The notes beneath the pieces were generated by a model. That model was not told the origin of the DNA. It did no database searches and saw only the letters and a list, made by a program, of their open reading frames with translations. Positions 1 through 64,000 of a DNA stretch of 64,000 nucleotides are shown one piece after another. Source of the stretch: Halomonas sp. MCCC 1A13316 (GTDB lineage: Bacteria; Pseudomonadota; Gammaproteobacteria; Pseudomonadales; Halomonadaceae); the NCBI RefSeq assembly GCF_014931605.1, contig NZ_CP053382.1:1488001-1552000 (forward strand), given 5' to 3'. A program made the position numbers and the translations under genes. Each line of letters starts with the position of its first letter. The stretch's first letter is position 1.

Positions 1-78
1 TTGCCGAGATGGTGTGTGGCTTTTATGTTCAAGACAGAAGACCCGAACGTGTGGGAGTCGGTCGGTGTCGCGGCAGGC

Positions 79-408
79 ATGACGCGGCCTCCGCGTCCCG
101 AGCAGGAGGACGATGGAGATCTGGCGGTGCAGCCGGCCGATCCCGAGGTGGCCCGCCCGCCGATGTACAAGGTGGTGTTGCATAACGACGACTACACCCC
201 CATGGAGTTCGTGGTGGAAGTGCTGCAGAGCTTCTTTCTCATGGACAGCGAGACCGCCGTGCAGGTCATGCTCACGGTACACACCCAGGGCAAGGCCACC
301 TGCGGCATCTTCACCCGTGACATCGCGGAAACCAAAAGCCACCAAGTCAATCAATATGCAAGAGAGTGTCAGCATCCGCTGCTCTGCGACATCGAGGCGG
401 CGGACTGA
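79..408 (+). CDS. clpS: ATP-dependent Clp protease adaptor ClpS
   Basis: ClpS binds N-degron substrates (proteins with N-terminal Leu, Phe, Tyr or Trp) and hands them to the ClpA N-domain for degradation by ClpAP. The core is clearly visible: [19 protein letters not shown], then a TQGKA-like loop ([11 protein letters not shown]) and the ending [11 protein letters not shown], which are the family hallmarks, including the hydrophobic-pocket and ClpA-contact residues. The start is uncertain. ATG at 79 gives 109 aa with an N-terminal tail about as long as in E. coli ClpS (106 aa). ATG at 25 would add 18 residues. Neither has a strong ribosome-binding site, and the window edge limits the view upstream. 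clpA follows on the same strand after about 140 bases. Identity is secure; only the start is in doubt. Confidence 0.95.
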
Positions 409-548
409 CTCCCGGTCTGCTAGAGACGGGGTGGGAATGGCAGTCGTTGAGTGAAGAGACTTGCAACGGCAGCGTTTGTGCCCGATGTTGAAGGTGCCGG
501 ACCACGAAAGATCCGATGCAAGCCCTAAGCGGCGAGAAGGGGACTGCC

Positions 549-2825
549 ATGCTGAGCAAAGAACTTGAACTGACCCTGAACACGGCGTTTACCGTGGCCC
601 GCTCCAAGCGCCACGAGTTCATGACCGTGGAGCACCTGCTGCTGGCACTGCTCGATAACGCATCAGCGGCAGACGTGCTGAGAGCCTGTGGGGCCAACCT
701 CGACAAGTTGCGGTCCGACCTGCAGGATTTCATCAACTCCACCACCCCTCTGATTCCAGAGGACCAGAGCGACCGCGAGACCCAGCCGACACTGGGCTTT
801 CAGCGTGTGTTGCAGCGTGCCGTATTCCACGTGCAGTCCTCAGGCAAGAGCGAGGTCACCGGGGCCAACGTGCTTGTCGCCATCTTCTCCGAGCAGGAAA
901 GCCAGGCGGTCTACTTCCTGAAGCAGCAGAACGTGGCCCGAGTCGATGCGGTGAATTACATCGCCCACGGTATTTCCAAGGTGGCCGGCCACGGCCAGAA
1001 TCCCTCGTCCTCGCCCAGCGATGCCGAGGAAGCCGAGGAGGGGAGCGGCGAAACCAGCGCCAACCCGCTGACCGGCTATGCCACCAACCTCAACGAGCAG
1101 GCGCGGATGGGCAAGATCGATCCGCTGATCGGCCGTGAGCACGAGCTCGAGCGGGTGATTCAGATACTGGCCCGGCGGCGCAAGAACAATCCGCTGCTGG
1201 TAGGCGAAGCCGGCGTAGGCAAGACCGCCATTGCCGAAGGCTTGGCCAAGCGGATCGTGGAGGAGGACGTGCCCGAGGTGATCGGTGACGCCGTGGTCTA
1301 CTCCCTCGACATGGGCGCGCTGCTGGCCGGTACCAAGTACCGCGGCGATTTCGAGAAGCGCTTGAAGAGCCTGTTGGCGGAGCTCAAGAAGCAGCCCAAC
1401 GCCATCCTGTTCATCGACGAGATCCATACGGTGATCGGTGCCGGGGCGGCCTCCGGTGGAGTGATGGATGCTTCCAACCTGCTCAAACCGTTGCTCTCCT
1501 CGGGGGACCTGCGTTGCATCGGTTCCACCACCTTCCAGGAGTTCCGTGGCATCTTCGAGAAGGATCGTGCGCTGGCGCGCCGCTTCCAGAAGGTCGATGT
1601 CATGGCGCCCTCGGTGGATGATACCATCCGCATTTTGAAAGGGCTGCGCTCGCGCTTCGAGGAGCACCATCGTCTCAAGTACACCGACGCGGCGCTGGAC
1701 AGTGCGGCGCGTCTGGCGGACCGTTACATCAACGATCGTCATCTGCCCGACAAGGCCATCGATGTGATCGATGAGGCCGGTGCCCACCAGCGGCTGCTGC
1801 CGCCGGAGGTGCGGGTCGACACTATCGACGTCGATCAGGTCGAGGCGGTAGTGGCCTCCATTGCGCGGATACCGCCGAAGAGTGTCTCCAGCTCCGATCG
1901 CAAGCTGCTCGAGAATCTCGATCGCGACCTCAAGATGCTGGTATTCGGCCAGGACGAGGCCATCGACAGCCTCTCGGCCGCCATCAAGCTGTCGCGGGCC
2001 GGGCTCAAGTCACCCGACAAGCCGGTGGGGAGTTTCCTCTTCGCCGGCCCCACCGGGGTGGGCAAGACCGAGGTGGCCCGTCAGTTGTCGCGGATCATGG
2101 GCATCGAGCTGGTGCGCTTCGACATGTCGGAGTACATGGAGCGGCACACCGTGTCACGGCTGATTGGCGCCCCCCCAGGCTATGTCGGCTATGATCAGGG
2201 TGGCCTGCTCACCGAGGCGATCACCAAGCAGCCGCACTGCGTATTGCTGCTCGACGAGATCGAGAAGGCACATCCCGAAGTCTTCAACCTGCTGCTGCAG
2301 GTCATGGACCACGGGCGCCTGACCGACAACAACGGCCGTGAGGCGGACTTCCGCCACGTGATCCTGGTCATGACTTCGAACGCCGGGGCCGAGCAGCAGG
2401 CGCGGCGTTCCATCGGCTTCCAGACCCAGGACCACTCCACCGATGCCATGGAGGTGATCCGCAAGACCTTCTCGCCAGAGTTCCGCAACCGCCTGGATGG
2501 CATCATCCAGTTCCACTCACTGCCCACCTCGGTGGTGCGTAGCGTGGTGGACAAGTTCCTGGTGGAGCTTCAGGCGCAACTCGACGAGAAGCGGGTTCAA
2601 CTGGATGTGGACATGGACGCGCGCGATTGGCTGGCCGAGAAGGGCTACGACCCCAGCATGGGCGCAAGGCCCATGGCGAGGTTGATCCAGGAGAAGCTCA
2701 AGAAGCCCTTGGCGGAGCTGATCCTGTTCGGAGAACTATCCGAACACGGCGGGGTGGTGCACGTCACGGTGGAAGACGACGAATTGCATCTATCCACGGA
2801 GTCGGAAATGGCCGACGCCCCCTGA
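549..2825 (+). CDS. clpA: ATP-dependent Clp protease ATP-binding subunit ClpA
   Basis: ClpA is the AAA+ unfoldase that feeds substrates into the ClpP chamber. The 758 aa length equals that of E. coli ClpA. Visible in order: an N-terminal Clp repeat domain (about 1-140), an acidic linker, the first AAA+ module with Walker A GEAGVGKT (about 219-226), the second with GPTGVGKT (about 500-507), and the ClpP-docking tripeptide IGF (about 622-624; E. coli has IGL) in a loop before DHSTDAM. The start was placed at ATG 549 because the protein then opens [14 protein letters not shown] like E. coli, and GAGAAGGGG lies just upstream; an upstream in-frame ATG at 516 is unlikely. It acts with ClpS upstream and with the aminoacyl-transferases encoded at 3.3-4.8 kb on the other strand. 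Confidence 0.98.
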
Positions 2826-2855
2826 CGTTGCCGGATTTTCCGGAAGCAGCACACA

Positions 2856-2880
2856 GCGCCCTGTCTGCGGACGGGGCGTT
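2856..2880 (+). terminator. terminator-like hairpin after clpA
   Basis: A 9-bp stem (CGCCCTGTC pairing with GACGGGGCG, one G-U pair) with a TGCG loop starts about 30 bases after the clpA stop. The T-run is short (TTGT), so it is a weak intrinsic terminator. It separates clpA from the convergent infA. Confidence 0.5.
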
Positions 2881-2931
2881 GTCGTGTCGGGAGCAGGGGC
2901 GCTTGGTCGTGCCGCCGATGCGATCAGCCGT

Positions 2932-3150
2932 TCAGCGCGAGCGGTAGACGATGCGGCCCTTGGTCAGGTCGTAGGGAGTCAGTTCGACCTTGACCTTGTC
3001 GCCGGTGAGAATGCGGATGTAGTTCTTGCGCATCTTGCCCGAGATGTGGGCAGTCACGACGTGGCCGTTCTCCAGCTCGACGCGAAAGGTGGTGTTGGGA
3101 AGGGTATCGACGACGACGCCTTCCATTTCGATATGGTCTTCACGTGCCAT
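2932..3150 (-). CDS. infA: translation initiation factor IF-1
   Basis: IF-1 binds the 30S A-site during initiation with IF-2 and IF-3. The 72 aa product starting [11 protein letters not shown] matches the universal family length, and it has the S1/OB-fold core with [19 protein letters not shown] and the C-terminal [10 protein letters not shown]. The start at 3150 was chosen because it gives the standard IF-1 N-terminus; a longer reading frame upstream is unsupported. It lies convergent to clpA and downstream of bpt and aat, which resembles the clpA-infA-aat neighbourhood of E. coli. Confidence 0.98.
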
Positions 3151-3213
3151 ATAGGCGGTTCCTCGCTGATGACGTTGGTGTGCCGTGCCTGATGCAACGG
3201 CTATGTGCAGCAC

Positions 3214-3246
3214 GGCATCGGACGCGCTCTACGTCGCGTCCGTGCC
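3214..3246 (-). terminator. strong hairpin between bpt and infA
   Basis: GGCA-T-CGGACGCG pairs with CGCGTCCG-TGCC, giving 12 bp with a single bulged T and an 8-base loop. It lies downstream of the bpt stop and upstream of infA on the minus strand. No T-run follows, so it may be a Rho-assisted terminator, an infA leader structure, or neither. Confidence 0.35.
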
Positions 3247-3300
3247 AAGGATAGCGCGATATTGTGCCGCAAGCCGGGCGTCAAGGCAAAGCAGGCCGAG

Positions 3301-4050
3301 TCATATCGACGCCGAGGTGTCCAATAAGCGACTCCAATGACGCCCCTCCAGCACCTCCAAGGGGCGGTAGGCCTCCTTGTAGGCCATTTTACGGCAATCG
3401 CGAATCCAGTAACCCAGATAGACGTGGGGCAACCCCTCGCGGTAGGCCTCGTTGACAAGGCTCAGCACGGCAAAAGTGCCCAGCGAGCGGCGTTCCCATT
3501 CGTCGGAAGGGTCAAAGAAGGTGTAGATAGCGGAGAGGCCGTGTTCCAGGCGGTCGAAGGCGGAGACGGCGAGCAGGCGTTCGCCAAGGCGTAACTCGAG
3601 CAGCCGCGAATAGGGTTCGTCCAGAGTCAGGAAGGTGCGGTATTGTTCCCGGCTCGGCGGATACATGTCTCCATCCCAGTGGCGCACCCGGATGTAGCGT
3701 TCGTAGAGTGTGTAATGCTCGGGATCGAACAACGCTGGCCGCTCGATCAGGCGCAGATCGGCATTACGCCTGGTTACCCGACGTTGGCTGCGACTGGGCT
3801 GGAAGTCCTCGACCGGTATGCGCACCGAAACGCAGGCGCTGCAGCCTTCGCAGTGAGGTCGGTAGAGATGATGTCCGCTACGCCGAAATCCGAGCAGGGC
3901 GAGCGAGTCGTAGATTCCTTGGCCGTGAGATTCTTGGGGGTCGAGGAACAGGGTCGTGGCTTCGTGCCCCTCCAGGTAACTGCAGGCATGGGGCACTGTC
4001 AGGAAGAAGCGCAGATCCCTGATCGGGTGGCGAGGCGTATTGCTGCTCAC
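3301..4050 (-). CDS. bpt: aspartate/glutamate leucyltransferase
   Basis: Bpt transfers Leu from Leu-tRNA to proteins with N-terminal Asp or Glu, which makes them ClpS/ClpAP substrates. The 249 aa product has the family signature of the N-terminal ATE domain (HCEGCSACVSVRIPVEDF with the conserved cysteines, about 66-85) and of the C-terminal GNAT-like domain (YTFFDPSDEWERRSLGTF, then YLGYWIRDCRKMAYK). It was formerly annotated as Ate. It ends 3' of aat with only 12 bases between the aat stop and the bpt start, so the two transferases form an operon on the minus strand. Together with ClpS and ClpA nearby, the window holds both branches of the bacterial N-degron pathway. Confidence 0.96.
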   Translation of the reverse strand: MSSNTPRHPIRDLRFFLTVPHACSYLEGHEATTLFLDPQESHGQGIYDSLALLGFRRSGHHLYRPHCEGCSACVSVRIPVEDFQPSRSQRRVTRRNADLRLIERPALFDPEHYTLYERYIRVRHWDGDMYPPSREQYRTFLTLDEPYSRLLELRLGERLLAVSAFDRLEHGLSAIYTFFDPSDEWERRSLGTFAVLSLVNEAYREGLPHVYLGYWIRDCRKMAYKEAYRPLEVLEGRHWSRLLDTSASI

Positions 4051-4062
4051 GTTATTCGCCTC

Positions 4063-4803
4063 CTAAGTGAGTGCGGTCAAGGTCTCGACGCAGGGGTCGT
4101 CGGGCAGCGACCAACAGGGCAGCGGGTGCTGGCTGTCAGTGGGCCCCGGCGTCGCTAGGCATGATTCAAGATAGTTGATGAAATCGGCGCGGGCGATGTC
4201 TCGCGCCCCCAGGCGGGCGAGATGAGGGGTGCGCATCTGGCAATCGATCAGATGGCCGCCACCGGTGCGCATGGCGTGCACCAGATGCGCCAGGGCGACC
4301 TTGGAGGCATCGCTGGTACGCGAGAACATCGACTCACCGAAGAATACCGGGCCCATGGCCACGCCATAGAGCCCACCGACCAGCTCGCTGCCCTGCCAGA
4401 CTTCCACCGAACGGGCATAGCCGAGACGGTGCAGCGTCACGTAGGCGGCATGCATCTCGGTGGTGATCCAGGTGCCGGGCTGCCCGTGGCGAGGGGCCGC
4501 GCAGGCCTGGACCACGCTGCTGAACTGGCGATTGAAGGTTACCGTGAAGCTGCCGTTGCGTAGCCGCTTGGCCAGGCTGCGGGAAACGCGCAATTCATCG
4601 GGGAACAGTACCATGCGCGGATTCGGACACCACCAGAGGATCGGTTGGTCGTCGCTGAACCAGGGAAAGATACCGCGTCGGTAGGCGGCCAGCAGCCATT
4701 CCGGAGTGAGCTCGCCTCCTGCTGCCAACAGGCCTTCCGGATCACGCAGAGCCTGCGAGACGGGAGGGAAACGCACAGGGCGCTCGGGAAGCCAGGACAG
4801 CAT
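4063..4803 (-). CDS. aat: leucyl/phenylalanyl-tRNA--protein transferase
   Basis: Aat attaches Leu or Phe from aminoacyl-tRNA to proteins with N-terminal Lys or Arg, producing N-degrons for ClpS. The protein starting MLSWLPERPVRFPP is 246 aa. It has the Aat landmarks GLLAAGGELTPEWLLAAYRRG, a GIFPWF motif, WWCPNPRM, and the catalytic-domain stretch GGLYGVAMGPVFFGESMFS followed by LIDCQ. The start at 4803 was preferred over an upstream ATG at 4926 because GAGGAG lies 10-12 bases before it and the extra N-terminal 41 residues lack family character. It is the first gene of the aat-bpt operon and is divergent from ftsK. Confidence 0.97.
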   Translation of the reverse strand: MLSWLPERPVRFPPVSQALRDPEGLLAAGGELTPEWLLAAYRRGIFPWFSDDQPILWWCPNPRMVLFPDELRVSRSLAKRLRNGSFTVTFNRQFSSVVQACAAPRHGQPGTWITTEMHAAYVTLHRLGYARSVEVWQGSELVGGLYGVAMGPVFFGESMFSRTSDASKVALAHLVHAMRTGGGHLIDCQMRTPHLARLGARDIARADFINYLESCLATPGPTDSQHPLPCWSLPDDPCVETLTALT

Positions 4804-4984
4804 TGTAGTGGCGCTCCTCGTCGGCGTTGGTTTCACTAGTCTGACGCCGGAGTCGATTTGGCTCAAGCGACTGTCATGGCCTCTGTGCCGGGGGCTGTAG
4901 TCCCGGTATGATGGCGGCTGATTCATTCTGCTTCATGTAAGTTGGAAAGGCACCGTCCTGGTACGGTGCGAGGGGGTTGGCGAG

Positions 4985-7900
4985 TTGAGTGTAAAGGAAA
5001 AGGGCGTACCTCGGCATGCAGCGGAGGAGGACTCCCAGCAGCCGACCACGCGCCTGGCGCTTCACCTGCAAGGCGTGGCCCGGGAAGGGGCGATCATCAT
5101 CCTGTTGGCAGCATGCGTATTCCTACTGCTGGCGCTGTTCAGCTATCAGCCGTCGGATCCGGGTTGGTCCCGCCGCGGCCCGGAAACCGCCGTCGCCAAC
5201 TGGATGGGGCCCTTCGGCGCCTGGCTGGCCGATGTGCTCTACTCCCTGTTCGGTGCCAGCGCCCTGTGGTGGCCCGGCATGCTGGGTTTTGCCGGCTGGC
5301 GGCTGATTCGTACGCGCCGGGTGCAGATCGAATGGGACGCGACCGCCGTGGCCGTGCGCCTGGGTGGTCTGGTGTTGCTGCTGCTGGGCACGACCACGAT
5401 GGGGGCGCTGCATTTCTATAGCCCGGACAGCATGCTGCCCTACGCATCGGGAGGCATCCTCGGTGAGGGGCTGGTCGGTGCCCTGGTGCCGCTGGTCGAA
5501 TCGGGCGGCACCGGCCTGCTGGCGGTGGCCGCCATGCTGTGTGGGTTCCCTCTCTTCAGCGGCGTTTCCTGGTTGACGGTGATGGATGAGCTCGGACACC
5601 GTTTCCTGCACTTGTGGCAATGGGCGGCCACGCCCTTCGGCTTGTCCCGTGATCGCCAAGATCCGCACTGGGACGACGAAAGCCCCGCGGAGGCTGAGCT
5701 GGAAGAGAAGCCTGCGGATGAGCCGCGCCGCCGCTGGCGCTTCTGGCGCCGCCGCGGTGTAACGCCGGCCATCGATCGGGCGGCACAGCGCGAACCGGGC
5801 CTGGAGCCGTCCTTCGGCAATGACGGCGCTACCGATATCCCCTGGGACGTACCGGAGCGTACGCCTTCGGCCAAGCGCCCAGAGGCCGCCTACACGGCGC
5901 GCCAGGGCGAGGCAGCACCCGAGACGCGGCCAGCAGCCGCTTCAGCGACCCTGCCGGAGCCTGACCCGGGCGGTACCCGCAATGCCGATCCGCTGGCGGC
6001 AGGCGCGGTGCTCAAGGCCAGCCGCGATGACGATCTGTCCCCCGTGACCAGCTTGCCGCTGCGGGCAACGAAGGATGACGAAACTGAAACCGGGCTTGTC
6101 GAGCAGCCGGACAGCGCTCACTCGGCGGCTTCCGAAACATCGCCGACGAAAGGGGTCGGCGGGGCTCGGTCGGGCGAACGGCGCGAACCAGGGCTGGGCG
6201 ACATGCGAGCGGAAGAACCGGTAGACGCGTCCGAGCCGCGCTTGAGCTGGAACGATATCGGCAACCTCGAGGTCGATGAGCAGGACGACGATGCTGCCGC
6301 CATCGAGCGCGCCTCGCCGGCCGCGGCCAGTGGCGAGCGGTACGAGGAGCAGGAGGAGGCGCACCATTATGCCGATCAGGCCGAAGGTCTGCGTACGTGG
6401 CGCGAGTCGGCCGCGCGCGCGCCGGACGAATCGACTTCCCGCAATACCGATGTAGGTCGCGTGGCGACTGCGGAGCAGGCGCGCGAAGCGGCAGAGGAGC
6501 CGGACGGCCCGACGCTGTGGACGGTGGAGCATCTGCAGAGCCAGCGTCCCGTACTCGACGACATGCCGGAGCCGGACGGCGAACTGCCCAGCTTGCGCCT
6601 GCTGACACCGCCGGAGCCGCACCAGCAAAATTATACTCAGCAGCAACTTGCCGACATGGCTGAGCTGCTTGAGACGCGCCTGCGCGAGTACGGGGTCAAG
6701 GCCGAGGTGGTGAATACCTGGCCGGGGCCGGTGATCACCCGCTTCGAGATCAAGCCCGCCGCTGGCGTGAAGGTGTCGAAGATCAGCAACCTGGCCAAGG
6801 ATCTAGCGCGCTCGCTGATGGTCAAGAGCGTGCGCGTGGTCGAGGTGATCCCGGGCCGTCCCACGGTGGGTATCGAGATTCCCAACCCGCACCGGGCGAT
6901 GATCCGCTTGCGCGAGGTGATCGACTCCGACCGCTATCAGCAGGAAGCCTCGGCGCTGACCATGGCGCTGGGCCAGGACATCGGCGGTGGCCCGGTGGTG
7001 GCCAACCTGGGCAAGATGCCTCATTTGCTGGTCGCCGGTACCACCGGTTCGGGCAAATCGGTGGGGGTCAACGCCATGCTCATCTCGATGCTGCTCAAGG
7101 CCACGCCCGAGGAGCTGCGCCTGATCATGGTCGACCCCAAGATGCTGGAGCTATCGGTCTACGACGGTATCCCGCACCTGCTGGCGCCGGTGGTCACCGA
7201 CATGAAAGAGGCCGCCAACGCGCTGCGCTGGTGCGTGGCCGAAATGGAGCGGCGCTACAAACTGATGGCCGCCATGGGCGTGCGCAATATTGCCGGCTTC
7301 AATGGCAAGCTCGACGAGGCCGAGCGCGCCGGCGCCCAGGTCGCCGACCCGCTGTGGGAGCCGCAACCTTGGGAGATGCACGAATCGCCGCCGGTGCTCG
7401 AGAAACTGCCCTATATCGTGGTGGTGATCGACGAATTCGCCGACATGTTCATGATCGTCGGCAAGAAGGTAGAGGAGCTGATCGCGCGCCTGGCACAGAA
7501 GGCCCGTGCGGCCGGTATCCACCTGATCCTGGCGACCCAACGGCCCTCGGTGGACGTGGTCACCGGCTTGATCAAGGCCAATATTCCCACGCGTATGGCC
7601 TTCCAGGTCTCGTCCAAGGTCGATTCACGCACCATTCTCGACCAGGGGGGCGCCGAAAATCTGCTGGGTCACGGTGACATGCTCTACCTTCCGGCCGGCT
7701 CAGGGTTGCCGACCCGTGTACACGGTGCTTTCGTCGATGATGACGAAGTGCACCGGGTGGTCGAGGACTGGAAGCGTCGTGGGGAACCGGAGTACATCGA
7801 CGAGATCCTTGCCGGTGGCGTCTCGGCCGAGGCCTTGACCGGGCTCGAGGCCGACGGCAGCGAGGGTGGCGGCGATGCCGAGCAGGATGCGCTCTACGAC

Positions 7901-8083
7901 GAGGCGGTACAGTTCGTCACCGAAAGCCGGCGTGCCTCCATCTCGGCAGTGCAGCGCCGCTTCAAGATTGGTTACAACCGTGCCGCACGCCTTGTGGAAG
8001 CCATGGAGGCGGCCGGTGTGGTCTCCTCGATGGGAACCAACGGCGGCCGCGAGGTGCTGGCGCCGCCGCCGGTAGGACACTGA
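4985..8083 (+). CDS. ftsK: DNA translocase FtsK
   Basis: FtsK is the septal hexameric DNA pump that sorts chromosome termini and activates XerCD at dif. The 1030-residue product has hydrophobic segments in the first ~210 residues (membrane domain). A long acidic, low-complexity linker follows (about 220-560). The RecA-like motor has Walker A GTTGSGKS (about 685-692) and a Walker B-type [11 protein letters not shown]. The C-terminal gamma winged helix ([26 protein letters not shown], shown here in two parts as [12 protein letters not shown] and [13 protein letters not shown]) recognises KOPS. The start codon is probably TTG at 4985, preceded by GAGGGGG at good spacing. The linker is shorter than in E. 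coli FtsK (1329 aa). lolA and rarA follow, the usual gammaproteobacterial order. Confidence 0.97.
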
Positions 8084-8130
8084 TTCCCGGCGTCGCCGTC
8101 GGGCGACAATCATGCATGAATCATGAAAGC

Positions 8131-8155
8131 GCCGGCGGGCATGCAACCCGCCGGC
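8131..8155 (+). terminator. hairpin between ftsK and lolA
   Basis: A perfect 9-bp inverted repeat (GCCGGCGGG / CCCGCCGGC) with a 7-base loop lies 48 bases after the ftsK stop. No T-run follows. It may attenuate read-through from ftsK into lolA or be part of the lolA leader. Confidence 0.35.
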
Positions 8156-8210
8156 ACGCAGCGAGTCCGAGAGACAGGAGTCATTCAGGACCCGCCCAGG
8201 GAGAGACAAG

Positions 8211-8837
8211 ATGAGCATGAAGAAGACCCTAGCTGCACTGGCCCTGACCGCCATGCCGGCCGTCGCCTTGGCCAATGAAGGTGCCGAGCGCCTGGCCAGC
8301 ATGCTGGAGCCGTTGGAAACCGTCGAAGCGAGCTTCGAACAGCTAATACTCGATGGCAGCGGCGAGCGCCTGCAACAGGCCAACGGCCGTATGTGGCTGT
8401 CGCGTCCAGGCAAGTTCCGCTGGGAGGTCGACGCCCCCTACCAGCAAGAAGTGGTTTCCGACGGCAGCGAGGTCTATCTCTACGATCCCGACCTGGAACA
8501 GGTCACCGTGCAGGCGCTCGATGAACGCGTGACCCATACGCCAGCGCTTCTTCTCTCGGGCAGTGCCGGCGAGCTGACCCAGAGCTACGAGGTATCGCGT
8601 CAGCAGCAGGGCGGCAGCGAAACCTTCCGTCTGGTGCCGAAATCGCCCGACACCTTGTTCGAAGAGCTGCAGATGACCTTCAGCGGCGAACGGCTCGCGG
8701 CGCTGCAGATGATCGACAGCACCGGCCAGGAGACCGTCATCGAGTTCAGCGACGTGCGTACCAATCATGCCATCGACGATCGCCGCTTTGCGTTCGAAAT
8801 TCCCGAAGGGACAGACGTCATCCGTGACGCGCACTGA
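8211..8837 (+). CDS. lolA: outer-membrane lipoprotein carrier protein LolA
   Basis: LolA is the periplasmic chaperone that ferries lipoproteins from LolCDE to LolB. The 208 aa product begins with a cleavable signal peptide (MSMKKTLAALALTAMPAVALA, positively charged n-region and hydrophobic core, predicted cleavage after ALA). The mature part shows the LolA features SFEQLILDGSG, a GRMWLSRPGKFRW motif, and YDPDLEQVTVQ. GGGAGAGACAAG immediately upstream is a good ribosome-binding site. It sits between ftsK and the convergent rarA and is followed by an intrinsic terminator. Confidence 0.96.
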   Translation: MSMKKTLAALALTAMPAVALANEGAERLASMLEPLETVEASFEQLILDGSGERLQQANGRMWLSRPGKFRWEVDAPYQQEVVSDGSEVYLYDPDLEQVTVQALDERVTHTPALLLSGSAGELTQSYEVSRQQQGGSETFRLVPKSPDTLFEELQMTFSGERLAALQMIDSTGQETVIEFSDVRTNHAIDDRRFAFEIPEGTDVIRDAH

Positions 8838-8854
8838 AACCTGTCGTACCCGCT

Positions 8855-8880
8855 AGCGCCGCCCTCGAGGCGGCGCTTTC
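8855..8880 (+). terminator. intrinsic terminator after lolA
   Basis: AGCGCCGCC pairs perfectly with GGCGGCGCT (9 bp, loop CTCGA) and is followed by TTC. It lies between the convergent lolA and rarA genes. Confidence 0.7.
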
Positions 8881-8884
8881 GTCT

Positions 8885-10225
8885 CTACTCGCCTTCACTC
8901 CGATCGGCGCGGGCATCCAGCTCGGCGCGCCAGGCCATTAGCTGGGCGTAGCGCTTCTCCTGGCCATGCTCGCTGGGCAGGTAGAAGGCCTCGTGTGGCA
9001 GGCCTTCGGGCCAGCAGTCGTGCGCGCTGCCCGCCGGGTAACCCTCCGGCTCATTGTGGGCGTAGCGATAGCCGCTACCGTGGCCAAGCGACTCCATCAA
9101 CTTGGTTGGGGCGTTGCGCAGGTAGGTAGGCACCTCCAGGCGCGGCTGGGAGGTGGCAAACGCCTTGGCCCGCTTCCATGCCTGGTCGATGGCATTGCTC
9201 TTGGGCGCGATGGAGAGATGAATGGCAGCGTGGGCGATGGCGCGCTGGCCCTCGTAGTCGCCCAGGCGCAGGTAGGCGTCCCAGGCCGCCATAACCAGCG
9301 GCAGGGCGCGCGGGTCGGCGTTGCCGACGTCCTCGGAGGCAATCGCCGCCAGGCGGCGCACCACGTCGAGCGGGTCGCCGCCGCCCTGGATGAAGCGGGC
9401 GATATAGAGCAGGGCTGCATCCTGGCGCGACGAGCGCACCGACTTGTGGATTGCCGAAAGCAGGTCGTAGTAATAATCGCCCTGCTTGTCGAAGGCGCTG
9501 GCCTGATGACCGAGCGCGGCATCCAGCGCTTCGCGCGGCAGCCGCTCGCGATCGTCCTCGGGTACGGTGAAGTCGCAGGCGGTCTCCAGCATGCCCAGAG
9601 CGCGGCGAGCGTCGCCGGCGGCCGCACGGGCCAGCATTCCCAGCACCTCGTCTTCGACAACGATGTTGCGCTCGCCCAGGCCGCGTTCCCGGTCATTGAG
9701 GGCGTGTCGCATCACTTCGATGAGCTCGTCATCGTCGAGCGCAGTGAGCACGTACACACGGGCACGCGAGAGCAGGGCGGAATTGACCTCGAAGGAGGGG
9801 TTTTCGGTAGTGGCGCCGATCAGCGTCAGCAGGCCCGACTCCACGTGGGGCAGCAGGGCGTCCTGCTGGCTCTTGTTGAGCCGGTGGATCTCGTCGAGGA
9901 ACAGCAAGGTGGCGCGCCCCTGGGCCTGCATGGCGCGGGCCCGCTCCACCGCGGCGCGTATCTCCTTGACGCCTGCCATCACCGCAGACAATCGCTCCAG
10001 GTGGGTGCCGGAGTGGTCGGCGAGGATCTCGGCCAGCGTTGTCTTGCCGGTGCCGGGCGGCCCCCACAGGATCATCGAGCGCACGCTGCCGGTTTCGGCC
10101 ATGCGCCGCAGCGGTTTACCCGGCCCGACCAGGGCCTGTTGGCCCACATAGTCGTCGAACCGCCGCGGGCGCATGCGAAACGCCAGCGGTGCGGAATCGT
10201 CGGGCACCTGGCCGAAAAGATCCAT
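8885..10225 (-). CDS. rarA: replication-associated recombination protein A (AAA+ ATPase)
   Basis: RarA (MgsA) is a clamp-loader-related AAA+ ATPase that acts at stalled replication forks and interacts with SSB. The 446 aa product opens MDLFGQ, then a FDDYVGQQ motif, Walker A GPPGTGKTTL (about 55-64), Walker B LLFLDEIHR, sensor-1 GATTENPSF and the arginine-finger region SRARVY. The C-terminal half carries the MgsA helical/tetramerisation domain (YYYDLLSAIHKSVRSS, GGDPLDVVRRL). It is convergent with lolA. In E. coli rarA is followed by serS; here that link is absent and the next genes are hemerythrin-like and murI. Confidence 0.96.
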   Translation of the reverse strand: MDLFGQVPDDSAPLAFRMRPRRFDDYVGQQALVGPGKPLRRMAETGSVRSMILWGPPGTGKTTLAEILADHSGTHLERLSAVMAGVKEIRAAVERARAMQAQGRATLLFLDEIHRLNKSQQDALLPHVESGLLTLIGATTENPSFEVNSALLSRARVYVLTALDDDELIEVMRHALNDRERGLGERNIVVEDEVLGMLARAAAGDARRALGMLETACDFTVPEDDRERLPREALDAALGHQASAFDKQGDYYYDLLSAIHKSVRSSRQDAALLYIARFIQGGGDPLDVVRRLAAIASEDVGNADPRALPLVMAAWDAYLRLGDYEGQRAIAHAAIHLSIAPKSNAIDQAWKRAKAFATSQPRLEVPTYLRNAPTKLMESLGHGSGYRYAHNEPEGYPAGSAHDCWPEGLPHEAFYLPSEHGQEKRYAQLMAWRAELDARADRSEGE

Positions 10226-10467
10226 GAAGCGTTCTCCTTGTACTGCCCGGCAACGCCGAGATATGGGGTTCGCAGATACTCGAGGCTGGCAATACGACCT
10301 TAGGCGATGTGCGGGATCGAGCCAAAGGGTCTAGGGTTGAGATTGCATCCTGCCATTGCGTGTCTTGAAAGCGACGAGTCCGTAGCCTGATAGCGACAAG
10401 ACTGAACCTGCTTCTGTCCCGTGAATCCAAACCTTATTACCCGCTCATCGTTAGAGGAGGCCTCGAC

Positions 10468-11019
10468 ATGCCCATGCTGACCCAGTTGCGTCAGGATCAT
10501 GCCAATATGGCGCGCATGTTGCACGTTCTTCAGCTCAAGCAAAAGGCCCTGGTCGCAGGCGAGCGCCCCAATTTCCAGCTGGTTCGTGAGGTTGTCGATT
10601 ACATACTCGACTATATGGAGGAGTTTACCGTGCCGCTGGAGCGTGTCTGCACGGAGCGGCTGCAGGCCTTGGCCCCTGAGACCCGAGACCTGACGGAGAA
10701 GCTCTCTAGCGACTACAAAGCCCTGCGTCAGCGCCTGATGCGGCTTTCCACCGATATCGACATGATCCTGATGGATGCTGTAGTCCCCATGGATCGCTTC
10801 GCCGAGGATCTCAGGGCCTATCTCGATGCGCATCGCGCCTATCTGCGCGACGAGCGCGAACTGCTCTTCCCGCTGATTCGCCAGCATTTCAACGACAGCG
10901 ACCTCGAACTTCTGGCTCAAACGCTTCCTGAAGGGGCCGCCGCCAAGCTGGAACGGTTGCAGCAGGCTTATCCAGAGCTCTACGCCGAACTGCGAGAAAC
11001 AGCGGAACCGGCGGCTTGA
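10468..11019 (+). CDS. hemerythrin-like HHE-domain protein, metal site apparently lost
   Basis: The 183 aa product follows the layout of proteobacterial hemerythrin HHE proteins: helix 1 with LRQDHANMARML (His11), helix 2 from FQLVREVVDYILDY, and a last helix ending ERELLFPLI. Usual members carry a His-His-Pro-x-Glu motif after the YILxY helix; here the stretch at 49-58 reads YMEEFTVPLE. In the last helix the usual RAHMRxEE is RAYLRDER (Tyr125 instead of His). Most diiron ligands therefore seem missing, and oxygen or NO binding is doubtful. GAGGAGG upstream is a good ribosome-binding site. It is a single gene between rarA (divergent) and murI. The fold is inferred from the pattern; the function is unknown. 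Confidence 0.75.
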   Translation: MPMLTQLRQDHANMARMLHVLQLKQKALVAGERPNFQLVREVVDYILDYMEEFTVPLERVCTERLQALAPETRDLTEKLSSDYKALRQRLMRLSTDIDMILMDAVVPMDRFAEDLRAYLDAHRAYLRDERELLFPLIRQHFNDSDLELLAQTLPEGAAAKLERLQQAYPELYAELRETAEPAA

Positions 11020-11060
11020 CAGCGAAGCGCCGATCCTGACCGGTGAACCTAGGCTTCTGC

Positions 11061-11109
11061 TCGCTCGGCATGCTGCTAGAATAGGCCTTTTCTAGTAGCA
11101 GCCGAGCGA
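11061..11109 (+). promoter_or_regulatory. long inverted repeat overlapping a putative murI promoter
   Basis: TCGCTCGGC-A-TGCTGCTAGAA pairs with TTCTAGTAGCA-GCCGAGCGA: a 20-bp stem with one bulged A, one G-T pair and an 8-base loop. Within its left arm TGCTAGAAT (11074-11082) resembles an extended -10 box. The element ends 22 bases before the murI start. It could be an operator, the terminator of the hemerythrin-like gene, or both. Confidence 0.45.
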
Positions 11110-11131
11110 TTTCCATGAGCTTCGTTTTGCC

Positions 11132-11908
11132 ATGCCCGGCCCGATACTGATCTTCGATTCAGGCGTCGGCGGTCTGTCAGTCGTTCCCCCGCTCAGGCAT
11201 CGTCTGCCCGATGCCGCGCTGGTGTATGCCTGTGACAATGCCATGTTGCCTTACGGCACGCGTCCCGATGGCTGGCTGGTGGAGCGCATTCTCGCGGTGT
11301 GCGAAGCTGCGGTGGCCGCCAGCGGTTGTTGTGTGCTGGTGGTGGCATGCAACACTGCCAGTACACTGGCGCTGGGTGCCCTGCGCGCCCAGTTGACGGT
11401 GCCGGTGGTCGGCACGGTGCCGGCGATCAAGCCTGCTGCCGCCATGAGCGCTAGTCGCCATATCGGCCTGCTGGCGACCAGTGCCACCGTGATGCGGCCT
11501 TATACCGACCGCCTGATCGAGGCGTTTGCCGCCGATTGCCGGGTCACTCGGGTGGCCGCCGACCCCTTGGTGCGCGAGGCCGAACGTCTGCTCGCCGGGG
11601 GCGAGCCGGACCGGGCCGTTATCCGCGCCGTCATGCAGCCTCTGAGCAGTGAGCCCGACCTCGATACCGTGGTGCTTGGCTGCACTCACTTTCCGCTGCT
11701 CGGAGAACGGCTCGTCGCTGCGTTCCCGCGACCGATTCGCCTGGTCGATTCCAGCGACGCCATTGCCCGACGCACGGTGCAAGTGGCGAGCAGCCCGGTA
11801 TCGAGGATGGGGCGCGACCAGAGCCTGGCCACGGCTCCCGATGCCGGACTGGCCCGGGCCATGGCGACCTTTGGCTTCGACGAACCGAGCCTGCTGATCG
11901 TCGGCTGA
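11132..11908 (+). CDS. murI: glutamate racemase
   Basis: MurI interconverts L- and D-glutamate for peptidoglycan synthesis. The 258 aa product has the N-terminal IFDSGVGGLSV loop, the Asp-Asn/PYG segment (CDNAMLPYGTR), the first catalytic cysteine in VVACNTAST (Cys73) and the second in VVLGCTHFPLL (Cys184), which is the two-base cofactor-independent mechanism. Start ATG 11132 fits the family N-terminus (MPGPILIFDSGVGG). The upstream inverted repeat may regulate it. trmA follows in the same direction after 37 bases. Confidence 0.96.
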   Translation: MPGPILIFDSGVGGLSVVPPLRHRLPDAALVYACDNAMLPYGTRPDGWLVERILAVCEAAVAASGCCVLVVACNTASTLALGALRAQLTVPVVGTVPAIKPAAAMSASRHIGLLATSATVMRPYTDRLIEAFAADCRVTRVAADPLVREAERLLAGGEPDRAVIRAVMQPLSSEPDLDTVVLGCTHFPLLGERLVAAFPRPIRLVDSSDAIARRTVQVASSPVSRMGRDQSLATAPDAGLARAMATFGFDEPSLLIVG

Positions 11909-11945
11909 TTTCCTTTCATACTTCCTGCACACGACTGGAGATGCC

Positions 11946-13055
11946 GTGCCCATTCCCATTGTCGACCCTGCACGCTACGAGCAGGAGCTAGAGGCCAAGC
12001 GCGAGCGTATCGGCCAGCAGTTCGAACGCTTCGGTCCGCCTGAACTCGAGGTCTTCCCGTCGCCGGCGAGCCATTATCGGCAGCGCTGCGAGTTTCGCGT
12101 GTGGCATGAAGGTGACGATCTCTTTTATGCCATGTTCGACGTCGACCCCGACGACCCCAAGCAGAAGCGAGTGATTCGTCTCGACGACTATCCGGTGGCC
12201 AGTCGGCGCATCAACGAACTGATGCCACGCCTGCGCCAGGCGCTGCTGGAAAGCGACGTGCTGCGTCGGCGCTTGTTCCAGGTCGAATTCCTGACCACGC
12301 TGTCCGGGGAGGCCTTGGTTACCTTGATCTATCACCGCCCGCTGGACGCGGCCTGGGAAGAGGAGGCGAGGCGCCTGCAGCAGCGGCTCGACATTCTGAT
12401 CATCGGCCGCTCGCGCAAGCAGCGGCTGGTGCTCGAGCGCGACCATGTCTGGGAGCGGCTGGAGGTGGAGGGCCGCACCCTGCACTACCAGCAGGTGGAG
12501 AACAGTTTCACCCAGCCCAATGCCGAGATCAGCCGCGATATGCTGACCTGGGCGCGGGACGCGACCCGGGGCAGCCAGGACAGCGACCTGGTGGAACTGT
12601 ACTGCGGCAACGGCAACTTCACCGTGGCGCTGGCCGAGAACTTCCGCCGCGTCTTGGCGACCGAGATTACGCGCACCTCAGTGGCCAGTGCCCAGCAGAA
12701 CCTGGCGGCCAACGCCATCGGCAACGCGGTAGTGGGGCGCATGTCGGCGGAGGAGTTCAGCGCCGCGCTCAAGGGCGAGAAGGGCGGCAGGCGAGTGACG
12801 GAAATGGCGCTGGGGGAGTACGACTTCTCCACCGTGCTGGTGGACCCGCCTCGTGCCGGCCTCGACGAGGACAGCTGCCGTCAGCTGAGCGAATATCCGC
12901 GAATCGTCTATATTTCATGCAACCCCGATACATTGGAGCGCAACCTGGAGGCGCTGAGCCGCACTCATCGGCTGGCCCGTTTCGCGCTGTTCGACCAGTT
13001 TCCCTGGACCCATCATTGTGAATGCGGAGTGTTGCTGGAGAGAATTTACGACTGA
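11946..13055 (+). CDS. trmA: tRNA/tmRNA (uracil-C5)-methyltransferase TrmA
   Basis: TrmA forms 5-methyluridine at position 54 of the tRNA T-loop with S-adenosylmethionine. The 369 aa product (E. coli 366) has the N-terminal RNA-binding part (HYRQRCEFRVWHEGDDLFYAMF) and a TRAM-less RlmD/TrmA methyltransferase fold with VELYCGNGNFTVALA as the SAM motif. It also has VLVDPPRAG, and YISCNPDTL with the nucleophilic cysteine. The C-terminal FDQFPWTHHCECGVLL is typical of TrmA. The start is GTG at 11946, preceded by CTGGAG. It probably shares transcription with murI. Confidence 0.96.
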   Translation: MPIPIVDPARYEQELEAKRERIGQQFERFGPPELEVFPSPASHYRQRCEFRVWHEGDDLFYAMFDVDPDDPKQKRVIRLDDYPVASRRINELMPRLRQALLESDVLRRRLFQVEFLTTLSGEALVTLIYHRPLDAAWEEEARRLQQRLDILIIGRSRKQRLVLERDHVWERLEVEGRTLHYQQVENSFTQPNAEISRDMLTWARDATRGSQDSDLVELYCGNGNFTVALAENFRRVLATEITRTSVASAQQNLAANAIGNAVVGRMSAEEFSAALKGEKGGRRVTEMALGEYDFSTVLVDPPRAGLDEDSCRQLSEYPRIVYISCNPDTLERNLEALSRTHRLARFALFDQFPWTHHCECGVLLERIYD

Positions 13056-13195
13056 CGAGCCGTCCACCCCATTCGGAAGGGGGCGGCATTGTCAAGTAGC
13101 GAAACGTCCCGTCTTGATGCACAAGCGACATGCTCCATGAGAAGACTGGCAAGTCGGTGGGGTGTGGCGCAGGGCTGCAGTAAGCTTCCCCGACA

Positions 13196-13212
13196 CGTGA
13201 CCGTGGGTCACG
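13196..13212. promoter_or_regulatory. palindrome upstream of gdhB
   Basis: CGTGACC-GTG-GGTCACG is a perfect 7-bp inverted repeat 50 bases before the glutamate dehydrogenase start. Size and position fit a dimeric repressor or activator site. No regulator is identified. Confidence 0.35.
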
Positions 13213-13262
13213 CCGATTCTTTCCCAGGGCCGAGACACGGCCCCAGGCAGCCGAGGTGAGGG

Positions 13263-16200
13263 ATGCAATACGAGACGATCGAAGTTGGCCGGCAGGAAAT
13301 TCTCAAGCAGCTGCGCGAACGCCTGGATAGCCGACTCGAGAAGGCGAGGGCCGACGAAGTAGAAGCCTTCGCCCGCCACTTCTACGCCACGGTTCCCCTG
13401 GAGGATCTGGCCGATCGTCGGCTGGACGACCTCTATGGTGCCACCTTGTCGGTATGGCACTTCATCCAGAACTTCGATCACGCTTTGCCCAAGGTTCGCG
13501 TCTTCAATCCTGACTTCGAGGAGCATGGCTGGCAGTCCTCGCACACCTTCGTGGCCGTGCTGCACGAGGACATGCCGTTCCTGGTCGACTCGGTACGCAT
13601 CGAGCTGAACCGGCGCGGTCTGACCGTCCATGCGATCCACAATGCCGTGCTGGCGGTGGAGCGCAACCGCAGCCACGACCTGCTGCAGGTCGGTTCGCCG
13701 CGTGAGGCGAATGCTCCAGATCATCGCGAGTCGTTGATTGCCATCGAGATCGATCGTCACTCCAGCCCCGAGGTGTTGGCTGATATCGAGCAGTCGCTGC
13801 AGGAGGTGTTGCGTGACGTTCGCATTGCCGTGGGCGACTACGAGGCGATGAGCGAGCGCGCCCGCGACGTGGTTACCGAGCTCAAGGCCACTCGCCCCGA
13901 GCAGATCGAGCCAGGCGATCACGAAGAGGCGATTGCCTTCCTCGAGTGGCTGGTGCGCGACAATTTCACCTTCCTCGGCTACGACGCCTACAGCATCGAG
14001 TCCGATGCCGACGGAGACCGGCTGGCCAAGGAGCCGGGCAGCGAGCTCGGCGTGTTCCGCCTGGACCTGCCGCGCTACCAGGAGCGCATCCGCACCGAGA
14101 TCGGCATCGAGGGTAATCGCTTCGTGCTGGTGCCTCAACTGCTCTCCTTCGCCAAGAGTTCGCACCATGCGCGGGTTCATCGGCCTACCTACCCGGATTA
14201 CATATCCATCGATCGCTACGACGAGCAGGGCCGGGTCATCGGCGAACACCGCTTCCTCGGCCTCTTCACTTCAAGCCTCTACAATGAGTCGCCGCGCAAT
14301 ATCCCACTGCTGCGGCACAAGCTCAAGGCAGTGATGGAGATAGCCGGCTTCAACCCCAAGGGTCACAACGGCAAGCAACTGCTGCAGATCCTCGAGGTCT
14401 ATCCGCGCGACGACCTGTTCCAGATCGACACCCAGGAGCTCGCCGACACGGCACTGGGCATTCTTGATATTCGCGAGCGTCGGCGGGTGCGCCTGTTCAT
14501 TCGCACCGACCGCTCCGGCCGCTTCCACTCCTGCCTTGTGTTCGTTCCGCGCGACGTCTTCTCCACCGACCTGCGCGTGCGCATCCAGAACCTGTTGTGC
14601 GAGGAGCTCGACGCCACCTTCGGCGACTTCAATACCTATCTCTCCGAATCGATACTCGCCCGCATACAGTTCATCCTGCGCTTTCGCGGCGATACCCCCC
14701 GCGAGGTCAACCTCAAGCGCCTGGAAACCAAGGTGGCCCAACTGGCCCGCAGTTGGCGCGACGAGTTGCACGAGGCGATGGTGGAGGGCTTCGGCGAGGA
14801 GCAGGCCAACCAACTGATGGACCGCTTTCGCGATGCCTTCCCGGCCAGCTACCGGGACGATTTCGGCTCGCGTACCGCGGTTTTCGACCTGCAGCACCTG
14901 GCCGACCTCGACGCCGGCGAGCCGTTGGCGCTCACCCTCTACCGCCTGGTGGAGGAGGAGGGTAGCGGGGTCAACCTCAAGCTGTTCCAGCGCGACCGCC
15001 CGATTCCGCTTTCCGACGTGCTGCCGGTGATGGAAAACCTGGGGCTGCGCGTGATTGGCGAGCGCCCCTACGAGTTCGTCACGCCCGAGATGCGTTACTG
15101 GCTGCATGACTTCGACCTCGAGCACCATACCGCCACCGAAGTCAGCTTGCAGAAGATGCGCGAACCTTTCATCGAGGCGTTCAAGCGCATCTGGGCCGGG
15201 GAGGCAGAGAACGACGCCTTCAACCGCCTGGTGATCGCCGCCAACCTGGACTGGCGCGAAGTGGCCATGCTGCGTGGCTATGCGCGCTACCTGAAGCAGA
15301 TTCGCTTCGGCATGTCGCAGGATTACATCGCCACCACGCTGACGAGCTACCCGGAGATCACCCATGAGCTGGTTGCCCTGTTCAAGCTGCGCTTCGACCC
15401 CGAGCAGCGTCCTGGAGAGAACGAGGTTACCGACTGCATAGAGCGCATCAACCGTCACCTCGACGGTGTGGCCAGCCTCAACGACGATCAACTGCTGCGC
15501 CGCTTCATGGAACTGATTCGGGCCACCCTGCGCACCAATTACTATCAGCAAACCGTCGATGGCAGGTTCAAGGACTACATTGCCTACAAGCTCGATCCCA
15601 AGCGGGTCACCGGCATGCCCAAACCGCGCCCGGTCTTCGAGATATTCGTCTGCTCACCGCGTGTCGAGGGTGTCCACTTGCGTGGCGGCAAGGTCGCTCG
15701 CGGGGGGCTGCGCTGGTCGGACCGCCAGGAGGACTTTCGCACCGAGGTGCTGGGCCTGGTCAAGGCGCAGCAGGTCAAGAACGCGGTCATCGTGCCGGTG
15801 GGGGCCAAGGGAGGCTTCATCTGCAAGCGCTTGCCAGAAGGCGGTGACCGTGACGCCATCCAGCAGGAGGGCATCGCCTGCTACAAGACCTTCATCCGTG
15901 CGCTGCTCGACGTCACCGACAACCTAGTTGGCGGCGATGTAGTGCCGCCGAAGGAGGTGGTGCGTCACGACGACGACGATGCCTACCTGGTGGTGGCGGC
16001 TGACAAGGGCACCGCGACCTTCTCCGACATCGCCAACGAGATCTCTGTCGAGTACGGCCACTGGCTGGGCGATGCTTTCGCCTCCGGCGGGGCCAATGGC
16101 TATGACCACAAGAAGATGGGCATCACCGCACGCGGCGCCTGGGAGTCGGTGAAGCGCCATTTCCGCAATCTGGGCCTGAATACCCAGCAGGAAGAGTTCA

Positions 16201-18101
16201 CCGTGCTCGGTATCGGCGACATGGCCGGCGACGTGTTCGGCAACGGCATGCTGCTCTCCGACAAGATTCGCCTGTTGGGGGCCTTCAACCACCTGCATAT
16301 CTTCGTCGACCCGCACCCCGATGCCGCCAGCACCTTTGCCGAACGCCAGCGGATGTTCCAGTTGGCGCGCTCCAGCTGGGAGGATTTCGACGCTTCGCTG
16401 ATCTCCGAAGGCGGCGGCGTGTTCAAGCGTAGCGCCAAGTCGATCCCGATCACGCCGCAGATGAAGGAGGTATTCGATATCGAGGAGGAGCGGCTCTCGC
16501 CCAACGATCTGATCCGTGCCATGCTCAAGTCGCGGTACGACCTGCTGTGGAACGGCGGCATCGGCACCTATGTCAAGGGCAGCCTGGAAACCGATGCCAT
16601 GGTCGGCGACAAGGCCAACGACGCGCTGCGCATCAACGGTAGTGAGCTCAACTGCCGCGTGGTCGGCGAGGGCGGAAACCTGGGTCTGACCCAGCGCGGC
16701 CGCATGGAGGCCGCCGCCAAGGGCGTGTTGGTCAATACCGACTTCATCGATAACGCCGGCGGGGTCAACTGCTCCGACCACGAGGTCAACATCAAGATCC
16801 TCATCGACGAGGTGGTCAAGCGCGGCGACATGACCGAGAAGCAGCGCAATCAGTTGCTTGCCGACATGACCGAGGAGGTGGCCGAGCTGGTCATTCTCGA
16901 CAACTATCGCCAGACCCAGGCGCTGGATCTCTCGTCGATTCTTTCGCGCTATGGCATCGGCCCCTACCGGCGCTTCATCGGCGAACTGGAAGCCGCTGGC
17001 CAGCTCGATCGCGAGCTCGAGTTCCTGCCCACCGACGAGGAGCTGCAGGAGCGTGCCAACACCGAGCAGGGCATGACCCATCCGGAACTCTCGGTGTTGA
17101 TCTCCTACGCCAAGAGCGTGCTAAAGGGCGACGTGCTGGCCTCCGACGTGCCTGACGATCCCTATATCCAGCAATACGTGGAGCGGATCTTCCCGGGTGT
17201 CCTTGTCGAGCGCTTCCATGACGAGATGTATGCTCACCGCCTCAAGCGCGAGATCGTCACCACTCAGGTGGCCAACGACCTGGTCGATCACATGGGCATC
17301 GTCTTCGTGCTTCGCCTCATCGACTCCACCGGGGCCAGTCCCGCCGATGTCGCTCGCGCCTATATCATCGCCCGCGACAGCTTCCAGCTTTCCGACCTGT
17401 GGGAGCGCATCGAAGCACTGGATAACCAAGTACCAAGCGAAGTCCAGTATTCGATGATGCTCGATCTGATGCGGCTGATCCGGCGCACCACCCGTTGGTT
17501 CCTTCGCCAACGCTTGGGCCTCTCCACGCGTGATGCCATCGAGTACTTCGCGCCGCGCGTGGCCCAGCTGCAGGAGGGGATCGGCGAACTGCTGCGCGGC
17601 GAGGAGTGCAGCCGCTGGGAGCACAAGCGCGGCGAGCTGCTCGAGGCCGGTGTACCCGAGGAATTGGCTGCCACCGTGGCCGCGTCGGGCAGTCTCTACG
17701 GTGCGCTCGGGATCATCCAGGCGGCACGCCAGACCGACGAGAAGCCGCAGCGTGTTGCCGAGGTCTTCTTTGCCATCGGCGATCGACTCGAGCTGCCCTG
17801 GATGATCCAGCAGGTGAGCAACCTCGAGGTGCGCGACAGCTGGCAGGCTCAGGCTCGCGAGACCTTCCGCGACGACATCGATCGCCAACAGCTGGCGCTC
17901 ACCACCAGCGTGCTGAAGACCGAGGACGGACGCGAGCCGGACGAGCGCGTCGACAATTGGTTGACCATGCACGCTTCGCTGCACGAACGCTGGTGCCGTC
18001 TGATCGCCGAGGTACGTGGCGGCAGCCAGGCGAGCTTTCCGCTGTTCGCCGTGGCGGTGCGCGAACTGGTCGACCTGGCCGAGAGCAACGGCGAGGCCTG
18101 A
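13263..18101 (+). CDS. gdhB: NAD-specific glutamate dehydrogenase, large (180-kDa) class
   Basis: This enzyme converts glutamate to 2-oxoglutarate and ammonium with NAD, usually in the catabolic direction. The 1612 aa length and the order of domains match the L-180 class found in Pseudomonas and Caulobacter: a long N-terminal regulatory region with ACT-like segments (about 1-700), the catalytic dehydrogenase core around [19 protein letters not shown] and VPVGAKGGF (catalytic-lysine loop), and the Rossmann part with [18 protein letters not shown] long C-terminal helical region follows, after [28 protein letters not shown] precedes ATG 13263. It is monocistronic: a perfect 13-bp hairpin follows and pyrD has its own promoter. 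It would let the cell use glutamate as carbon source or adjust osmolyte glutamate. Confidence 0.96.
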
Positions 18102-18131
18102 GCGAGAACGCCACTCTCCCGTTAGCGTAGT

Positions 18132-18162
18132 GACGCACCCCGCCTGCGTGGCGGGGTGCGTC
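18132..18162 (+). terminator. hairpin terminator after gdhB
   Basis: GACGCACCCCGCC pairs perfectly with GGCGGGGTGCGTC (13 bp, loop TGCGT), 30 bases after the gdhB stop. The T-run is poor (GTCTT). It ends 18 bases before the pyrD extended -10. Confidence 0.65.
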
Positions 18163-18180
18163 GTCTTGGGCCTTCGGCGC

Positions 18181-18189
18181 TGCTATAAT
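18181..18189 (+). promoter_or_regulatory. extended -10 promoter of pyrD
   Basis: TGCTATAAT is a perfect extended -10 element (TGnTATAAT), 46 bases before the pyrD start. The -35 position at 17-bp spacing (TCGTCT) is poor, as usual for extended -10 promoters, and overlaps the end of the gdhB terminator stem. Confidence 0.65.
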
Positions 18190-18234
18190 CCGCCCGCCTC
18201 GCCAACCACCAATCGCCGACTGCCAGGAGACGCC

Positions 18235-19260
18235 ATGTACGCGCTTGCCCGTTCGATCCTGTTTCGCCTCGACGCCGAAACTGCCCACGGCCATGCGCTC
18301 ACTGCCCTGGATCTGGCTCATCGCTTGAAACTGACGGGGCTGGTGGCGGGGGGGCGCGTCGACGATCCGGTGCAACTGATGGGGCTGCGGTTTCCCAACC
18401 GGGTAGGGCTGGCCGCGGGGTTGGACAAGAATGGCGACCATCTCGATGCGCTGGGCGCACTCGGCTTCGGTTTCGTCGAGGTCGGTACCGTCACGCCCAA
18501 GCCCCAGGAAGGCAATCCCAAGCCACGTCTGTTCCGCTTGCCGGAGCATGGCGCGATCATCAATCGCATGGGCTTCAATAACGCCGGCGTCGACCACCTG
18601 GTGGCGCGGGTCAAGGCGGCTCGTTTCGATGGCGTGATCGGCATCAACATCGGTAAGAACCTCACCACGCCGGTGGAGCATGCCGTGGATGATTATCTTA
18701 TCTGCCTGGAGAAGGTTCATGCCCATGCCGACTATGTGACCGTGAACATCTCCTCGCCCAATACGCCGGGGCTGCGCAACCTGCAGTTCGGCGAACACCT
18801 CGATGCCTTATTGGGCAGTCTGCGCGAGGCGGGCACTCGGCTGGACCAGGCCGCTGGCCGGCGGGTGCCGCTGGCGGTCAAGATCGCACCCGACATGAGT
18901 GTCGAAGAGGTGGGGCTGGTGGCCGAGAGCATCGCCAGGAGTGAGATCGATGCGGTAATCGCCACCAATACCACGGTATCGCGCGAGGCGGTGGCCGGTG
19001 TGACCCATGCCGACGAGCAGGGTGGTCTCTCGGGTCGTCCGGTCTTCGAGCCTTCCAATCGTGTAATTCGCGAACTGCGCCACCATCTGCCCGCCCTGCC
19101 GATCATCGGGGTGGGCGGCATCGACAGCGGTGCAGCGGCGCTAGCCAAGGTCGAGGCCGGTGCCGACCTGGTGCAGCTCTATTCAGGTTTCATCTACCGC
19201 GGGCCGAGCCTGGTCGGAGAGTGCGCCCGGGCGATCAAGGCGGCGGGAGCAAAGGGGTAG
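18235..19260 (+). CDS. pyrD: dihydroorotate dehydrogenase (quinone), class 2
   Basis: PyrD oxidises dihydroorotate to orotate at the membrane, passing electrons to quinone (pyrimidine synthesis). The 341 aa product (E. coli 336) starts [15 protein letters not shown], the N-terminal amphipathic helices of class 2 enzymes. It has [14 protein letters not shown], the FMN-binding [22 protein letters not shown] with the class 2 catalytic serine region, and the final phosphate site VGGIDSG with [13 protein letters not shown]. The start was set by CAGGAGACGCC before ATG 18235; a longer reading frame upstream overlaps gdhB and is not supported. Confidence 0.97.
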
Positions 19261-19304
19261 CAGGGCGGAGGGAAGGGAGCTGGCGGTTCATGTCGTGAAC
19301 TAGA

Positions 19305-19331
19305 AAGCCCGCGCAAGGCGCGGGCTTAGCT
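19305..19331. terminator. bidirectional terminator between pyrD and rmf
   Basis: AAGCCCGCGC pairs perfectly with GCGCGGGCTT (10 bp, loop AAG) between two convergent genes. On the minus strand it is followed by TCTAG after the stem TTT, a usable U-run for rmf; on the plus strand the tail is less U-rich. Confidence 0.7.
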
Positions 19332-19385
19332 CATTCCTTGCCACACTGGCGGTGGCAAAGGGACGATCGGTTGGTGGGAAAGTCG

Positions 19386-19592
19386 CTACATTACCATCGG
19401 GTTCTTGTGAATCCCGGAGACGCCGGTCATGCCGGCCCACTGGTCTCCTCGGCCTTCACGCCAACCACTCATCCAATATTCTCGTATATTGACATCCTGA
19501 CTGGGACAGTCGTCGCGAGAGCGCCCGGAAATACCGGCCTTGTAGCCATGGAGATAGGCGCGTTGGAAGCGATCACGTTTCTGTCTTTTCAT
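19386..19592 (-). CDS. rmf: ribosome modulation factor
   Basis: Rmf dimerises 70S ribosomes to inactive 100S particles in stationary phase or stress. The 68 aa product starts MKRQKRDRFQRAYLHGYKAG, almost the E. coli Rmf N-terminus, and keeps the GRSRDDCP and GWREG segments. It is 13 residues longer than E. coli Rmf (55 aa) owing to a C-terminal tail. GAGGTCATCCG precedes the ATG at 19592. It is transcribed alone, convergent with pyrD and divergent from rlmKL. Confidence 0.92.
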   Translation of the reverse strand: MKRQKRDRFQRAYLHGYKAGISGRSRDDCPSQDVNIREYWMSGWREGRGDQWAGMTGVSGIHKNPMVM

Positions 19593-19873
19593 CGGATGAC
19601 CTCTTGTCAAGGTACCAATTTGGGACGTACGACATGCACGCCCCGGCGTTCTACCGATCGCTAAGCCGTTATTGCATCCTTTTAACGACAGCAGAGCGAG
19701 GCCATGCGGGTCCAGTCTAGACCCGCCAAGTAAACGCATGCGTCATTACAGTAGCTACCATGACTACTCTTAGCCCATCATGGGGGCCATTGTCGACCTA
19801 TGTTTCGTCATAAGATCGAGACAAATTTGTAACGAAAGGAATATTGCCCGGCCGAAGGGGGCGGGAACGCTTC

Positions 19874-22075
19874 ATGAGAGAGTCATCCCAACGTGAAATA
19901 CGGTCTTTCCTGGCCACCTGTCCCAAGGGGCTGGAAGAGCTGCTCGCCGACGAATTGCGTTCGCTGGGTGCCGAGCCGCACAAGACGACGGTAGCCGGCG
20001 TTCACTTCCAAGCCGATCTCGAGACCGCCTATCGCGCCTGCCTGTGGTCGCGGCTGGCCAATCGTATCGTGCTGTGCCTGCTGCGCGAGGAGGGCGTCGA
20101 GCGTCCCGAGGAACTGCATCGAGCGGTTTGCGGCGTCGACTGGCCCAGCCACCTGCGCCCCGGTGCCACCCTGGCAGTGGACTTCCATGGGCGCAGCGAG
20201 CAGATTCGCCACACTCGCTTCGGTGCCCAGACCGTCAAGGATGGTGTGGTCGACGCCCTGCAGGCGCGCGGGCTGCCGCGCCCCGGCGTCGATCTGCAGC
20301 ACCCCGACCTGCGACTCTACGCCAACCTGCACCGCGGCCGGCTGACGCTGGGCGTGGACCTCTCCGGCGACAGCCTGCACCGGCGTGGCTATCGACGCGA
20401 CGTCGGCCATGCCCCGCTCAAGGAGAACCTGGCCGCGGCGCTGTTGATCCGCGCCGGCTGGGCGCAACGCCTGCGCGATGGCGCACCGCTGGTCGATCCG
20501 CTGTGCGGTGCCGGTACCCTGCTGATCGAGGCAGCGCTCATGGCCGCCGACATGGCGCCCAACCTGGGCCGGGTACGCTTTGGCTTTCACGGCTGGGCGC
20601 AGCACGACGAGGCAGTGTGGGCCGAACTCAAGCGCGAAGCCGAAGCGCGTGCCAGTATCGGCCGCAAGCGCTGTCGCAACCGCTTCTACGGTTTCGATGA
20701 GAGTCCCCCTGCGCTGGCGGCGGCAAAGTCCAATGCCATGCGTGCCGGAATCCCTGCGCTGATCGAGTTCACCGGCGCCTCGCTCACCCAATTGAGTCGA
20801 CCCGCCGAACTGGACGAGGAGGTGCGGGGGCTGCTCATTACCAACCCGCCTTACGGTGAACGGCTAGGCGAGCTGCCCGAGCTGGTGACGCTCTACCGGG
20901 ATCTGGGCGACGGCGTGCGACAAGCCTTCCCCGGCTGGCGTCTGGCGGTGTTCACCGCCAACCCCGACCTTGGCCACCGAATCGGGCTGCGTGCCGACAA
21001 GCAGTATTCGCTCAGAAACGGCCCACTGGAGGCCAAGTTGCTGCTGATGGACGTACCCGCCGAGAGCCGCGAGGGGGAGAGTGCCGCTGCCGGCACCAGC
21101 GCTGCGTCGCGCAGCGAGGGGGCGCAGATGTTCGCCAACCGCCTGGAGAAGAACCGCAAGCGGCTCAGGAAATGGCTCAAGCAGACGGGTGAAACCTGCT
21201 ATCGGCTCTATGACGCCGACATGCCCGAATATGCCTTGGCAGTGGATGTCTATGACGGCCGGGTCCACGTGCAGGAGTACGCGCCGCCGCGCTCGGTGAA
21301 TGCCGGCCAGGCGCAGAAGCGCCTGTTCGATGCGCTGCAGGTGATCCCCGAGGTACTCGACGTCGACCCCGGCCAGGTAGTGATCAAGCGTCGCGAGAAG
21401 CAGAGCGGCAAAGCGCAGTACCGCAAGCAGGCCAGTAGCGGAGAGCGCTTTCAGGTGCGCGAAGGCAGAGCCCGGCTGTGGATCAACCTGCGCGACTATC
21501 TCGATACCGGTCTGTTCCTCGACCACCGGCCGGTGCGACGCATGCTGCGCGAAATGGCAGCGGGCAAACGTTTTCTCAACCTGTTCTGCTACACCGCCGC
21601 CGCCACGGTGCAGGCGGCGCTCGGTACCGAGGAGGCGGGTGGGGCCAGCGACAGCGTGAGTGTCGATCTCTCCAATACCTACCTGGAGTGGGCGCGGGAC
21701 AACTTCACTCTCAATGGACTCGATCCGGCGCGCCATCGCGTGGTGCGCGACGACTGCCTGCGCTGGCTGGAAACCGCCAAGGCGCAGTTCGACTTGATCT
21801 TCCTCGACCCGCCGACCTTCTCCAATTCGAAAAAGATGGAGGGTACCCTGGATGTGCAGCGTGACCACGCACGCCTGGTGACGCTTGCCATGGCACGTCT
21901 GGCACCGGGTGGAACCCTGGTGTTCTCCAACAACCAGCGCCGTTTTCAGCTCGACGAGGGCCTGGCCGAACGCTTTACGGTGGAGGATATCTCGATGCGC
22001 ACCTTCGATCCTGATTTCCAGCGCCGTCCCGACATCCATCATGTATTCCGGATTCGCCACCGTGCAGCGACATGA
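19874..22075 (+). CDS. rlmL: bifunctional 23S rRNA G2445/G2069 methyltransferase RlmKL
   Basis: This fused enzyme makes m2G2445 (RlmL half) and m7G2069 (RlmK half) in 23S rRNA. The 733 aa product has a THUMP domain at the N-terminus (CPKGLEELLADELRSLGA, about 15-165). The RlmL methyltransferase follows with LVDPLCGAGTLLIEAALMA and the LLITNPPYGERLG motif. The RlmK half starts near FANRLEKNRKRLRKWLK, with FLNLFCYTAAATVQAALG and LIFLDPPTFSNSKKM. The start is uncertain: ATG 19874 gives a family-like N-terminus, while an in-frame TTG at 19844 preceded by AAAGGA would add 10 residues. It is divergent from rmf, a pairing common in gammaproteobacteria. Confidence 0.96.
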   Translation: MRESSQREIRSFLATCPKGLEELLADELRSLGAEPHKTTVAGVHFQADLETAYRACLWSRLANRIVLCLLREEGVERPEELHRAVCGVDWPSHLRPGATLAVDFHGRSEQIRHTRFGAQTVKDGVVDALQARGLPRPGVDLQHPDLRLYANLHRGRLTLGVDLSGDSLHRRGYRRDVGHAPLKENLAAALLIRAGWAQRLRDGAPLVDPLCGAGTLLIEAALMAADMAPNLGRVRFGFHGWAQHDEAVWAELKREAEARASIGRKRCRNRFYGFDESPPALAAAKSNAMRAGIPALIEFTGASLTQLSRPAELDEEVRGLLITNPPYGERLGELPELVTLYRDLGDGVRQAFPGWRLAVFTANPDLGHRIGLRADKQYSLRNGPLEAKLLLMDVPAESREGESAAAGTSAASRSEGAQMFANRLEKNRKRLRKWLKQTGETCYRLYDADMPEYALAVDVYDGRVHVQEYAPPRSVNAGQAQKRLFDALQVIPEVLDVDPGQVVIKRREKQSGKAQYRKQASSGERFQVREGRARLWINLRDYLDTGLFLDHRPVRRMLREMAAGKRFLNLFCYTAAATVQAALGTEEAGGASDSVSVDLSNTYLEWARDNFTLNGLDPARHRVVRDDCLRWLETAKAQFDLIFLDPPTFSNSKKMEGTLDVQRDHARLVTLAMARLAPGGTLVFSNNQRRFQLDEGLAERFTVEDISMRTFDPDFQRRPDIHHVFRIRHRAAT

Positions 22076-22153
22076 AGTTTCTCTCCGCTCTTCATTTCTG
22101 CGCCACTCTGCCGATATTCACTCTGTGTCGTCGGTTTACCAGGGAGAGGTGAC

Positions 22154-22504
22154 ATGAGGCACCTGACGTTATACACCACCTTGGGCTGCCATCTTTGCGA
22201 GCGGCTCGAGGCCATGTTGTCCGTGCTGCACGATGGAAAGTATCGGCTGGAGAAGGTCGAGATCAGTGAGGACGAGGCGCTGATGGCGCGCTACGGCGTA
22301 CGCATCCCGGTGCTGGTCGACGAGGCGGGCGATGAGCTCGATATGGGCTTCGAGCCGCCGCGGCTGGCGGCGTGGTTGTCCGAACGCCACTGCCTCGACG
22401 AAGCCGCCTGGCAGCGGCTGGGAGCGCAGTTCGTGCCTCAAGAAGCGCAGGATGAGAGCAAGCGTTCAACCCAGCGACCCGCGGAACGGCGCTATCTAGG
22501 CTGA
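22154..22504 (+). CDS. glutaredoxin family thioredoxin-fold protein
   Basis: The 116 aa product has a compact glutaredoxin-like fold: a first strand LTLYTTLGCHLCERLEAML with a CxxC redox site (GCHLC, about 11-15), the strand YRLEKVEIS, the cis-proline RIPVLVD, and a Gly-Phe segment. It matches the DUF836/YruB-type glutaredoxins often found downstream of rlmKL in gammaproteobacteria. The C-terminal ~35 residues are charged and look disordered. CAGGGAGAGGTGAC precedes the ATG, and it lies 78 bases after rlmKL on the same strand. The substrate is unknown. Confidence 0.85.
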   Translation: MRHLTLYTTLGCHLCERLEAMLSVLHDGKYRLEKVEISEDEALMARYGVRIPVLVDEAGDELDMGFEPPRLAAWLSERHCLDEAAWQRLGAQFVPQEAQDESKRSTQRPAERRYLG

Positions 22505-22612
22505 GCCGCTTACGTTGACCCAGCGTAAGCCAGGGTTTCGCTTTGAAGTGGTGTGAGACCCTCGGCTTGGCAACAATCATGAAGCATGGATCCGAAAGCA
22601 CAGGGGGTGTAA

Positions 22613-25612
22613 ATGAGTGCACCGCAACGAAGGCGGTGGCAGTACATCGCCCTGGGCTGTACGTTGCTGCTGGCGCTTGCGGACACGGTGCAGAGTGCTG
22701 CGGACCCCGGCGGAATATGGCTGACCGAGGAGGAGCGTCGCTACCTGGAGCAGAACGAACCCATCGTTTTCGTCAGCCAGAGCCGCTACCCCCCATTCGA
22801 ATTCCTTGACGACAACGAAGAGCGCCACGGCATCATGGTGGAGCTGGCTCAATGGATTGCCACCGAGGCCGGCTTCCACGCGCAGTTGACCGACACCGTC
22901 TTTCACCAGGCTCAGGAGCGCGTGATGAGCGGTGACGCCCATGTCCTGACGAGTTTCTTCTACAGTGAGGCTCGCGATCGCCAGTTCGATTTCACCCAGA
23001 CGGTATTCGAGGTCCCCGCCGCAATCTTCGTTGCAGTGGAACGCCCCGACGTTGCTCGTGTGTCGGACCTCGATGGCAAGCGTGTTGCAACGCAGCGTGG
23101 CGACTATGCCAGGGAGTACCTGGCGTCGTTGGATATCGAGATCGAACTGATCCAGACCGACGATTTTGCCAGCGCAGCGCGAGCCGTAATGGAAGGAGAT
23201 GCCGACGCCATGGTGGGCGACGAGCAGATCGTTCTCTATTACCTTTACAGAAGCGGCTTCCATCAGCGTATGAAACGAGTCGGCGAGCCGCTGTACGTGG
23301 GGCGCAATGCCATGGCGGTGGCGGAAGGAAATCACCTGCTGCAGTCGATTCTGAACAAGGGAATCGAGCATGCTCGCAGCAGTGGAGCGCTCGACCGGCT
23401 GTACGGTAAGTGGGTCGGCGCCGAGCTGCCCGGTGCCGGGGTCGACTGGCGTGGCTATTGGCCCTACGGGGGAGGCCTGGCGCTGCTGGTCGTCCTGATC
23501 GTTGCCTGGAACGTCAGGCTGCGCCAGGCGGTTCGACACAAGACGGCGGAACTCGGACTCGCCGCGAGCGTGTTCAGCCATGCGCGGGAGGGCATCGTCA
23601 TTACCGATGCCAAGGGCGATATCCTCGAAGTCAACGAAGCCTTCACACGGATCACCGGTTATCGTCGCGATGAGGTCCTGGGCAAGAATCCGCGTCTCCT
23701 GCAGTCGGGCCAACAGGAGGAGAGCTTCTACCAGTCACTATGGAAGGAGCTGCTGGAAAAGGGCGCCTGGGAAGGTGAGCTCTGGAATCGGCGCAAGAAC
23801 GGCGAGACCTACCCCGAATTGCTCACCATTTCGAAGGTCTGCGACAGGCAGGGCCAGGTGTCGCACTTTGTAGCCGTGTTCACCGACATCAGCCGGCAAA
23901 AAGAGCATGAGCGCCAGCTTCAGAGCATGGCATTCTTCGATAGCCTGACCGAGCTGCCGAACCGGATCCTGTTGGCCGACAGGCTACGCCAGGCCATGCT
24001 GGCCGCGCGGCGCAGCGGCTGCCAAGTGTCGTTGGCCTACATCGACCTGGATGGTTTCAAGGAGATCAACGATCGTCTGGGGCATGACTTTGGCGATCGG
24101 GTACTGGTGGTAATTGCCGAGCGTCTGACGTCGGCCCTGCGTGAGGCCGATACGGTGGCCCGCCTCGGAGGGGACGAGTTCATCATCGTACTGCCGGAAC
24201 AGAACGATGTGGCGACCGTGAGCGTCCTCATCGCCCGTCTGCTGCGCCGCATTGCCGAGCCTATCGAGATTGAGCAGACCTACCTTTACGTGTCCGGCAG
24301 CATCGGCGTGGTGCATTTTTCGCCTGAAGACGAGATCGAGCCCGAGCAGTTGATTCGCCAGGCGGATCAGGCCATGTATCAGGCCAAGCAGGCGGGCAAG
24401 AATCGCTTTCACATCTTCGATGCCGAACACGACCGTGCAGTGCGCGGGCACCACGAAAGCGTCGAGCGTATGCGCGAGGCCCTGGCCAATGACGAGTTCG
24501 TGCTCTACTACCAACCCAAGGTCAACATGTCCACCGGCGAGGTCGTCGGCGTCGAGGCGCTGATTCGCTGGCAGCATCCCGAGCGAGGGCTGCTGGCCCC
24601 AGCCTCCTTCCTGCCGGTCATCCAGCAGCATCCTCTGGCCATTGACCTGGGCGAATGGGTGCTGTCCCAGGCACTCGGCCAGTTCGAGGCTTGGGCTAAA
24701 GCCGGCATTCGACTACCGGTCAGTGTCAATATCGATGCCATTCACCTCCAGCAGGGCGACTTCGTCGAGCGGCTGCGCGCCGAGATCGCTCGCCATCCGA
24801 GTGTGCAGCATGGCGATCTCATGCTTGAAGTACTCGAGACCAATGCACTGGAAGATGTCACTCATGTGGCATCCGTGATGAAGGCATGTCGCGGGTTTGG
24901 CGTCGAGTTCGCGCTGGACGATTTCGGTACCGGTTACTCCTCGTTGACTTACCTACGCCATTTTCCCGCCAGCGAGCTTAAGATCGACCGCAGTTTCGTA
25001 CGCGACATGCTCGATGACCCGGAGGATCTGACGATACTCGAAGGCGTGCTCGGGCTGGCCGTCGCGTTCCGCCGGGGCATCATTGCCGAAGGGGTGGAGA
25101 CGCTGCTGCACGGGCGCATGCTGCTGGCGATGGGCTACCAGCTGGGGCAAGGCTACGCCATCGCCCGGCCCATGCCCGCGAAGGCGATTCGGAGCTGGCT
25201 CGAGTCATGGCGCCCCGATCCGGCCTGGCGTCAGCGTCAGCGTGCCCGGCCGGAAGAGCTGCAAGCCATTTATGCCATGGTCGACCATCGCGCCTGCGCT
25301 GCCGGTCTGCTGCACTACTTGAAAGGTGAGTTGGCCGACCCGCCGACGGTGAGTAGTCGCAAGAGTCGACTGGAACAGTGGCTCTCCGCTCTCGATGAAT
25401 CATCGAGCAGAGGGAGCGAGCACACGGCGCGGATCGCCGCACTCTGCACCGTCTACGATCGGCTTGCCGAGGAGGCGCTGCAACTCAAGGCGCATGAAGA
25501 CGACGAGCAAGTGGAGCAGCATACCCGCCAAATGGCGGGAGTGAGCGAGGAATTGCTGGATCTGCTGCAGTACTGGATCGATGCCAGCGAGGCCATACAG
25601 GAGGACCCGTAA
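22613..25612 (+). CDS. sensory diguanylate cyclase/phosphodiesterase (SBP-PAS-GGDEF-EAL)
   Basis: This membrane protein probably senses a periplasmic solute and controls c-di-GMP. In the 999 aa chain one sees a signal sequence (about 1-29) and a periplasmic SBP_bac_3-type domain with QSRYPPFEFLDDN (about 45-270). A transmembrane helix follows at about 280-302 (GLALLVVLIVAWNV), then a PAS domain with VFSHAREGIVITDAKGDILE, a GGDEF domain with intact GGDEF (519-523) and an EAL domain with intact EAL (648-650) and LDDFGTGYSSLTY. About 120 residues after EAL form a helical tail rich in His and Glu that is not part of the usual fold. AGGGGGTGTAA precedes the ATG. It could be a diguanylate cyclase, a phosphodiesterase or both. 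Confidence 0.93.
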   Translation: MSAPQRRRWQYIALGCTLLLALADTVQSAADPGGIWLTEEERRYLEQNEPIVFVSQSRYPPFEFLDDNEERHGIMVELAQWIATEAGFHAQLTDTVFHQAQERVMSGDAHVLTSFFYSEARDRQFDFTQTVFEVPAAIFVAVERPDVARVSDLDGKRVATQRGDYAREYLASLDIEIELIQTDDFASAARAVMEGDADAMVGDEQIVLYYLYRSGFHQRMKRVGEPLYVGRNAMAVAEGNHLLQSILNKGIEHARSSGALDRLYGKWVGAELPGAGVDWRGYWPYGGGLALLVVLIVAWNVRLRQAVRHKTAELGLAASVFSHAREGIVITDAKGDILEVNEAFTRITGYRRDEVLGKNPRLLQSGQQEESFYQSLWKELLEKGAWEGELWNRRKNGETYPELLTISKVCDRQGQVSHFVAVFTDISRQKEHERQLQSMAFFDSLTELPNRILLADRLRQAMLAARRSGCQVSLAYIDLDGFKEINDRLGHDFGDRVLVVIAERLTSALREADTVARLGGDEFIIVLPEQNDVATVSVLIARLLRRIAEPIEIEQTYLYVSGSIGVVHFSPEDEIEPEQLIRQADQAMYQAKQAGKNRFHIFDAEHDRAVRGHHESVERMREALANDEFVLYYQPKVNMSTGEVVGVEALIRWQHPERGLLAPASFLPVIQQHPLAIDLGEWVLSQALGQFEAWAKAGIRLPVSVNIDAIHLQQGDFVERLRAEIARHPSVQHGDLMLEVLETNALEDVTHVASVMKACRGFGVEFALDDFGTGYSSLTYLRHFPASELKIDRSFVRDMLDDPEDLTILEGVLGLAVAFRRGIIAEGVETLLHGRMLLAMGYQLGQGYAIARPMPAKAIRSWLESWRPDPAWRQRQRARPEELQAIYAMVDHRACAAGLLHYLKGELADPPTVSSRKSRLEQWLSALDESSSRGSEHTARIAALCTVYDRLAEEALQLKAHEDDEQVEQHTRQMAGVSEELLDLLQYWIDASEAIQEDP

Positions 25613-25623
25613 TTGACGCAGCC

Positions 25624-25905
25624 TTAGAGCGAATCCAGCAGCGAGAGCTGCCGCACTGCGGCCTGGCCCTCGGCGCTCTCGGCTTCCACTTCGAGTACCT
25701 TGCGCAGGCCACGTGACGATTGGATGGTAGTCTCATCGGACAGCCACATCATTGCCTGATCGTGATCGTCGGCCAGCATGTGCTTGAGTCCACCGAACTG
25801 GGTGCCGATCTGCCCCCAGGCGCGGCTGAATATCCAATCACCGAACATGTCCTGGTGAATGTGCACCAGCACGTAGTCGTGTTCACTTTCCCAGCGGACG
25901 ATCAC
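25624..25905 (-). CDS. small WGR-like domain protein
   Basis: The 93 aa product is compact and carries a stretch resembling the WGR fold: a strand pair DYVLVHIHQDMFGDWIF followed by SRAWGQIGTQFGG, then a helix region HDQAMMWLSDE. The Trp-Gly-Gln-Ile-Gly core is the usual WGR core with Gln in place of Arg. WGR modules are nucleic-acid-binding domains of PARPs and of small bacterial proteins. The start codon is GTG at 25905 with GGAG 8 bases upstream. It converges with the GGDEF-EAL gene, only 11 bases apart, and is divergent from pdxB. Function unknown; the fold call is by eye. Confidence 0.7.
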   Translation of the reverse strand: MIVRWESEHDYVLVHIHQDMFGDWIFSRAWGQIGTQFGGLKHMLADDHDQAMMWLSDETTIQSSRGLRKVLEVEAESAEGQAAVRQLSLLDSL

Positions 25906-26035
25906 GAAGGCTCCACCAACATTGAGGCGCTACCGGGAGGTAGCGCAAAGGGTTCGTGCGGTATTGTAAGGCTTAACGCCGCCGGCACAAGCCACGCCAG
26001 CTGCCTTTGTCACTGCTACCTCAGGGAGAGAAAAC

Positions 26036-27202
26036 GTGAGGATTCTCGTCGATACCAACGTACCCGGTGCAGAAGCCTGCTTCGGCCCGCTGGGTGAATT
26101 GGTGAGGCTGCCGGGACGTGAGATCGACCCCGCGGCCCTGCGCGATGTCGATGCGCTGGTGATCCGCTCCATCACTCGGCTCGATGCGGCAACTATCGAT
26201 GCGGCCAAGGCGCAAGGTGCTCGCTTGCGCTTCGTCGGCACCTGCACCATCGGCACCGACCACGTCGACCAGGCAGCCCTGGCGCGTCACGGCATCGCAT
26301 TTGCCAGTGCGCCGGGCTGCAACGCCGAAGCAGTGGTCGACTACGTGCTGGGAAGCCTGCTCACCCTCGCCGAATGCCAGGGCTGGCGACTCGCCGAGCG
26401 CCGCATCGGCATCGTTGGGGTGGGCAACGTGGGTGGACGGCTACGTGAACGTTTTGCTGCCATGGGCATCGAGTGCCTGGCCTGCGACCCGCCCCGCGCA
26501 CAGCGTGAGGGCAGCGACGGTTTCTCCGATCTGGAGACACTGATCGGCGAGTGCGACGTGCTGTGCCTGCACACCCCACTGGTACATGAAGGCCCGCATG
26601 CGACCCATCACCTGCTCGACGCCCAGCGAATCGTCGAGCTGGCTCCCGGCACGTTAGTGCTCAACGCCGGACGCGGCGACTGCATAGACGGTGCTGCGTT
26701 GCGTCAGCGGCTGTCGGGTCAGGGCGATATCAGTGCCGTGCTGGATGTCTGGGAGGGGGAGCCAGGGATCGATCCGGCGTTGCGCGATCTAGCCTCACTG
26801 GCTACGCCGCACATCGCCGGCCATAGCCTCGATGGCAAGCTGCGCGGCACCCATCAGATCTATACGGCTCTGTCGCGCTACCTGGGGCTGTCGACGCGAC
26901 TCGCCCTGTCCGATCTGCTGCCGGATCCCCCCGTGCCGCGCCTGGCACTGCAGGGCGGGCTGACGCCGGATGAGGCACTGCGGCTGTGCCTGCGCACGGT
27001 ATATGACGTACGACGTGATCACGATAGCCTGCAACGCGAGAGCCGCCGGCTCGGCATTGCCCAAGGTTTCGATGTCTGCCGGGCGAACTATCCGCTGCGC
27101 CGCGAGCTTTCGACACTCACGGTCGAGCTTGGGCCCGATACCATGCAGCTGGCGCCTTGCCTGCAAGGGGCGGGGCTAGGTGTGACCGGGTCCTTGGCAT
27201 AG
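26036..27202 (+). CDS. pdxB: 4-phosphoerythronate dehydrogenase
   Basis: PdxB oxidises 4-phosphoerythronate in the DXP-dependent pyridoxal 5'-phosphate pathway. The 388 aa product (E. coli 378) has the D-2-hydroxyacid dehydrogenase layout: VIRSITRLD, VGTCTIGTDHVD, the NAD-binding GIVGVGNVGGRL (about 124-135), LHTPLV, VLNAGRGDCID and the catalytic His in ATPHIAGHSLDGK. The C-terminal ~100 residues are the PdxB-specific dimerisation domain. The start is GTG 26036 after AGGGAGAGAAAAC. Confidence 0.95.
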   Translation: MRILVDTNVPGAEACFGPLGELVRLPGREIDPAALRDVDALVIRSITRLDAATIDAAKAQGARLRFVGTCTIGTDHVDQAALARHGIAFASAPGCNAEAVVDYVLGSLLTLAECQGWRLAERRIGIVGVGNVGGRLRERFAAMGIECLACDPPRAQREGSDGFSDLETLIGECDVLCLHTPLVHEGPHATHHLLDAQRIVELAPGTLVLNAGRGDCIDGAALRQRLSGQGDISAVLDVWEGEPGIDPALRDLASLATPHIAGHSLDGKLRGTHQIYTALSRYLGLSTRLALSDLLPDPPVPRLALQGGLTPDEALRLCLRTVYDVRRDHDSLQRESRRLGIAQGFDVCRANYPLRRELSTLTVELGPDTMQLAPCLQGAGLGVTGSLA

Positions 27203-27216
27203 GCGAATCCCCAACG

Positions 27217-27242
27217 AAAAGGGCCCGTCATTTGACGGGCCC
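27217..27242 (-). terminator. terminator between pdxB and htpX
   Basis: GGGCCCGTC pairs perfectly with GACGGGCCC (9 bp, loop of four). On the minus strand it is followed by TTTTCGTT, a proper U-run, so it terminates htpX; it may also slow read-through from pdxB. Confidence 0.8.
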
Positions 27243-27263
27243 GATGCGTTTGGAAGCTGCGCC

Positions 27264-28163
27264 TCAGCGGTAGGCGGCTTCCTTGAGTGCTCGAATCCGG
27301 TCGTCCAGCGGCGGGTGGCTGGCGAACAGGCGCTCCATGATCTTGCGCGTCTGCCCGGCATTGATGCCGAAGGCGGTCAGGGTATCCGGCATCTGGTTGG
27401 GCATGTTGCTCTCGGCCTTGAGCCGGGCCAGGGCGTTGATCATGGCGCCGGAACCGGCGAGCCGGGCACCGGCCGCATCGGCACGATATTCGCGGAAGCG
27501 CGAAAACCAGGCGACGATGGCCGAAGCGATCAGGCCGAATACGATCTCGGCGACGATCACCACGGCGAAGTAACCCATGAAGCCGAGTCCTGCGCCTTCG
27601 TTGCGCGAACGCAGGAAGTTGTCCACCAGGTGGGCCACAACCCGGGCGAAGAACATCACGAAGGTATTCACCACGCCCTGGATCAGCGCCAGGGTCACCA
27701 TGTCGCCGTTGGCCACGTGACCGATCTCGTGGGCCAGCACCGCACGCACTTCTTCAGGGCGCATGCGGTTGAGCAGACCGGCGGAGACTGCCACCAAGGC
27801 GTCATCCTTGTTCCAGCCGGTGGCGAAGGCGTTGGACTGCTGTGCGGGAAAGATGCCCACTTCCGGCATCTTGATCCCGGCCTGCTGCGCAAGCTCGGCC
27901 ACGGTATCGAGCAGCCACTTCTCGGTGGCGTTACTCGGCTGCGTGATCACCACCGTACCGGTGGAGCGCTTGGCCATCCACTTGGAGATGAACAGTGAAA
28001 TCATCGAACCGGCCATGCCGAAGATGAAGCAGAAGATCAGCAGGGCGTTGAAGTTCATGCCCTGCTCGGTCAGATAACCCTCCACCCCGAGCAGGCGTAG
28101 CGTAATGCTGGCAACGACGATTACCGCCAGGTTGGTGCCCAGGAAGAGCAATATTCTCATCAT
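27264..28163 (-). CDS. htpX: membrane zinc metalloprotease HtpX
   Basis: HtpX is a heat-shock membrane protease that, with FtsH, removes misfolded inner-membrane proteins. The 299 aa product has two N-terminal hydrophobic segments ([11 protein letters not shown] region and [19 protein letters not shown]), the M48 zinc motif HEIGH in [13 protein letters not shown], two further hydrophobic segments (one ending [16 protein letters not shown]) and the distal [13 protein letters not shown] with the third zinc ligand. A sigma-32-type promoter lies upstream and a strong terminator downstream, so it is a single-gene heat-shock unit. The htpX-alaA neighbourhood is seen in other gammaproteobacteria. 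Confidence 0.97.
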
Positions 28164-28225
28164 CGGGGGAGTCTCCGTTCGTAGGGCGCGGGCCGACGCT
28201 GCGGCCCTTGCAAAATCTGCTGATT

Positions 28226-28254
28226 AGATACGGCCCGTTGAAGGAGGTTTCAAG
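28226..28254 (-). promoter_or_regulatory. sigma-32 (RpoH) heat-shock promoter of htpX
   Basis: On the minus strand CTTGAAA (28254-28248) is a perfect RpoH -35, and 14 bases later CCGTATCT (28233-28226) matches 6 of 8 positions of CCCCATNT. The predicted transcript starts about 55 bases before the htpX ATG. Confidence 0.65.
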
Positions 28255-28284
28255 GCTAGGCCGTAAATCGAAGCGTAACGGGGC

Positions 28285-29517
28285 TTACTGACGATAGCGC
28301 GACAGGAAGCGGGCGAAGCGATCCAGGGCGTCGCCGAGCTGGTCGGCCCAGGGCAAGGTGACGATGCGCACATGGTCGGGTTCCGGCCAGTTGAAGGCCG
28401 TGCCCTGCACCAGCAGGATCTTCTCCTGCAGCAGCAGGTCGAGTACCAGCCGCTGGTCGTCCTGTATGGGATATACCTTGGGATCGAGCCGCGGGAAGGC
28501 ATAGAGCGCCCCTTTGGCCTTGGTGCAGCTCACGCCGGGAATGGCGTTGAGCTTCTCATAGGTGATATCGCGCTGGGCCAGCAGGCGACCGCCGGGCAGG
28601 ATCAGGTCGTTGATCGACTGGTAGCCGCCCAGTGCCGTCTGGATGGCGTGCTGGGCCGGTACGTTGGCACACAACCGCATCGAGGCGAGCATGTTGATGC
28701 CCTGGATATAGTCCCTGGCCCGCTGCATCGCCACGCCGCCGGAGAGGATCATCCAGCCGGAGCGGAAGCCGGCGCAGCGATAGCTCTTGGACAGCCCGTT
28801 CATGGTCACCACCAACTGGTCCTCGTCGGCCAGCGCCCCGGTGGAGACGTGTTCGGCATCGTCGTAGAGGATCTTGTCGTAGATCTCGTCGGAGAACACG
28901 ACGAGATCGTGCTCGCGAGCGATGGCCAGCAGCTCGCGCACCACCTCGGGGGGATAAACCGCCCCGGTGGGGTTGTTGGGGTTGATGATCACGATGGCAC
29001 GGGTGTGGCCGGTCACCTTGGCACGCACGTCGGCGATGTCCGGCGCCCAGTCGGCCTGCTCGTCGCAGCGGTAGTGCACGGCGTGGCCGCCGGCGAGGTT
29101 GGCGGCGGCGGTCCACAGCGGATAGTCGGGTGCCGGAATCAGGACCTCGTCGCCGTCGTTGAGCAGCGCCTGCAGCGCCATCACGATCAGCTCGGAGACA
29201 CCGTTGCCGATGTAGATGTCCTCGATGCCGACGCTGGGAATCTCCTTGCGCTGACACTCCTGCATGATCGCCTTGCGCGCCGAATAGAGACCCTTGGAAT
29301 CGCAGTAGCCCTGGGCGGTGGGCAGGTTGCGCATCACGTCCTGGAGAATCTCCTCGGGGGCCTCGAAGCCGAACGGGGCGGGGTTGCCGATGTTGAGCTT
29401 GAGGATGCGCTGGCCTTCGTCTTCCAGCCGCTTGGCGTGTTCGAGCACGGGGCCGCGGATGTCGTAGCAGACGTTGTCGAGCTTGTGCGATTTCCTGAAC
29501 GTGGTGGGCGTGTCCAT
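28285..29517 (-). CDS. alaA: glutamate-pyruvate (alanine) aminotransferase AlaA
   Basis: AlaA makes L-alanine from pyruvate and glutamate with pyridoxal phosphate. The 410 aa product reads like E. coli AlaA (405 aa) throughout: KLDNVCYDIRGPVLEHAKRL, LNIGNPAPFGFEAPEEIL, LPTAQGYCDSKGLYSARKA, VIINPNNPTGAVYPPEV, the PLP-lysine segment GLSKSYRCAGFRSGW, and the C-terminal LLVQGTAFNWPEPDH. It is on the minus strand upstream of htpX, whose own promoter lies between them, and 66 bases downstream of the GTPase gene. Confidence 0.95.
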   Translation of the reverse strand: MDTPTTFRKSHKLDNVCYDIRGPVLEHAKRLEDEGQRILKLNIGNPAPFGFEAPEEILQDVMRNLPTAQGYCDSKGLYSARKAIMQECQRKEIPSVGIEDIYIGNGVSELIVMALQALLNDGDEVLIPAPDYPLWTAAANLAGGHAVHYRCDEQADWAPDIADVRAKVTGHTRAIVIINPNNPTGAVYPPEVVRELLAIAREHDLVVFSDEIYDKILYDDAEHVSTGALADEDQLVVTMNGLSKSYRCAGFRSGWMILSGGVAMQRARDYIQGINMLASMRLCANVPAQHAIQTALGGYQSINDLILPGGRLLAQRDITYEKLNAIPGVSCTKAKGALYAFPRLDPKVYPIQDDQRLVLDLLLQEKILLVQGTAFNWPEPDHVRIVTLPWADQLGDALDRFARFLSRYRQ

Positions 29518-29583
29518 GAGGTGTCCGAGGTTCTAGTGGTGTCCGGTGGTTCCGGCCAGGCGCGAGCTGCCGGAACTCAGTGA

Positions 29584-30564
29584 TTATGCTGAAGTATCGG
29601 CGTTGCCGCTATCGTTGTTCGCGGCCTCGCCAATCGCTTCCTCGTCATCCGCCGGGACGGGGATGTCGGCGGGTGTCTCCAGCGTCAGGCGGCCCAGCTT
29701 GCCGTCGCGCAGCTCGTGCAGCAGCACCTCGGCACCACGGTGCAGGTCGACCTCGCCACCGGGGCGCAGGCCGCCACGGCGGCTGGCGATCTCGGTCAGA
29801 ATCGCATGGCCGTCGAAGCCGGCCACGGCCAGCAGGTCGATGCGCTGGGGGCCGTCGGCCTCGACCTGTTCCGCCTGGGGGTTGGCGGCGTAGGGCGGCA
29901 GCTCGGTCAGTTTGTAGCGAGCCTTGAGCGACTCGGGATAACGTCGGGCCAGCTCGGCGGCAGTGACCACACCCACGTCGACGTAGTCAATGGCGGTATC
30001 GCGAATGGCACCGGTGGCGGCCAGGCGATAGGCACTGGCCTGATCCTCGATCTTCGGCCACAGCACCCCGGGAGTATCGATCAGTGCCACGCGACCTTGG
30101 ATGCGTACCTTCTGCTGGCGCTTGGTTACTGCCGGTTCGTTGCCGGTCTTGGCGATGGCCTTGCCGGCCAGGCCGTTGATCAAAGTCGACTTGCCCACGT
30201 TGGGGATGCCCATGACCATCACCCTCACGTCGCGGTCGGCGCGCACCTGCCCGGCCAGCTCATGGCACAGCTTGGGAATGCGCTTGAGTTCGCGGGCGTT
30301 GGTGGTGGTAACGGCCAGTGCCCGGGTATTCGGCAGCGAGTCGAAATGCTCGACCCATTCACGGGTACGCTCCGGGTCCGCCAGGTCGGCCCGCGAGAGA
30401 ATCTTCAACACCGGCTTGTGGCGGGTCAGGCCGGCGAGCATGGGGTTGGCGCTGGAGTAAGGCAGGCGGGCGTCGAGAACTTCGATTGCCACGTCGATTT
30501 CCGGCAACGCCTCCTGTATCTGGCGTCGCGCCTTGTTCATGTGTCCCGGATACCAGCCGAGCAT
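29584..30564 (-). CDS. circularly permuted ribosome-biogenesis GTPase (YlqF/RbgA family)
   Basis: YlqF/RbgA GTPases help assemble the 50S subunit. The 326 aa product starts MLGWYPGHMNKARRQI, the family N-terminus. Its G motifs are in permuted order: G4-like SRADLAD comes first, then G1 GIPNVGKST, G2 at EPAVTKRQQ, and G3 DTPGVLWP, the hallmark of circularly permuted GTPases. The C-terminal ~70 residues are acidic. The start was set at 30564 because CAGGAG lies 7 bases upstream; a longer in-frame reading back into msrB territory is not real. It lies between alaA and msrB, all on the minus strand. Confidence 0.92.
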   Translation of the reverse strand: MLGWYPGHMNKARRQIQEALPEIDVAIEVLDARLPYSSANPMLAGLTRHKPVLKILSRADLADPERTREWVEHFDSLPNTRALAVTTTNARELKRIPKLCHELAGQVRADRDVRVMVMGIPNVGKSTLINGLAGKAIAKTGNEPAVTKRQQKVRIQGRVALIDTPGVLWPKIEDQASAYRLAATGAIRDTAIDYVDVGVVTAAELARRYPESLKARYKLTELPPYAANPQAEQVEADGPQRIDLLAVAGFDGHAILTEIASRRGGLRPGGEVDLHRGAEVLLHELRDGKLGRLTLETPADIPVPADDEEAIGEAANNDSGNADTSA

Positions 30565-30585
30565 GTACCACTCCTGCAAACGTTT

Positions 30586-30617
30586 GAGGCCGCCCATCAT
30601 AGCAGATGGGCGGCCTC
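30586..30617 (-). terminator. strong hairpin between msrB and the GTPase gene
   Basis: GAGGCCGCCCAT pairs perfectly with ATGGGCGGCCTC (12 bp, 8-base loop) 18 bases after the msrB stop. No proper U-run follows (AAACGTTTG on the minus strand). It sits about 20 bases upstream of the GTPase start, so it could instead be part of that gene's leader. Confidence 0.55.
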
Positions 30618-30635
30618 GGCAGAGCAGGGGACGGG

Positions 30636-31037
30636 CTATTCGCCGGGATGGAAGGCGATGGACACCGAGTTGATGCAGTAGCGCAGCCCCGTGCTCTTGG
30701 GTGGGCCATCGGGGAAGACATGGCCCAGGTGGGCATCGCAGTGGGCGCATACGACCTCGGTACGCTGCATGCCGTGGGAGTCGTCGTGGCGCTCTTCGAC
30801 GCAAGCCTGGCCAAGCGGGCGGTCGAAGCTGGGCCAGCCACAATGGGCTTCGAACTTGTGTTCGTTCTCGAACAGCGGCGCGTTGCAGCACACGCAGTGG
30901 TAGATGCCGTGCTCGTCGGTGACCTGATAGTCGCCGCTGAAGGGGCGCTCGGTACCCTGTTGCCGAGTCACCCGGTACTGCTCCGGCGTGAGCTGGGCTT
31001 GCCATTCGGCATCGCTCTTCTCGATCTTCTTGCGCAT
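30636..31037 (-). CDS. msrB: peptide-methionine (R)-S-oxide reductase MsrB
   Basis: MsrB repairs oxidised methionine (R-sulfoxide). The 133 aa product has the two zinc CxxC pairs ([10 protein letters not shown] and [11 protein letters not shown]), the substrate loop [11 protein letters not shown] and the catalytic cysteine in [21 protein letters not shown] is the family N-terminus, and AGGAGAGAAAGGCC precedes the ATG at 31037; a longer start at 31070 is less likely. It is the first gene of the minus-strand group ending with alaA and is divergent from the tRNA operon. Confidence 0.96.
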
Positions 31038-31124
31038 GGCCTTTCTCTCCTGCTGGTGCGACGTCTTCATCAGACACCCATAGCTTGGCTGCTTTCCATT
31101 GCTTCGGCCAACCCAGGCCGACAG

Positions 31125-31153
31125 TTGACAGCTTCCAGGGGCTTGAGTAAGAT
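31125..31153 (+). promoter_or_regulatory. sigma-70 promoter of the tRNA operon
   Basis: TTGACA (31125-31130), a 17-base spacer and TAAGAT (31148-31153), followed by the GC-rich discriminator TCGCGCC typical of stringently controlled stable-RNA promoters. The first tRNA begins about 30 bases after the expected start site. Confidence 0.85.
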
Positions 31154-31191
31154 TCGCGCCACCTCGTTGAGGCAGAGAACGAGACGGCTGC

Positions 31192-31267
31192 GTCCCATTC
31201 GTCTAGTGGTCCAGGACACCGCCCTTTCACGGCGGGAACAGGGGTTCGAACCCCCTATGGGACGCCA
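31192..31267 (+). tRNA. tRNA-Glu (UUC), copy 1
   Basis: A 76-base cloverleaf with encoded CCA. The anticodon stem CCGCC/GGCGG closes the loop CTTTCAC with anticodon TTC. The T-arm is GGGGTTCGAACCCCC. It is the first gene behind the TTGACA-17-TAAGAT promoter. Confidence 0.98.
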
Positions 31268-31314
31268 CTCGTTTCGTTGCTGGTTCAGCAGGTACCGGAG
31301 TGCGGGACTGAAGT

Positions 31315-31389
31315 GCGGGAATAGCTCAGTGGTAGAGCATCGCCTTGCCAAGGCGAGGGTCGGGAGTTCGAATCTCCTTTCCCGCTCCA
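31315..31389 (+). tRNA. tRNA-Gly (GCC), copy 1
   Basis: A 75-base cloverleaf with encoded CCA; acceptor GCGGGAA/TTCCCGC and anticodon loop TTGCCAA (anticodon GCC). It is followed by a short hairpin ATTCTGC-TTCG-GCAGAAT (31390-31408), a UUCG tetraloop likely to guide 3' processing. Confidence 0.98.
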
Positions 31390-31430
31390 AATTCTGCTTC
31401 GGCAGAATGAGCAGGTTCCGCTCCTACTGC

Positions 31431-31506
31431 GTCCCATTCGTCTAGTGGTCCAGGACACCGCCCTTTCACGGCGGGAACAGGGGTTCGAACCCCCTATGGG
31501 ACGCCA
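31431..31506 (+). tRNA. tRNA-Glu (UUC), copy 2
   Basis: Identical over 76 bases to copy 1, anticodon TTC, CCA encoded. Confidence 0.98.
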
Positions 31507-31564
31507 TCTTCCGGTTGCATCCGCAGTAGCGGTTGCATTGCTGATTGCATAGACTTGCGTACGT

Positions 31565-31639
31565 GCGGGAATAGCTCAGTGGTAGAGCATCGCCTTGCCA
31601 AGGCGAGGGTCGGGAGTTCGAATCTCCTTTCCCGCTCCA
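31565..31639 (+). tRNA. tRNA-Gly (GCC), copy 2
   Basis: Identical over 75 bases to copy 1, anticodon GCC, CCA encoded. It is followed by CCTGC-TTCG-GCAGG and then GATCACC-TTCTC-GGTGATC, two small hairpins in the spacer. Confidence 0.98.
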
Positions 31640-31701
31640 GATCCTGCTTCGGCAGGGGTACAGATCACCTTCTCGGTGATCGCGCATTGTCTGGCTGCTG
31701 C

Positions 31702-31777
31702 GTCCCATTCGTCTAGTGGCCTAGGACACCGCCCTTTCACGGCGGGAACAGGGGTTCGAACCCCCTATGGGACGCCA
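31702..31777 (+). tRNA. tRNA-Glu (UUC), copy 3, D-loop variant
   Basis: A 76-base tRNA with anticodon TTC. It differs from copies 1 and 2 in the D-loop (GTGGCCTAGGA instead of GTGGTCCAGGA), two base changes that keep the cloverleaf. CCA is encoded. Confidence 0.97.
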
Positions 31778-31822
31778 CCTTTCGGTTATACTGCATGGGC
31801 AGGCATGACCGAGACCGATCAA

Positions 31823-31897
31823 GCGGGAATAGCTCAGTGGTAGAGCATCGCCTTGCCAAGGCGAGGGTCGGGAGTTCGAATCTCCTTTCCCGCTCCA
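31823..31897 (+). tRNA. tRNA-Gly (GCC), copy 3
   Basis: Identical over 75 bases to the other two copies, anticodon GCC, CCA encoded. Its 3' end is the first member of the downstream 81-82 bp tandem repeat array. Confidence 0.98.
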
Positions 31898-32223
31898 GTT
31901 TTCTTTTCAATCTCCAAGATGCCAAGGCTTGGGCCGTGATCTGGTGCGCCAGCCCGGTCGAATCTCCTTTCCCGCTCCAGTTTTCTTTTCAATCTCCAAG
32001 ATGCCAAGGCTTGGGCCGTGATCTGGTGCGCCAGCCCGGTCGAATCTCCTTTCCCGCTCCAGTTTCTTTCCCTGTTTCGAAGATGCCAAGGCTCGGCCCG
32101 GGAGCCGGAACGCCGGACCGTCGAATCTCCTTTCCCGCTCCAGTTTCTTATCCGTTCTCCAGAATGCCAAGGCTCGGGCCGGAAGCCGGGGCGCCGGACC
32201 GTCGAATCTCCTTTTCCGCTCCA
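31876..32223 (+). repeat. tandem array of 81-82 bp units, each carrying the 3' end of tRNA-Gly
   Basis: The last 22 bases of tRNA-Gly copy 3 (from 31876) recur at 31958, 32040, 32121 and 32202, giving periods of 82, 82, 81 and 81 bases. The first two units are identical over 82 bases. The later ones diverge in the ~60-base interior but keep a shared ATGCCAAGGCT core; the last tRNA end has one change (CTTTTCCG). The first 9 bases of that core after the A (TGCCAAGGC) also occur in the tRNA-Gly anticodon arm. No unit has a matching GCGGG acceptor half, so none is a functional tRNA. The layout is that of the E. coli tyrT operon, where tandem repeats containing the last 19 bases of tRNA-Tyr yield rtT RNA. 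That these units are transcribed is inferred from their position in the operon. Confidence 0.9.
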
Positions 32224-32251
32224 GTTTTCCTCCCCCCAAAATTTCTATTAC

Positions 32252-32282
32252 CTTGCCCATGGGCGAGGCAGCTGCGTTTTTC
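32252..32282 (+). terminator. possible terminator of the tRNA operon
   Basis: CTTGCCC-AT-GGGCGAG, partly overlapping a GCAGCTGC palindrome, is followed by GTTTTTC about 30 bases after the last repeat. The hairpin is irregular, so this is a tentative end of the tRNA/repeat transcript before the ABC transporter genes. Confidence 0.4.
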
Positions 32283-32353
32283 CCGGGCCAGGCTTGAAAA
32301 ATTCCTTCGCGCCCTAATCTCTTGAACTCGTTTTCGCTTCGCAAGGATGTCCC

Positions 32354-33316
32354 ATGGCCGAACCGGCGCTGTCGATCCGTGGCCTGACCAAGGTCTACGG
32401 CAACGGCTTCCACGCCCTGAAGGGTATCGACCTCGACGTCGAACAGGGCGACTTCTTCGCCCTGCTGGGCCCCAACGGGGCCGGCAAGTCCACGACCCTG
32501 GGCGTGGTCTGCTCGCTGGTGCAGAAGACCGCCGGCCAGGTCTCGATCTTCGGCATCGACATCGACCGCGATTTCGCCCGCGCCAAGTACCACCTGGGCG
32601 TGGTGCCCCAGGAATTCAACTTCAACCAGTTCGAAAAGGTGGTCGACATCGTGCTGGCCCAGGCGGGCTACTACGGTATGCCGCGTCGGGAGGCACTGCC
32701 GCGTGCCGAGACGCTGCTCAAGGATCTTGGCCTGTGGGACAAGCGCAACGGCAGTGCGCGCATGCTCTCGGGCGGCATGAAGCGCCGCTTGATGATCGCC
32801 CGCGCGCTGATGCACCGGCCCAGGCTGCTGATCCTCGACGAACCCACCGCCGGGGTCGACATCGAACTGCGTCGCAGCATGTGGGAGTACATGCGCCGCA
32901 TCAACCGCGAGGAGGGCACCACCATCATCCTCACCACGCACTATCTCGAGGAGGCCGAGAGCCTCTGTCGCAACGTGGCGATCATCAACCACGGCGAGAT
33001 CGTGCGTAACACCAGCGTGCGTGGCCTGCTCGCAGAACTCGACACCGAGACTTTTCTGCTCGACCTGGCTCGCCCCGTTGAGCAGGCCCCTCATATCGAG
33101 GGCTTCGAGGTGCACAAGGTGGAGGGCGCGCAGCTTGCCGTGGTGGTGCACCGCGGACAGCGCCTGAACGATGTATTCACTGCCTTGGGTGAACAGGACA
33201 TCGAGGTGGTTTCGATGCGCAACCGCGCCAACCGGCTGGAGGAGATGTTCGTGTCGATGGTGGAGCAGGGCAACGATGAGCGTCGCGAGGCCGAACGGGC
33301 GGAGGTGGGCAAATGA
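32354..33316 (+). CDS. yadG: ABC exporter ATP-binding protein (YadG-type)
   Basis: This is the ATPase subunit of an ABC-2-type exporter; the substrate is unknown. The 320 aa product (E. coli YadG 308) has Walker A GPNGAGKST (about 40-48), Q-loop VPQEFNFNQFE, signature LSGGMKRRL, Walker B LLILDEPTAG and switch His in ILTTHYLEE. The C-terminal ~90 residues are the usual accessory domain. Its stop overlaps the permease start by 4 bases (ATGA), so translation is coupled. Confidence 0.92.
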   Translation: MAEPALSIRGLTKVYGNGFHALKGIDLDVEQGDFFALLGPNGAGKSTTLGVVCSLVQKTAGQVSIFGIDIDRDFARAKYHLGVVPQEFNFNQFEKVVDIVLAQAGYYGMPRREALPRAETLLKDLGLWDKRNGSARMLSGGMKRRLMIARALMHRPRLLILDEPTAGVDIELRRSMWEYMRRINREEGTTIILTTHYLEEAESLCRNVAIINHGEIVRNTSVRGLLAELDTETFLLDLARPVEQAPHIEGFEVHKVEGAQLAVVVHRGQRLNDVFTALGEQDIEVVSMRNRANRLEEMFVSMVEQGNDERREAERAEVGK

Positions 33317-34086
33317 GCGCCAGCCAGATCGCCATCGCCCTCTGGACCCTGGTCTTCAAGGAGATCAAGCGCTTCACCCGCATCTGGCCACAGACATTGC
33401 TGCCGCCTTCGATCACCATGGCCATGTACTTCATCATCTTCGGCAGTCTGATCGGCTCGCGCATCGGCGAGATGGACGGTTTCAGCTACATGGACTTCAT
33501 CGTTCCGGGGCTGATCATGATGGCGGTAATCACCAACAGCTACTCCAACGTGGCCTCGAGCTTCTTCTCCAACAAGTTCCAGCGCAGCGTGGAGGAGATG
33601 ATGGTATCGCCGATGCCCAACTGGGTGATCCTCACCGGCTTCGTGCTCGGCGGGATGTCGCGCGGATTGGGCGTAGGCCTGATCGTGACCCTGGTGTCGC
33701 TATTCTTCACTCGCATCAGCGTGGCGCACCCGCTGCTGACCATCGGCGTAGTGGTGCTCACCGCGGCGCTGTTCTCCATCGGCGGCTTCATCAACGCGCT
33801 GCTGGCCAACAAGTTCGACGACGTCTCGATCGTGCCGACCTTCGTGCTCACGCCGCTGACCTACCTGGGCGGAGTGTTCTACTCGATTTCGCTGCTGCCG
33901 ACCTTCTGGCAAAATGCCTCGCTGCTCAACCCGATCCTGTACATGGTCAACGTGTTCCGTCACGGCTTCCTTGGTGTCTCCGACATCCCCGTGGGCTGGG
34001 CGCTGGCCGCTATCGTCGCTTTCATCGTCGTGCTCTTCACCGTCGCGCTGTGGATGCTCGAACGCGGCAAGGGAATACGGTCATGA
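33313..34086 (+). CDS. yadH: ABC-2 type exporter permease (YadH-type)
   Basis: The membrane subunit partners the ATPase encoded just upstream. The 257 aa product (E. coli YadH 256) has six hydrophobic segments, for example TLLPPSITMAMYFIIFGSL, FIVPGLIMMAVITNSY, and a last one with ALAAIVAFIVVLFTVALW. It also has the family stretch NKFDDVSIVPTFVLTPLTYL after the fourth segment. It overlaps yadG by 4 bases upstream and queF by 4 bases downstream, so the three are translated as one operon. Confidence 0.93.
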   Translation: MSASQIAIALWTLVFKEIKRFTRIWPQTLLPPSITMAMYFIIFGSLIGSRIGEMDGFSYMDFIVPGLIMMAVITNSYSNVASSFFSNKFQRSVEEMMVSPMPNWVILTGFVLGGMSRGLGVGLIVTLVSLFFTRISVAHPLLTIGVVVLTAALFSIGGFINALLANKFDDVSIVPTFVLTPLTYLGGVFYSISLLPTFWQNASLLNPILYMVNVFRHGFLGVSDIPVGWALAAIVAFIVVLFTVALWMLERGKGIRS

Positions 34087-34916
34087 CACATCGCCCCGAT
34101 ACGCTCGAGCACGCCCCGCTGGGGCGCGAGTCCGCTTATCCCGAGCACTACGATGCCGGGCTGCTCTATCCCATACCACGCGCTGCCAACCGCGGGCCGT
34201 TGGGTATCGAGGAGGGCAGCCTGCCCTTCGTCGGTGAGGACGAGTGGCACGCCTTCGAGGTCAGCTGGCTCAATGCTCGTGGTAAGCCGCTGGTGGCCGT
34301 GGCGCGCTTCCGCCTGCCGGCCGAGTCGCCCAACCTGATCGAATCGAAGTCGTGGAAGCTCTACCTCAATAGCTTCAATCAGACCCGCTTCGAAAGTCGC
34401 GAGCAGGTGATCGACGTGCTCGAGCGCGACTTGGCCAAGGCGGCCGGGGCGCACGTCGCGGTGGAGCTGTTCGGTGTCGATGACACGACGCTTGCCGCCT
34501 GCCGGCTACCCGGGGAGTGCCTCGATGAACTCGACATCGAGATCGACGATTACACGCCCAGCGCCGAGCACTTGAAGGTCGGCGAAGAGATGGTCGAGGA
34601 GACGCTCTACTCGCACCTGCTCAAGTCCAACTGCCCGGTCACCGGCCAGCCCGACTGGGGCAGCGTGCTGATCCGCTATCGTGGCCGCAGGCTCGACCGC
34701 GAGGGCCTGCTGCGCTACCTGATCGGTTATCGCCAGCATCAGGACTTCCACGAGCACTGCGTGGAGCACATCTTCACCGACCTGATGGCCAAGGCGAAGC
34801 CTGAGCGGCTGCTGGTGCTGGCACGCTACGTGCGCCGCGGCGGGCTCGATATCAGCCCATGGCGCGCCACGCCGGGCGAACGCCCGCCGGAGCCGCTGCG
34901 CTTGGCGAGGCAGTAG
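34083..34916 (+). CDS. queF: NADPH-dependent 7-cyano-7-deazaguanine reductase
   Basis: QueF reduces preQ0 to preQ1 in queuosine synthesis, a wobble-base modification of tRNAs for Asn, Asp, His and Tyr. The 277 aa product (E. coli 282) is the two-lobed YqfB/QueF type. The first lobe has the substrate motif ESKSWKLYLNSFNQTRF, and the second lobe has the catalytic cysteine in LLKSNCPVTGQPDWGSV (Cys184) with a following DFHEHCVE. The start ATG 34083 overlaps the yadH stop (ATGA). Why a nucleoside enzyme shares an operon with an exporter is not obvious. Confidence 0.96.
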   Translation: MTHRPDTLEHAPLGRESAYPEHYDAGLLYPIPRAANRGPLGIEEGSLPFVGEDEWHAFEVSWLNARGKPLVAVARFRLPAESPNLIESKSWKLYLNSFNQTRFESREQVIDVLERDLAKAAGAHVAVELFGVDDTTLAACRLPGECLDELDIEIDDYTPSAEHLKVGEEMVEETLYSHLLKSNCPVTGQPDWGSVLIRYRGRRLDREGLLRYLIGYRQHQDFHEHCVEHIFTDLMAKAKPERLLVLARYVRRGGLDISPWRATPGERPPEPLRLARQ

Positions 34917-34987
34917 GCCTGGCACGACAGTCAAATTTCCAACTGGTAAAGTTCGATCAATACTTCTTCGGCTGACAAGGGAATCGT

Positions 34988-35548
34988 ATGGACGCACTCA
35001 CCCTGCTGCACCAGCGCAGTTCGATGGGCAAGTTGACCGGCCCGGCGCCGAGCCCCGAGCAGATGGAGGCGATCTACCGCGCCGCGCTACGAGCACCCGA
35101 TCACAAGGAGTTGCGTCCGTGGCGCTTTATCGAGTTTTCCGGCGAAGGCCTCGAGCGGTTGGGTGAGCTCTTCGCCGAAGCCGAGTATCGCGAGGACCCG
35201 AGCATCGAGGACGCCGCCCTGGACGCTGCGCGCAAGAAGCCGTTGCGTGCGCCGATGATCGTGGCGGTCGTCGCCAAGGTGACACCCGATGTGGAGAAGG
35301 TGCCCAAGATCGAGCAGGTGATCTCGGCCGGCTGCGCCGCCCATGGCATCCTGCTGGCGGCGCACGCCCTGGGTCTGGGTGCCATGTGGCGCAGCGGTAA
35401 GTACGCCTTCGACCCCAGCGTGCGCAAGGGACTCGGCCTGGAGGAGGAGGACGAACTGATCGCCTTCATCTACCTCGGCCAGCTCGCGGGGCGTCACAAA
35501 CCCATCGCCGAGCATCGCCTCAGTGACTTCGTCGAGCGCTGGACCTGA
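34988..35548 (+). CDS. nitroreductase family protein (YdjA-type)
   Basis: This is an FMN-dependent NAD(P)H oxidoreductase of the small YdjA subgroup; the natural substrate is unknown. The 186 aa product (E. coli YdjA 183) has the FMN-phosphate RSS motif near the N-terminus (HQRSSMGKL), APDHKELRPWRFI, and the C-terminal GAMWRSGKYAF plus IYLGQLAG. AAGGGAATCGT precedes the ATG. It lies 71 bases after queF and 4 bases before the thioesterase start, so it may be co-transcribed with both. Confidence 0.92.
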   Translation: MDALTLLHQRSSMGKLTGPAPSPEQMEAIYRAALRAPDHKELRPWRFIEFSGEGLERLGELFAEAEYREDPSIEDAALDAARKKPLRAPMIVAVVAKVTPDVEKVPKIEQVISAGCAAHGILLAAHALGLGAMWRSGKYAFDPSVRKGLGLEEEDELIAFIYLGQLAGRHKPIAEHRLSDFVERWT

Positions 35549-35552
35549 AACC

Positions 35553-36056
35553 ATGCGTGACGTCGGCATACCGCATCCACGCTTGCCGCTGCCCGCACCC
35601 GGCAAGCGGGACGACCTTCAGGCCTTCCTCGCCTGGTTGAGTGACGCCATTCCCATGGTCGAACACCTGGGTATCCGCGAGATGCGCTGGGAAGGGGAGT
35701 GTCTGGTGTGGGAGCTCTCTCTCGTACCCAACCTCAACGACAAGGGCACCGGCTTCGGCGGCGGGCTCACTGCGCAGACCACCCTGCTGGGCTGGTGCTG
35801 GACCACCCTGTGGCTGCGCCAGCGTGGCCATGCCCGCGACGTCGTCGTGGCCGAGGCCAGCCAGCGCTTCCTGGCACCGGTCACCGGCGACTACCGGCTT
35901 ACTTGCGCCCCGGAAAGCGAGCACGGCCCCGAAACGCTGGCAGAGCGCTTGGCCAGCCGCGGGCGCGGTCGTATCGCTCTCACGCAGCAGCTCTGGTGCG
36001 GCGACACCCTATGCCTGGAAGCCCGCGGCGACTACGCCGTACTGCCCGCTAGCTGA
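35553..36056 (+). CDS. YiiD-type thioesterase domain protein
   Basis: The 167 aa product has a hotdog-fold thioesterase pattern: helix AFLAWLSDAIPMVEHLGI, strand region WELSLVPNLNDKGTGFGGGL with the Asn/Asp and GG turn, then LLGWCWTTLWLRQRG and SQRFLAPVTGDYRL. It matches the putative thioesterase domain (YiiD C-terminal) found as a stand-alone protein. The ATG at 35553 follows the nitroreductase stop by 4 bases, with no strong ribosome-binding site of its own, suggesting coupling. The substrate acyl group is unknown. Confidence 0.82.
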   Translation: MRDVGIPHPRLPLPAPGKRDDLQAFLAWLSDAIPMVEHLGIREMRWEGECLVWELSLVPNLNDKGTGFGGGLTAQTTLLGWCWTTLWLRQRGHARDVVVAEASQRFLAPVTGDYRLTCAPESEHGPETLAERLASRGRGRIALTQQLWCGDTLCLEARGDYAVLPAS

Positions 36057-36079
36057 CGGCGCCGAAGCCGAAAACCGGC

Positions 36080-36108
36080 TTGCAAACGCGCACTTAAGCC
36101 GTTAGACT
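36080..36108 (+). promoter_or_regulatory. sigma-70 promoter of tRNA-Ser
   Basis: TTGCAA (36080-36085), 17-base spacer and TAGACT (36103-36108), followed by the GC-rich TTGCGCC discriminator, 54 bases before the tRNA. Confidence 0.6.
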
Positions 36109-36161
36109 TTGCGCCGTTCTGACGCACAAGGCACAGCCAACGGGCGTGAGGACCACAATGT

Positions 36162-36249
36162 GGAGGGGTGTCCGAGTGGTCGAAGGAGCACGCCTGGAAA
36201 GTGTGTAAGTCGCAAGGCTTCGAGGGTTCGAATCCCTCCCCCTCCGCCA
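36162..36249 (+). tRNA. tRNA-Ser (GGA)
   Basis: An 88-base type II tRNA with encoded CCA. Anticodon stem CACGC/GTGTG closes loop CTGGAAA (anticodon GGA, reads UCC/UCU). The long variable arm (CGCAAGGCTTCG region) and the T-arm GAGGGTTCGAATCCCTC are clear. It is followed by a strong terminator, so it is a single-tRNA unit. Confidence 0.97.
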
Positions 36250-36258
36250 AAAATTACG

Positions 36259-36288
36259 AAAAAGCCGCTGATCTCAGCGGCTTTTTCT
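36259..36288 (+). terminator. intrinsic terminator of tRNA-Ser
   Basis: AAAAAGCCGCTG pairs perfectly with CAGCGGCTTTTT (12 bp, loop ATCT) and ends in CTTTTTCT, 9 bases after the CCA. Confidence 0.92.
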
Positions 36289-36476
36289 GTTTCTGCAAGA
36301 ACTGAGCCCATACTTCGCGCATGGGTTTAACTTCTGAGAAAAAAGCGTAGCCGGAACTGCGTTTTCGGGACACGACTTAGCGACGTCTCCAAACTGCTTC
36401 AGGCCGCCCAGAAACGCTGCAGGCGGATCAAGCACTTCAGAAGCGGGAGCAGGGCGTCTGGCCAGTGCGCCCGGCC

Positions 36477-37646
36477 TTAGCGCCGCAGGTGCGAGTCGAA
36501 GACCTCCATCAACTCGCGCTTGTCCTCAAAGCCGATTCCCGGCACTTGTGGCAAAGCCACACGGCCTGCGTCGATGGGCGTCGAGTCCGCGAAGCCGCCG
36601 AAGGGCGCAAAGACTCTCGGGTAGGATTCGTTGCCGCCCAGCTTGAGGCCGGCAGCGATATTCAGGGCGAACTGGTGACCGCCGTGAGGAATGCACTGAC
36701 GCGATGACCAGCCATGCTGATTCAGCACCTCGAGCATGCGCAGGTACTCTACCAGGCCATAGCTGAGCACCGGGTCCATCTGTAGGATGTCGCGGTCGGC
36801 CCGCATGCCGCCATAGCGCAGCAGGTTGCGGGCATCCTGATGAGAGAACAGGTTTTCGCCAGTGGCCATGGGCGGGCCGTAGTGCTCGCCAAGCTGCTGT
36901 TGCAAGGCGTAGTCGAGCGGGTCGCCGGCCTCCTCGTACCATCGCACCCCATAGGGGACCAGGCCCTCGGCGAAGGCCAGCGCGGTCTTGAGATCGAAAC
37001 GGCCATTGGCGTCGACGGCGAGACGCGAGGCATCGCCGACGACCTCGATCGCCGCCTCGACCCGTTCGAGGTCTTCCGCCAAGGGCACCCCACCGATCTT
37101 CATCTTGGTGCAGGTGTAGCCCAGGTCGAGATAATCGCGCATCTCGTCCTTAAGGGCGCTGACCTGCTTGCCCGGGTAGTAATAACCGCCCGCCGCATAG
37201 ACCGAGACTTTTGCGTCGGTTGTGCCGTCCCCGTGACGCTCGGCCAACAGCTGCGCCAGCGACTTGTTCTCCACCTTGGCGACGATGTCCCACACGGCCA
37301 TGTCGATGATGCCCACCGCCACCGAGCGCTCGCCATGGCCGCCGGGTTTCTCGTTGGCCATCAATACGTCCCAGACCCGGAAGGGGTCGAGGTTGGCGCC
37401 GCTGTCATCGAGCAGGACTTGCGGGTCGGCTTCGCGCAGGCGGGGCAGGAAGCGTTCGCGCAGCAGGCCACTCTGCGCATAGCGGCCATTGGAGTTGAAG
37501 CCGTAGCCCACCACTTGACGGCCATCGACCCGTGCGTCGGTGTAGATCGCCAGCACCGATACGTCCATTTTGGCGAAGGAAATGTAGGCGTTGGCAATGT
37601 CCGAGGCGATCGACACCCGCGCCTCACGAATATCGGTGATTCTCAT
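36477..37646 (-). CDS. tarD: D(-)-tartrate dehydratase (enolase superfamily)
   Basis: TarD dehydrates D-tartrate to oxaloacetate. The 389 aa product closely follows the characterised Bradyrhizobium TarD as I remember it: GYGFNSNGRYAQSGLLRERF, NEKPGGHGERSVAVGIIDMA, YAAGGYYYPGK, catalytic lysine in TKMKIGG (about 181-183), metal ligand region LAVDANGRF, GENLFSHQDARNLLRYGGMR, and the catalytic His in CIPHGGHQ. The start at 37646 has GGGAG 7 bases upstream. It is the last gene of a minus-strand operon with a tripartite tricarboxylate transporter and a GntR regulator, which fits uptake and breakdown of a dicarboxylic acid. Another acid-sugar substrate cannot be excluded without assay. Confidence 0.88.
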   Translation of the reverse strand: MRITDIREARVSIASDIANAYISFAKMDVSVLAIYTDARVDGRQVVGYGFNSNGRYAQSGLLRERFLPRLREADPQVLLDDSGANLDPFRVWDVLMANEKPGGHGERSVAVGIIDMAVWDIVAKVENKSLAQLLAERHGDGTTDAKVSVYAAGGYYYPGKQVSALKDEMRDYLDLGYTCTKMKIGGVPLAEDLERVEAAIEVVGDASRLAVDANGRFDLKTALAFAEGLVPYGVRWYEEAGDPLDYALQQQLGEHYGPPMATGENLFSHQDARNLLRYGGMRADRDILQMDPVLSYGLVEYLRMLEVLNQHGWSSRQCIPHGGHQFALNIAAGLKLGGNESYPRVFAPFGGFADSTPIDAGRVALPQVPGIGFEDKRELMEVFDSHLRR

Positions 37647-37669
37647 GCATGACTCCCGATTGGAATTGA

Positions 37670-38125
37670 CTAGAAGAACAGGCCAGAGGGCAGGCGCACA
37701 TTGAGCACCTCCGTGAAGGCCAGGTAAAAGACGCCAACCAGCGCCAGGATGATCGGGCTCCACATCAGCAAGCGCTGCCAGGTAACCACCGTATCGACCC
37801 TGGCCAGGTACCAGGTAAGCGCGAAGAAGGCGAGGAGCGTCGTGAGCAGGAACCCCAGCACCTCGACCAGGCCCCACCAGAGAAAGAAGCCTATGATGAC
37901 CGTGACCAGGCGCCGTGGGCTACCGGTGATCTCGATCTGGCGGTCACTCGGCTTGATGAATCCCTTGACGATCAGGGCGATCGAAATGAGCGTGAGGATC
38001 AGCAGGACGGCACGCGGAAAGATGATGCTCAGCCTGCCGATATCCGCCCGCGGGAACCAAAGCACGGAACCGAATACCAGGCCGAGGACGCCCGCGGCGA
38101 TATCGGTATTGATGCGCACAATCAT
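37670..38125 (-). CDS. tctB: tripartite tricarboxylate transporter small membrane subunit (TctB family)
   Basis: TctB is the small four-helix subunit of TTT secondary transporters. The 151 aa product has four hydrophobic segments: IAAGVLGLVFGSVLWF, AVLLILTLISIALIVKGF, VTVIIGFFLWWGLVEVLGFLL in parts, and a last one from LMWSPIILALVGVFYLAF. Its start overlaps the tctA stop by 4 bases (ATGA) and its stop is 23 bases from tarD, so it is inside the operon. Confidence 0.88.
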   Translation of the reverse strand: MIVRINTDIAAGVLGLVFGSVLWFPRADIGRLSIIFPRAVLLILTLISIALIVKGFIKPSDRQIEITGSPRRLVTVIIGFFLWWGLVEVLGFLLTTLLAFFALTWYLARVDTVVTWQRLLMWSPIILALVGVFYLAFTEVLNVRLPSGLFF

Positions 38126-39660
38126 GCCGAACCTCCGCTATCCTCTTCGACTTTGTCCAGGAGCCCCTTGCGAGCCAGCCACTTGGGCACCAATGCCGTG
38201 GCCGCGCCCAGCAGCACCATGCCGGCCAGCACCATGGAAAGCGGATTGCTCACCAGTCGCAGCCAGGGAATCGGATCGACCACCGCCGCCATCAGCGTCT
38301 GCACATAGCCCTGTTCGGCAATTCCCCCCAGAATCAGGCCAAGTACGATGGGTGCGGCCTGGATGCCGATCAGTCGCAGGAAGTACCCGGCCGTGCCCAG
38401 GATCAGCATGATCCCGACATCCAGCAGGCTGTTGCGTAACGCAAAGGTGCCGAGAATGGTCACCATGGCGATGCTCGGCACCAGGAAGTAATAGGGCGTG
38501 CGGATCACCACGCGGTGTATCAGGCGCCCGCCCAGTAGCCCCACGGGCAACAGCAGCAACGCCGCCAGCCCCATGGAGAGAATGAAACCGTTGGTCAGCA
38601 CCCCGGACTCGGTGAAAAGATCGAGCCCCGGTCGCAGGCCATGCATCAGCAAAACCCCGAGGATGATGGCATCGGGAGGCGCCCCGGGAATGCCCAGCGT
38701 CAGCAACGGCACCATGCTACCGGCGACCATGACGTTATTGCTCGATTCGGACGCCACCACGCCATCGATGTTGCCCTTGCCGAAACTCTTGGGGTCCTTG
38801 GAGAAACGTCGCGCCTCGTTGTAGGCCACCAGGCTGGTGACGTTGCCTCCGGCGCCCGGAATGATCGCGATGACCTGGCCGATCAGGCAGGAGCGGATCA
38901 GATTGACCGGCTTGCTGAAGATATGCCGCGCGATTCTGGCGATGGAGACCTCTTTCTTGCGCAGCTCGCCACCACCGGGTAAGGCCCCACGCCCTTCCGC
39001 CGCCATGGTCAACAGTTCGGGTATCACGAACAGCCCGATCAGCGCCACGATCAGCTCGATGCCGCCTTGTAACGGCGGATAGCCGAAGGTGAAGCGGCTT
39101 TCACCACCGACCGGCGACACCCCGATCGTGCTCAGTAGAATGCCGATACAGCCCGCCAGCAGGCCCTTCAGCAGGGAGTCGCTCGACAGACTGGCGACCA
39201 ACGTCAGCCCCAGCATCGCCACCCAGAACATCTCCGAGGGCCCGAAGGCCACCGCCAGCCGCGCGAGCGGCGGCGCGAGGATCAACAGGAAGATCACCCC
39301 GACGATGCCACCCACCACCGAGGCGATGGTTGCCGCGGCCAGGGCCTCGTAGGCTCGGCCCTGGCGTGCCATGGGGTAGCCGTCGAAGGTGGTGGCAATG
39401 GACGAGGGGGTGCCGGGGGTATTGATCAGAATGGCGGTGAACGCCCCACCGTAGATGGAGCCCATGTATACCGCGCCCAGTGCGATCAATCCCTGCAGGG
39501 CCTCCATCGAGAATGTGAAGGGCAGCAGCATGGCGAGTGCCATCGTGGCCGTGAGCCCCGGCATGGCGCCGATGAAGAGCCCCGCCGAGACGCCCAACAG
39601 AACCGTGAGGATACTTTCAACGGTGAGAAGGGAGGTCAGCGCCTCCAGTAACATCTCCAT
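38122..39660 (-). CDS. tctA: tripartite tricarboxylate transporter large membrane subunit (TctA family)
   Basis: TctA is the 12-helix channel-forming subunit of the TTT transporter. The 512 aa product (typical 500-510) has the family signatures GAMPGLTATMALAMLLPF, MGSIYGGAFTAILINTPGTP, and the second repeat with IIPGAGGNVTSLVAYNEARR and LLTLGIPGAPPDAIILG. The start is ATG 39660 or ATG 39654; GGAAGG spacing slightly favours the second. tctC lies upstream behind a terminator-like hairpin, and tctB downstream overlaps it. Confidence 0.95.
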   Translation of the reverse strand: MEMLLEALTSLLTVESILTVLLGVSAGLFIGAMPGLTATMALAMLLPFTFSMEALQGLIALGAVYMGSIYGGAFTAILINTPGTPSSIATTFDGYPMARQGRAYEALAAATIASVVGGIVGVIFLLILAPPLARLAVAFGPSEMFWVAMLGLTLVASLSSDSLLKGLLAGCIGILLSTIGVSPVGGESRFTFGYPPLQGGIELIVALIGLFVIPELLTMAAEGRGALPGGGELRKKEVSIARIARHIFSKPVNLIRSCLIGQVIAIIPGAGGNVTSLVAYNEARRFSKDPKSFGKGNIDGVVASESSNNVMVAGSMVPLLTLGIPGAPPDAIILGVLLMHGLRPGLDLFTESGVLTNGFILSMGLAALLLLPVGLLGGRLIHRVVIRTPYYFLVPSIAMVTILGTFALRNSLLDVGIMLILGTAGYFLRLIGIQAAPIVLGLILGGIAEQGYVQTLMAAVVDPIPWLRLVSNPLSMVLAGMVLLGAATALVPKWLARKGLLDKVEEDSGGSA

Positions 39661-39702
39661 ACACCTTCCCCGAGGCCACGCGCGCGTGGCAGTGGTGTCA
39701 AG

Positions 39703-39726
39703 AAAAGGGGCTCCGCCCGGGAGCCC
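39703..39726 (-). terminator. attenuating terminator between tctC and tctA
   Basis: On the minus strand GGGCTCC-(5)-GGAGCCC is followed by CTTTTCTT. It lies 17 bases after the tctC stop and before tctA. Such a site would let the binding protein be made in excess over the membrane subunits. Confidence 0.7.
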
Positions 39727-39742
39727 TGCGGTGGGAGAGGTG

Positions 39743-40693
39743 TTACTCGGCCTCTTCGAGGATCGGGCCGTAGGCTTCGCGCAGCATGGCCATGACCTCG
39801 TCGACTTCGTCACCTGTGATGTATTCCATCACGAAGCCCAGCGGCTCCTGCTTTTCGGTGATCTGGCGATTGGCCTCGGCGAAGGCCTCTTCCAGGGTTG
39901 CCACTACTTCATCAGGCGTCCCCTTGGGCACCGCGACGCCGCGATAGGCCCCGCCCACGATGTCGTAGCCCTGTTCCTTGAAGGTCGGTGCATCGGGCAG
40001 TGCCTTGACACGCTCTTCGGCGGCCACGGCCAGTACTTTGACGCTATCGGCCATCTCGGTACCGAGCATGGTGTAATTGAAGATACCCGCGACATGGCCA
40101 CCTTCCAACGCCCCTTTCAGTGGCCCGGTGCCGGAGAAGGGAATGTAGGTCAGGTCGATACCGGCTTCCTCCTCGAAGCGCAGCATGTCCAGGTGGTTGG
40201 CGCTGTAAGTACCGCTGCCGCCCAGGGTGATCGCCTCGGGATTTTCCTTGGCGTCCTCGACGAGATCCTCCAGCGTGTCGTATGGGCTGTCGTCGGGCAC
40301 GATCAGCGCATTGGGCGTGGAGTGGAAGAAGGTCACGATCCGCCAGTCGTCGGTCTCGTAACCGGCGTCATTGCGCTGGATCGGCTGGCCGATGATATGA
40401 GGAATATTGACCCCGATGATCTCGTAACCATCAGGCTCGGCGTTGTTCTGGAACTCGCTCCAGGCCACGGCACCCCCGCCACCCGGCCGGTGAGTGACGT
40501 TGACCGACACGCCAAGCTCCTCTTCCAGGATCGGCTCCTGGAAACGCGCCGTCACATCGGATTCACCGCCTGGATCGAAGGGAATGATGTAGGTGATGTC
40601 TTCTTCCGGGTACTCGGCCTGGGCCAGCCCGGCAAGGCCCATGGCGGCGACCGCCGTCGCGGACATTGCCAGCGTCTTGTAGGTGAAGGTCAT
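39743..40693 (-). CDS. tctC: tripartite tricarboxylate transporter substrate-binding protein (TctC/BugT family)
   Basis: This is the periplasmic binding protein that delivers a carboxylate to TctAB. The 316 aa product begins with a signal peptide (MTFTYKTLAMSATAVAAMGL, with LAQA before the mature part) and shows the Bug fold landmarks YIIPFDPGGESDVTAR, NVTHRPGGGGAVAW, LGGSGTYSANHLD and the YIPFSGTGPLKGALEGGHV loop. The start at 40693 was chosen because GGAG lies 7 bases upstream; an ATG at 40705 has its GGAG only one base away. Together with TarD the ligand is probably D-tartrate or a related dicarboxylate. Confidence 0.93.
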   Translation of the reverse strand: MTFTYKTLAMSATAVAAMGLAGLAQAEYPEEDITYIIPFDPGGESDVTARFQEPILEEELGVSVNVTHRPGGGGAVAWSEFQNNAEPDGYEIIGVNIPHIIGQPIQRNDAGYETDDWRIVTFFHSTPNALIVPDDSPYDTLEDLVEDAKENPEAITLGGSGTYSANHLDMLRFEEEAGIDLTYIPFSGTGPLKGALEGGHVAGIFNYTMLGTEMADSVKVLAVAAEERVKALPDAPTFKEQGYDIVGGAYRGVAVPKGTPDEVVATLEEAFAEANRQITEKQEPLGFVMEYITGDEVDEVMAMLREAYGPILEEAE

Positions 40694-40753
40694 GGCATGC
40701 TCCAACGTTGTTGTAGTGTCTTTGGGGTAGCGACCCCACCACTCAAGCTAGCC

Positions 40754-40772
40754 AAGTTGTAAAAGTTGTCAA
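40754..40772 (-). promoter_or_regulatory. putative operon promoter with GntR-type direct repeat
   Basis: On the plus strand AAGTTGT-AA-AAGTTGT (40754-40769) is a direct repeat. On the minus strand the overlapping TTGACA (40772-40767) could be a -35 with a weak -10 (TAGCTT) 16 bases on, directed at tctC. The overlap suggests repression by the GntR product encoded immediately upstream. Confidence 0.4.
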
Positions 40773-40775
40773 TTT

Positions 40776-41483
40776 TTATCCCTCGAAGACGCGCCGACGG
40801 GAATTGCTCAAGTGGTTCTGCATGCATTGTGCGGCACGCTCTGCGTCTCCGGCGAGAATCGCATCGTGGATATTGCGGTGTTCGACCTGCACTTCTGGCA
40901 AATGGTGCTCAGGACGCCGCAAGCCGAGGCCGCGCGCCAGATTCTGGCCATAGGTAATCGCTGCCTGCAGCGACAGTAGAGTGTCGGAGAAGAAGCGGTT
41001 ATGCGTAGCGTGCGCGACACACAGGTGAAAGCTGAAATCAGCATCGACACCCAGCGCATTGTCGCGAATGCGCTGCTCGAGTAGCGACAGCGCTCGGGTT
41101 AGTGCCACGCGCTCATCCTCTGTTGCTTTGGTCGCGGCAAGGCGCGCCGCCTCGGTTTCCACGGCGATGCGAAACTCGAAGCAGCGCTGGATTTCTGCCA
41201 GGCTCTCCAGGGGGGCGAAGTCGAGCATGGCCCGATTCGGACAGCGTTGGACAAAGCTGCCGGAGCCCCGATGCGAGCGCACCAGCCCATCATCTCGGAG
41301 CCGGGCCAGGGCCTCGCGCACGATCGGACGGGACACGCCGTAACGGTTTGCCAACAGCTCTTCCGACGGAAGACGCTCGCCCTCGACGTAGTCACGGTTG
41401 ATGATGCGATCAATGATGTCGCCGTAGACCCGATCACTCAGTTTCTGCCCATTGCCCGGCGGGGAACCTTTTTCCAACGCCAT
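40776..41483 (-). CDS. GntR family transcriptional regulator, FCD (FadR-like) subgroup
   Basis: The 235 aa product has an N-terminal winged helix (VYGDIIDRIINRDYVEGERL, PSEELLANRYGVSRPIVREAL, RLRDDGLVRSHRGSGSFV; about 15-85). It also has an all-helical FCD ligand domain with FRIAVETEAARLAA, DADFSFHLCVAHATHN and the metal-binding His residues up to VEHRNIHDAILAGD. GGGAGG 7 bases before the ATG at 41483 decides the start. It lies directly upstream of, and in line with, tctC-tctA-tctB-tarD and is the likely local regulator. The ligand is probably the transported carboxylate. Confidence 0.93.
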   Translation of the reverse strand: MALEKGSPPGNGQKLSDRVYGDIIDRIINRDYVEGERLPSEELLANRYGVSRPIVREALARLRDDGLVRSHRGSGSFVQRCPNRAMLDFAPLESLAEIQRCFEFRIAVETEAARLAATKATEDERVALTRALSLLEQRIRDNALGVDADFSFHLCVAHATHNRFFSDTLLSLQAAITYGQNLARGLGLRRPEHHLPEVQVEHRNIHDAILAGDAERAAQCMQNHLSNSRRRVFEG

Positions 41484-42175
41484 TTTCAACCTCCCTGCCT
41501 CTTCGTACCCATTCAGCATACGCCAGCTTTTCCGTCGCGTGCTCACCTGACGGGGCGACGTTAGAGTTATTCCGGGAACCGTCCGAGTTTTACCTGAATT
41601 TGACTCGGTTCGGTGGACATCCGACCGCTTTCAAGATGCTCTGAATAAGAATGCATAATCTGGCTATAGCCAAGGCTTTTACCGAAAAAAAACCACAACA
41701 TACCGCCGACTTCATTCAGGCTTTTGAAGTGAATAAAGTCCGTTATGGAATCGTCAATGTGCTGGGTTTATCCATCAGTTATTACCACTCATATCGTTTC
41801 GACCTGTATCGCGAGCGGACCGGCTTTTGTTTGTGGAGGCCCAAGTGCGGCACTGTCAAAAAATATTCGCTCCCAAGTGATGCTCCCCGGCGCTCCATAA
41901 CTTCTCCCAGAGCGTGGCCATTGAAGAGGTCGAGACCGAGGCCCAGCGGGCCAGGCTGGTAGCGCATGGCTGCCACGCCTTCCAAGGCCACCTCTTCGGA
42001 CGGACCGGCCTGTGGACTCGTTTCCCCTTCCGGTTTGATGTATATCAAGAAGAGCGACGGTTCCTTCCGCCTGACTCCTAAAACCATGGCTGCCACTTAC
42101 GACTTAAGACTAATATCAAGTGCGTAGTAATTATTTCATTAGGTTTCTGCTGGTTCTCCAGCAGAGGAGGTAAGC
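41484..42175. other. gene-poor, AT-richer stretch with decayed sequence
   Basis: Between the GntR gene and the next start there is no convincing intact gene. 41560-41880 is clearly AT-richer than its surroundings and contains AAAAAAAACC and several short open frames without ribosome-binding sites or family features. 41890-42080 holds an EAL-domain remnant. 42095-42170 is again AT-rich with a small GCTGG-TTCT-CCAGC hairpin just before the ribosome-binding site AGAGGAGG of the next gene. The base composition suggests foreign or degenerating DNA. Confidence 0.6.
41893..42080 (+). pseudogene. remnant of an EAL-domain (c-di-GMP phosphodiesterase) gene
   Basis: Frame +1 from about 41893 reads LHNFSQSVAIEEVETEAQRA and continues with a HGCHAFQGHLFGR stretch before a stop at 42078-42080. 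This is the C-terminal end of an EAL domain (usual AEGVETEAQ, HGC, QGYLFGRP), with the AEG part lost. The intact gene at 50.7 kb has the same segment as TAEGVETEAQ and HGCEAFQGYLFGRP. No start or upstream EAL sequence is present, so this is a 3' fragment. Confidence 0.75.
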
Positions 42176-42445
42176 ATGGCATCAGTTTCCCTCATCACGC
42201 GTGGCCTGCGGCTCCTGCCGGTGGCGGCGCTGTGCCTCTCCATCGGCCTCGCCCAAGCCCAGAACGTCACCGACGAGGAGCGGCTCTACGGCGGGCCGAT
42301 GCTCAACCAGCAGGAGCGCGACCAGCTCCAGCAGCAGATGCGCGAGGCGCGCACCATGGAAGAGCGCCAGCGCATCCAGGCCGAGCATCTTAACCACATG
42401 CGCCAGCGTGCCGAGCAACGCGGCTTCGACCCAGACGGCATCTAA
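42176..42445 (+). CDS. small secreted protein, first half of an interrupted repeat protein
   Basis: The 89 aa product has a signal peptide (GLRLLPVAALCLSIGLAQAQ) and a charged, Gln/Arg/Glu-rich helical part: GPMLNQQERDQLQQQMREA, then TMEERQRIQAEHLNHMRQRA. AGAGGAGG at good spacing precedes the ATG. The TAA stop at 42443-42445 is followed, in the same frame, by a second copy of the module (GYPMLNQQQRRGYYQRMR, then DAERQRIRQEHRHQMRQQI). It may be a short protein in its own right or the product of a nonsense mutation. It resembles hypothetical periplasmic proteins with tandem EERxxxRxEHxxxM modules. Confidence 0.7.
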   Translation: MASVSLITRGLRLLPVAALCLSIGLAQAQNVTDEERLYGGPMLNQQERDQLQQQMREARTMEERQRIQAEHLNHMRQRAEQRGFDPDGI

Positions 42446-42652
42446 GGCTACCCGATGCTTAACCAGCAACAGCGACGAGGGTACTACCAGCGCATGCGGG
42501 GGGCCGGTTCTGATGCCGAGCGCCAACGCATCCGCCAGGAGCATCGCCATCAGATGAGACAGCAGATCCTTCAGCAGCAGCAGCGCAGCCCCCGCGGCCA
42601 GGGCGGCAGTGGCCGCCTGATGAATCAGGGCGGCGGTGGAGGGCGCGGCTGA
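42446..42652 (+). pseudogene. in-frame continuation after the stop: second repeat module
   Basis: Continues the reading frame of the preceding gene without shift. From ATG 42455 it would give 65 aa, but no ribosome-binding site or signal peptide precedes that codon. The module matches the first one (MLNQQ, then DAERQRIRQEHRHQM against MEERQRIQAEHLNHM) and ends in a Gly/Gln-rich tail (GQGGSGRLMNQGGGGG). Without the TAA the two would make one 158-codon periplasmic protein. A separate gene is the less likely reading. Confidence 0.6.
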
Positions 42653-42762
42653 GCCGCGGCCTGTCTTGCAGGCTTCTTTACGATTTTAGTTTTGAACAAA
42701 AGGTGGGTCATGCCTGGGCGGCGTGATTTGTCACCAGATAGGAAGGTGGCGGTCGGACCGCG

Positions 42763-44346
42763 TTGGGGAGCGGCGAGTCAGCCATCGAGTGGGGAGTTGA
42801 TTCCCCGGCAGTAGAAAACACGCAAGGGCATTCACTTTTTCTCAAGGGTCCGGAAACCACGCTACTCTACTGGAAGGCCGGCGATGCCTGGCTGGATGGC
42901 GATGGCAACGTCGTGGATCCCGCCCTGATCGAGCAGCTGTTGGCCGATGGCAACCACTACACCGACGTCATCGAGGATCTGGCAAACGCCAACCTGAACT
43001 ACTCCTTCGATATCGGAGATATCAGCCTCGGCGAGCTCACGGTGCGCTTCGTGCCGATGTTCTCGCCCATCGTCACCGCGGCGGGCACCGACTATCAGTT
43101 CGCGGTGGCCGGCTCGCTGGATTCCACCGAGATTCCCTTCCGCTTCTATGATGCGCAGGGCAACCTGAAGCCGGAGTACGCGGATTATCAGGTCATCATC
43201 AATGCCATCGAGGCGCTGCCGACGGTAGCTGCTCGCCAGCAGGCGCTGGAGCGTGCCGGCACGAGCTACCTGCGCAACTACGGTACTCAGGGCATGCTGC
43301 TGGGCCGCGACAAGATGGAAGGGATCCTGCAGCACCTGGAGGCCCTCCGCGACCCGGCACTGGGCGTCACCCAGGTCACTGGCACCCAGGCCAACATCAG
43401 CGGCCAGGCCGACTACGCCATGATGGCAGCCACCGACTCGGCCGCCGACGTGGCCATGGCGTTCGACGAGAATGGCGATGCCACGTTCGCAGCGAGCGAG
43501 CGCTCCACCGTTTTCATCTCCGGATCTGCCTCTACCGGTGATCTGGACAGCACCGAGAACGGCGCCGGTGCCGACTACTCCGGCTACTCGCTGACCCTTG
43601 GCGCCGACTACAGCTTCACCGATGAGCTGAGGGCCGGTGTTGCCGTGGCCTACGGCGAGAACGACGGCGAAGTCGTGGATGGGCGCGGCACGCTCGAAGT
43701 CGACGGCACCTCGCTGTTGGCGTTCGGCGGCTACGGCGGTGCCACCGGCCTTTACGCCGATGCGGTGCTCGGCTACTCCTGGCTTGACTACGACAATGAG
43801 CGCAACATCCTTATTGGCGACACCGTCAGCGAGCGGGCCGAGAGCAGCACCGACGGAGAGCAGCTGAGCCTCACTCTGCGGAGCGGCTACAACTTCGTGC
43901 TCGGCCCTGTGATCGCCGGTCCCAGCGCGCGCTACCAGTACCTCGACCTGGATGTCGACGGCTACGAGGAGCGCGGTGCCGGCGTGCTCTCCATGAGCGT
44001 GGATGACATGAGCTTCGAGTCCCGGACCCTCTGGCTGGGCGGCGAGATATCCATGCCCATGGTACGTGACGACATCTTCCTGAGGCCGACTGCCCACATG
44101 CACTGGGTGAAGGAATTTGAAGACGATGCCGCCAGCGTCGACACCAGCTTCACCGGTGGCGCCGTGCCTTTCGGCACCCCCATCGACGGCCGCGACAGTG
44201 ACTATATCCGCGCCGGCGTCGGGTTCGATGCTAGCTTCGAGACCGGTGGCATGCCGACCACCATATCGCTGAAATACGACGGCACCTTCTCCAACGAGGA
44301 CTATGAGGACCACCGCGCCACCTTGGGAGTCGAGCTGCGCTTCTGA
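42763..44346 (+). CDS. autotransporter beta-barrel domain protein, N-terminus apparently missing
   Basis: The C-terminal ~280 residues form a type V autotransporter barrel: alternating strands such as YSGYSLTLGADYSFTDELRA and GLYADAVLGYSWLDYDNE. It ends with the outer-membrane C-terminal phenylalanine (ATLGVELRF). Before it, ALPTVAARQQALERAGTSYL looks like the end of a passenger/linker helix. The open frame starts at a weak TTG (42763) with no signal peptide. The N-terminal ~150 residues are only a stump of passenger (similar layout to GDSL-esterase autotransporters, but no catalytic motif seen). It is probably 5'-truncated; export without a signal peptide is implausible. Confidence 0.7.
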   Translation: MGSGESAIEWGVDSPAVENTQGHSLFLKGPETTLLYWKAGDAWLDGDGNVVDPALIEQLLADGNHYTDVIEDLANANLNYSFDIGDISLGELTVRFVPMFSPIVTAAGTDYQFAVAGSLDSTEIPFRFYDAQGNLKPEYADYQVIINAIEALPTVAARQQALERAGTSYLRNYGTQGMLLGRDKMEGILQHLEALRDPALGVTQVTGTQANISGQADYAMMAATDSAADVAMAFDENGDATFAASERSTVFISGSASTGDLDSTENGAGADYSGYSLTLGADYSFTDELRAGVAVAYGENDGEVVDGRGTLEVDGTSLLAFGGYGGATGLYADAVLGYSWLDYDNERNILIGDTVSERAESSTDGEQLSLTLRSGYNFVLGPVIAGPSARYQYLDLDVDGYEERGAGVLSMSVDDMSFESRTLWLGGEISMPMVRDDIFLRPTAHMHWVKEFEDDAASVDTSFTGGAVPFGTPIDGRDSDYIRAGVGFDASFETGGMPTTISLKYDGTFSNEDYEDHRATLGVELRF

Positions 44347-44368
44347 TGCCAGCAGCCCTTTCATGATC

Positions 44369-44404
44369 ACGAGCGAGGCGGCCTCACGGGGCCGCCTCGC
44401 TCGT
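44369..44404. terminator. bidirectional terminator hairpin
   Basis: ACGAGCGAGGCGGCC pairs perfectly with GGCCGCCTCGCTCGT (15 bp, 6-base loop) between the convergent autotransporter and CoA-transferase genes. U-runs are short on both sides. Confidence 0.7.
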
Positions 44405-44427
44405 TCCGGGTCGGAGCCTGTCATCCT

Positions 44428-46392
44428 TCACCCTTTGAGGTGCTGGCGGGCCTCCTTGGCGCTCTCGTAAATGTGCGGCGAGACGGCGCGCGCCTCCAGG
44501 GCGTGGCCGAGCTTGCGGCGCATGAAGCCGCTGGTGGTGTAGCGGGTTACCCGGCTGTAGAAGCGCTGCTCGAGGCCGCGCACCATCTCGGTGTAGGGGG
44601 CGAGCAGCGCGTCGTCGATGCGGCAGTGGTCGTAGTTGACGACGGCCTGGACGCGGCGGCCTAGCGGGGCGAGACGGCGCTCGACCTCCTGCTCGATGGC
44701 GTCGATGTCCTCCGGGGAGGCAACGCGCAGGTGCTCGAAGTTGATGAAGAGGATGTCTTCCTCCTCGTCGAGGCTGAAGCGCTGCGTCAGGGGCCGATCG
44801 AGCAGCTCCTCGGCGAGTCCCATGGGCGCTTCGTGGAAGATGCGCGCGTCCATGAGCCGGGGCGGCTCGGGCATCCACGGGGTGAAGGCCATCAGCGCCA
44901 GGACGTCGCGCTCCAGGTCGACCCCCGGAGCGATCTCGGTGAGGACGAGCCCCTCAGGGGTGAGCTCGAACACAGCCCGCTCGGTGACGTAGCAGACCGG
45001 CTTGCCGTCCGCGGCGGCCAGGGTCCCGCTGAAGGTGCGGTGTTCCACCTCGGCGACGAACTTGCCCTGGCCGCCGGGGGGCGCCTCGAGCCGCCCGTCG
45101 ACGATGGCCAGCGCCTCACGGGTGGCCACGAAGGTGCCCATGAACACCACCTTGCGGGCGTTCTGGCTTATGTTGATGAAGCCGCCGGCGCCGGCCAGCC
45201 GCGGGCCGAAGCGCGAGACGTTGACGTGTCCCGCGCCGTCCACCTGAGCCATGCCCAGAAAGGCGATGTCGAGCCCGCCGCCGTCGTAGAAGTCGAACTG
45301 GGCCGGCTGGTCGATGATCGCCTGGGTGTTCAGCGCTGCCCCGAAGTCGAGCCCGCCGGCCGGCAGCCCGCCGATCACCCCGGGCTCGGCGGTCAGGGTC
45401 AGGTGTTCGAGCAGGCGCTCCTCGCTCGCCACCGCGCCCACGCCCTCGGGCATGCCGATCCCCAGGTTCACCACGCTGTTGGGCCTGAGCTCGAAGGCCG
45501 CGCGCCGGGCGATGACCTTGCGGGCCGAGAGCGGCAGCGGTTCGGGGCTTGCCATGGGCGCGCGGATCTCGCCGGAGAAGGCCGGGTTGTAGGCGGTGTG
45601 GAAGGTCTGCCAGTGGTGGGCGGGATACTCGCAGACCACCACGCAGTCGACCAGGATGCCGGGGATCTTGACGTCTTTGGGGTGCAGGGTGCCCTGCTCG
45701 GCAAGGCGCTCCACCTGCACGATCACCACGCCTCCGGAGTTCCGCACCGCCGTGGCGATGGCCAGCGCCTCCAGGGTCAGGGCCTCGCGCTCCATGCTGA
45801 CGTTGCCCAGGGTGTCGGCGGTGGTGCCTCGCAGCAGAGCCACCTGCAGCGGCAGGGCCCGATAGAAGAGGTACTCCTGGCCGTCGATGGGCAGGAGCGA
45901 GACACGCTCCTCGAGGGTGACATCATTGATCCGGCCGCCGCCCAGACGCGGGTCGACGAAGGTGCCCAGGCCCACCCGGGTCAGGGTGCCCGGCTTGCCG
46001 GCGGCGATGTCGCGGAAGAGGTGCGAGATCACCCCCTGCGGCAGGTTCCAGGCCTGGATGCGCCCCTCGATGGCGAGCTTCTGCAGGGCGGGCACCAGCC
46101 CCCAGTGGCCGCCGATCACCTTCGCCACCAGCCCCTCGTGGCCCAAGTGGTTGAGCCCGCGCTCCTTGCCGTCGCCCTGGCCGGCGGCATACATCAGGGT
46201 CAGGTCTCGGGGCTCGCCGGTCTCAAGGAAGCGCTCCTCCAGGGCTACGGCGAGCCCCTCGGCGAAGCCGATGCCGACGAAGCCGCCGGTCGCCAGGGCG
46301 TCACCGTCACGGATCAGGTTCACGGCCTCGCGAGCGGAGACCACCTTGCCCTTCGCGGTGAAGGGCTGGCGGGAGAGCAGGGGGTGGGGCAT
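44428..46392 (-). CDS. acyl-CoA:acetate/3-ketoacid CoA-transferase with C-terminal extension
   Basis: A family I CoA-transferase with fused alpha and beta halves. The alpha half starts with [20 protein letters not shown] and [16 protein letters not shown]; the beta half has [20 protein letters not shown], with [11 protein letters not shown] around the expected catalytic glutamate. [15 protein letters not shown] and [16 protein letters not shown] follow. The 654 aa length exceeds the usual 520-540 aa of YdiF/propionate CoA-transferases. About 130 extra residues after [11 protein letters not shown] carry an acidic [16 protein letters not shown] and a basic end. Acceptor and donor acids cannot be told from sequence. 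It is divergent from the SDR gene at 46618 with 225 bases between them. Confidence 0.88.
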
Positions 46393-46617
46393 GGCGGGCG
46401 TCCTGATGAATGTTTCTTCACGGTAGCATGCGTTGTGCTGAGCGGTGCACCTTGCACTAAGCCACCCGCTGGGCCGAGTTGATGCGGATCAAGACATGAT
46501 GAGAATGTGCCGGAAGCTGGAGCTGAGCATGGTTCTCGCGACAAGGTGATTGGCTACACTGGCCACACCGGTGCGGCCGTTCGTCGTGCTAAAAAGAGTA
46601 TCGACAGGGGAAAGAAC

Positions 46618-47370
46618 ATGCGCATGAAGGGCAAGAATGTCATCGTCACAGGAGGGGCCAGCGGTATCGGCCTGGCCAGCGTGAAGCGCTGCTTGCAGGA
46701 GGGTGCCAGCGTGGTCATCGCCGATCTCGAGGGCAGTAATGGCCAGGTTCAGGCCGCCCGGCTCGGTGACCTGTATGACAGCCGCTGCCTGTTCAAGGCG
46801 TGCGATGTCACCGACACCGCTCAGGTCGACCGCCTGTTCGCGGACAGTGTCGCCGAGCTCGGAAGCGTCGAGGCCGTATTTAACAATGCTGGCATCGGCG
46901 GCATCTGCCCCTCCGATGAGGTGACCGACGAAGAGTACCTCAGGATCATCGACATAAATCTCAATGGGGTCTTCCGCGTGGCCCGGGCCGCTTTGCGGGT
47001 GATGTACGGCCAGGGTGGCGGCAGCATCGTCAACTGCGCCTCTATCCTCGGCATTTTCGGCCAGTCTCAGGCCGCCGCCTATACCGCCGCCAAGGGCGGG
47101 GTGGTTAACATGACCCGGACGCTCGCTATCGAGGCGGCGCCGAAGGGCGTACGAGTCAACGCCATTGGTCCGGGCTATATCGACACTCCGCTGCTCGAGG
47201 CCCTGGATGACGACTTGCTGCAGGGGCTGATAAGACTGCACCCCATCGGCCGCCTGGGCCGCCCGGAAGAGGTCGCCAACGCCTTCCTGTTCCTGGCCAG
47301 CGACGAGGCCAGCTTCGTTACCGGGACGCACCTGATGGTCGATGGCGGCTTTACTGCCGGCAAGTCCTGA
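46618..47370 (+). CDS. short-chain dehydrogenase/reductase
   Basis: A classical SDR of 250 aa: NAD(P)-binding TGGASGIG (about 11-18), acidic ADLEG after the second strand (favouring NAD), NNAG, catalytic Ser in VNCASILG, YTAAKGG with the Tyr and Lys, and the C-terminal GTHLMVDGGF. The ATG at 46618 has AGGGG about 8 bases upstream. It is divergent from the CoA-transferase gene, so a shared pathway (for example hydroxyacyl oxidation then CoA transfer) is possible but not shown. The substrate is unknown. Confidence 0.9.
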   Translation: MRMKGKNVIVTGGASGIGLASVKRCLQEGASVVIADLEGSNGQVQAARLGDLYDSRCLFKACDVTDTAQVDRLFADSVAELGSVEAVFNNAGIGGICPSDEVTDEEYLRIIDINLNGVFRVARAALRVMYGQGGGSIVNCASILGIFGQSQAAAYTAAKGGVVNMTRTLAIEAAPKGVRVNAIGPGYIDTPLLEALDDDLLQGLIRLHPIGRLGRPEEVANAFLFLASDEASFVTGTHLMVDGGFTAGKS

Positions 47371-47403
47371 GGCGCTACGTCGCACGTTGCTCTGTTTGTG
47401 CGC

Positions 47404-48876
47404 TCAGCTGCTGGCCAGCGCGAACAGTGCGACCCCCACTGCCAGGCCGCCACCGATGGCGGCTAAGCGGCGGGTGCGGTGGCGATCCTGGCGCGATGGT
47501 CCGGTGGAGTAGTCGAAGCGCTCATAGAGGATGCGATGCATTGGCATGCCGAGGTCGAGAAGCGCATCCGAGACCGCCGTGACCATCCCGCCGGGGCCGC
47601 ACATGAGCACTACAGACCGTGCCGGATCGAGCCCCTCGAGGAGTGTGTGTAGCCGATCCCGGTCGAGCAGGCCGATCTCGCCACGGTAGTCGGGGCCAGA
47701 GGTTTCGGAAAGCAGGTGCACGCGTAGGTCGAGACGCGCGCGTGCCGCCTCGATTTCGCCGAGGCAGGCGAAATTCGCGGGGGCGCCCACAGCGTAGGCG
47801 AGCCGAACGGGACGTCGCTCGCCCCGCGCCACCATGTCGCGCAGTAGACCCAGGATCGGCGCGATGCCGACGCCGCCCGCGATCAGTATCACGGCCTCGG
47901 CATCGTGGCCCTCCAGCACGAACTCTCCGTAGGGGCCGTCGAGCCCGAGTGGTGTGCCGGGCGCGAGCGCGCCCAAGGTGCTCGTGAAATCCCCCGCCTC
48001 CTTGATGATCAGCTTGACCCCGGGATCGCGGGGGCTGTTGGAGAGCGAGAAGGGATGGTCAAAGAGAGGAAACCGTCGCCTTCCCACGGTAAGCCAGACG
48101 AACTGGCCGGCGCGGTAGGCCAGGGATGGCGTGCGGGGAGTGGGCTCGACGTGCAGCTCCCACATCCGGTCGGCCACGCGCGAGACGCTGGCGAGCTTCC
48201 ACGGATACCTATGCAGCCTGAACCAGCGCCAGCCATAGAGCACCCCGACCACCACCGCAACGGCAGCGCCTGTCGTGAGCCAGAAGGGTGGCAGCGGCGA
48301 CGCAGCAGTAAATCGGCCTGTCGCGAGGGCGTGATGCACGCTGCCCATCACCGCCACGACACCGAGTGGCAGATGCGTGGCCCGCCAGGTTTCGTAGCGC
48401 CACGGCAGCCGCTCGCGCAGCAGTGAGGTGACGAGCAATAGTGCGAAGGCGACCCAGGCGAAGACGCCGCTGCGGTAGTGCGGCGAGGTCAGGTAGAACT
48501 CGAGCCGCTCTCGCGCCAGCGCCGGTGACTCAAACCACGTTGGCAGCACATAGAGCAGAGGATGTAGGAGCACCGCTAACAGCACCCACCACGCCGCGAC
48601 CTTGTGGAAGGCCATGATCCTGTCGATGCCGAGATGGCGCGAGACGCTATTGAAGCGGCCCGAGGTCACGAACTGTATCGCCATCGCGATGACAGCGATC
48701 ATGCCGAGTGCCGCCGCCGTGCGCTCCCACGGATCGGCCGGTGCGGCGCGGCCGAACAGGGCTACTACGAGTGGCAGCAGAACGATGCCGAGATAGAGCG
48801 CGGCGAGCGTGGTGCCCGGCAGTTGACTCGCTTTACGGTCGGCGCTGCGGATGCTGCTATCGTCGGAGCTCGTCAT
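47404..48876 (-). CDS. ferric-reductase-like transmembrane flavoprotein
   Basis: The 490 aa product combines a ferric-reductase-like membrane domain with an FAD/NAD(P)-binding oxidoreductase domain, the layout of NOX/FRE-type transmembrane electron carriers. Hydrophobic helices run through residues ~20-225 (TTLAALYLGIVLLPLVVALF, AFHKVAAWWVLLAVLLHPLL with His, VVAVMGSVHHAL with His), giving candidate heme b ligands. The cytosolic part has FPLFDHPFSLSN for FAD, ILIAGGVGIAPILGLL for pyridine nucleotide, and VLMCGPGGMV. A further C-terminal helix follows (AIGGGLAVGVALFALA). AAGGA 7 bases before the ATG at 48876 sets the start. It is divergent from the cytochrome gene, its likely partner. Confidence 0.9.
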   Translation of the reverse strand: MTSSDDSSIRSADRKASQLPGTTLAALYLGIVLLPLVVALFGRAAPADPWERTAAALGMIAVIAMAIQFVTSGRFNSVSRHLGIDRIMAFHKVAAWWVLLAVLLHPLLYVLPTWFESPALARERLEFYLTSPHYRSGVFAWVAFALLLVTSLLRERLPWRYETWRATHLPLGVVAVMGSVHHALATGRFTAASPLPPFWLTTGAAVAVVVGVLYGWRWFRLHRYPWKLASVSRVADRMWELHVEPTPRTPSLAYRAGQFVWLTVGRRRFPLFDHPFSLSNSPRDPGVKLIIKEAGDFTSTLGALAPGTPLGLDGPYGEFVLEGHDAEAVILIAGGVGIAPILGLLRDMVARGERRPVRLAYAVGAPANFACLGEIEAARARLDLRVHLLSETSGPDYRGEIGLLDRDRLHTLLEGLDPARSVVLMCGPGGMVTAVSDALLDLGMPMHRILYERFDYSTGPSRQDRHRTRRLAAIGGGLAVGVALFALASS

Positions 48877-48990
48877 TGTGTTTCCTTGTATCGTTCCGTC
48901 ACCTAAGCTCGAAGATAGACCAAGCCAGGGCAGCACGGGGCGCAGGTGCCCATGGCGGGGATCATTCGGCGCAGTAGGGGAGATCGACCT

Positions 48991-50091
48991 ATGTTCAGCC
49001 AAGGTATCCACTGCATCGCGGTCGTTGCGACTCTCGCCCTGACATCTGCTACCGTGGCACCCGCTGCCTTGGCGCAGGATGATGATGCACAACTCGCTGC
49101 GATCGTCGAGGCGTGGCTCGCGGCTCCGCACGGTGACTATCGGTCACCTTCATTCACGCACTGGAACGCAGAGGGTGAGGTTCCGACTGGCTGCGCGGCT
49201 TGCCACTCCGAGCCGGGCTTCGTCGATTACCTGGGTGCAGACGGCAGCGCAGCGGGGGTCGTCGATGCCCCGGCGGCGATCAATGCTCCGATCGGATGTG
49301 CCTCCTGCCATACGACTGCCGCGCATGAGCTCGACGAGGTAACGTTTCCGTCGGGCGTCAGCGTTGCGGCGCTGGGCGAGTCGGCGGTCTGCACGGTTTG
49401 TCATCAGGGCCGGGCGTCCACCGACACGGTCGCTGCGCAGGTCGAGGGCCTCGACGAGGATGCTGTCGTTTCCGAGTTGGGATTCATCAACGTCCATTAC
49501 GCGGTCGCAGCGGCGACGATGCACGGCGCGCATGTTCGCGGTGGCTACCAGTATGCCGGACGCGACTATCTCGGGCGCTTCGACCACGTGCCGAGCGCAA
49601 GCACTTGCACTTCCTGCCATCAACCGCACAGCACGGAGGTAGCGACCGAGACGTGCCTGACCTGTCATCGCGGTGTCGAGGATATCACCGCGATTCGCAC
49701 CCGCCACGGCGACTTCGATGGCGACGGGGATACAGCCGAAGGCGTTCTCGGTGAAATCGAGACGTTGCGAACCCGTCTCGGCGAGGCAATCGTCCTCTAC
49801 GCCGAAGAGGTGACAGGGAGGCCGGTCGGCTACGCCGCCGATACCTTCCCCTATTTCTTCGCCGACACCGATGGCGACGGCAGCATCAGTCCCGACGAAG
49901 CCATTTTCCCCAACCGCTACCAGAGCTGGACGCCGCGCCTGTTGAAGGCGGCCTACAATTATCAGTTCGCAAAGAAGGACCCCGGCGCTTTCGCTCACAA
50001 CCCCGGCTACATGCTGCAACTGCTTCACGACAGTCTCGTTAACCTGGCAGAGCGCATCGAGGTGGAAGTGCCATCACGTCGGCGGAAATGA
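48991..50091 (+). CDS. secreted penta-heme cytochrome c with EF-hand-like loop
   Basis: The 366 aa product has a signal peptide (residues ~1-28, ending APAALAQ) and five CxxCH heme motifs: CAACH, CASCH, CTVCH, CTSCH and CLTCH. Several additional His residues (for example HYAVAAATMHGAH) could be distal ligands. After the heme part come DFDGDGDTAEG and DTDGDGSISPDEA; the second matches the 12-residue EF-hand calcium loop. The C-terminal region is YNYQFAKKDPGAFAHNPGY, typical of multiheme cytochromes. GTAGGGGAG precedes ATG 48991. It probably takes electrons from, or gives them to, the divergently encoded ferric-reductase-like protein. The terminal acceptor is unknown. Confidence 0.9.
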   Translation: MFSQGIHCIAVVATLALTSATVAPAALAQDDDAQLAAIVEAWLAAPHGDYRSPSFTHWNAEGEVPTGCAACHSEPGFVDYLGADGSAAGVVDAPAAINAPIGCASCHTTAAHELDEVTFPSGVSVAALGESAVCTVCHQGRASTDTVAAQVEGLDEDAVVSELGFINVHYAVAAATMHGAHVRGGYQYAGRDYLGRFDHVPSASTCTSCHQPHSTEVATETCLTCHRGVEDITAIRTRHGDFDGDGDTAEGVLGEIETLRTRLGEAIVLYAEEVTGRPVGYAADTFPYFFADTDGDGSISPDEAIFPNRYQSWTPRLLKAAYNYQFAKKDPGAFAHNPGYMLQLLHDSLVNLAERIEVEVPSRRRK

Positions 50092-50259
50092 CTGACAAGC
50101 AGGATGGCTGTGTCACGAGTCAGCATATCTTCTCACGGGGCACTTGATGCAGGTGGCTGGCGGTCTGGCCGCCGGGTAGGGCAGCGATTCGCGCACTGCA
50201 CGAATGAAAAGTATTAACCAAGCTCATGCTACGGTCGTAAGCGATTTTACTACACCGCT

Positions 50260-50277
50260 TGTCAGTGATTTCTTACA
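50260..50277. promoter_or_regulatory. GacA/UvrY-type upstream activating site
   Basis: TGTCAG-TGATTT-CTTACA matches the known consensus TGTAAG-N6-CTTACA at 11 of 12 defined positions, with exact spacing. It lies about 60-75 bases upstream of the expected start of the CsrB/RsmZ-like RNA, as in csrB and rsmY/Z promoters. An additional GTAA-N6-TTAC half-palindrome occurs at 50237-50250. Confidence 0.75.
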
Positions 50278-50322
50278 ACGGCGCATATCCCACGTTAACT
50301 GCATTTTGCTGCACTACTGCCA

Positions 50323-50331
50323 TGCTAGTAA
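50323..50331 (+). promoter_or_regulatory. putative extended -10 of the sRNA promoter
   Basis: TGCTAGTAA has the TGn extension and a TAGTAA -10 box. No good -35 is present, as expected for an activator-dependent promoter with the GacA-type box upstream. Transcription would start near 50336-50340. Confidence 0.45.
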
Positions 50332-50335
50332 GCAA

Positions 50336-50464
50336 GAGCAGGGAAGCTCCGCAAGGAAGCCGAGTCAGGACGACTCAATGACCCAAGGATGCCCGGTCAG
50401 GATGACCGGGAGAGAAGCAAGGAAGCAAAGGTTGGCCCGGCCGCAAGGCCGGGCTCTTGTTTTG
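50336..50464 (+). ncRNA. CsrB/RsmZ-family regulatory sRNA (sequesters CsrA/RsmA)
   Basis: Within ~130 bases there are at least six A(N)GGA motifs. Three sit in hairpin loops: GAGC-AGGGAA-GCTC (50336-50349), GAGTC-AGGAC-GACTC (50362-50376) and CCCGGTC-AGGAT-GACCGGG (50392-50410). Three are AAGGA in linkers (about 50353, 50385, 50419). The RNA ends in a strong terminator, GCCCGGCC-GCAA-GGCCGGGC followed by TCTTGTTTT (50435-50463). Alternating looped and unpaired GGA motifs plus an upstream GacA-type box are the hallmarks of CsrB/RsmX/Y/Z RNAs, which titrate the translational repressor CsrA/RsmA. The 5' end is approximate. It lies just upstream of a GGDEF-EAL gene, a typical class of CsrA target. 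Confidence 0.85.
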
Positions 50465-50741
50465 TGTCCCTCCTTTTGCGCGACCCTTCCTGAATCACAG
50501 CCATCGACTCACCGTCTGTCCTTCAAGCCTGGAAAAGCCGCCATATAAGGGCGAATTCTTTGCTTTTGCTTCGTTACAACTGAGGCGATGATGGAAGGTC
50601 GGCTGCCATGGGAACGAAGGGGCGGCGCCGATAGAGCAGAGGAACAACGATCAGTGACAGCGCTGGCATAGCCGGTTGCACATGGTCAATTGGTTTAGAA
50701 TTGTCTGCTATAGATAAGCGTATCCTTCAATGGGTGACGGG

Positions 50742-52652
50742 ATGTCCAAATCTGACTGGCTGGTCAAGGCTCGTCGTTCTATATTCGCCGGGCTATGGGC
50801 CGGCCTGCCGTCGGCTGCGTCCGCCTCCGCTGGAGCCGCCGCCATGCCTGCTGCCGGCTGGGGCGTGATGTTGCTGGTCGTGGTGTCGGTTCTGGTTCTG
50901 GCGGGACTGGCCTATAGACGCCGGCTGTTGAGTGAAGTCGAAAGGCTGCGGGCCAGCCATGAAGAGCTGACGACCATCCTCGACAGCGTCGACGCCTGTA
51001 TCTACGTCAAATCGAGCGACTTTCGCTACCAGTATGTCAACCGCAAGGGCAGCGAGATCGTGGGCCTGCCGGCCGAGGCAGTCCTGGGCAAGACCGACAG
51101 TGACATCTTCGATTCGGTCACGGCAGCAGAGCTGCGCTTCAATGACCGGCGAGTCCTGGAGCAGGGCGAGAAAGTCGTGGTGGAAGAGGGGTACGTGAAG
51201 GCACAGGACGAAACCGTCTTCACCATTCTGTCGATCAAGCTGCCGTTGCGCAGAGCCGATGGAACGATTCGTGCGCTTTGCGGCTTCTCTACCGACGTTA
51301 CCGAATACCGCGATATCCAGGAAAGCAAGCATCGGCTGACGTTCTACGATTCCCTGACGGGATTGCCTAATCGCCGCCTGCTGCTCGACCGCCTGGAGAT
51401 GGTGGTCAAGGGCACTCGGCGAACCGAGCGTTATGCGGCTTTGCTGTTCATCGACCTGGATGATTTCAAGGTCGTCAATGAAACCCAGGGGCTACAGCGG
51501 GGCGACCGTTTTCTACGCCAGGTGGCGCAGAAACTGACAGAGGTCGTGCGTGAGAGCGATACTCTGGCGCGGCTGGGAGCCGATGAGTTCGTGCTGATGA
51601 TCCATGACCTCGGCCTCGAGGTGGAGCAGGCCGCCCATGCCGCCGAGCGCGTGGCCGAGAAGTTGCTGGGACAGATCATGAGCGCCCAGACCGACGACGA
51701 CCAGGCGCTGACCCTGCCCATTTCGGCGAGTATCGGTATTTCCTTGTTCGCCAACGGCCAGGCGAACGTCGACAGTGCCATGCGACAGGCGGATATCGCC
51801 CTGCAGCAGGCCAAGGCCGCGGGTGGCAACACCCTGCGCTTCTTCAATGCCGACATGCAGGCCGATGTGATGGAGCGGGTACATCTCGAGGCCGACCTGC
51901 ACCAGGCGCTGGCACGTAACGAGCTGCGCCTGCACTATCAGATCCAGGTGGATGATCATGCGAAGATAACGGGCGTCGAGGCCTTGATTCGCTGGGAACA
52001 CCCACGGCGTGGTTTGGTACCCCCGGCGCTTTTCATTCCGCTTGCCGAGAAGAACCGGCTGATACTGCCGGTCGGCTACTGGGTGCTCGAGACCGCTTGC
52101 CGCCAACTGGCCGCATGGGCAAAGGAGAGCGGCAAGGAGGGGCTGACGATCGCCGTCAACGTCAGCTCGGTGCAGTTCCACCAGCCCGACTTCGTTGCTC
52201 GCGTTCAGCATACCTTGGAAGGAACGGGCGCCAACCCTGCCCGGCTGGTGCTGGAAGTCACCGAGAGCCTGCTGATGGAGGAGCCGGAGCGGGTGCGCAA
52301 CATCATGCTGCGCCTGAGCAAGCTCGGTATACGTTTTTCCCTGGACGACTTCGGTACCGGCTACTCATCGCTGAACTACCTGAAGCGGCTCCCCCTGGAT
52401 GAACTCAAGATCGACAAGTCGTTCATCGATGGCGTGCTCGACGACCCGGTTGATGCCGCCATCGTCACGACAACGATCACTTTAGCGAACAGTCTGGGGC
52501 TCGCGGTCACCGCCGAGGGAGTCGAGACGGAGGCGCAGCACCGCTGGCTGCTGGAACATGGTTGCGAGGCCTTTCAGGGCTATCTGTTCGGCCGTCCGCT
52601 GGCCTTGGAAGAGCTGGAGTTGTCCGAGCAGGCTTGCACCATTTCCTCCTGA
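50742..52652 (+). CDS. membrane PAS-GGDEF-EAL protein with degenerate GGDEF
   Basis: The 636 aa product has one membrane helix (about 38-60, GWGVMLLVVVSVLVLAGLAY), a short coiled segment, and a PAS domain (LDSVDACIYVKSSDFRYQYV, about 80-195). The GGDEF domain has GADEF (about 279-283) instead of GGDEF. The EAL domain is intact: EAL (413-415), the NVSS helix, LDDFGTGYSSLNYL and TAEGVETEAQ. It is therefore most likely a c-di-GMP phosphodiesterase, possibly GTP-activated through the GGDEF lobe. ATG 50742 was preferred over ATG 50730 because GGGTGACGGG precedes it; both are possible. The gene follows the CsrB/RsmZ-like RNA and may be read from its own promoter. Confidence 0.92.
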   Translation: MSKSDWLVKARRSIFAGLWAGLPSAASASAGAAAMPAAGWGVMLLVVVSVLVLAGLAYRRRLLSEVERLRASHEELTTILDSVDACIYVKSSDFRYQYVNRKGSEIVGLPAEAVLGKTDSDIFDSVTAAELRFNDRRVLEQGEKVVVEEGYVKAQDETVFTILSIKLPLRRADGTIRALCGFSTDVTEYRDIQESKHRLTFYDSLTGLPNRRLLLDRLEMVVKGTRRTERYAALLFIDLDDFKVVNETQGLQRGDRFLRQVAQKLTEVVRESDTLARLGADEFVLMIHDLGLEVEQAAHAAERVAEKLLGQIMSAQTDDDQALTLPISASIGISLFANGQANVDSAMRQADIALQQAKAAGGNTLRFFNADMQADVMERVHLEADLHQALARNELRLHYQIQVDDHAKITGVEALIRWEHPRRGLVPPALFIPLAEKNRLILPVGYWVLETACRQLAAWAKESGKEGLTIAVNVSSVQFHQPDFVARVQHTLEGTGANPARLVLEVTESLLMEEPERVRNIMLRLSKLGIRFSLDDFGTGYSSLNYLKRLPLDELKIDKSFIDGVLDDPVDAAIVTTTITLANSLGLAVTAEGVETEAQHRWLLEHGCEAFQGYLFGRPLALEELELSEQACTISS

Positions 52653-52770
52653 TGAAGCACGGCTTCATGCAGCTTCCTCCTTTTCCTGCCGTCGCTGGGG
52701 TAAGCTGAGCGTGTCATGTCGCCGAGAAGCTCGCTTCTCTGTCCTGCCTACCACCACAACGGAGCTTTTC

Positions 52771-53196
52771 ATGTCATTTCGTCCTTTGCTTGCCGCCGCC
52801 GTGCTGATCCTTCCGCTCACGGCTCTGGCCGAGTCGCCCAACATCGTGCCGGGTCAGTGGCAGTTTTCCAGTACCACGTCCGTCAAGGGCGATGTGCCGA
52901 TTCCCGACCAGACCGACAGCTATCAGGAGTGTATCGTCCAGGGCGATCTGGACGACGCAGATTTCCAGTTCCTCGAAGTGGAGGAAGGCTGTGAGCTGCT
53001 CGAGCACAATGTCTCGGCGGATGGTGTCGACTACAAGATGGTCTGTCGTGCCGAGGGTGGCGAAGCCAATATCGATGGACGCATGGATTTCCTGGGTGAG
53101 CGCGTCGAGGGCAATGTGAACATCGATACCGAATCGCCGATGGGGCAGATGCAACTGGAAACCACTATCGAGGGCGAGCGTCTCGGCGATTGCTGA
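52771..53196 (+). CDS. periplasmic DUF3617 family protein
   Basis: The 141 aa product has a signal peptide (MSFRPLLAAAVLILPLTALA) and the DUF3617 pattern: NIVPGQWQFSSTTSV near the mature N-terminus, three Cys (QECIVQ, GCELL, MVCRAE) plus a C-terminal Cys in ERLGDC, which could form disulfides. CGGAG 7 bases before the ATG sets the start. It follows the GGDEF-EAL gene after about 120 bases. Function unknown. Confidence 0.8.
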   Translation: MSFRPLLAAAVLILPLTALAESPNIVPGQWQFSSTTSVKGDVPIPDQTDSYQECIVQGDLDDADFQFLEVEEGCELLEHNVSADGVDYKMVCRAEGGEANIDGRMDFLGERVEGNVNIDTESPMGQMQLETTIEGERLGDC

Positions 53197-53218
53197 GAGT
53201 CCTGACGTTGTCAGCCAT

Positions 53219-53251
53219 GACGCAAGCTGCCCCTTGTAGGTGGCTTGCGTC
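53219..53251. terminator. bidirectional hairpin between convergent genes
   Basis: GACGCAAGC pairs perfectly with GCTTGCGTC and the stem continues over TGCC/GGTG with two wobbles (13 bp, 7-base loop), 22 bases after the DUF3617 stop and before the GH15 stop. Confidence 0.6.
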
Positions 53252-53302
53252 GTGAGATGTCGTACTCTGCACATTATTGTCGTACTACCTCGCCGCTTCG
53301 CG

Positions 53303-55129
53303 TCAACCGCCTTCGTCGCTGCGCTCCTCTGCCGGCCCCTTGTGGCCCGGCGTGTCCTTGCTGAGGTTATGTGCGCTGTTGATCAGCCCGACGTGGGAGA
53401 AAGCCTGCGGAAAATTGCCCAGCTGGCAGCGTGCGATGGGGTGATACTCCTCGGCGAGAAGGCCGAGGTCGTTACGCACGCTGAGCAGTTTGTCGAAAAG
53501 GTCGCGCGCCTCGTCGTGCCGACCGAGCAGTTCCAGCGTATCCACCAGCCAGAAGCTGCAGACCAGGAAGGCGCCTTCCCCTTCCGTCAGGTGGCGATCC
53601 TCATCGCCGTTAGAATAGCGGTAGACGAAACCGTCATGCACCAGCTCGGCTCGTATGGCTTCGATGGTGCCGAGAATGCGTGGATCCTCGATGGGAAGAA
53701 AGCCGACCTGTGGCAGCAACAGCAGCGAGGCGTCCAACGCATCTGCACCATAGTACTGAACGAAACTGTTGCGCTCGCGGTTGAAGCCGTGGGTGCAGAC
53801 GTCGTCATGGATGCGCTGACGCAGCGCCCGCCAGCGCTGGACGTCGCCAGGGAGGCCAAAGTGCTCGGCGCCTTTGATGATCCGATCCACTGCGACCCAG
53901 GCCATGACCTTGGAGTGGGTGTAGTGACGGGCGGGTTCGCGGCTCTCCCACAGGCCGGCCCCCTTTTCACACCAGTGCTGCTCGAGAAAATCGATCATGT
54001 TGCACTGGATGTCCCACATGTCGCAGGAAGGCTCGATCTGGTGAATGCGACCGAGGTGTAGACCGTCCATCACCTCGCCATAGACGTCGAGCTGGTTTTG
54101 TCGGAAGGCATCGTTGCCAGTGCGTACCGGCCAGCAGCCGTTAAAGCCCTCCAGCCAATCGATTTCGTGCTCGTAGAGTCGCCGCTCTCCGGCCAGACCG
54201 TACAGTGGCTGCAACTTGCCGGGGTCGCCGGCTACCGCGCGCAGCAACCACTCACGCCAGGCGTAAGCCTCGTCCCTGTAGCCCGAGGAGAGCAAGGCGT
54301 AGAGCGTGAACGTGGCATCACGCAGCCAAGTGTAGCGATAGTCCCAGTTTAGGCCGGCACCGGGCTGCTCGGGCAGGGACGTGGTCGGGGCCCCCACCAT
54401 GCCGCCGGTTTCGATGTGGGTGAGCGCCTTGAGCGTGATCAAGGATCTCACCACCGGCTCGCGATAGCGGTCGGCAACCTGACAGCGTGAGCTCCATTCG
54501 CGCCACCAACCTTCGGTGTCTTCGAGAGAGCGCAGCGCATCCCGGTGGCGCGGGACGCTGCGAAAAGAGGGATACCAGGTCAACACGAACGGTACTCGCT
54601 CACCGGCGCGAACCTCAAAGGAGGCAACGATGTCGCTGCCTTGAGCCTGAAGGTCGATGGGGGCTGCCATACGCAAGCCATCGGGGCCCGCCATGGCGGA
54701 AATGCAGTCTTTTTCCTGGCTCAGCCAGGGTTTCAGACGGCCATAGCCGAAGCGAAAGGCCGCATGGCAGTGCATCGGCACGCAACCGCTACGTCCTTCG
54801 ACGACACGCATGACATTCACTTCGTTATCGCTCACGCTGGCAACCGGCATAAAGTCGATGACTGCAACGCGACCGTGCTCTGTCTCGAAGAGCGTCTCGA
54901 GCACCAGCGTCTCGCCGCGGTAATGGCGCGAACGGTTCAGCACCGTCTCGGAGGGCTGAATACACCAATAACCATTGTCACCATTTCCCAGCAATTCAGC
55001 GCAGCAAGCATCCGAATCGAACCGTGGCAGGCACAGCCAACTGATCGAGGCATCGCGATCGATGAGTGCGGCCGTTCGCATGTTGCCGATGAACCCGTAA
55101 TCTTCGATCCTCCGTGTCGCCTGTTTCAC
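53303..55129 (-). CDS. glycoside hydrolase family 15 protein (glucoamylase/trehalase-like)
   Basis: The 608 aa product has the GH15 layout. An N-terminal beta domain opens IEDYGFIGNMRTAALIDRDA and contains ISWLCLPRFDS. The (alpha/alpha)6 barrel includes NWDYRYTWLRDATFTLYALL, a WLEGFNGCWPVRTGN stretch, QLDVYGEVMDGLHLGR, WESREPARHYTHSKVMAWVA with the first catalytic glutamate region, and EGEGAFLVCSFWLVDTLELL with the second. No signal peptide is seen, so it should act in the cytoplasm, perhaps on trehalose or a maltosaccharide. The start codon is GTG 55129 with AGGAGGG 7 bases upstream. It is divergent from the ThDP enzyme gene. Confidence 0.92.
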   Translation of the reverse strand: MKQATRRIEDYGFIGNMRTAALIDRDASISWLCLPRFDSDACCAELLGNGDNGYWCIQPSETVLNRSRHYRGETLVLETLFETEHGRVAVIDFMPVASVSDNEVNVMRVVEGRSGCVPMHCHAAFRFGYGRLKPWLSQEKDCISAMAGPDGLRMAAPIDLQAQGSDIVASFEVRAGERVPFVLTWYPSFRSVPRHRDALRSLEDTEGWWREWSSRCQVADRYREPVVRSLITLKALTHIETGGMVGAPTTSLPEQPGAGLNWDYRYTWLRDATFTLYALLSSGYRDEAYAWREWLLRAVAGDPGKLQPLYGLAGERRLYEHEIDWLEGFNGCWPVRTGNDAFRQNQLDVYGEVMDGLHLGRIHQIEPSCDMWDIQCNMIDFLEQHWCEKGAGLWESREPARHYTHSKVMAWVAVDRIIKGAEHFGLPGDVQRWRALRQRIHDDVCTHGFNRERNSFVQYYGADALDASLLLLPQVGFLPIEDPRILGTIEAIRAELVHDGFVYRYSNGDEDRHLTEGEGAFLVCSFWLVDTLELLGRHDEARDLFDKLLSVRNDLGLLAEEYHPIARCQLGNFPQAFSHVGLINSAHNLSKDTPGHKGPAEERSDEGG

Positions 55130-55533
55130 TGCGGTTCCCTCCTGTGCGCTTCCATGTCGTTACGAACTGCGACATCTTGAGCGGTGCGAGTCGAGCCATT
55201 GATGTCAAAAAAGAACAAAAATCCGCTTTTCTTTACATCAGCGAAGGCAAGAAGGACGGCCTTTTAATCTCTTTCATTTGGCTTTCTGCCTCCCATTGGT
55301 AAAAGCGCTAGTAGTTTTGTTATTCCACCAGGAATTATAATATTTTTTCGATAACTAGCTGCTAGAAAAAGAAAATATTAGATCAGCAGGAGAAAGCAAG
55401 CGAAGCGAAACCGCCGCTCCTAGCCAGATTGACCATTTTGATACAGATGACTATAGCTCTAATGATTTCCATGGAAAGAGGGTGCTTGGTCGCGTCGAAT
55501 CCGAGCACGAATGAAAGCTATGGGAGAGCAAGC
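55130..55533. other. AT-rich divergent promoter region
   Basis: About 400 bases separate GH15 and the ThDP enzyme. 55200-55400 is much AT-richer than the genes around it and holds a TATAAT (55336-55341) with no good -35, a CTAG-CTG-CTAG palindrome (55355-55365) and A/T runs. No protein gene or RNA is recognised. A longer in-frame start of the ThDP gene at 55429 lies here but lacks a ribosome-binding site. Confidence 0.5.
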
Positions 55534-57330
55534 ATGAGCGAACAAGTCGGTGACTTCATCATCAGACGTCTGGGCGAGTGGGGTGTCAAGCGCATCTACG
55601 GCTACCCGGGCGATGGTAGCAACGGCATCATGGGAGCCTTGAACCGGGCGGACGATCGCTTCGAGTTCATCCAGACGCGTCATGAGGAGATGGCGGCGTT
55701 CATGGCCTGTGCCCATGCCAAGTTCACCGGTGAAGTGGGAGTCTGTACTGCCACTTCGGGGCCTGGTGCCATCCACCTGCTCAACGGGCTTTATGATGCC
55801 AAGAAGGACCATCAACCCGTCGTGGCGATCGTCGGCCAGCAGGCGCGGGCCGCCATGGGTGGCGAGTACCAGCAGGAGGTGGATCTCGTCTCGCTGTTCA
55901 AGGATGTCGCCCACGAATTCGTGCATATGGCGACCAGCCCCGCTCAAGTCCGCCACTTGATCGACCGCGCGGTCCGAATAGCGCTCTCGAAGCGAACCGT
56001 GACGGCAGTCATCGTGCCCAACGACCTGCAGAGCCAGCCAGCCGTTGAAACACCGCCGCGAGCGCACGGCACCGTGCATTCCGGCGTCGGCTATGTACGC
56101 CCACGTGTGGTTCCTCACGAAGAGGAGTTGCGCCAGGCCGCTGCCGTGCTCAACGAGGGTGAGCGTGTGGCCATTCTCGTCGGTGCCGGGGCGCTGGGCG
56201 CCACCGACGAGGTCATCCAGGTCGCGGAGAAGCTGGGCGCCGGGGTGGCCAAGGCGCTGCTCGGGCGTGCGGCGCTGCCCGATGACCTGCCTTTCGTCAC
56301 CGGTTCGATCGGGTTGTTGGGCACCAACCCCAGCTGGGAGTTGATGTCGAACTGCGACACGCTACTGATGATCGGCTCCGGTTTCCCCTACTCGGAATTT
56401 CTGCCCGAGGAGGGACAGGCGCGCGGCGTACAGATCGATATCGACGGCGGGCAGGTGAGCATGCGCTACCCCATGGAGGTGAATCTGGTCGGTGACAGTG
56501 CTGCCACGCTGCAGGCGCTTCTGCCTCATCTCAAGCAGAAGACCGACCGCGACTGGCGCGAGCATATCGAGAAAAGCATTGCCCAATGGTGGGAAGTGCT
56601 AGAAGAGCGCGCCATGGCTGATGCCGATCCGGTCAACCCGCAGCGCGTGTTCTGGGAACTATCGCCGAAACTGCCCGACAACTGCATTCTGACCAGCGAT
56701 TCCGGCTCCGCCGCCAACTGGTATGCGCGCGATCTCAAGCTGCGCCGCGGCATGATGGCCTCTCTCTCCGGAGGGTTGGCTACCATGGGCAACGGCGTGC
56801 CCTACGCCATCGCCGCAAAGTTCGCCTACCCGGAGCGAGTCGCCATCGCCATGGTTGGTGACGGCGCCATGCAGATGAACGGCAACGCCGAACTGGTGAC
56901 CATTGCCAAGTATTGGCAGCGCTGGAGCGACCCGCGCCTGGTCATCATGGTGCTCAATAACCAGGACCTCAATCAGGTGACCTGGGAGATGCGCGTCATG
57001 GAGGGCGATCCGAAGTACGAGGCATCGCAGAACATCCCCGATTTCCCGTACGCGGACTATGCCGAGCTGATCGGGCTCAAGGGCATCAAGGTCACCGAGT
57101 CCGAGGCACTGGCAGGTGCCTGGGATCGCGCCCTGACAGCCGATCGTCCGGTAGTGTTGGAGGTTGTCACCGACCCCGATATTCCGCCCATTCCTCCACA
57201 TATCAAGCGTGAGCAGGCGCAGGCCTACATGTCGGCGCTGTTGCACGGCGATCCCGATGCGTTGGGTACCATCAAGGCCTCCTTCAAGCAATTCGCACGG
57301 GAGTTCGTACCCAAGGTGCGCAAGCACTGA
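55534..57330 (+). CDS. thiamine-diphosphate enzyme of the pyruvate oxidase/acetolactate synthase family
   Basis: The 598 aa product has the three POX domains. The N-terminal PYR domain has YGYPGDGSNGIMGAL and the ThDP-activating Glu in QTRHEEMAAFMA. The central domain has VAILVGAGALGA. The C-terminal PP domain has the metal/diphosphate motif GDGAMQMNGNAELVTIAKYW, followed after about 10 residues by VLNNQDLNQ. It resembles pyruvate oxidase (PoxB/YdaP type) more than true acetolactate synthase, but the substrate and FAD use are not certain. GGGAGAG before ATG 55534 sets the start. It is the first of four co-directed genes (enolase-superfamily, FAD/Fe-S, SDR), with only 27 bases to the next. Confidence 0.88.
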   Translation: MSEQVGDFIIRRLGEWGVKRIYGYPGDGSNGIMGALNRADDRFEFIQTRHEEMAAFMACAHAKFTGEVGVCTATSGPGAIHLLNGLYDAKKDHQPVVAIVGQQARAAMGGEYQQEVDLVSLFKDVAHEFVHMATSPAQVRHLIDRAVRIALSKRTVTAVIVPNDLQSQPAVETPPRAHGTVHSGVGYVRPRVVPHEEELRQAAAVLNEGERVAILVGAGALGATDEVIQVAEKLGAGVAKALLGRAALPDDLPFVTGSIGLLGTNPSWELMSNCDTLLMIGSGFPYSEFLPEEGQARGVQIDIDGGQVSMRYPMEVNLVGDSAATLQALLPHLKQKTDRDWREHIEKSIAQWWEVLEERAMADADPVNPQRVFWELSPKLPDNCILTSDSGSAANWYARDLKLRRGMMASLSGGLATMGNGVPYAIAAKFAYPERVAIAMVGDGAMQMNGNAELVTIAKYWQRWSDPRLVIMVLNNQDLNQVTWEMRVMEGDPKYEASQNIPDFPYADYAELIGLKGIKVTESEALAGAWDRALTADRPVVLEVVTDPDIPPIPPHIKREQAQAYMSALLHGDPDALGTIKASFKQFAREFVPKVRKH

Positions 57331-57357
57331 GCCTCGCTCGGGTGAGGAGGAGCTGCG

Positions 57358-58461
57358 ATGCTGGAACCACACATCCCCATCGAAGCCCTGGAAGTCTCGG
57401 TCTACGAGATTCCGACCGATGCGCCGGAGTCCGATGGCACGCTGCAATGGGACTCCACCACCTTGGTGCTCGTCGAACTACGTGCCGGCGGCCAGCATGG
57501 GCTCGGTTATACCTACGGGCACCGGGCCTGCGCCACGCTGATCCACGACAAGCTGGCCGGACTCGTCGAAGGGCATGATGCACTGGCGGTGCGCGGGGGC
57601 TGGCTGAAGATGGTGGACGCAATCCGCAATCTCGGTCGGCCGGGAATCAGCTCAATGGCGATCGCGGCCATCGACGTGGCGATGTGGGATCTCAAGGCGC
57701 GCCTGCTCGACGTTCCGTTAGCGAGGCTGCTGGGGGCTGTGCGCCCGTCGGTGCCGGTGTATGGCAGCGGCGGTTTTACCTCCTACTCCAGCGAGCGGCT
57801 TCAGGCGCAACTGGGCGGTTGGGTCGAAGCAGGAATTCGACGGGTCAAGATGAAGATCGGTCGCCAGCCCGAATGCGACCTGGAGCGCATCCGCCTGGCG
57901 CGCGAGGCGATCGGTCCCGCAACCGAACTTTACGTCGATGCCAATGGAGCCTATGCCCGCAAGCAGGCACTGGCCATGGCCGAAGCCTTCAATATCCATG
58001 AAGTGAGCTGGTATGAGGAGCCAGTAAGCTCGGACGACCTGGCGGGTCTGCGCATGCTGCGCGATCGCGTGCCTGGTGGAATGGAAGTTTCCTCAGGCGA
58101 GTACGGCTATGACCTGCCTTATTTCCGGCGCATGCTCGAGGCGGGCGCAGTAGACGTGCTGCAGGCCGACCTGACGCGCTGCGCCGGCATTACCGGCTTC
58201 CTCGACGTCGCCGCGCTGTGCGAGGCCCATCAACTGCCTCTCTCCTCCCATACCGCACCGGCGCTGCACCTGCATCCCGCCTGCTGTACGACGCCGCTAC
58301 GCCACCTTGAATACTTCCACGATCACGCACGGATCGAAGCGATGCTGTTCGAGGGGGGCGTCGTTCCCGATGGCGAGGGAAACCTGCAACCGGACCTCTC
58401 GCTGCCCGGGCTGGGGCTGACGTTCAAGCACAAGGAGGCGGAGCGCTACCGGTTGGGCTGA
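57358..58461 (+). CDS. mandelate racemase/muconate lactonizing enzyme family protein
   Basis: The 367 aa product is an enolase-superfamily barrel enzyme of the mandelate racemase subgroup: KxK base in RRVKMKIG, metal ligands in LYVDANGAY, WYEEPV and SSGEYGYD, the Asp in LQADLTRCAGITG, and the catalytic His in LSSHTAPALHLHP. The capping domain (GGQHGLGYTYGHRACATL) contacts the substrate. Such enzymes dehydrate or racemise acid sugars; this one is only distantly like the TarD at 36.5 kb and its substrate cannot be read off. GAGGAGGAGC precedes the ATG. It lies 27 bases after the ThDP gene and 39 before the FAD/Fe-S gene. Confidence 0.9.
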   Translation: MLEPHIPIEALEVSVYEIPTDAPESDGTLQWDSTTLVLVELRAGGQHGLGYTYGHRACATLIHDKLAGLVEGHDALAVRGGWLKMVDAIRNLGRPGISSMAIAAIDVAMWDLKARLLDVPLARLLGAVRPSVPVYGSGGFTSYSSERLQAQLGGWVEAGIRRVKMKIGRQPECDLERIRLAREAIGPATELYVDANGAYARKQALAMAEAFNIHEVSWYEEPVSSDDLAGLRMLRDRVPGGMEVSSGEYGYDLPYFRRMLEAGAVDVLQADLTRCAGITGFLDVAALCEAHQLPLSSHTAPALHLHPACCTTPLRHLEYFHDHARIEAMLFEGGVVPDGEGNLQPDLSLPGLGLTFKHKEAERYRLG

Positions 58462-58500
58462 ACTCTTTGGCTCTTACCTTCACATGCTCAGGGATTGGCG

Positions 58501-61500
58501 ATGAACGACATGATCAGCACATCTCGCTCGCAGTACCGTGACGAGGCAGAAGCATACCTACAACTGGCTCGGGAACTGGCCGAGGCAATCGAAGGGGAGG
58601 TGCGCTTTGACGATGGTAGCCGGGCGCTCTACGCCAACGACGCCTCGAACTATCGTCAGCCGCCGATCGGCGTCACCATCCCCCGCTCGGTAGACGACAT
58701 CATTGCCATTCACCGCATCTGTCACTCACATGGTGTGCCCATTTTGTCGCGCGGCGCCGGTACCAGCCTGTCGGGGGAAACCGTCAACCATGCGGTGGTG
58801 ATCGACCACTCCAAGTATCTGGACCGTATCGTCGATATCGACGAGCTGAACAGGCGGGTCACCGTGGAGGCGGGAGCGATCAACGACAAGGTCAACCAGG
58901 CGCTGGGCCCCTGTAACCTGGTATTTCCACCCGACCCCTCCACCCACGAGTGGTGCACCATCGGCGGTAATATCGGCAACAACTCCTGTGGGGTGCATTC
59001 GGTCCAGGCGCAGTGCTACGGCCATGGCCCGCGTACCTGCGACAACGTGCATTCGCTGGATATTCTCACCTATGACGGTGAGCGCATGACGCTCAAGGAT
59101 GGCTATAGCGAGGAGGAGATCGACGCCATCATCGCCGAAGGCGGGCGCCGAGGTGAAATCTTCCTCAAGCTCAAGAATCTGCGCGACCGCTACAGCGAGC
59201 AAATTCGCCAGTGCTACCCGCAGATCGAGCACATGCCGCGTCGCGTATCCGGCTACAACCTCGACGACCTGCTACCGGAGCGCGGTTTCAACCTGGCAAG
59301 CGCCCTGTGCGGTACCGAGGGCACCTGCATGACGGTGTTGCATGCCACGCTCAAGCTGACGGTCAATGCCCGGCACCGGACACTGATGGTGGTGGGCTTC
59401 GACAGTATCGAGATCGCCGGCGATCATGTGCCGACTATCATCGATGCAGCGCCGATCGCGCTGGAGGCCATCGACAAGCGGCTGTTCCAGCACGAAGTCG
59501 ATCAACATATGAACGAGGCGACTCTCGACAGGATGCCTGAGGGAAACGCTTTCCTGCTGGTCGAGTTCGGCGGGGAAGATGCCGAGGACACCTGTGCCCA
59601 GGCGAGGCGCTTGTTCGAAAAGTTGCAGCGTACCAAGAGCGCGCCGACGGCTTACCGTATCGTCGACGACGAAGACGAAGCCAACCGCATCTGGGAAGTG
59701 CGCAAGGCCGGGCTGGGGGCGACGGCGTTCCCGCCGCCCAAGAAGGCACCGCATTGGCCCGGCTGGGAAGATTCGGCCGTGCCCCCGGAGCGCGTCGGTG
59801 ACTATGTACGCGATCTGAAGGCGCTCTACAAAAAGCATGGCTACGTCGGGGCTTTGTACGGTCACTTCGGGCAGGGCTGTATTCACTCACGAATCGACTT
59901 CGATCTGCAGAGTGAGGAGGGGGTACGCCAGTATCGCGCCTTTGCGCAGGAGGCCGCCGACCTGGTGGTCGCCTACGGCGGCTCGCTCTCGGGAGAGCAT
60001 GGTGACGGTCAGGCGCGCGGCGAACTGCTGGAGAGAATGTACGGCCCCGAACTGATCGAGGCGTTTCGTGAGTTCAAGCGCATCTGGGATCCGCAGTGGA
60101 AGATGAATCCCGGCAAAGTCATCGATCCCTATCGGCTCGACGAGAACCTGCGACTAGTCAACTACCGACCGGAGCCGGTTGCGACTCACTTCCGCTTTCC
60201 CGAGGATGAGCGCAGCTTCGGGCGGGTCGCCTTTCGCTGCGTCGGAGTCGGTAAGTGTCGCAGTGACAGCGGCACCATGTGTCCGAGCTACATGGTGACC
60301 CGCGAAGAGAAGCACACCACGCGCGGTCGGGCGCGCCTGCTGTTCGAGATGATGAACGGCGAGTTGATTCGCGATGGCTGGCAGTCGGAAGCGGTGCGAG
60401 AGTCGCTCGACCTATGCCTGGCCTGCAAGGGCTGCCTCAACGACTGTCCTGTCAATGTCGACATGGCCACCTACAAGGCCGAGTTCCTGTCGCACTACTA
60501 TGAAGGGCATCGGCGCCCGCTCAATCACTACGCCTTCGGCTACATCGACCGCTGGTCGCGGCTGGCGTCGAAGATGCCTGCACTGGTCAATCTCGTCACT
60601 CAGACGTCGCCGCTGAGCAACATGGTCAAGGCCATCACCGCCATGCCTCAGCAGCGCCAGGCACCGGCCTATGCCCCCGAAACCTTCAAGGCCTGGTTCG
60701 CCAGGCGGCCCATCGTCAACGAACATGCCCAGCCGGTGATGCTGTGGGCGGACACCTTCACCAATCACTTCTATCCCGATACCGCCCAGGCCGCCACCGA
60801 GGTGCTCGAGGCGGCAGGCTATCGCGTCGTGATTCCGCCCGAAGGGCTCTGCTGCGGGCGGCCGCTGTACGATTTCGGCATGCTCGACGACGCCAAGGCA
60901 TACCTTCGGCGAGTGATGGCCACGCTGGGTTCGGCCATCGAGATGAACATGCCGATTATCGGCCTGGAGCCGTCGTGCATTGCGGTGTTTCGCGACGAGC
61001 TGATCAACCTCTTTCCGGACGACAACCGGGCGCGGCGTTTGAGCGAAAACAGCCTGATGCTCAGCGAGTTCCTGGTGCAGCGTGCCGAGCACTACCGGCC
61101 ACCACGCTTTGCACGCCAGGCGCTGGTACATGGCCACTGCCATCACAAGGCCATCATTCACCTGGATGCCGAGAAGACGCTGATGGAGTGGATGGGACTG
61201 GATTACGAGATACCTGATTCCGGCTGCTGCGGCATGTCCGGCTCGTTCGGCTTCGATCGCGACAAGTACGAGGTGTCGATCGGCGCCGGGGAACGGGTAC
61301 TGCTACCGCGGGTACGCGAGGCCCAGCCGGGCACCTTGATCATCGCCAACGGATTCAGCTGCCGCCAGCAGATTGCGGATACCACCGATAGGCACGCCTT
61401 GCATATCGCCGACGTGCTGCGCATGGCCATGGACGCTCGGCCGGAGTCGCCCAGCGAACTGGCGGAACAGAGCATTATACGGCGCCGCGCCCAGGCTCGG

Positions 61501-61593
61501 CGTCGGACCAATCGGCGCACGGCCACCGTGGCTGGCGCCCTGGCCGCCAGTGGACTGGCGGCCTGGTACTGGCATCGCCGGGCCAGGCGATAG
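58501..61593 (+). CDS. large FAD- and Fe-S-binding oxidoreductase (D-lactate dehydrogenase-like) with C-terminal membrane helix
   Basis: The 1030 aa product joins a PCMH-type FAD domain (LSRGAGTSLSGETVN, GGNIGNNSCGVHS; about 50-270) and an FAD-oxidase C-terminal domain (GALYGHFGQGCIHSRID, YGGSLSGEHGDGQAR). It then has two [4Fe-4S] motifs (CRSDSGTMCPSY; CLACKGCLNDCP) and two CCG domains (GLCCGRPLYDFG; DSGCCGMSGSFG). It ends in a short hydrophobic helix VAGALAASGLAAWYWHRRARR (21 residues, quoted as VAGALAASGLAAW plus YWHRRARR), followed by the stop. The family oxidises 2-hydroxyacids such as D-lactate or glycolate and passes electrons to the quinone pool; the terminal helix may tether it to the membrane. 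The ATG at 58501 follows CAGGGATTGGCG. Confidence 0.9.
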   Translation: MNDMISTSRSQYRDEAEAYLQLARELAEAIEGEVRFDDGSRALYANDASNYRQPPIGVTIPRSVDDIIAIHRICHSHGVPILSRGAGTSLSGETVNHAVVIDHSKYLDRIVDIDELNRRVTVEAGAINDKVNQALGPCNLVFPPDPSTHEWCTIGGNIGNNSCGVHSVQAQCYGHGPRTCDNVHSLDILTYDGERMTLKDGYSEEEIDAIIAEGGRRGEIFLKLKNLRDRYSEQIRQCYPQIEHMPRRVSGYNLDDLLPERGFNLASALCGTEGTCMTVLHATLKLTVNARHRTLMVVGFDSIEIAGDHVPTIIDAAPIALEAIDKRLFQHEVDQHMNEATLDRMPEGNAFLLVEFGGEDAEDTCAQARRLFEKLQRTKSAPTAYRIVDDEDEANRIWEVRKAGLGATAFPPPKKAPHWPGWEDSAVPPERVGDYVRDLKALYKKHGYVGALYGHFGQGCIHSRIDFDLQSEEGVRQYRAFAQEAADLVVAYGGSLSGEHGDGQARGELLERMYGPELIEAFREFKRIWDPQWKMNPGKVIDPYRLDENLRLVNYRPEPVATHFRFPEDERSFGRVAFRCVGVGKCRSDSGTMCPSYMVTREEKHTTRGRARLLFEMMNGELIRDGWQSEAVRESLDLCLACKGCLNDCPVNVDMATYKAEFLSHYYEGHRRPLNHYAFGYIDRWSRLASKMPALVNLVTQTSPLSNMVKAITAMPQQRQAPAYAPETFKAWFARRPIVNEHAQPVMLWADTFTNHFYPDTAQAATEVLEAAGYRVVIPPEGLCCGRPLYDFGMLDDAKAYLRRVMATLGSAIEMNMPIIGLEPSCIAVFRDELINLFPDDNRARRLSENSLMLSEFLVQRAEHYRPPRFARQALVHGHCHHKAIIHLDAEKTLMEWMGLDYEIPDSGCCGMSGSFGFDRDKYEVSIGAGERVLLPRVREAQPGTLIIANGFSCRQQIADTTDRHALHIADVLRMAMDARPESPSELAEQSIIRRRAQARRRTNRRTATVAGALAASGLAAWYWHRRARR

Positions 61594-61629
61594 GCAGCGA
61601 ATACCGGGCGCAAGGCAAAGGAGGTGCAC

Positions 61630-62667
61630 ATGCAAGATCGACACGAAGTGGTTGTCGTTACCGGCGCGGGCGCCGGCCTGGGACGCGCCGTAGCGCGGGA
61701 ATTTGCCCGTCACGGAGCCGCCGTGGGATTGATCTCGCGCAACCAGCGTCGCCTTGAAGCCGCCAAGAGTGAAGTCGAGGCCTTGGGCGGCAGGGCGGTC
61801 ATCATCAGTGCCGACATGGCCCATGCCGATCAGGTCGAGCATGCGGCTAGCCATATCGAGCAACGACTCGGCCCCATCGACATCTGGGTCAATGGCGCGA
61901 TGACGACGGTGTTTTCGCCGCTGCACGAGATGAGCCCGGAAGAGTTCAAGCGGGTGAACGACGTCACTTACATGGGCTACGTACACGGGACCATGGCTGC
62001 GCTCAAGCGTATGCGGCCGCGCAATCGGGGCACCATCGTGCAGGTCGGCTCGGCGTTGGCCTATCGGCCGATTCCTCTGCAGACCGCTTATTGCGGCGCC
62101 AAGCATGCCATCAAGGGCATGACCGAAGGGCTGCGCTGCGAACTGATGCATGATGGCAGTGACGTGCATGTCACCCTGGTCGAGATGCCGGCGCTCAATA
62201 CGCCTCAGTTCGACTGGTGCAAGAGCCATCTGCTCCGGCGCGCGCGTCCTGTGGCGCCCGTCTATCAGCCCGAAGTGGGGGCACGTGCCGTCTACTGGGC
62301 CGCGCATCAACGCCGGCGCCAAGTCTATGTCGGTGTATCGTCGTTGCTCACCATCTGGGGTAACAAGCTGGCGCCCGGGATGATGGATCGCTTCATGGCG
62401 CGGACGGCAGTGAGTGGCCAGCAGACCTCGGAAGCCGAAGATCCCGACCGCCCCGATAATCTGTGGCAGCCGGTCAGTGGAGACATGGGAGCCCGGGGCC
62501 GCTTTGGCCGCGAGTCGAAGAACCGCAGCGAACAGTTCTGGTTGACGACGCACCGCAACCAGGTCGGGCTGATCGCCGGGTCGCTGCTGTTGGCCGGGGC
62601 CGCTATGCTGTGCACCGTCAATCGGCAACAGCGCCAGACGACGTCACGGCTGCCGGTGCTGCGTTAG
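61630..62667 (+). CDS. SDR family oxidoreductase with C-terminal extension and membrane helix
   Basis: The 345 aa product starts with a classical SDR domain: TGAGAGLGRAVA (about 10-21), ADMAHADQ, a NGA motif, catalytic Ser in QVGSALAY, and YCGAKHAIKGM with Tyr and Lys. About 90 extra residues follow the SDR core, with a hydrophobic helix GLIAGSLLLAGAAMLCTV close to the C-terminus. AAGGAGGTGCAC gives a near-ideal ribosome-binding site for ATG 61630. It is the last gene of the ThDP/enolase/FAD-FeS/SDR group, and its stop overlaps the stop of the convergent RND pump gene by two bases. Substrate unknown. Confidence 0.9.
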   Translation: MQDRHEVVVVTGAGAGLGRAVAREFARHGAAVGLISRNQRRLEAAKSEVEALGGRAVIISADMAHADQVEHAASHIEQRLGPIDIWVNGAMTTVFSPLHEMSPEEFKRVNDVTYMGYVHGTMAALKRMRPRNRGTIVQVGSALAYRPIPLQTAYCGAKHAIKGMTEGLRCELMHDGSDVHVTLVEMPALNTPQFDWCKSHLLRRARPVAPVYQPEVGARAVYWAAHQRRRQVYVGVSSLLTIWGNKLAPGMMDRFMARTAVSGQQTSEAEDPDRPDNLWQPVSGDMGARGRFGRESKNRSEQFWLTTHRNQVGLIAGSLLLAGAAMLCTVNRQQRQTTSRLPVLR

Positions 62668-64000
62668 CGATCTCCTCCTGTGGACGTTGATTCGCTGCTC
62701 GCCTGTGCCATTTCGTCTTCCAGGCGTCGGCGTACGTCGCCGGGCGAGCCGGTATGGCGAGCCAGCAGGTCGTAGGCCACCGGCACCACGAACAGGGTGA
62801 AGAGGGTGGCGGCAGCGACGCCGGCGAGAATCACCGTGCCGATCACCATGCGCGATTCGGCGCCGGCGCCGGTCGAGACGATCAGCGGGATGGAGCCGGC
62901 CATGGTGGTGACCGCCGTCATCAGGATTGGCCGCAGGCGCGTCACGGAGGCTTCCAGCAGGGCATCGCGGAAGGCGATGCCCTCGTCGCGCAGCTGGTTG
63001 GTGTATTCGACGATCAAGATGCCGTTCTTCGACGCTAGCCCGATCAGCATCACCAGGCCCACCTGGCTGTAGATGTTGAGCGATTGTCCGGTGACATAGA
63101 GCCCCAGCATGGCACCGCTCATGGCCAGAGGCACGGTGAGCATGATCACGAACGGATGAACGAAGCTCTCGAACTGGGCCGCCAGTACCAGGAAGACCAC
63201 CAGGCCGCCCAGGATCAGCAGGTATAGGGTGGCGCCGCTGGCGCGATCGTAGTCGCGAGATGCGCCGCTGACGTCGGTCTGGGCCTGGCCCGGCAGTACC
63301 TCGTTGGCTGCGGTTTCCAGGTACTCCAGCGCGTCGCCCAGCGCGTAGCCGTCGGCCAGGTTGGCCTCGATGGTGATGGCGCGCAGGCGATTGAAGCGGT
63401 TGAGCGTGCTGGCGCCGGCCTCTTCGGAGAAGCTCACCAGGCTGGCCAACGGGATCAGTTCCCCGGTGCGGGCAGAACGCACCTGAATGTTATCCAGAGC
63501 ACGGGGACTCGACTGATTGGCGCGATCGCCCTCGACGATCACGTCGTACTCCTGGCCATTGTCGAGGTAGCGGGTCACGTTGCGCCCGCCCAGCATGACT
63601 TCGAGAGTCCGGCCGATCTCGGTCACGGTGACGCCAAGGTCGGCGGCTCGCGTGTAGTCGATCTCGACGCGCAACTGCGGCTGGGTCTCCTTGTAGTTGC
63701 TGTCCAGGCCGATCAGGCGTGGGTTGTCCTCGCGAATATGCCCCATCAACAGGTCGCGCCACTCGGCGAGCTCTTCATAGGTGCCGCCGCCCAGCACGAA
63801 TTCCACCGGCTTGCTGATGCGCTGGCCGAAACCCTGGCGCATCACCGGGAAGGCCTGTACGCCGGGCAGGTCGGCGAGCATGCGCCGCACGTCGTTCATG
63901 ATCGCCCAGGCGTCGCGACGCTCCCCCCAATCGGCCATGCTGACGATCACGAAGCCGTTATTGAAGTTCTCGATATTGCCGAATCCTCGCGGTGCCCGGA
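62664..64000 (-). CDS. RND efflux pump inner-membrane transporter (AcrB family), 3' part only
   Basis: The frame is open to the right edge of the window, so only the C-terminal ~445 residues are seen. They include the porter subdomain with LIGLDSNYKETQPQL and VTRYLDNGQEYDV. The membrane helices of the second repeat follow, with LILGGLVVFLVLAAQFESFV, MLTVPLAMSGAMLGLY, GLVMLIGLASKNGILIVEY, RLRPILMTAVTTMAGSIPL, and a final helix ending LFVVPVAYDLLARH. These are RND hallmarks. The pump would expel drugs or other amphiphiles with a periplasmic adaptor and an outer-membrane channel outside the window. It converges with the SDR gene and overlaps its stop. Confidence 0.93.
   Translation of the reverse strand, partial: RAPRGFGNIENFNNGFVIVSMADWGERRDAWAIMNDVRRMLADLPGVQAFPVMRQGFGQRISKPVEFVLGGGTYEELAEWRDLLMGHIREDNPRLIGLDSNYKETQPQLRVEIDYTRAADLGVTVTEIGRTLEVMLGGRNVTRYLDNGQEYDVIVEGDRANQSSPRALDNIQVRSARTGELIPLASLVSFSEEAGASTLNRFNRLRAITIEANLADGYALGDALEYLETAANEVLPGQAQTDVSGASRDYDRASGATLYLLILGGLVVFLVLAAQFESFVHPFVIMLTVPLAMSGAMLGLYVTGQSLNIYSQVGLVMLIGLASKNGILIVEYTNQLRDEGIAFRDALLEASVTRLRPILMTAVTTMAGSIPLIVSTGAGAESRMVIGTVILAGVAAATLFTLFVVPVAYDLLARHTGSPGDVRRRLEDEMAQASSESTSTGGDR

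Follow-up and report, generated by a model that had tools for sequence, protein, structure and literature searches.

What are the tandem repeats that stand directly behind the third tRNA-Gly(GCC) gene of a tRNA operon in Halomonas sp. MCCC 1A13316, each of which closes with the 3' end of that tRNA? A preliminary description of the locus took them for a likely counterpart of the tyrT/rtT RNA array of Escherichia coli. RtT is the known case of tRNA-tail repeats; the array considered here belongs to a second set, which accompanies another tRNA, is unrelated in sequence, extends across a family of bacteria and carries a covarying hairpin module, and which therefore lets one ask whether tRNA-tail repeat RNAs are a convergent functional class. 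No description of tRNA-Gly tail repeats was found in the literature searched, which was covered in part and at the level of titles and abstracts. Throughout, the window means the whole stretch of 64,000 nucleotides that was analysed (NZ_CP053382.1, positions 1,488,001 to 1,552,000, forward strand), and window positions are counted from its first letter.

The array in the window

The operon, the repeated units and the sites that flank them are as follows.

31125..31153, + strand: promoter-like site TTGACA-17-TAAGAT of the tRNA operon, then a GC-rich TCGCGCC stretch (consensus match only)
31192..31897, + strand: tRNA operon Glu-Gly-Glu-Gly-Glu-Gly (ARAGORN; Rfam RF00005)
31823..31897, + strand: third tRNA-Gly(GCC), the last 22 bases of which (31876-31897) are the repeated tail
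31898..31979, + strand: unit 1, 82 nt, with the tail (31958-31979) at its end
31941..31957, + strand: T-loop hairpin module of unit 1 (CTGG TGCG CCAG C CC G G)
31980..32061, + strand: unit 2, 82 nt, same sequence as unit 1, tail at 32040-32061
32023..32039, + strand: module of unit 2
32062..32142, + strand: unit 3, 81 nt, tail at 32121-32142
32105..32120, + strand: module of unit 3 (CCGG AACG CCGG A CC G), the A of which would have its partner in the first T of the tail
32143..32223, + strand: unit 4, 81 nt, tail at 32202-32223 with one mismatch
32186..32201, + strand: module of unit 4
32251..32281, + strand: palindrome CCTTGCCCATGGGCGAGG and T-run behind the array, a weak candidate for the transcript end

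The tail starts at 31876 within the tRNA and again at 31958, 32040, 32121 and 32202, which bears out the earlier report of four further copies at steps of 82, 82, 81 and 81 bases. The other descriptive claims made at that time also hold. The first two units are identical and the later ones diverge inside (units 3 and 4 share 78-79% with unit 1 in an ungapped comparison) while the tRNA end is kept, apart from the single mismatch in the last tail, and ATGCCAAGGCT is present in every unit of the window array. It had been argued in addition that the units cannot form an acceptor stem, and for a single unit this is right: the GCGGGA strand occurs in none of the 138 units of the fetched loci, window units included (a list in which spurious rows, e.g. 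of 23, 33 and 135 nt, are all counted, 125 of the 138 measuring 60-125 nt), ARAGORN calls no tRNA within the array, and the units have no cloverleaf with a paired acceptor stem.

A second array is absent from the organism's own genome, and there is no unit behind the first two tRNA-Gly genes of the operon, nor behind the tRNA-Gly of the genome's own Gly-Cys-Leu operon. Among 60 distinct tRNA contexts in 43 loci (the genome has 64 tRNA matches), free copies of a tRNA tail within 500 nt occur for tRNA-Gly(GCC) and tRNA-Ile(GAT) only; the tRNA-Ser at 36162, the one window tRNA gene outside this set, has no free tail copy. The copy of the tRNA-Ile(GAT) tail is part of a full tRNA-Ile-like sequence, which lies directly behind tRNA-Ile(GAT) (L159, ~1594-1690; G000:C1 near 376384), two such contexts being counted in the genome. 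Its acceptor ends are normal, but its anticodon and T regions contain additional bases, and ARAGORN does not call it.

Occurrence among relatives

The preliminary description had allowed for a recent neutral duplication, for which absence of the array from all relatives would have spoken. The comparison across relatives found units in 178 of 275 family genomes and in 14 of 24 genera (core model R2, strict filters), whereas 97 of the 275 gave no R2 match under filters that lose weak ones, so that presence appears patchy. Counts were made with R2 because tRNA-Gly on its own already scores with the unit model R1 (about 1e-10); R2 contains tRNA stem sequence and is thus biased towards tRNA context, and several of its matches in the own genome (L118-L123) look like chance. 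Within the genus, the tRNA part of the query was matched in all 90 genomes, with many of the listed matches extending into units, and 30 of the matched loci were read. In a further set, which counts some places twice (one place in two loci), 57 of 59 module matches lie no more than 600 bases behind tRNA-Gly, the other two being cut by a contig end.

At the level of the order, a strict pattern, which undercounts and misses even the own-genome units, was matched in 13 of 390 genomes, belonging to nine of 142 genera and four families (f1, f6, f38, f43). Ten out-of-family places were read, and nine of them lie behind tRNA-Gly. The tenth (L099; genome G382, contig 32, near 1610194) is a stand-alone decayed unit followed by a second, related hairpin, with no tRNA called nearby. 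A class-wide R2 search of 369 genomes, made with strict filters and with few genomes of the order drawn, gave nothing convincing beyond this; its three out-of-family matches have E-values of 0.005-0.01, one of them resembles a tRNA read on the opposite strand, and no unit was recognised in any of the three. The window array is not a matter of chance, for units of its type stand behind tRNA-Gly in genomes throughout the family, and this recurrence in many relatives suggests, as far as genome comparison can tell, a new element rather than an accidental duplication.

The units as decayed 3' parts of tRNA-Gly

The sequence TGCCAAGGC, kept in all four window units, is identical to the part of tRNA-Gly made up of the anticodon and the 3' strand of its stem, and is therefore regarded as inherited tRNA sequence. 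When whole unit bodies were compared with tRNA-Gly, the number of shuffles as good, out of 2000, was 22 for unit 1, 38 for unit 3 and 6 for unit 4 of the window. In L067 and L070 the likeness goes further, the bodies matching tRNA-Gly from the D loop through the T stem with no shuffle as good. For L083 the number is one, and for L081, the weakest, it is 47. This likeness indicates that the unit is a tRNA-Gly which lacks the 5' acceptor and D strands and has received an insert in its T loop. Its layout is GAG-[CYGGnnYGCCRG X CC R X']-TCGAATC, with an insert of 16-17 nt, and both this anatomy and its conservation across the family can be accepted with high confidence.

The module is not a fixture of every unit. 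In L070 (genome G200), the last tRNA-Gly is followed by an unbroken run of nine 72-nt units that lack the module and have the empty site GGGAGTTCGAATCTCC, and one further unit in the same operon does carry it. Some units hold a second hairpin at the module's spot (e.g. GGCTGACGGCAGCC, between R and X'), as in L010, L013, L022, L023, L077, L078 and L083; judged by eye, X-X' complementarity is retained in several of these loci, not in all. Some units of this type break a pair, such as the last unit of L010, in which a T in the loop stands with R = G. Lone units fold no better than shuffles (z 1.3 to 1.9).

Covariation and fold of the hairpin module

Ahead of TCGAATC, the module reads C-Y-G-G nnYG C-C-R-G X CC R X'. 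Covariation links the loop Y to R and X to X', and one stem pair switches between U-A and C-G. In 40 cores hand-picked for diversity from a total of 89, 99.6% of cells pair, as against 43% or less in slid controls, and there are 34 two-sided cells, as against a shuffle mean of 9.6 and with none of 500 shuffles as high. Modules could be parsed in 119 of the 138 units, the 19 unparsed being dropped, by a rule that requires three of four stem pairs and so partly selects the stem cell; 354 of their 357 cells are Watson-Crick (shuffles: mean 213.7, maximum 239), as are 236 of 238 for the two crossing pairs alone. The states seen are C-G, U-A and A-U for X-X', and C-G, U-A and G-C for the loop pair; two or more states coexist in 13 of 80 loci, and because as many as eight fully paired combinations occur, descent in blocks does not explain the matching. 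The loop pair crosses X-X', so that a pseudoknot-like or tertiary arrangement is called for, and the crossing pairs point to a compact pseudoknot-like fold of the module. Among the module pairs, RNAalifold detects the stem only.

G-U intermediates are absent from both the 40-core set and the 119-module set. They are rare yet present more widely, with one X-X' T-G in the 89 cores, two T-G in 80 copies of the dispersed repeat described below and a T-G loop pair in the second-hairpin unit of L010. Their rarity could reflect strict RNA geometry or a constraint at the level of DNA, and fits either equally well.

The module in a dispersed MITE-like repeat

Elsewhere in the organism's genome, a 158-bp dispersed repeat with the inverted ends GGAAACrCTGmACAAAT likewise harbours the module; this repeat has 25 matching pieces at roughly 19 places (G000:C1, L130-L148, outside the window; e.g. 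G000:C1:1891972-1892129). It may be related to IS5-type elements. The module is exactly missing from the copies L135, L136, L139 and L143 (L147 being the same place as L143). A scan for this context in one genome per species gave 82 stretches, by a pattern which admits only CTGG/CCAG before TCGRAATC and in which the flank is thus built in and variety and other contexts are underestimated. The 80 listed stem from Halomonadaceae-type genera, Pseudomonas guineae, Stutzerimonas stutzeri and an Oceanospirillaceae MAG. The surrounding repeat is nearly the same in nearly all of them, that of P. guineae differing, and 77 have C-G at both pairs, while two have T-G and one has C-A at one pair. By linking a tRNA operon to a MITE-like repeat, the module offers a handle on how such inserts arise.

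It may be asked whether the module is at heart a DNA element, a hairpin of (possibly single-stranded) DNA that serves, for example, as a recombination or transposition site before TCGR, with att-like unit tails and with RNA as an incidental product. Its exact presence or absence in otherwise similar repeat copies would suit such a role, as would the near-uniform repeat around it in the 80 listed of 82 loci (given the built-in TCGRAATC flank), the rarity of G-T pairs and the second hairpins at the same spot. Moreover, ICEclc-type elements integrate in GTCTCGTTTCCCGCTCCA, which is nearly the unit tail, 16-17 positions of the 18-bp published site being matched (PMC7466150, in the portion available). 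ICEclc-family sites, however, go with a large element and an integrase, whereas the units here are of ~80 bp. Between or beside the window units (81-82 bp) there is no integrase or island, and the reading frame after the array presumably belongs to an ABC transporter. Nor was a recombinase found with the module, the flanks of the only Y1 match in the own genome being module-less by eye; the array had no match in phage records, and two module patterns had none in viral contigs, so that a phage or viral origin was rejected. Together with the inheritance of the units described below, this makes a DNA-level role quite unlikely. A replicon of Halomonas sp. PA16-9 has one array match, at 79%.

An origin from RAYT/REP sequences (Y1 transposase, IS200/IS605) was considered and rejected on the same sole PF01797 match of the own genome; the reading frame adjoining it was taken by us for TnpB. 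Members of one BIME cluster have been described as resembling rtT (PMC2965389, in the portion available). The likeness to BIME/REP sequences is that one short structured sequence is common to a tRNA-tail repeat and a dispersed repeat; the difference is that the module is another one and that the dispersed carrier has terminal inverted repeats, and is hence MITE-like.

Inheritance of the units

The tail allele (CTCC or CTCG) could be scored in 125 units, and not in 13; in 123 of the 125 it is that of the closest tRNA upstream. In L012, the first two tRNA-Gly genes and their units have CTCG, and the third tRNA-Gly and its units CTCC. Copy number varies among genomes, and linkers diverge between genera. 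All of this, along with the identity of units 1 and 2 and the 97 family genomes in which no unit was found, would be expected of a neutral by-product without function, to which a repetitive tRNA operon gives rise through slippage and unequal recombination and which is homogenised via the 22-bp tail. A neutral origin does not sit well with a module that is kept with crossing Watson-Crick covariation, nor with the observation that among the organism's own tRNA contexts an array of this kind occurs only at tRNA-Gly. It also fails to predict the stronger conservation of the module relative to linker and spacers among orthologous units: across 11 Gly-Cys-Leu operons of genus g23 (12 loci were given and one Glu-Gly operon was dropped), mean identity is 0.89 for core and module and 0.92 for the tail, as against 0.70 for the linker, 0.69 and 0.58 for the neighbouring spacers and 0.54 downstream, with 0.80 for the 60 bases upstream of tRNA-Gly. 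Neutrality is on balance a rather unlikely account.

Of 40 linkers, 22 have their nearest relative in an operon of the same type and 10 in one of a different type, in both cases in another genome; for five it is in the same locus, and for three in a different locus of that genome. With shuffled labels this last figure averages 0.5 and reaches at most 4, and two of the three are one place fetched twice. As the nearest linkers are mostly of the same operon type elsewhere, inheritance there is mainly vertical, and the units of genus g23 appear to be inherited in place, which, with the scarcity of same-genome nearest linkers, tells against a DNA-level element. Exchange between unlinked tRNA-Gly loci as a rule was rejected on the same figures, only three of 40 nearest linkers being of that kind and two of them artefactual.

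Transcription and release

Of the 138 units, 57 have tRNA genes of the same operon on either side (the next gene is Glu for 29, Cys for 27 and Gly for one), or 55 of 125 if only units of 60-125 nt are considered, and owing to this position inside tRNA operons they are presumably transcribed. Behind the window array, the rule of the terminator scan accepts no terminator, and the fold of 32224-32300 lacks the CCTTGCCCATGGGCGAGG hairpin. In L101, L102 and L103, which belong to other families, a terminator-like hairpin is seen by eye between tRNA-Gly and the unit or inside the unit, and these copies may not be made as RNA, which tells against an RNA function for them. Taken as a whole, co-transcription and release of the units are rather probable.

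A possible tRNA-Gly mimic

The best single explanation of the array, and still a tentative one, is that it encodes processed, non-tRNA trailer RNAs of tRNA-Gly(GCC) of a mimic type. The units would be transcribed together with the tRNA operon, and ordinary tRNA 3' processing would free RNAs of ~80 nt with a CCA end, like the one in the annotation of E. coli rttR. Module and tail would then constitute a mimic of the tRNA-Gly 3' half, which, by engaging a tRNA maturation or quality-control factor, would tune tRNA-Gly maturation. Recombination or gene conversion, acting locally by way of the 22-bp tail, would keep the unit tails on the allele of the preceding tRNA. The mimic function in itself is conceivable, if somewhat doubtful. 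Patchy presence, linkers that are unlike between genera, the nine module-less units of L070, the broken pairs of some second-hairpin units and the failure of lone units to fold better than shuffles all point against this explanation. A wider proposal is that a pseudoknot-like cassette of 16-17 nt before TCGR, shared by tRNA-Gly tails and a MITE-like family, is an undescribed element of the Halomonadaceae and nearby families, and that in the tRNA operons it yields processed mimics of the tRNA-Gly 3' half, by which either tRNA-Gly maturation or an enzyme that handles tRNAs is regulated; in that full form the proposal is unlikely.

The tail has drifted from the tRNA tail while the module stays in three of 11 orthologous units (L229, L232, L324), an observation that speaks against a pure tail decoy. 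A decoy for CsrA-like proteins, as had also been suggested, is not borne out. GGA is the motif by which CsrA/RsmA decoys act, and units 1 and 2 are without it; it occurs in 108 of the 138 units when counted anywhere in the unit, loops included without distinction.

The tails could alternatively act in cis, the 5' acceptor strand of the last tRNA-Gly pairing with either its own tail or a unit tail and maturation being modulated thereby. In the predicted ensemble of tRNA and array, this strand does pair with the tails of units 2 and 4 and not with its own. The prediction comes from a secondary-structure model without tertiary contacts or co-transcriptional order, in-silico removal of the module shifts pairing among the unit tails without restoring that of the own tail, and the module is given no role, which leaves such a switch very unlikely. 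The module as an insulator, keeping unit tails from the tRNA 5' strand, was likewise considered and received no support from the in-silico removal.

Comparison with known tRNA-associated RNAs

3'ETS-leuZ, one of the 3'-ETS RNAs of tRNA operons, is a stable sponge RNA that is cut out of a tRNA precursor and pairs to sRNAs. It shares with the mimic proposed here its place on the 3' side of a tRNA precursor, but it is neither repeated nor tRNA-derived.

The likeness to rtT is closer, and the layout that underlay the original comparison with tyrT/rtT stands, namely tail-ended repeats in a tRNA transcription unit. Like RtT, the array consists of tandem units that end in the 3' end of the upstream tRNA, and in both systems units are placed behind or beside tRNA genes. 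E. coli units too end in tRNA tail and CCA, the annotated end of rttR being the CCA of the first 178-nt unit, and rtT/rttR is said to be freed by tRNA processing. By analogy, the array plausibly works like rtT in being released at CCA ends. A link of rtT to the stringent response is attributed to Bosl and Kersten (1991) in papers that cite them, and RtT matches with Northern signals adjoin tRNA genes in Actinobacillus pleuropneumoniae (Pasteurellaceae), according to the available portion of PMC4986893.

Sequence kinship with RtT is not supported. The Rfam RtT model (RF00391) matches neither the array region nor the own genome nor the loci of six relatives, whereas in the control stretch from E. 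coli it matches four times, to either side of tyrV. The tRNA is tRNA-Tyr in one case and tRNA-Gly in the other, the units measure 178 and ~80 nt, respectively, and the T-loop module is absent from rtT. An attempt to read E. coli rtT as a tRNA-Tyr 3' half with a T-loop insert was not significant (66-91 of 1000 shuffles as good). Homology at the sequence level is thus refuted at the sensitivity of the Rfam model, and for all the shared layout it is extremely improbable that the array is a true member of the RtT family. The two also differ in the surroundings of the tail, since in rtT the predicted partner of the tail is GGGGAAGGAU, within the unit, whereas Halomonas-type units are without such a strand. 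In the E. coli K-12 stretch (L086, 1285700-1287500), the rtT tail ATCCTTCCCC is predicted to be paired with GGGGAAGGAT, in a helix that ends in CCACCACCA.
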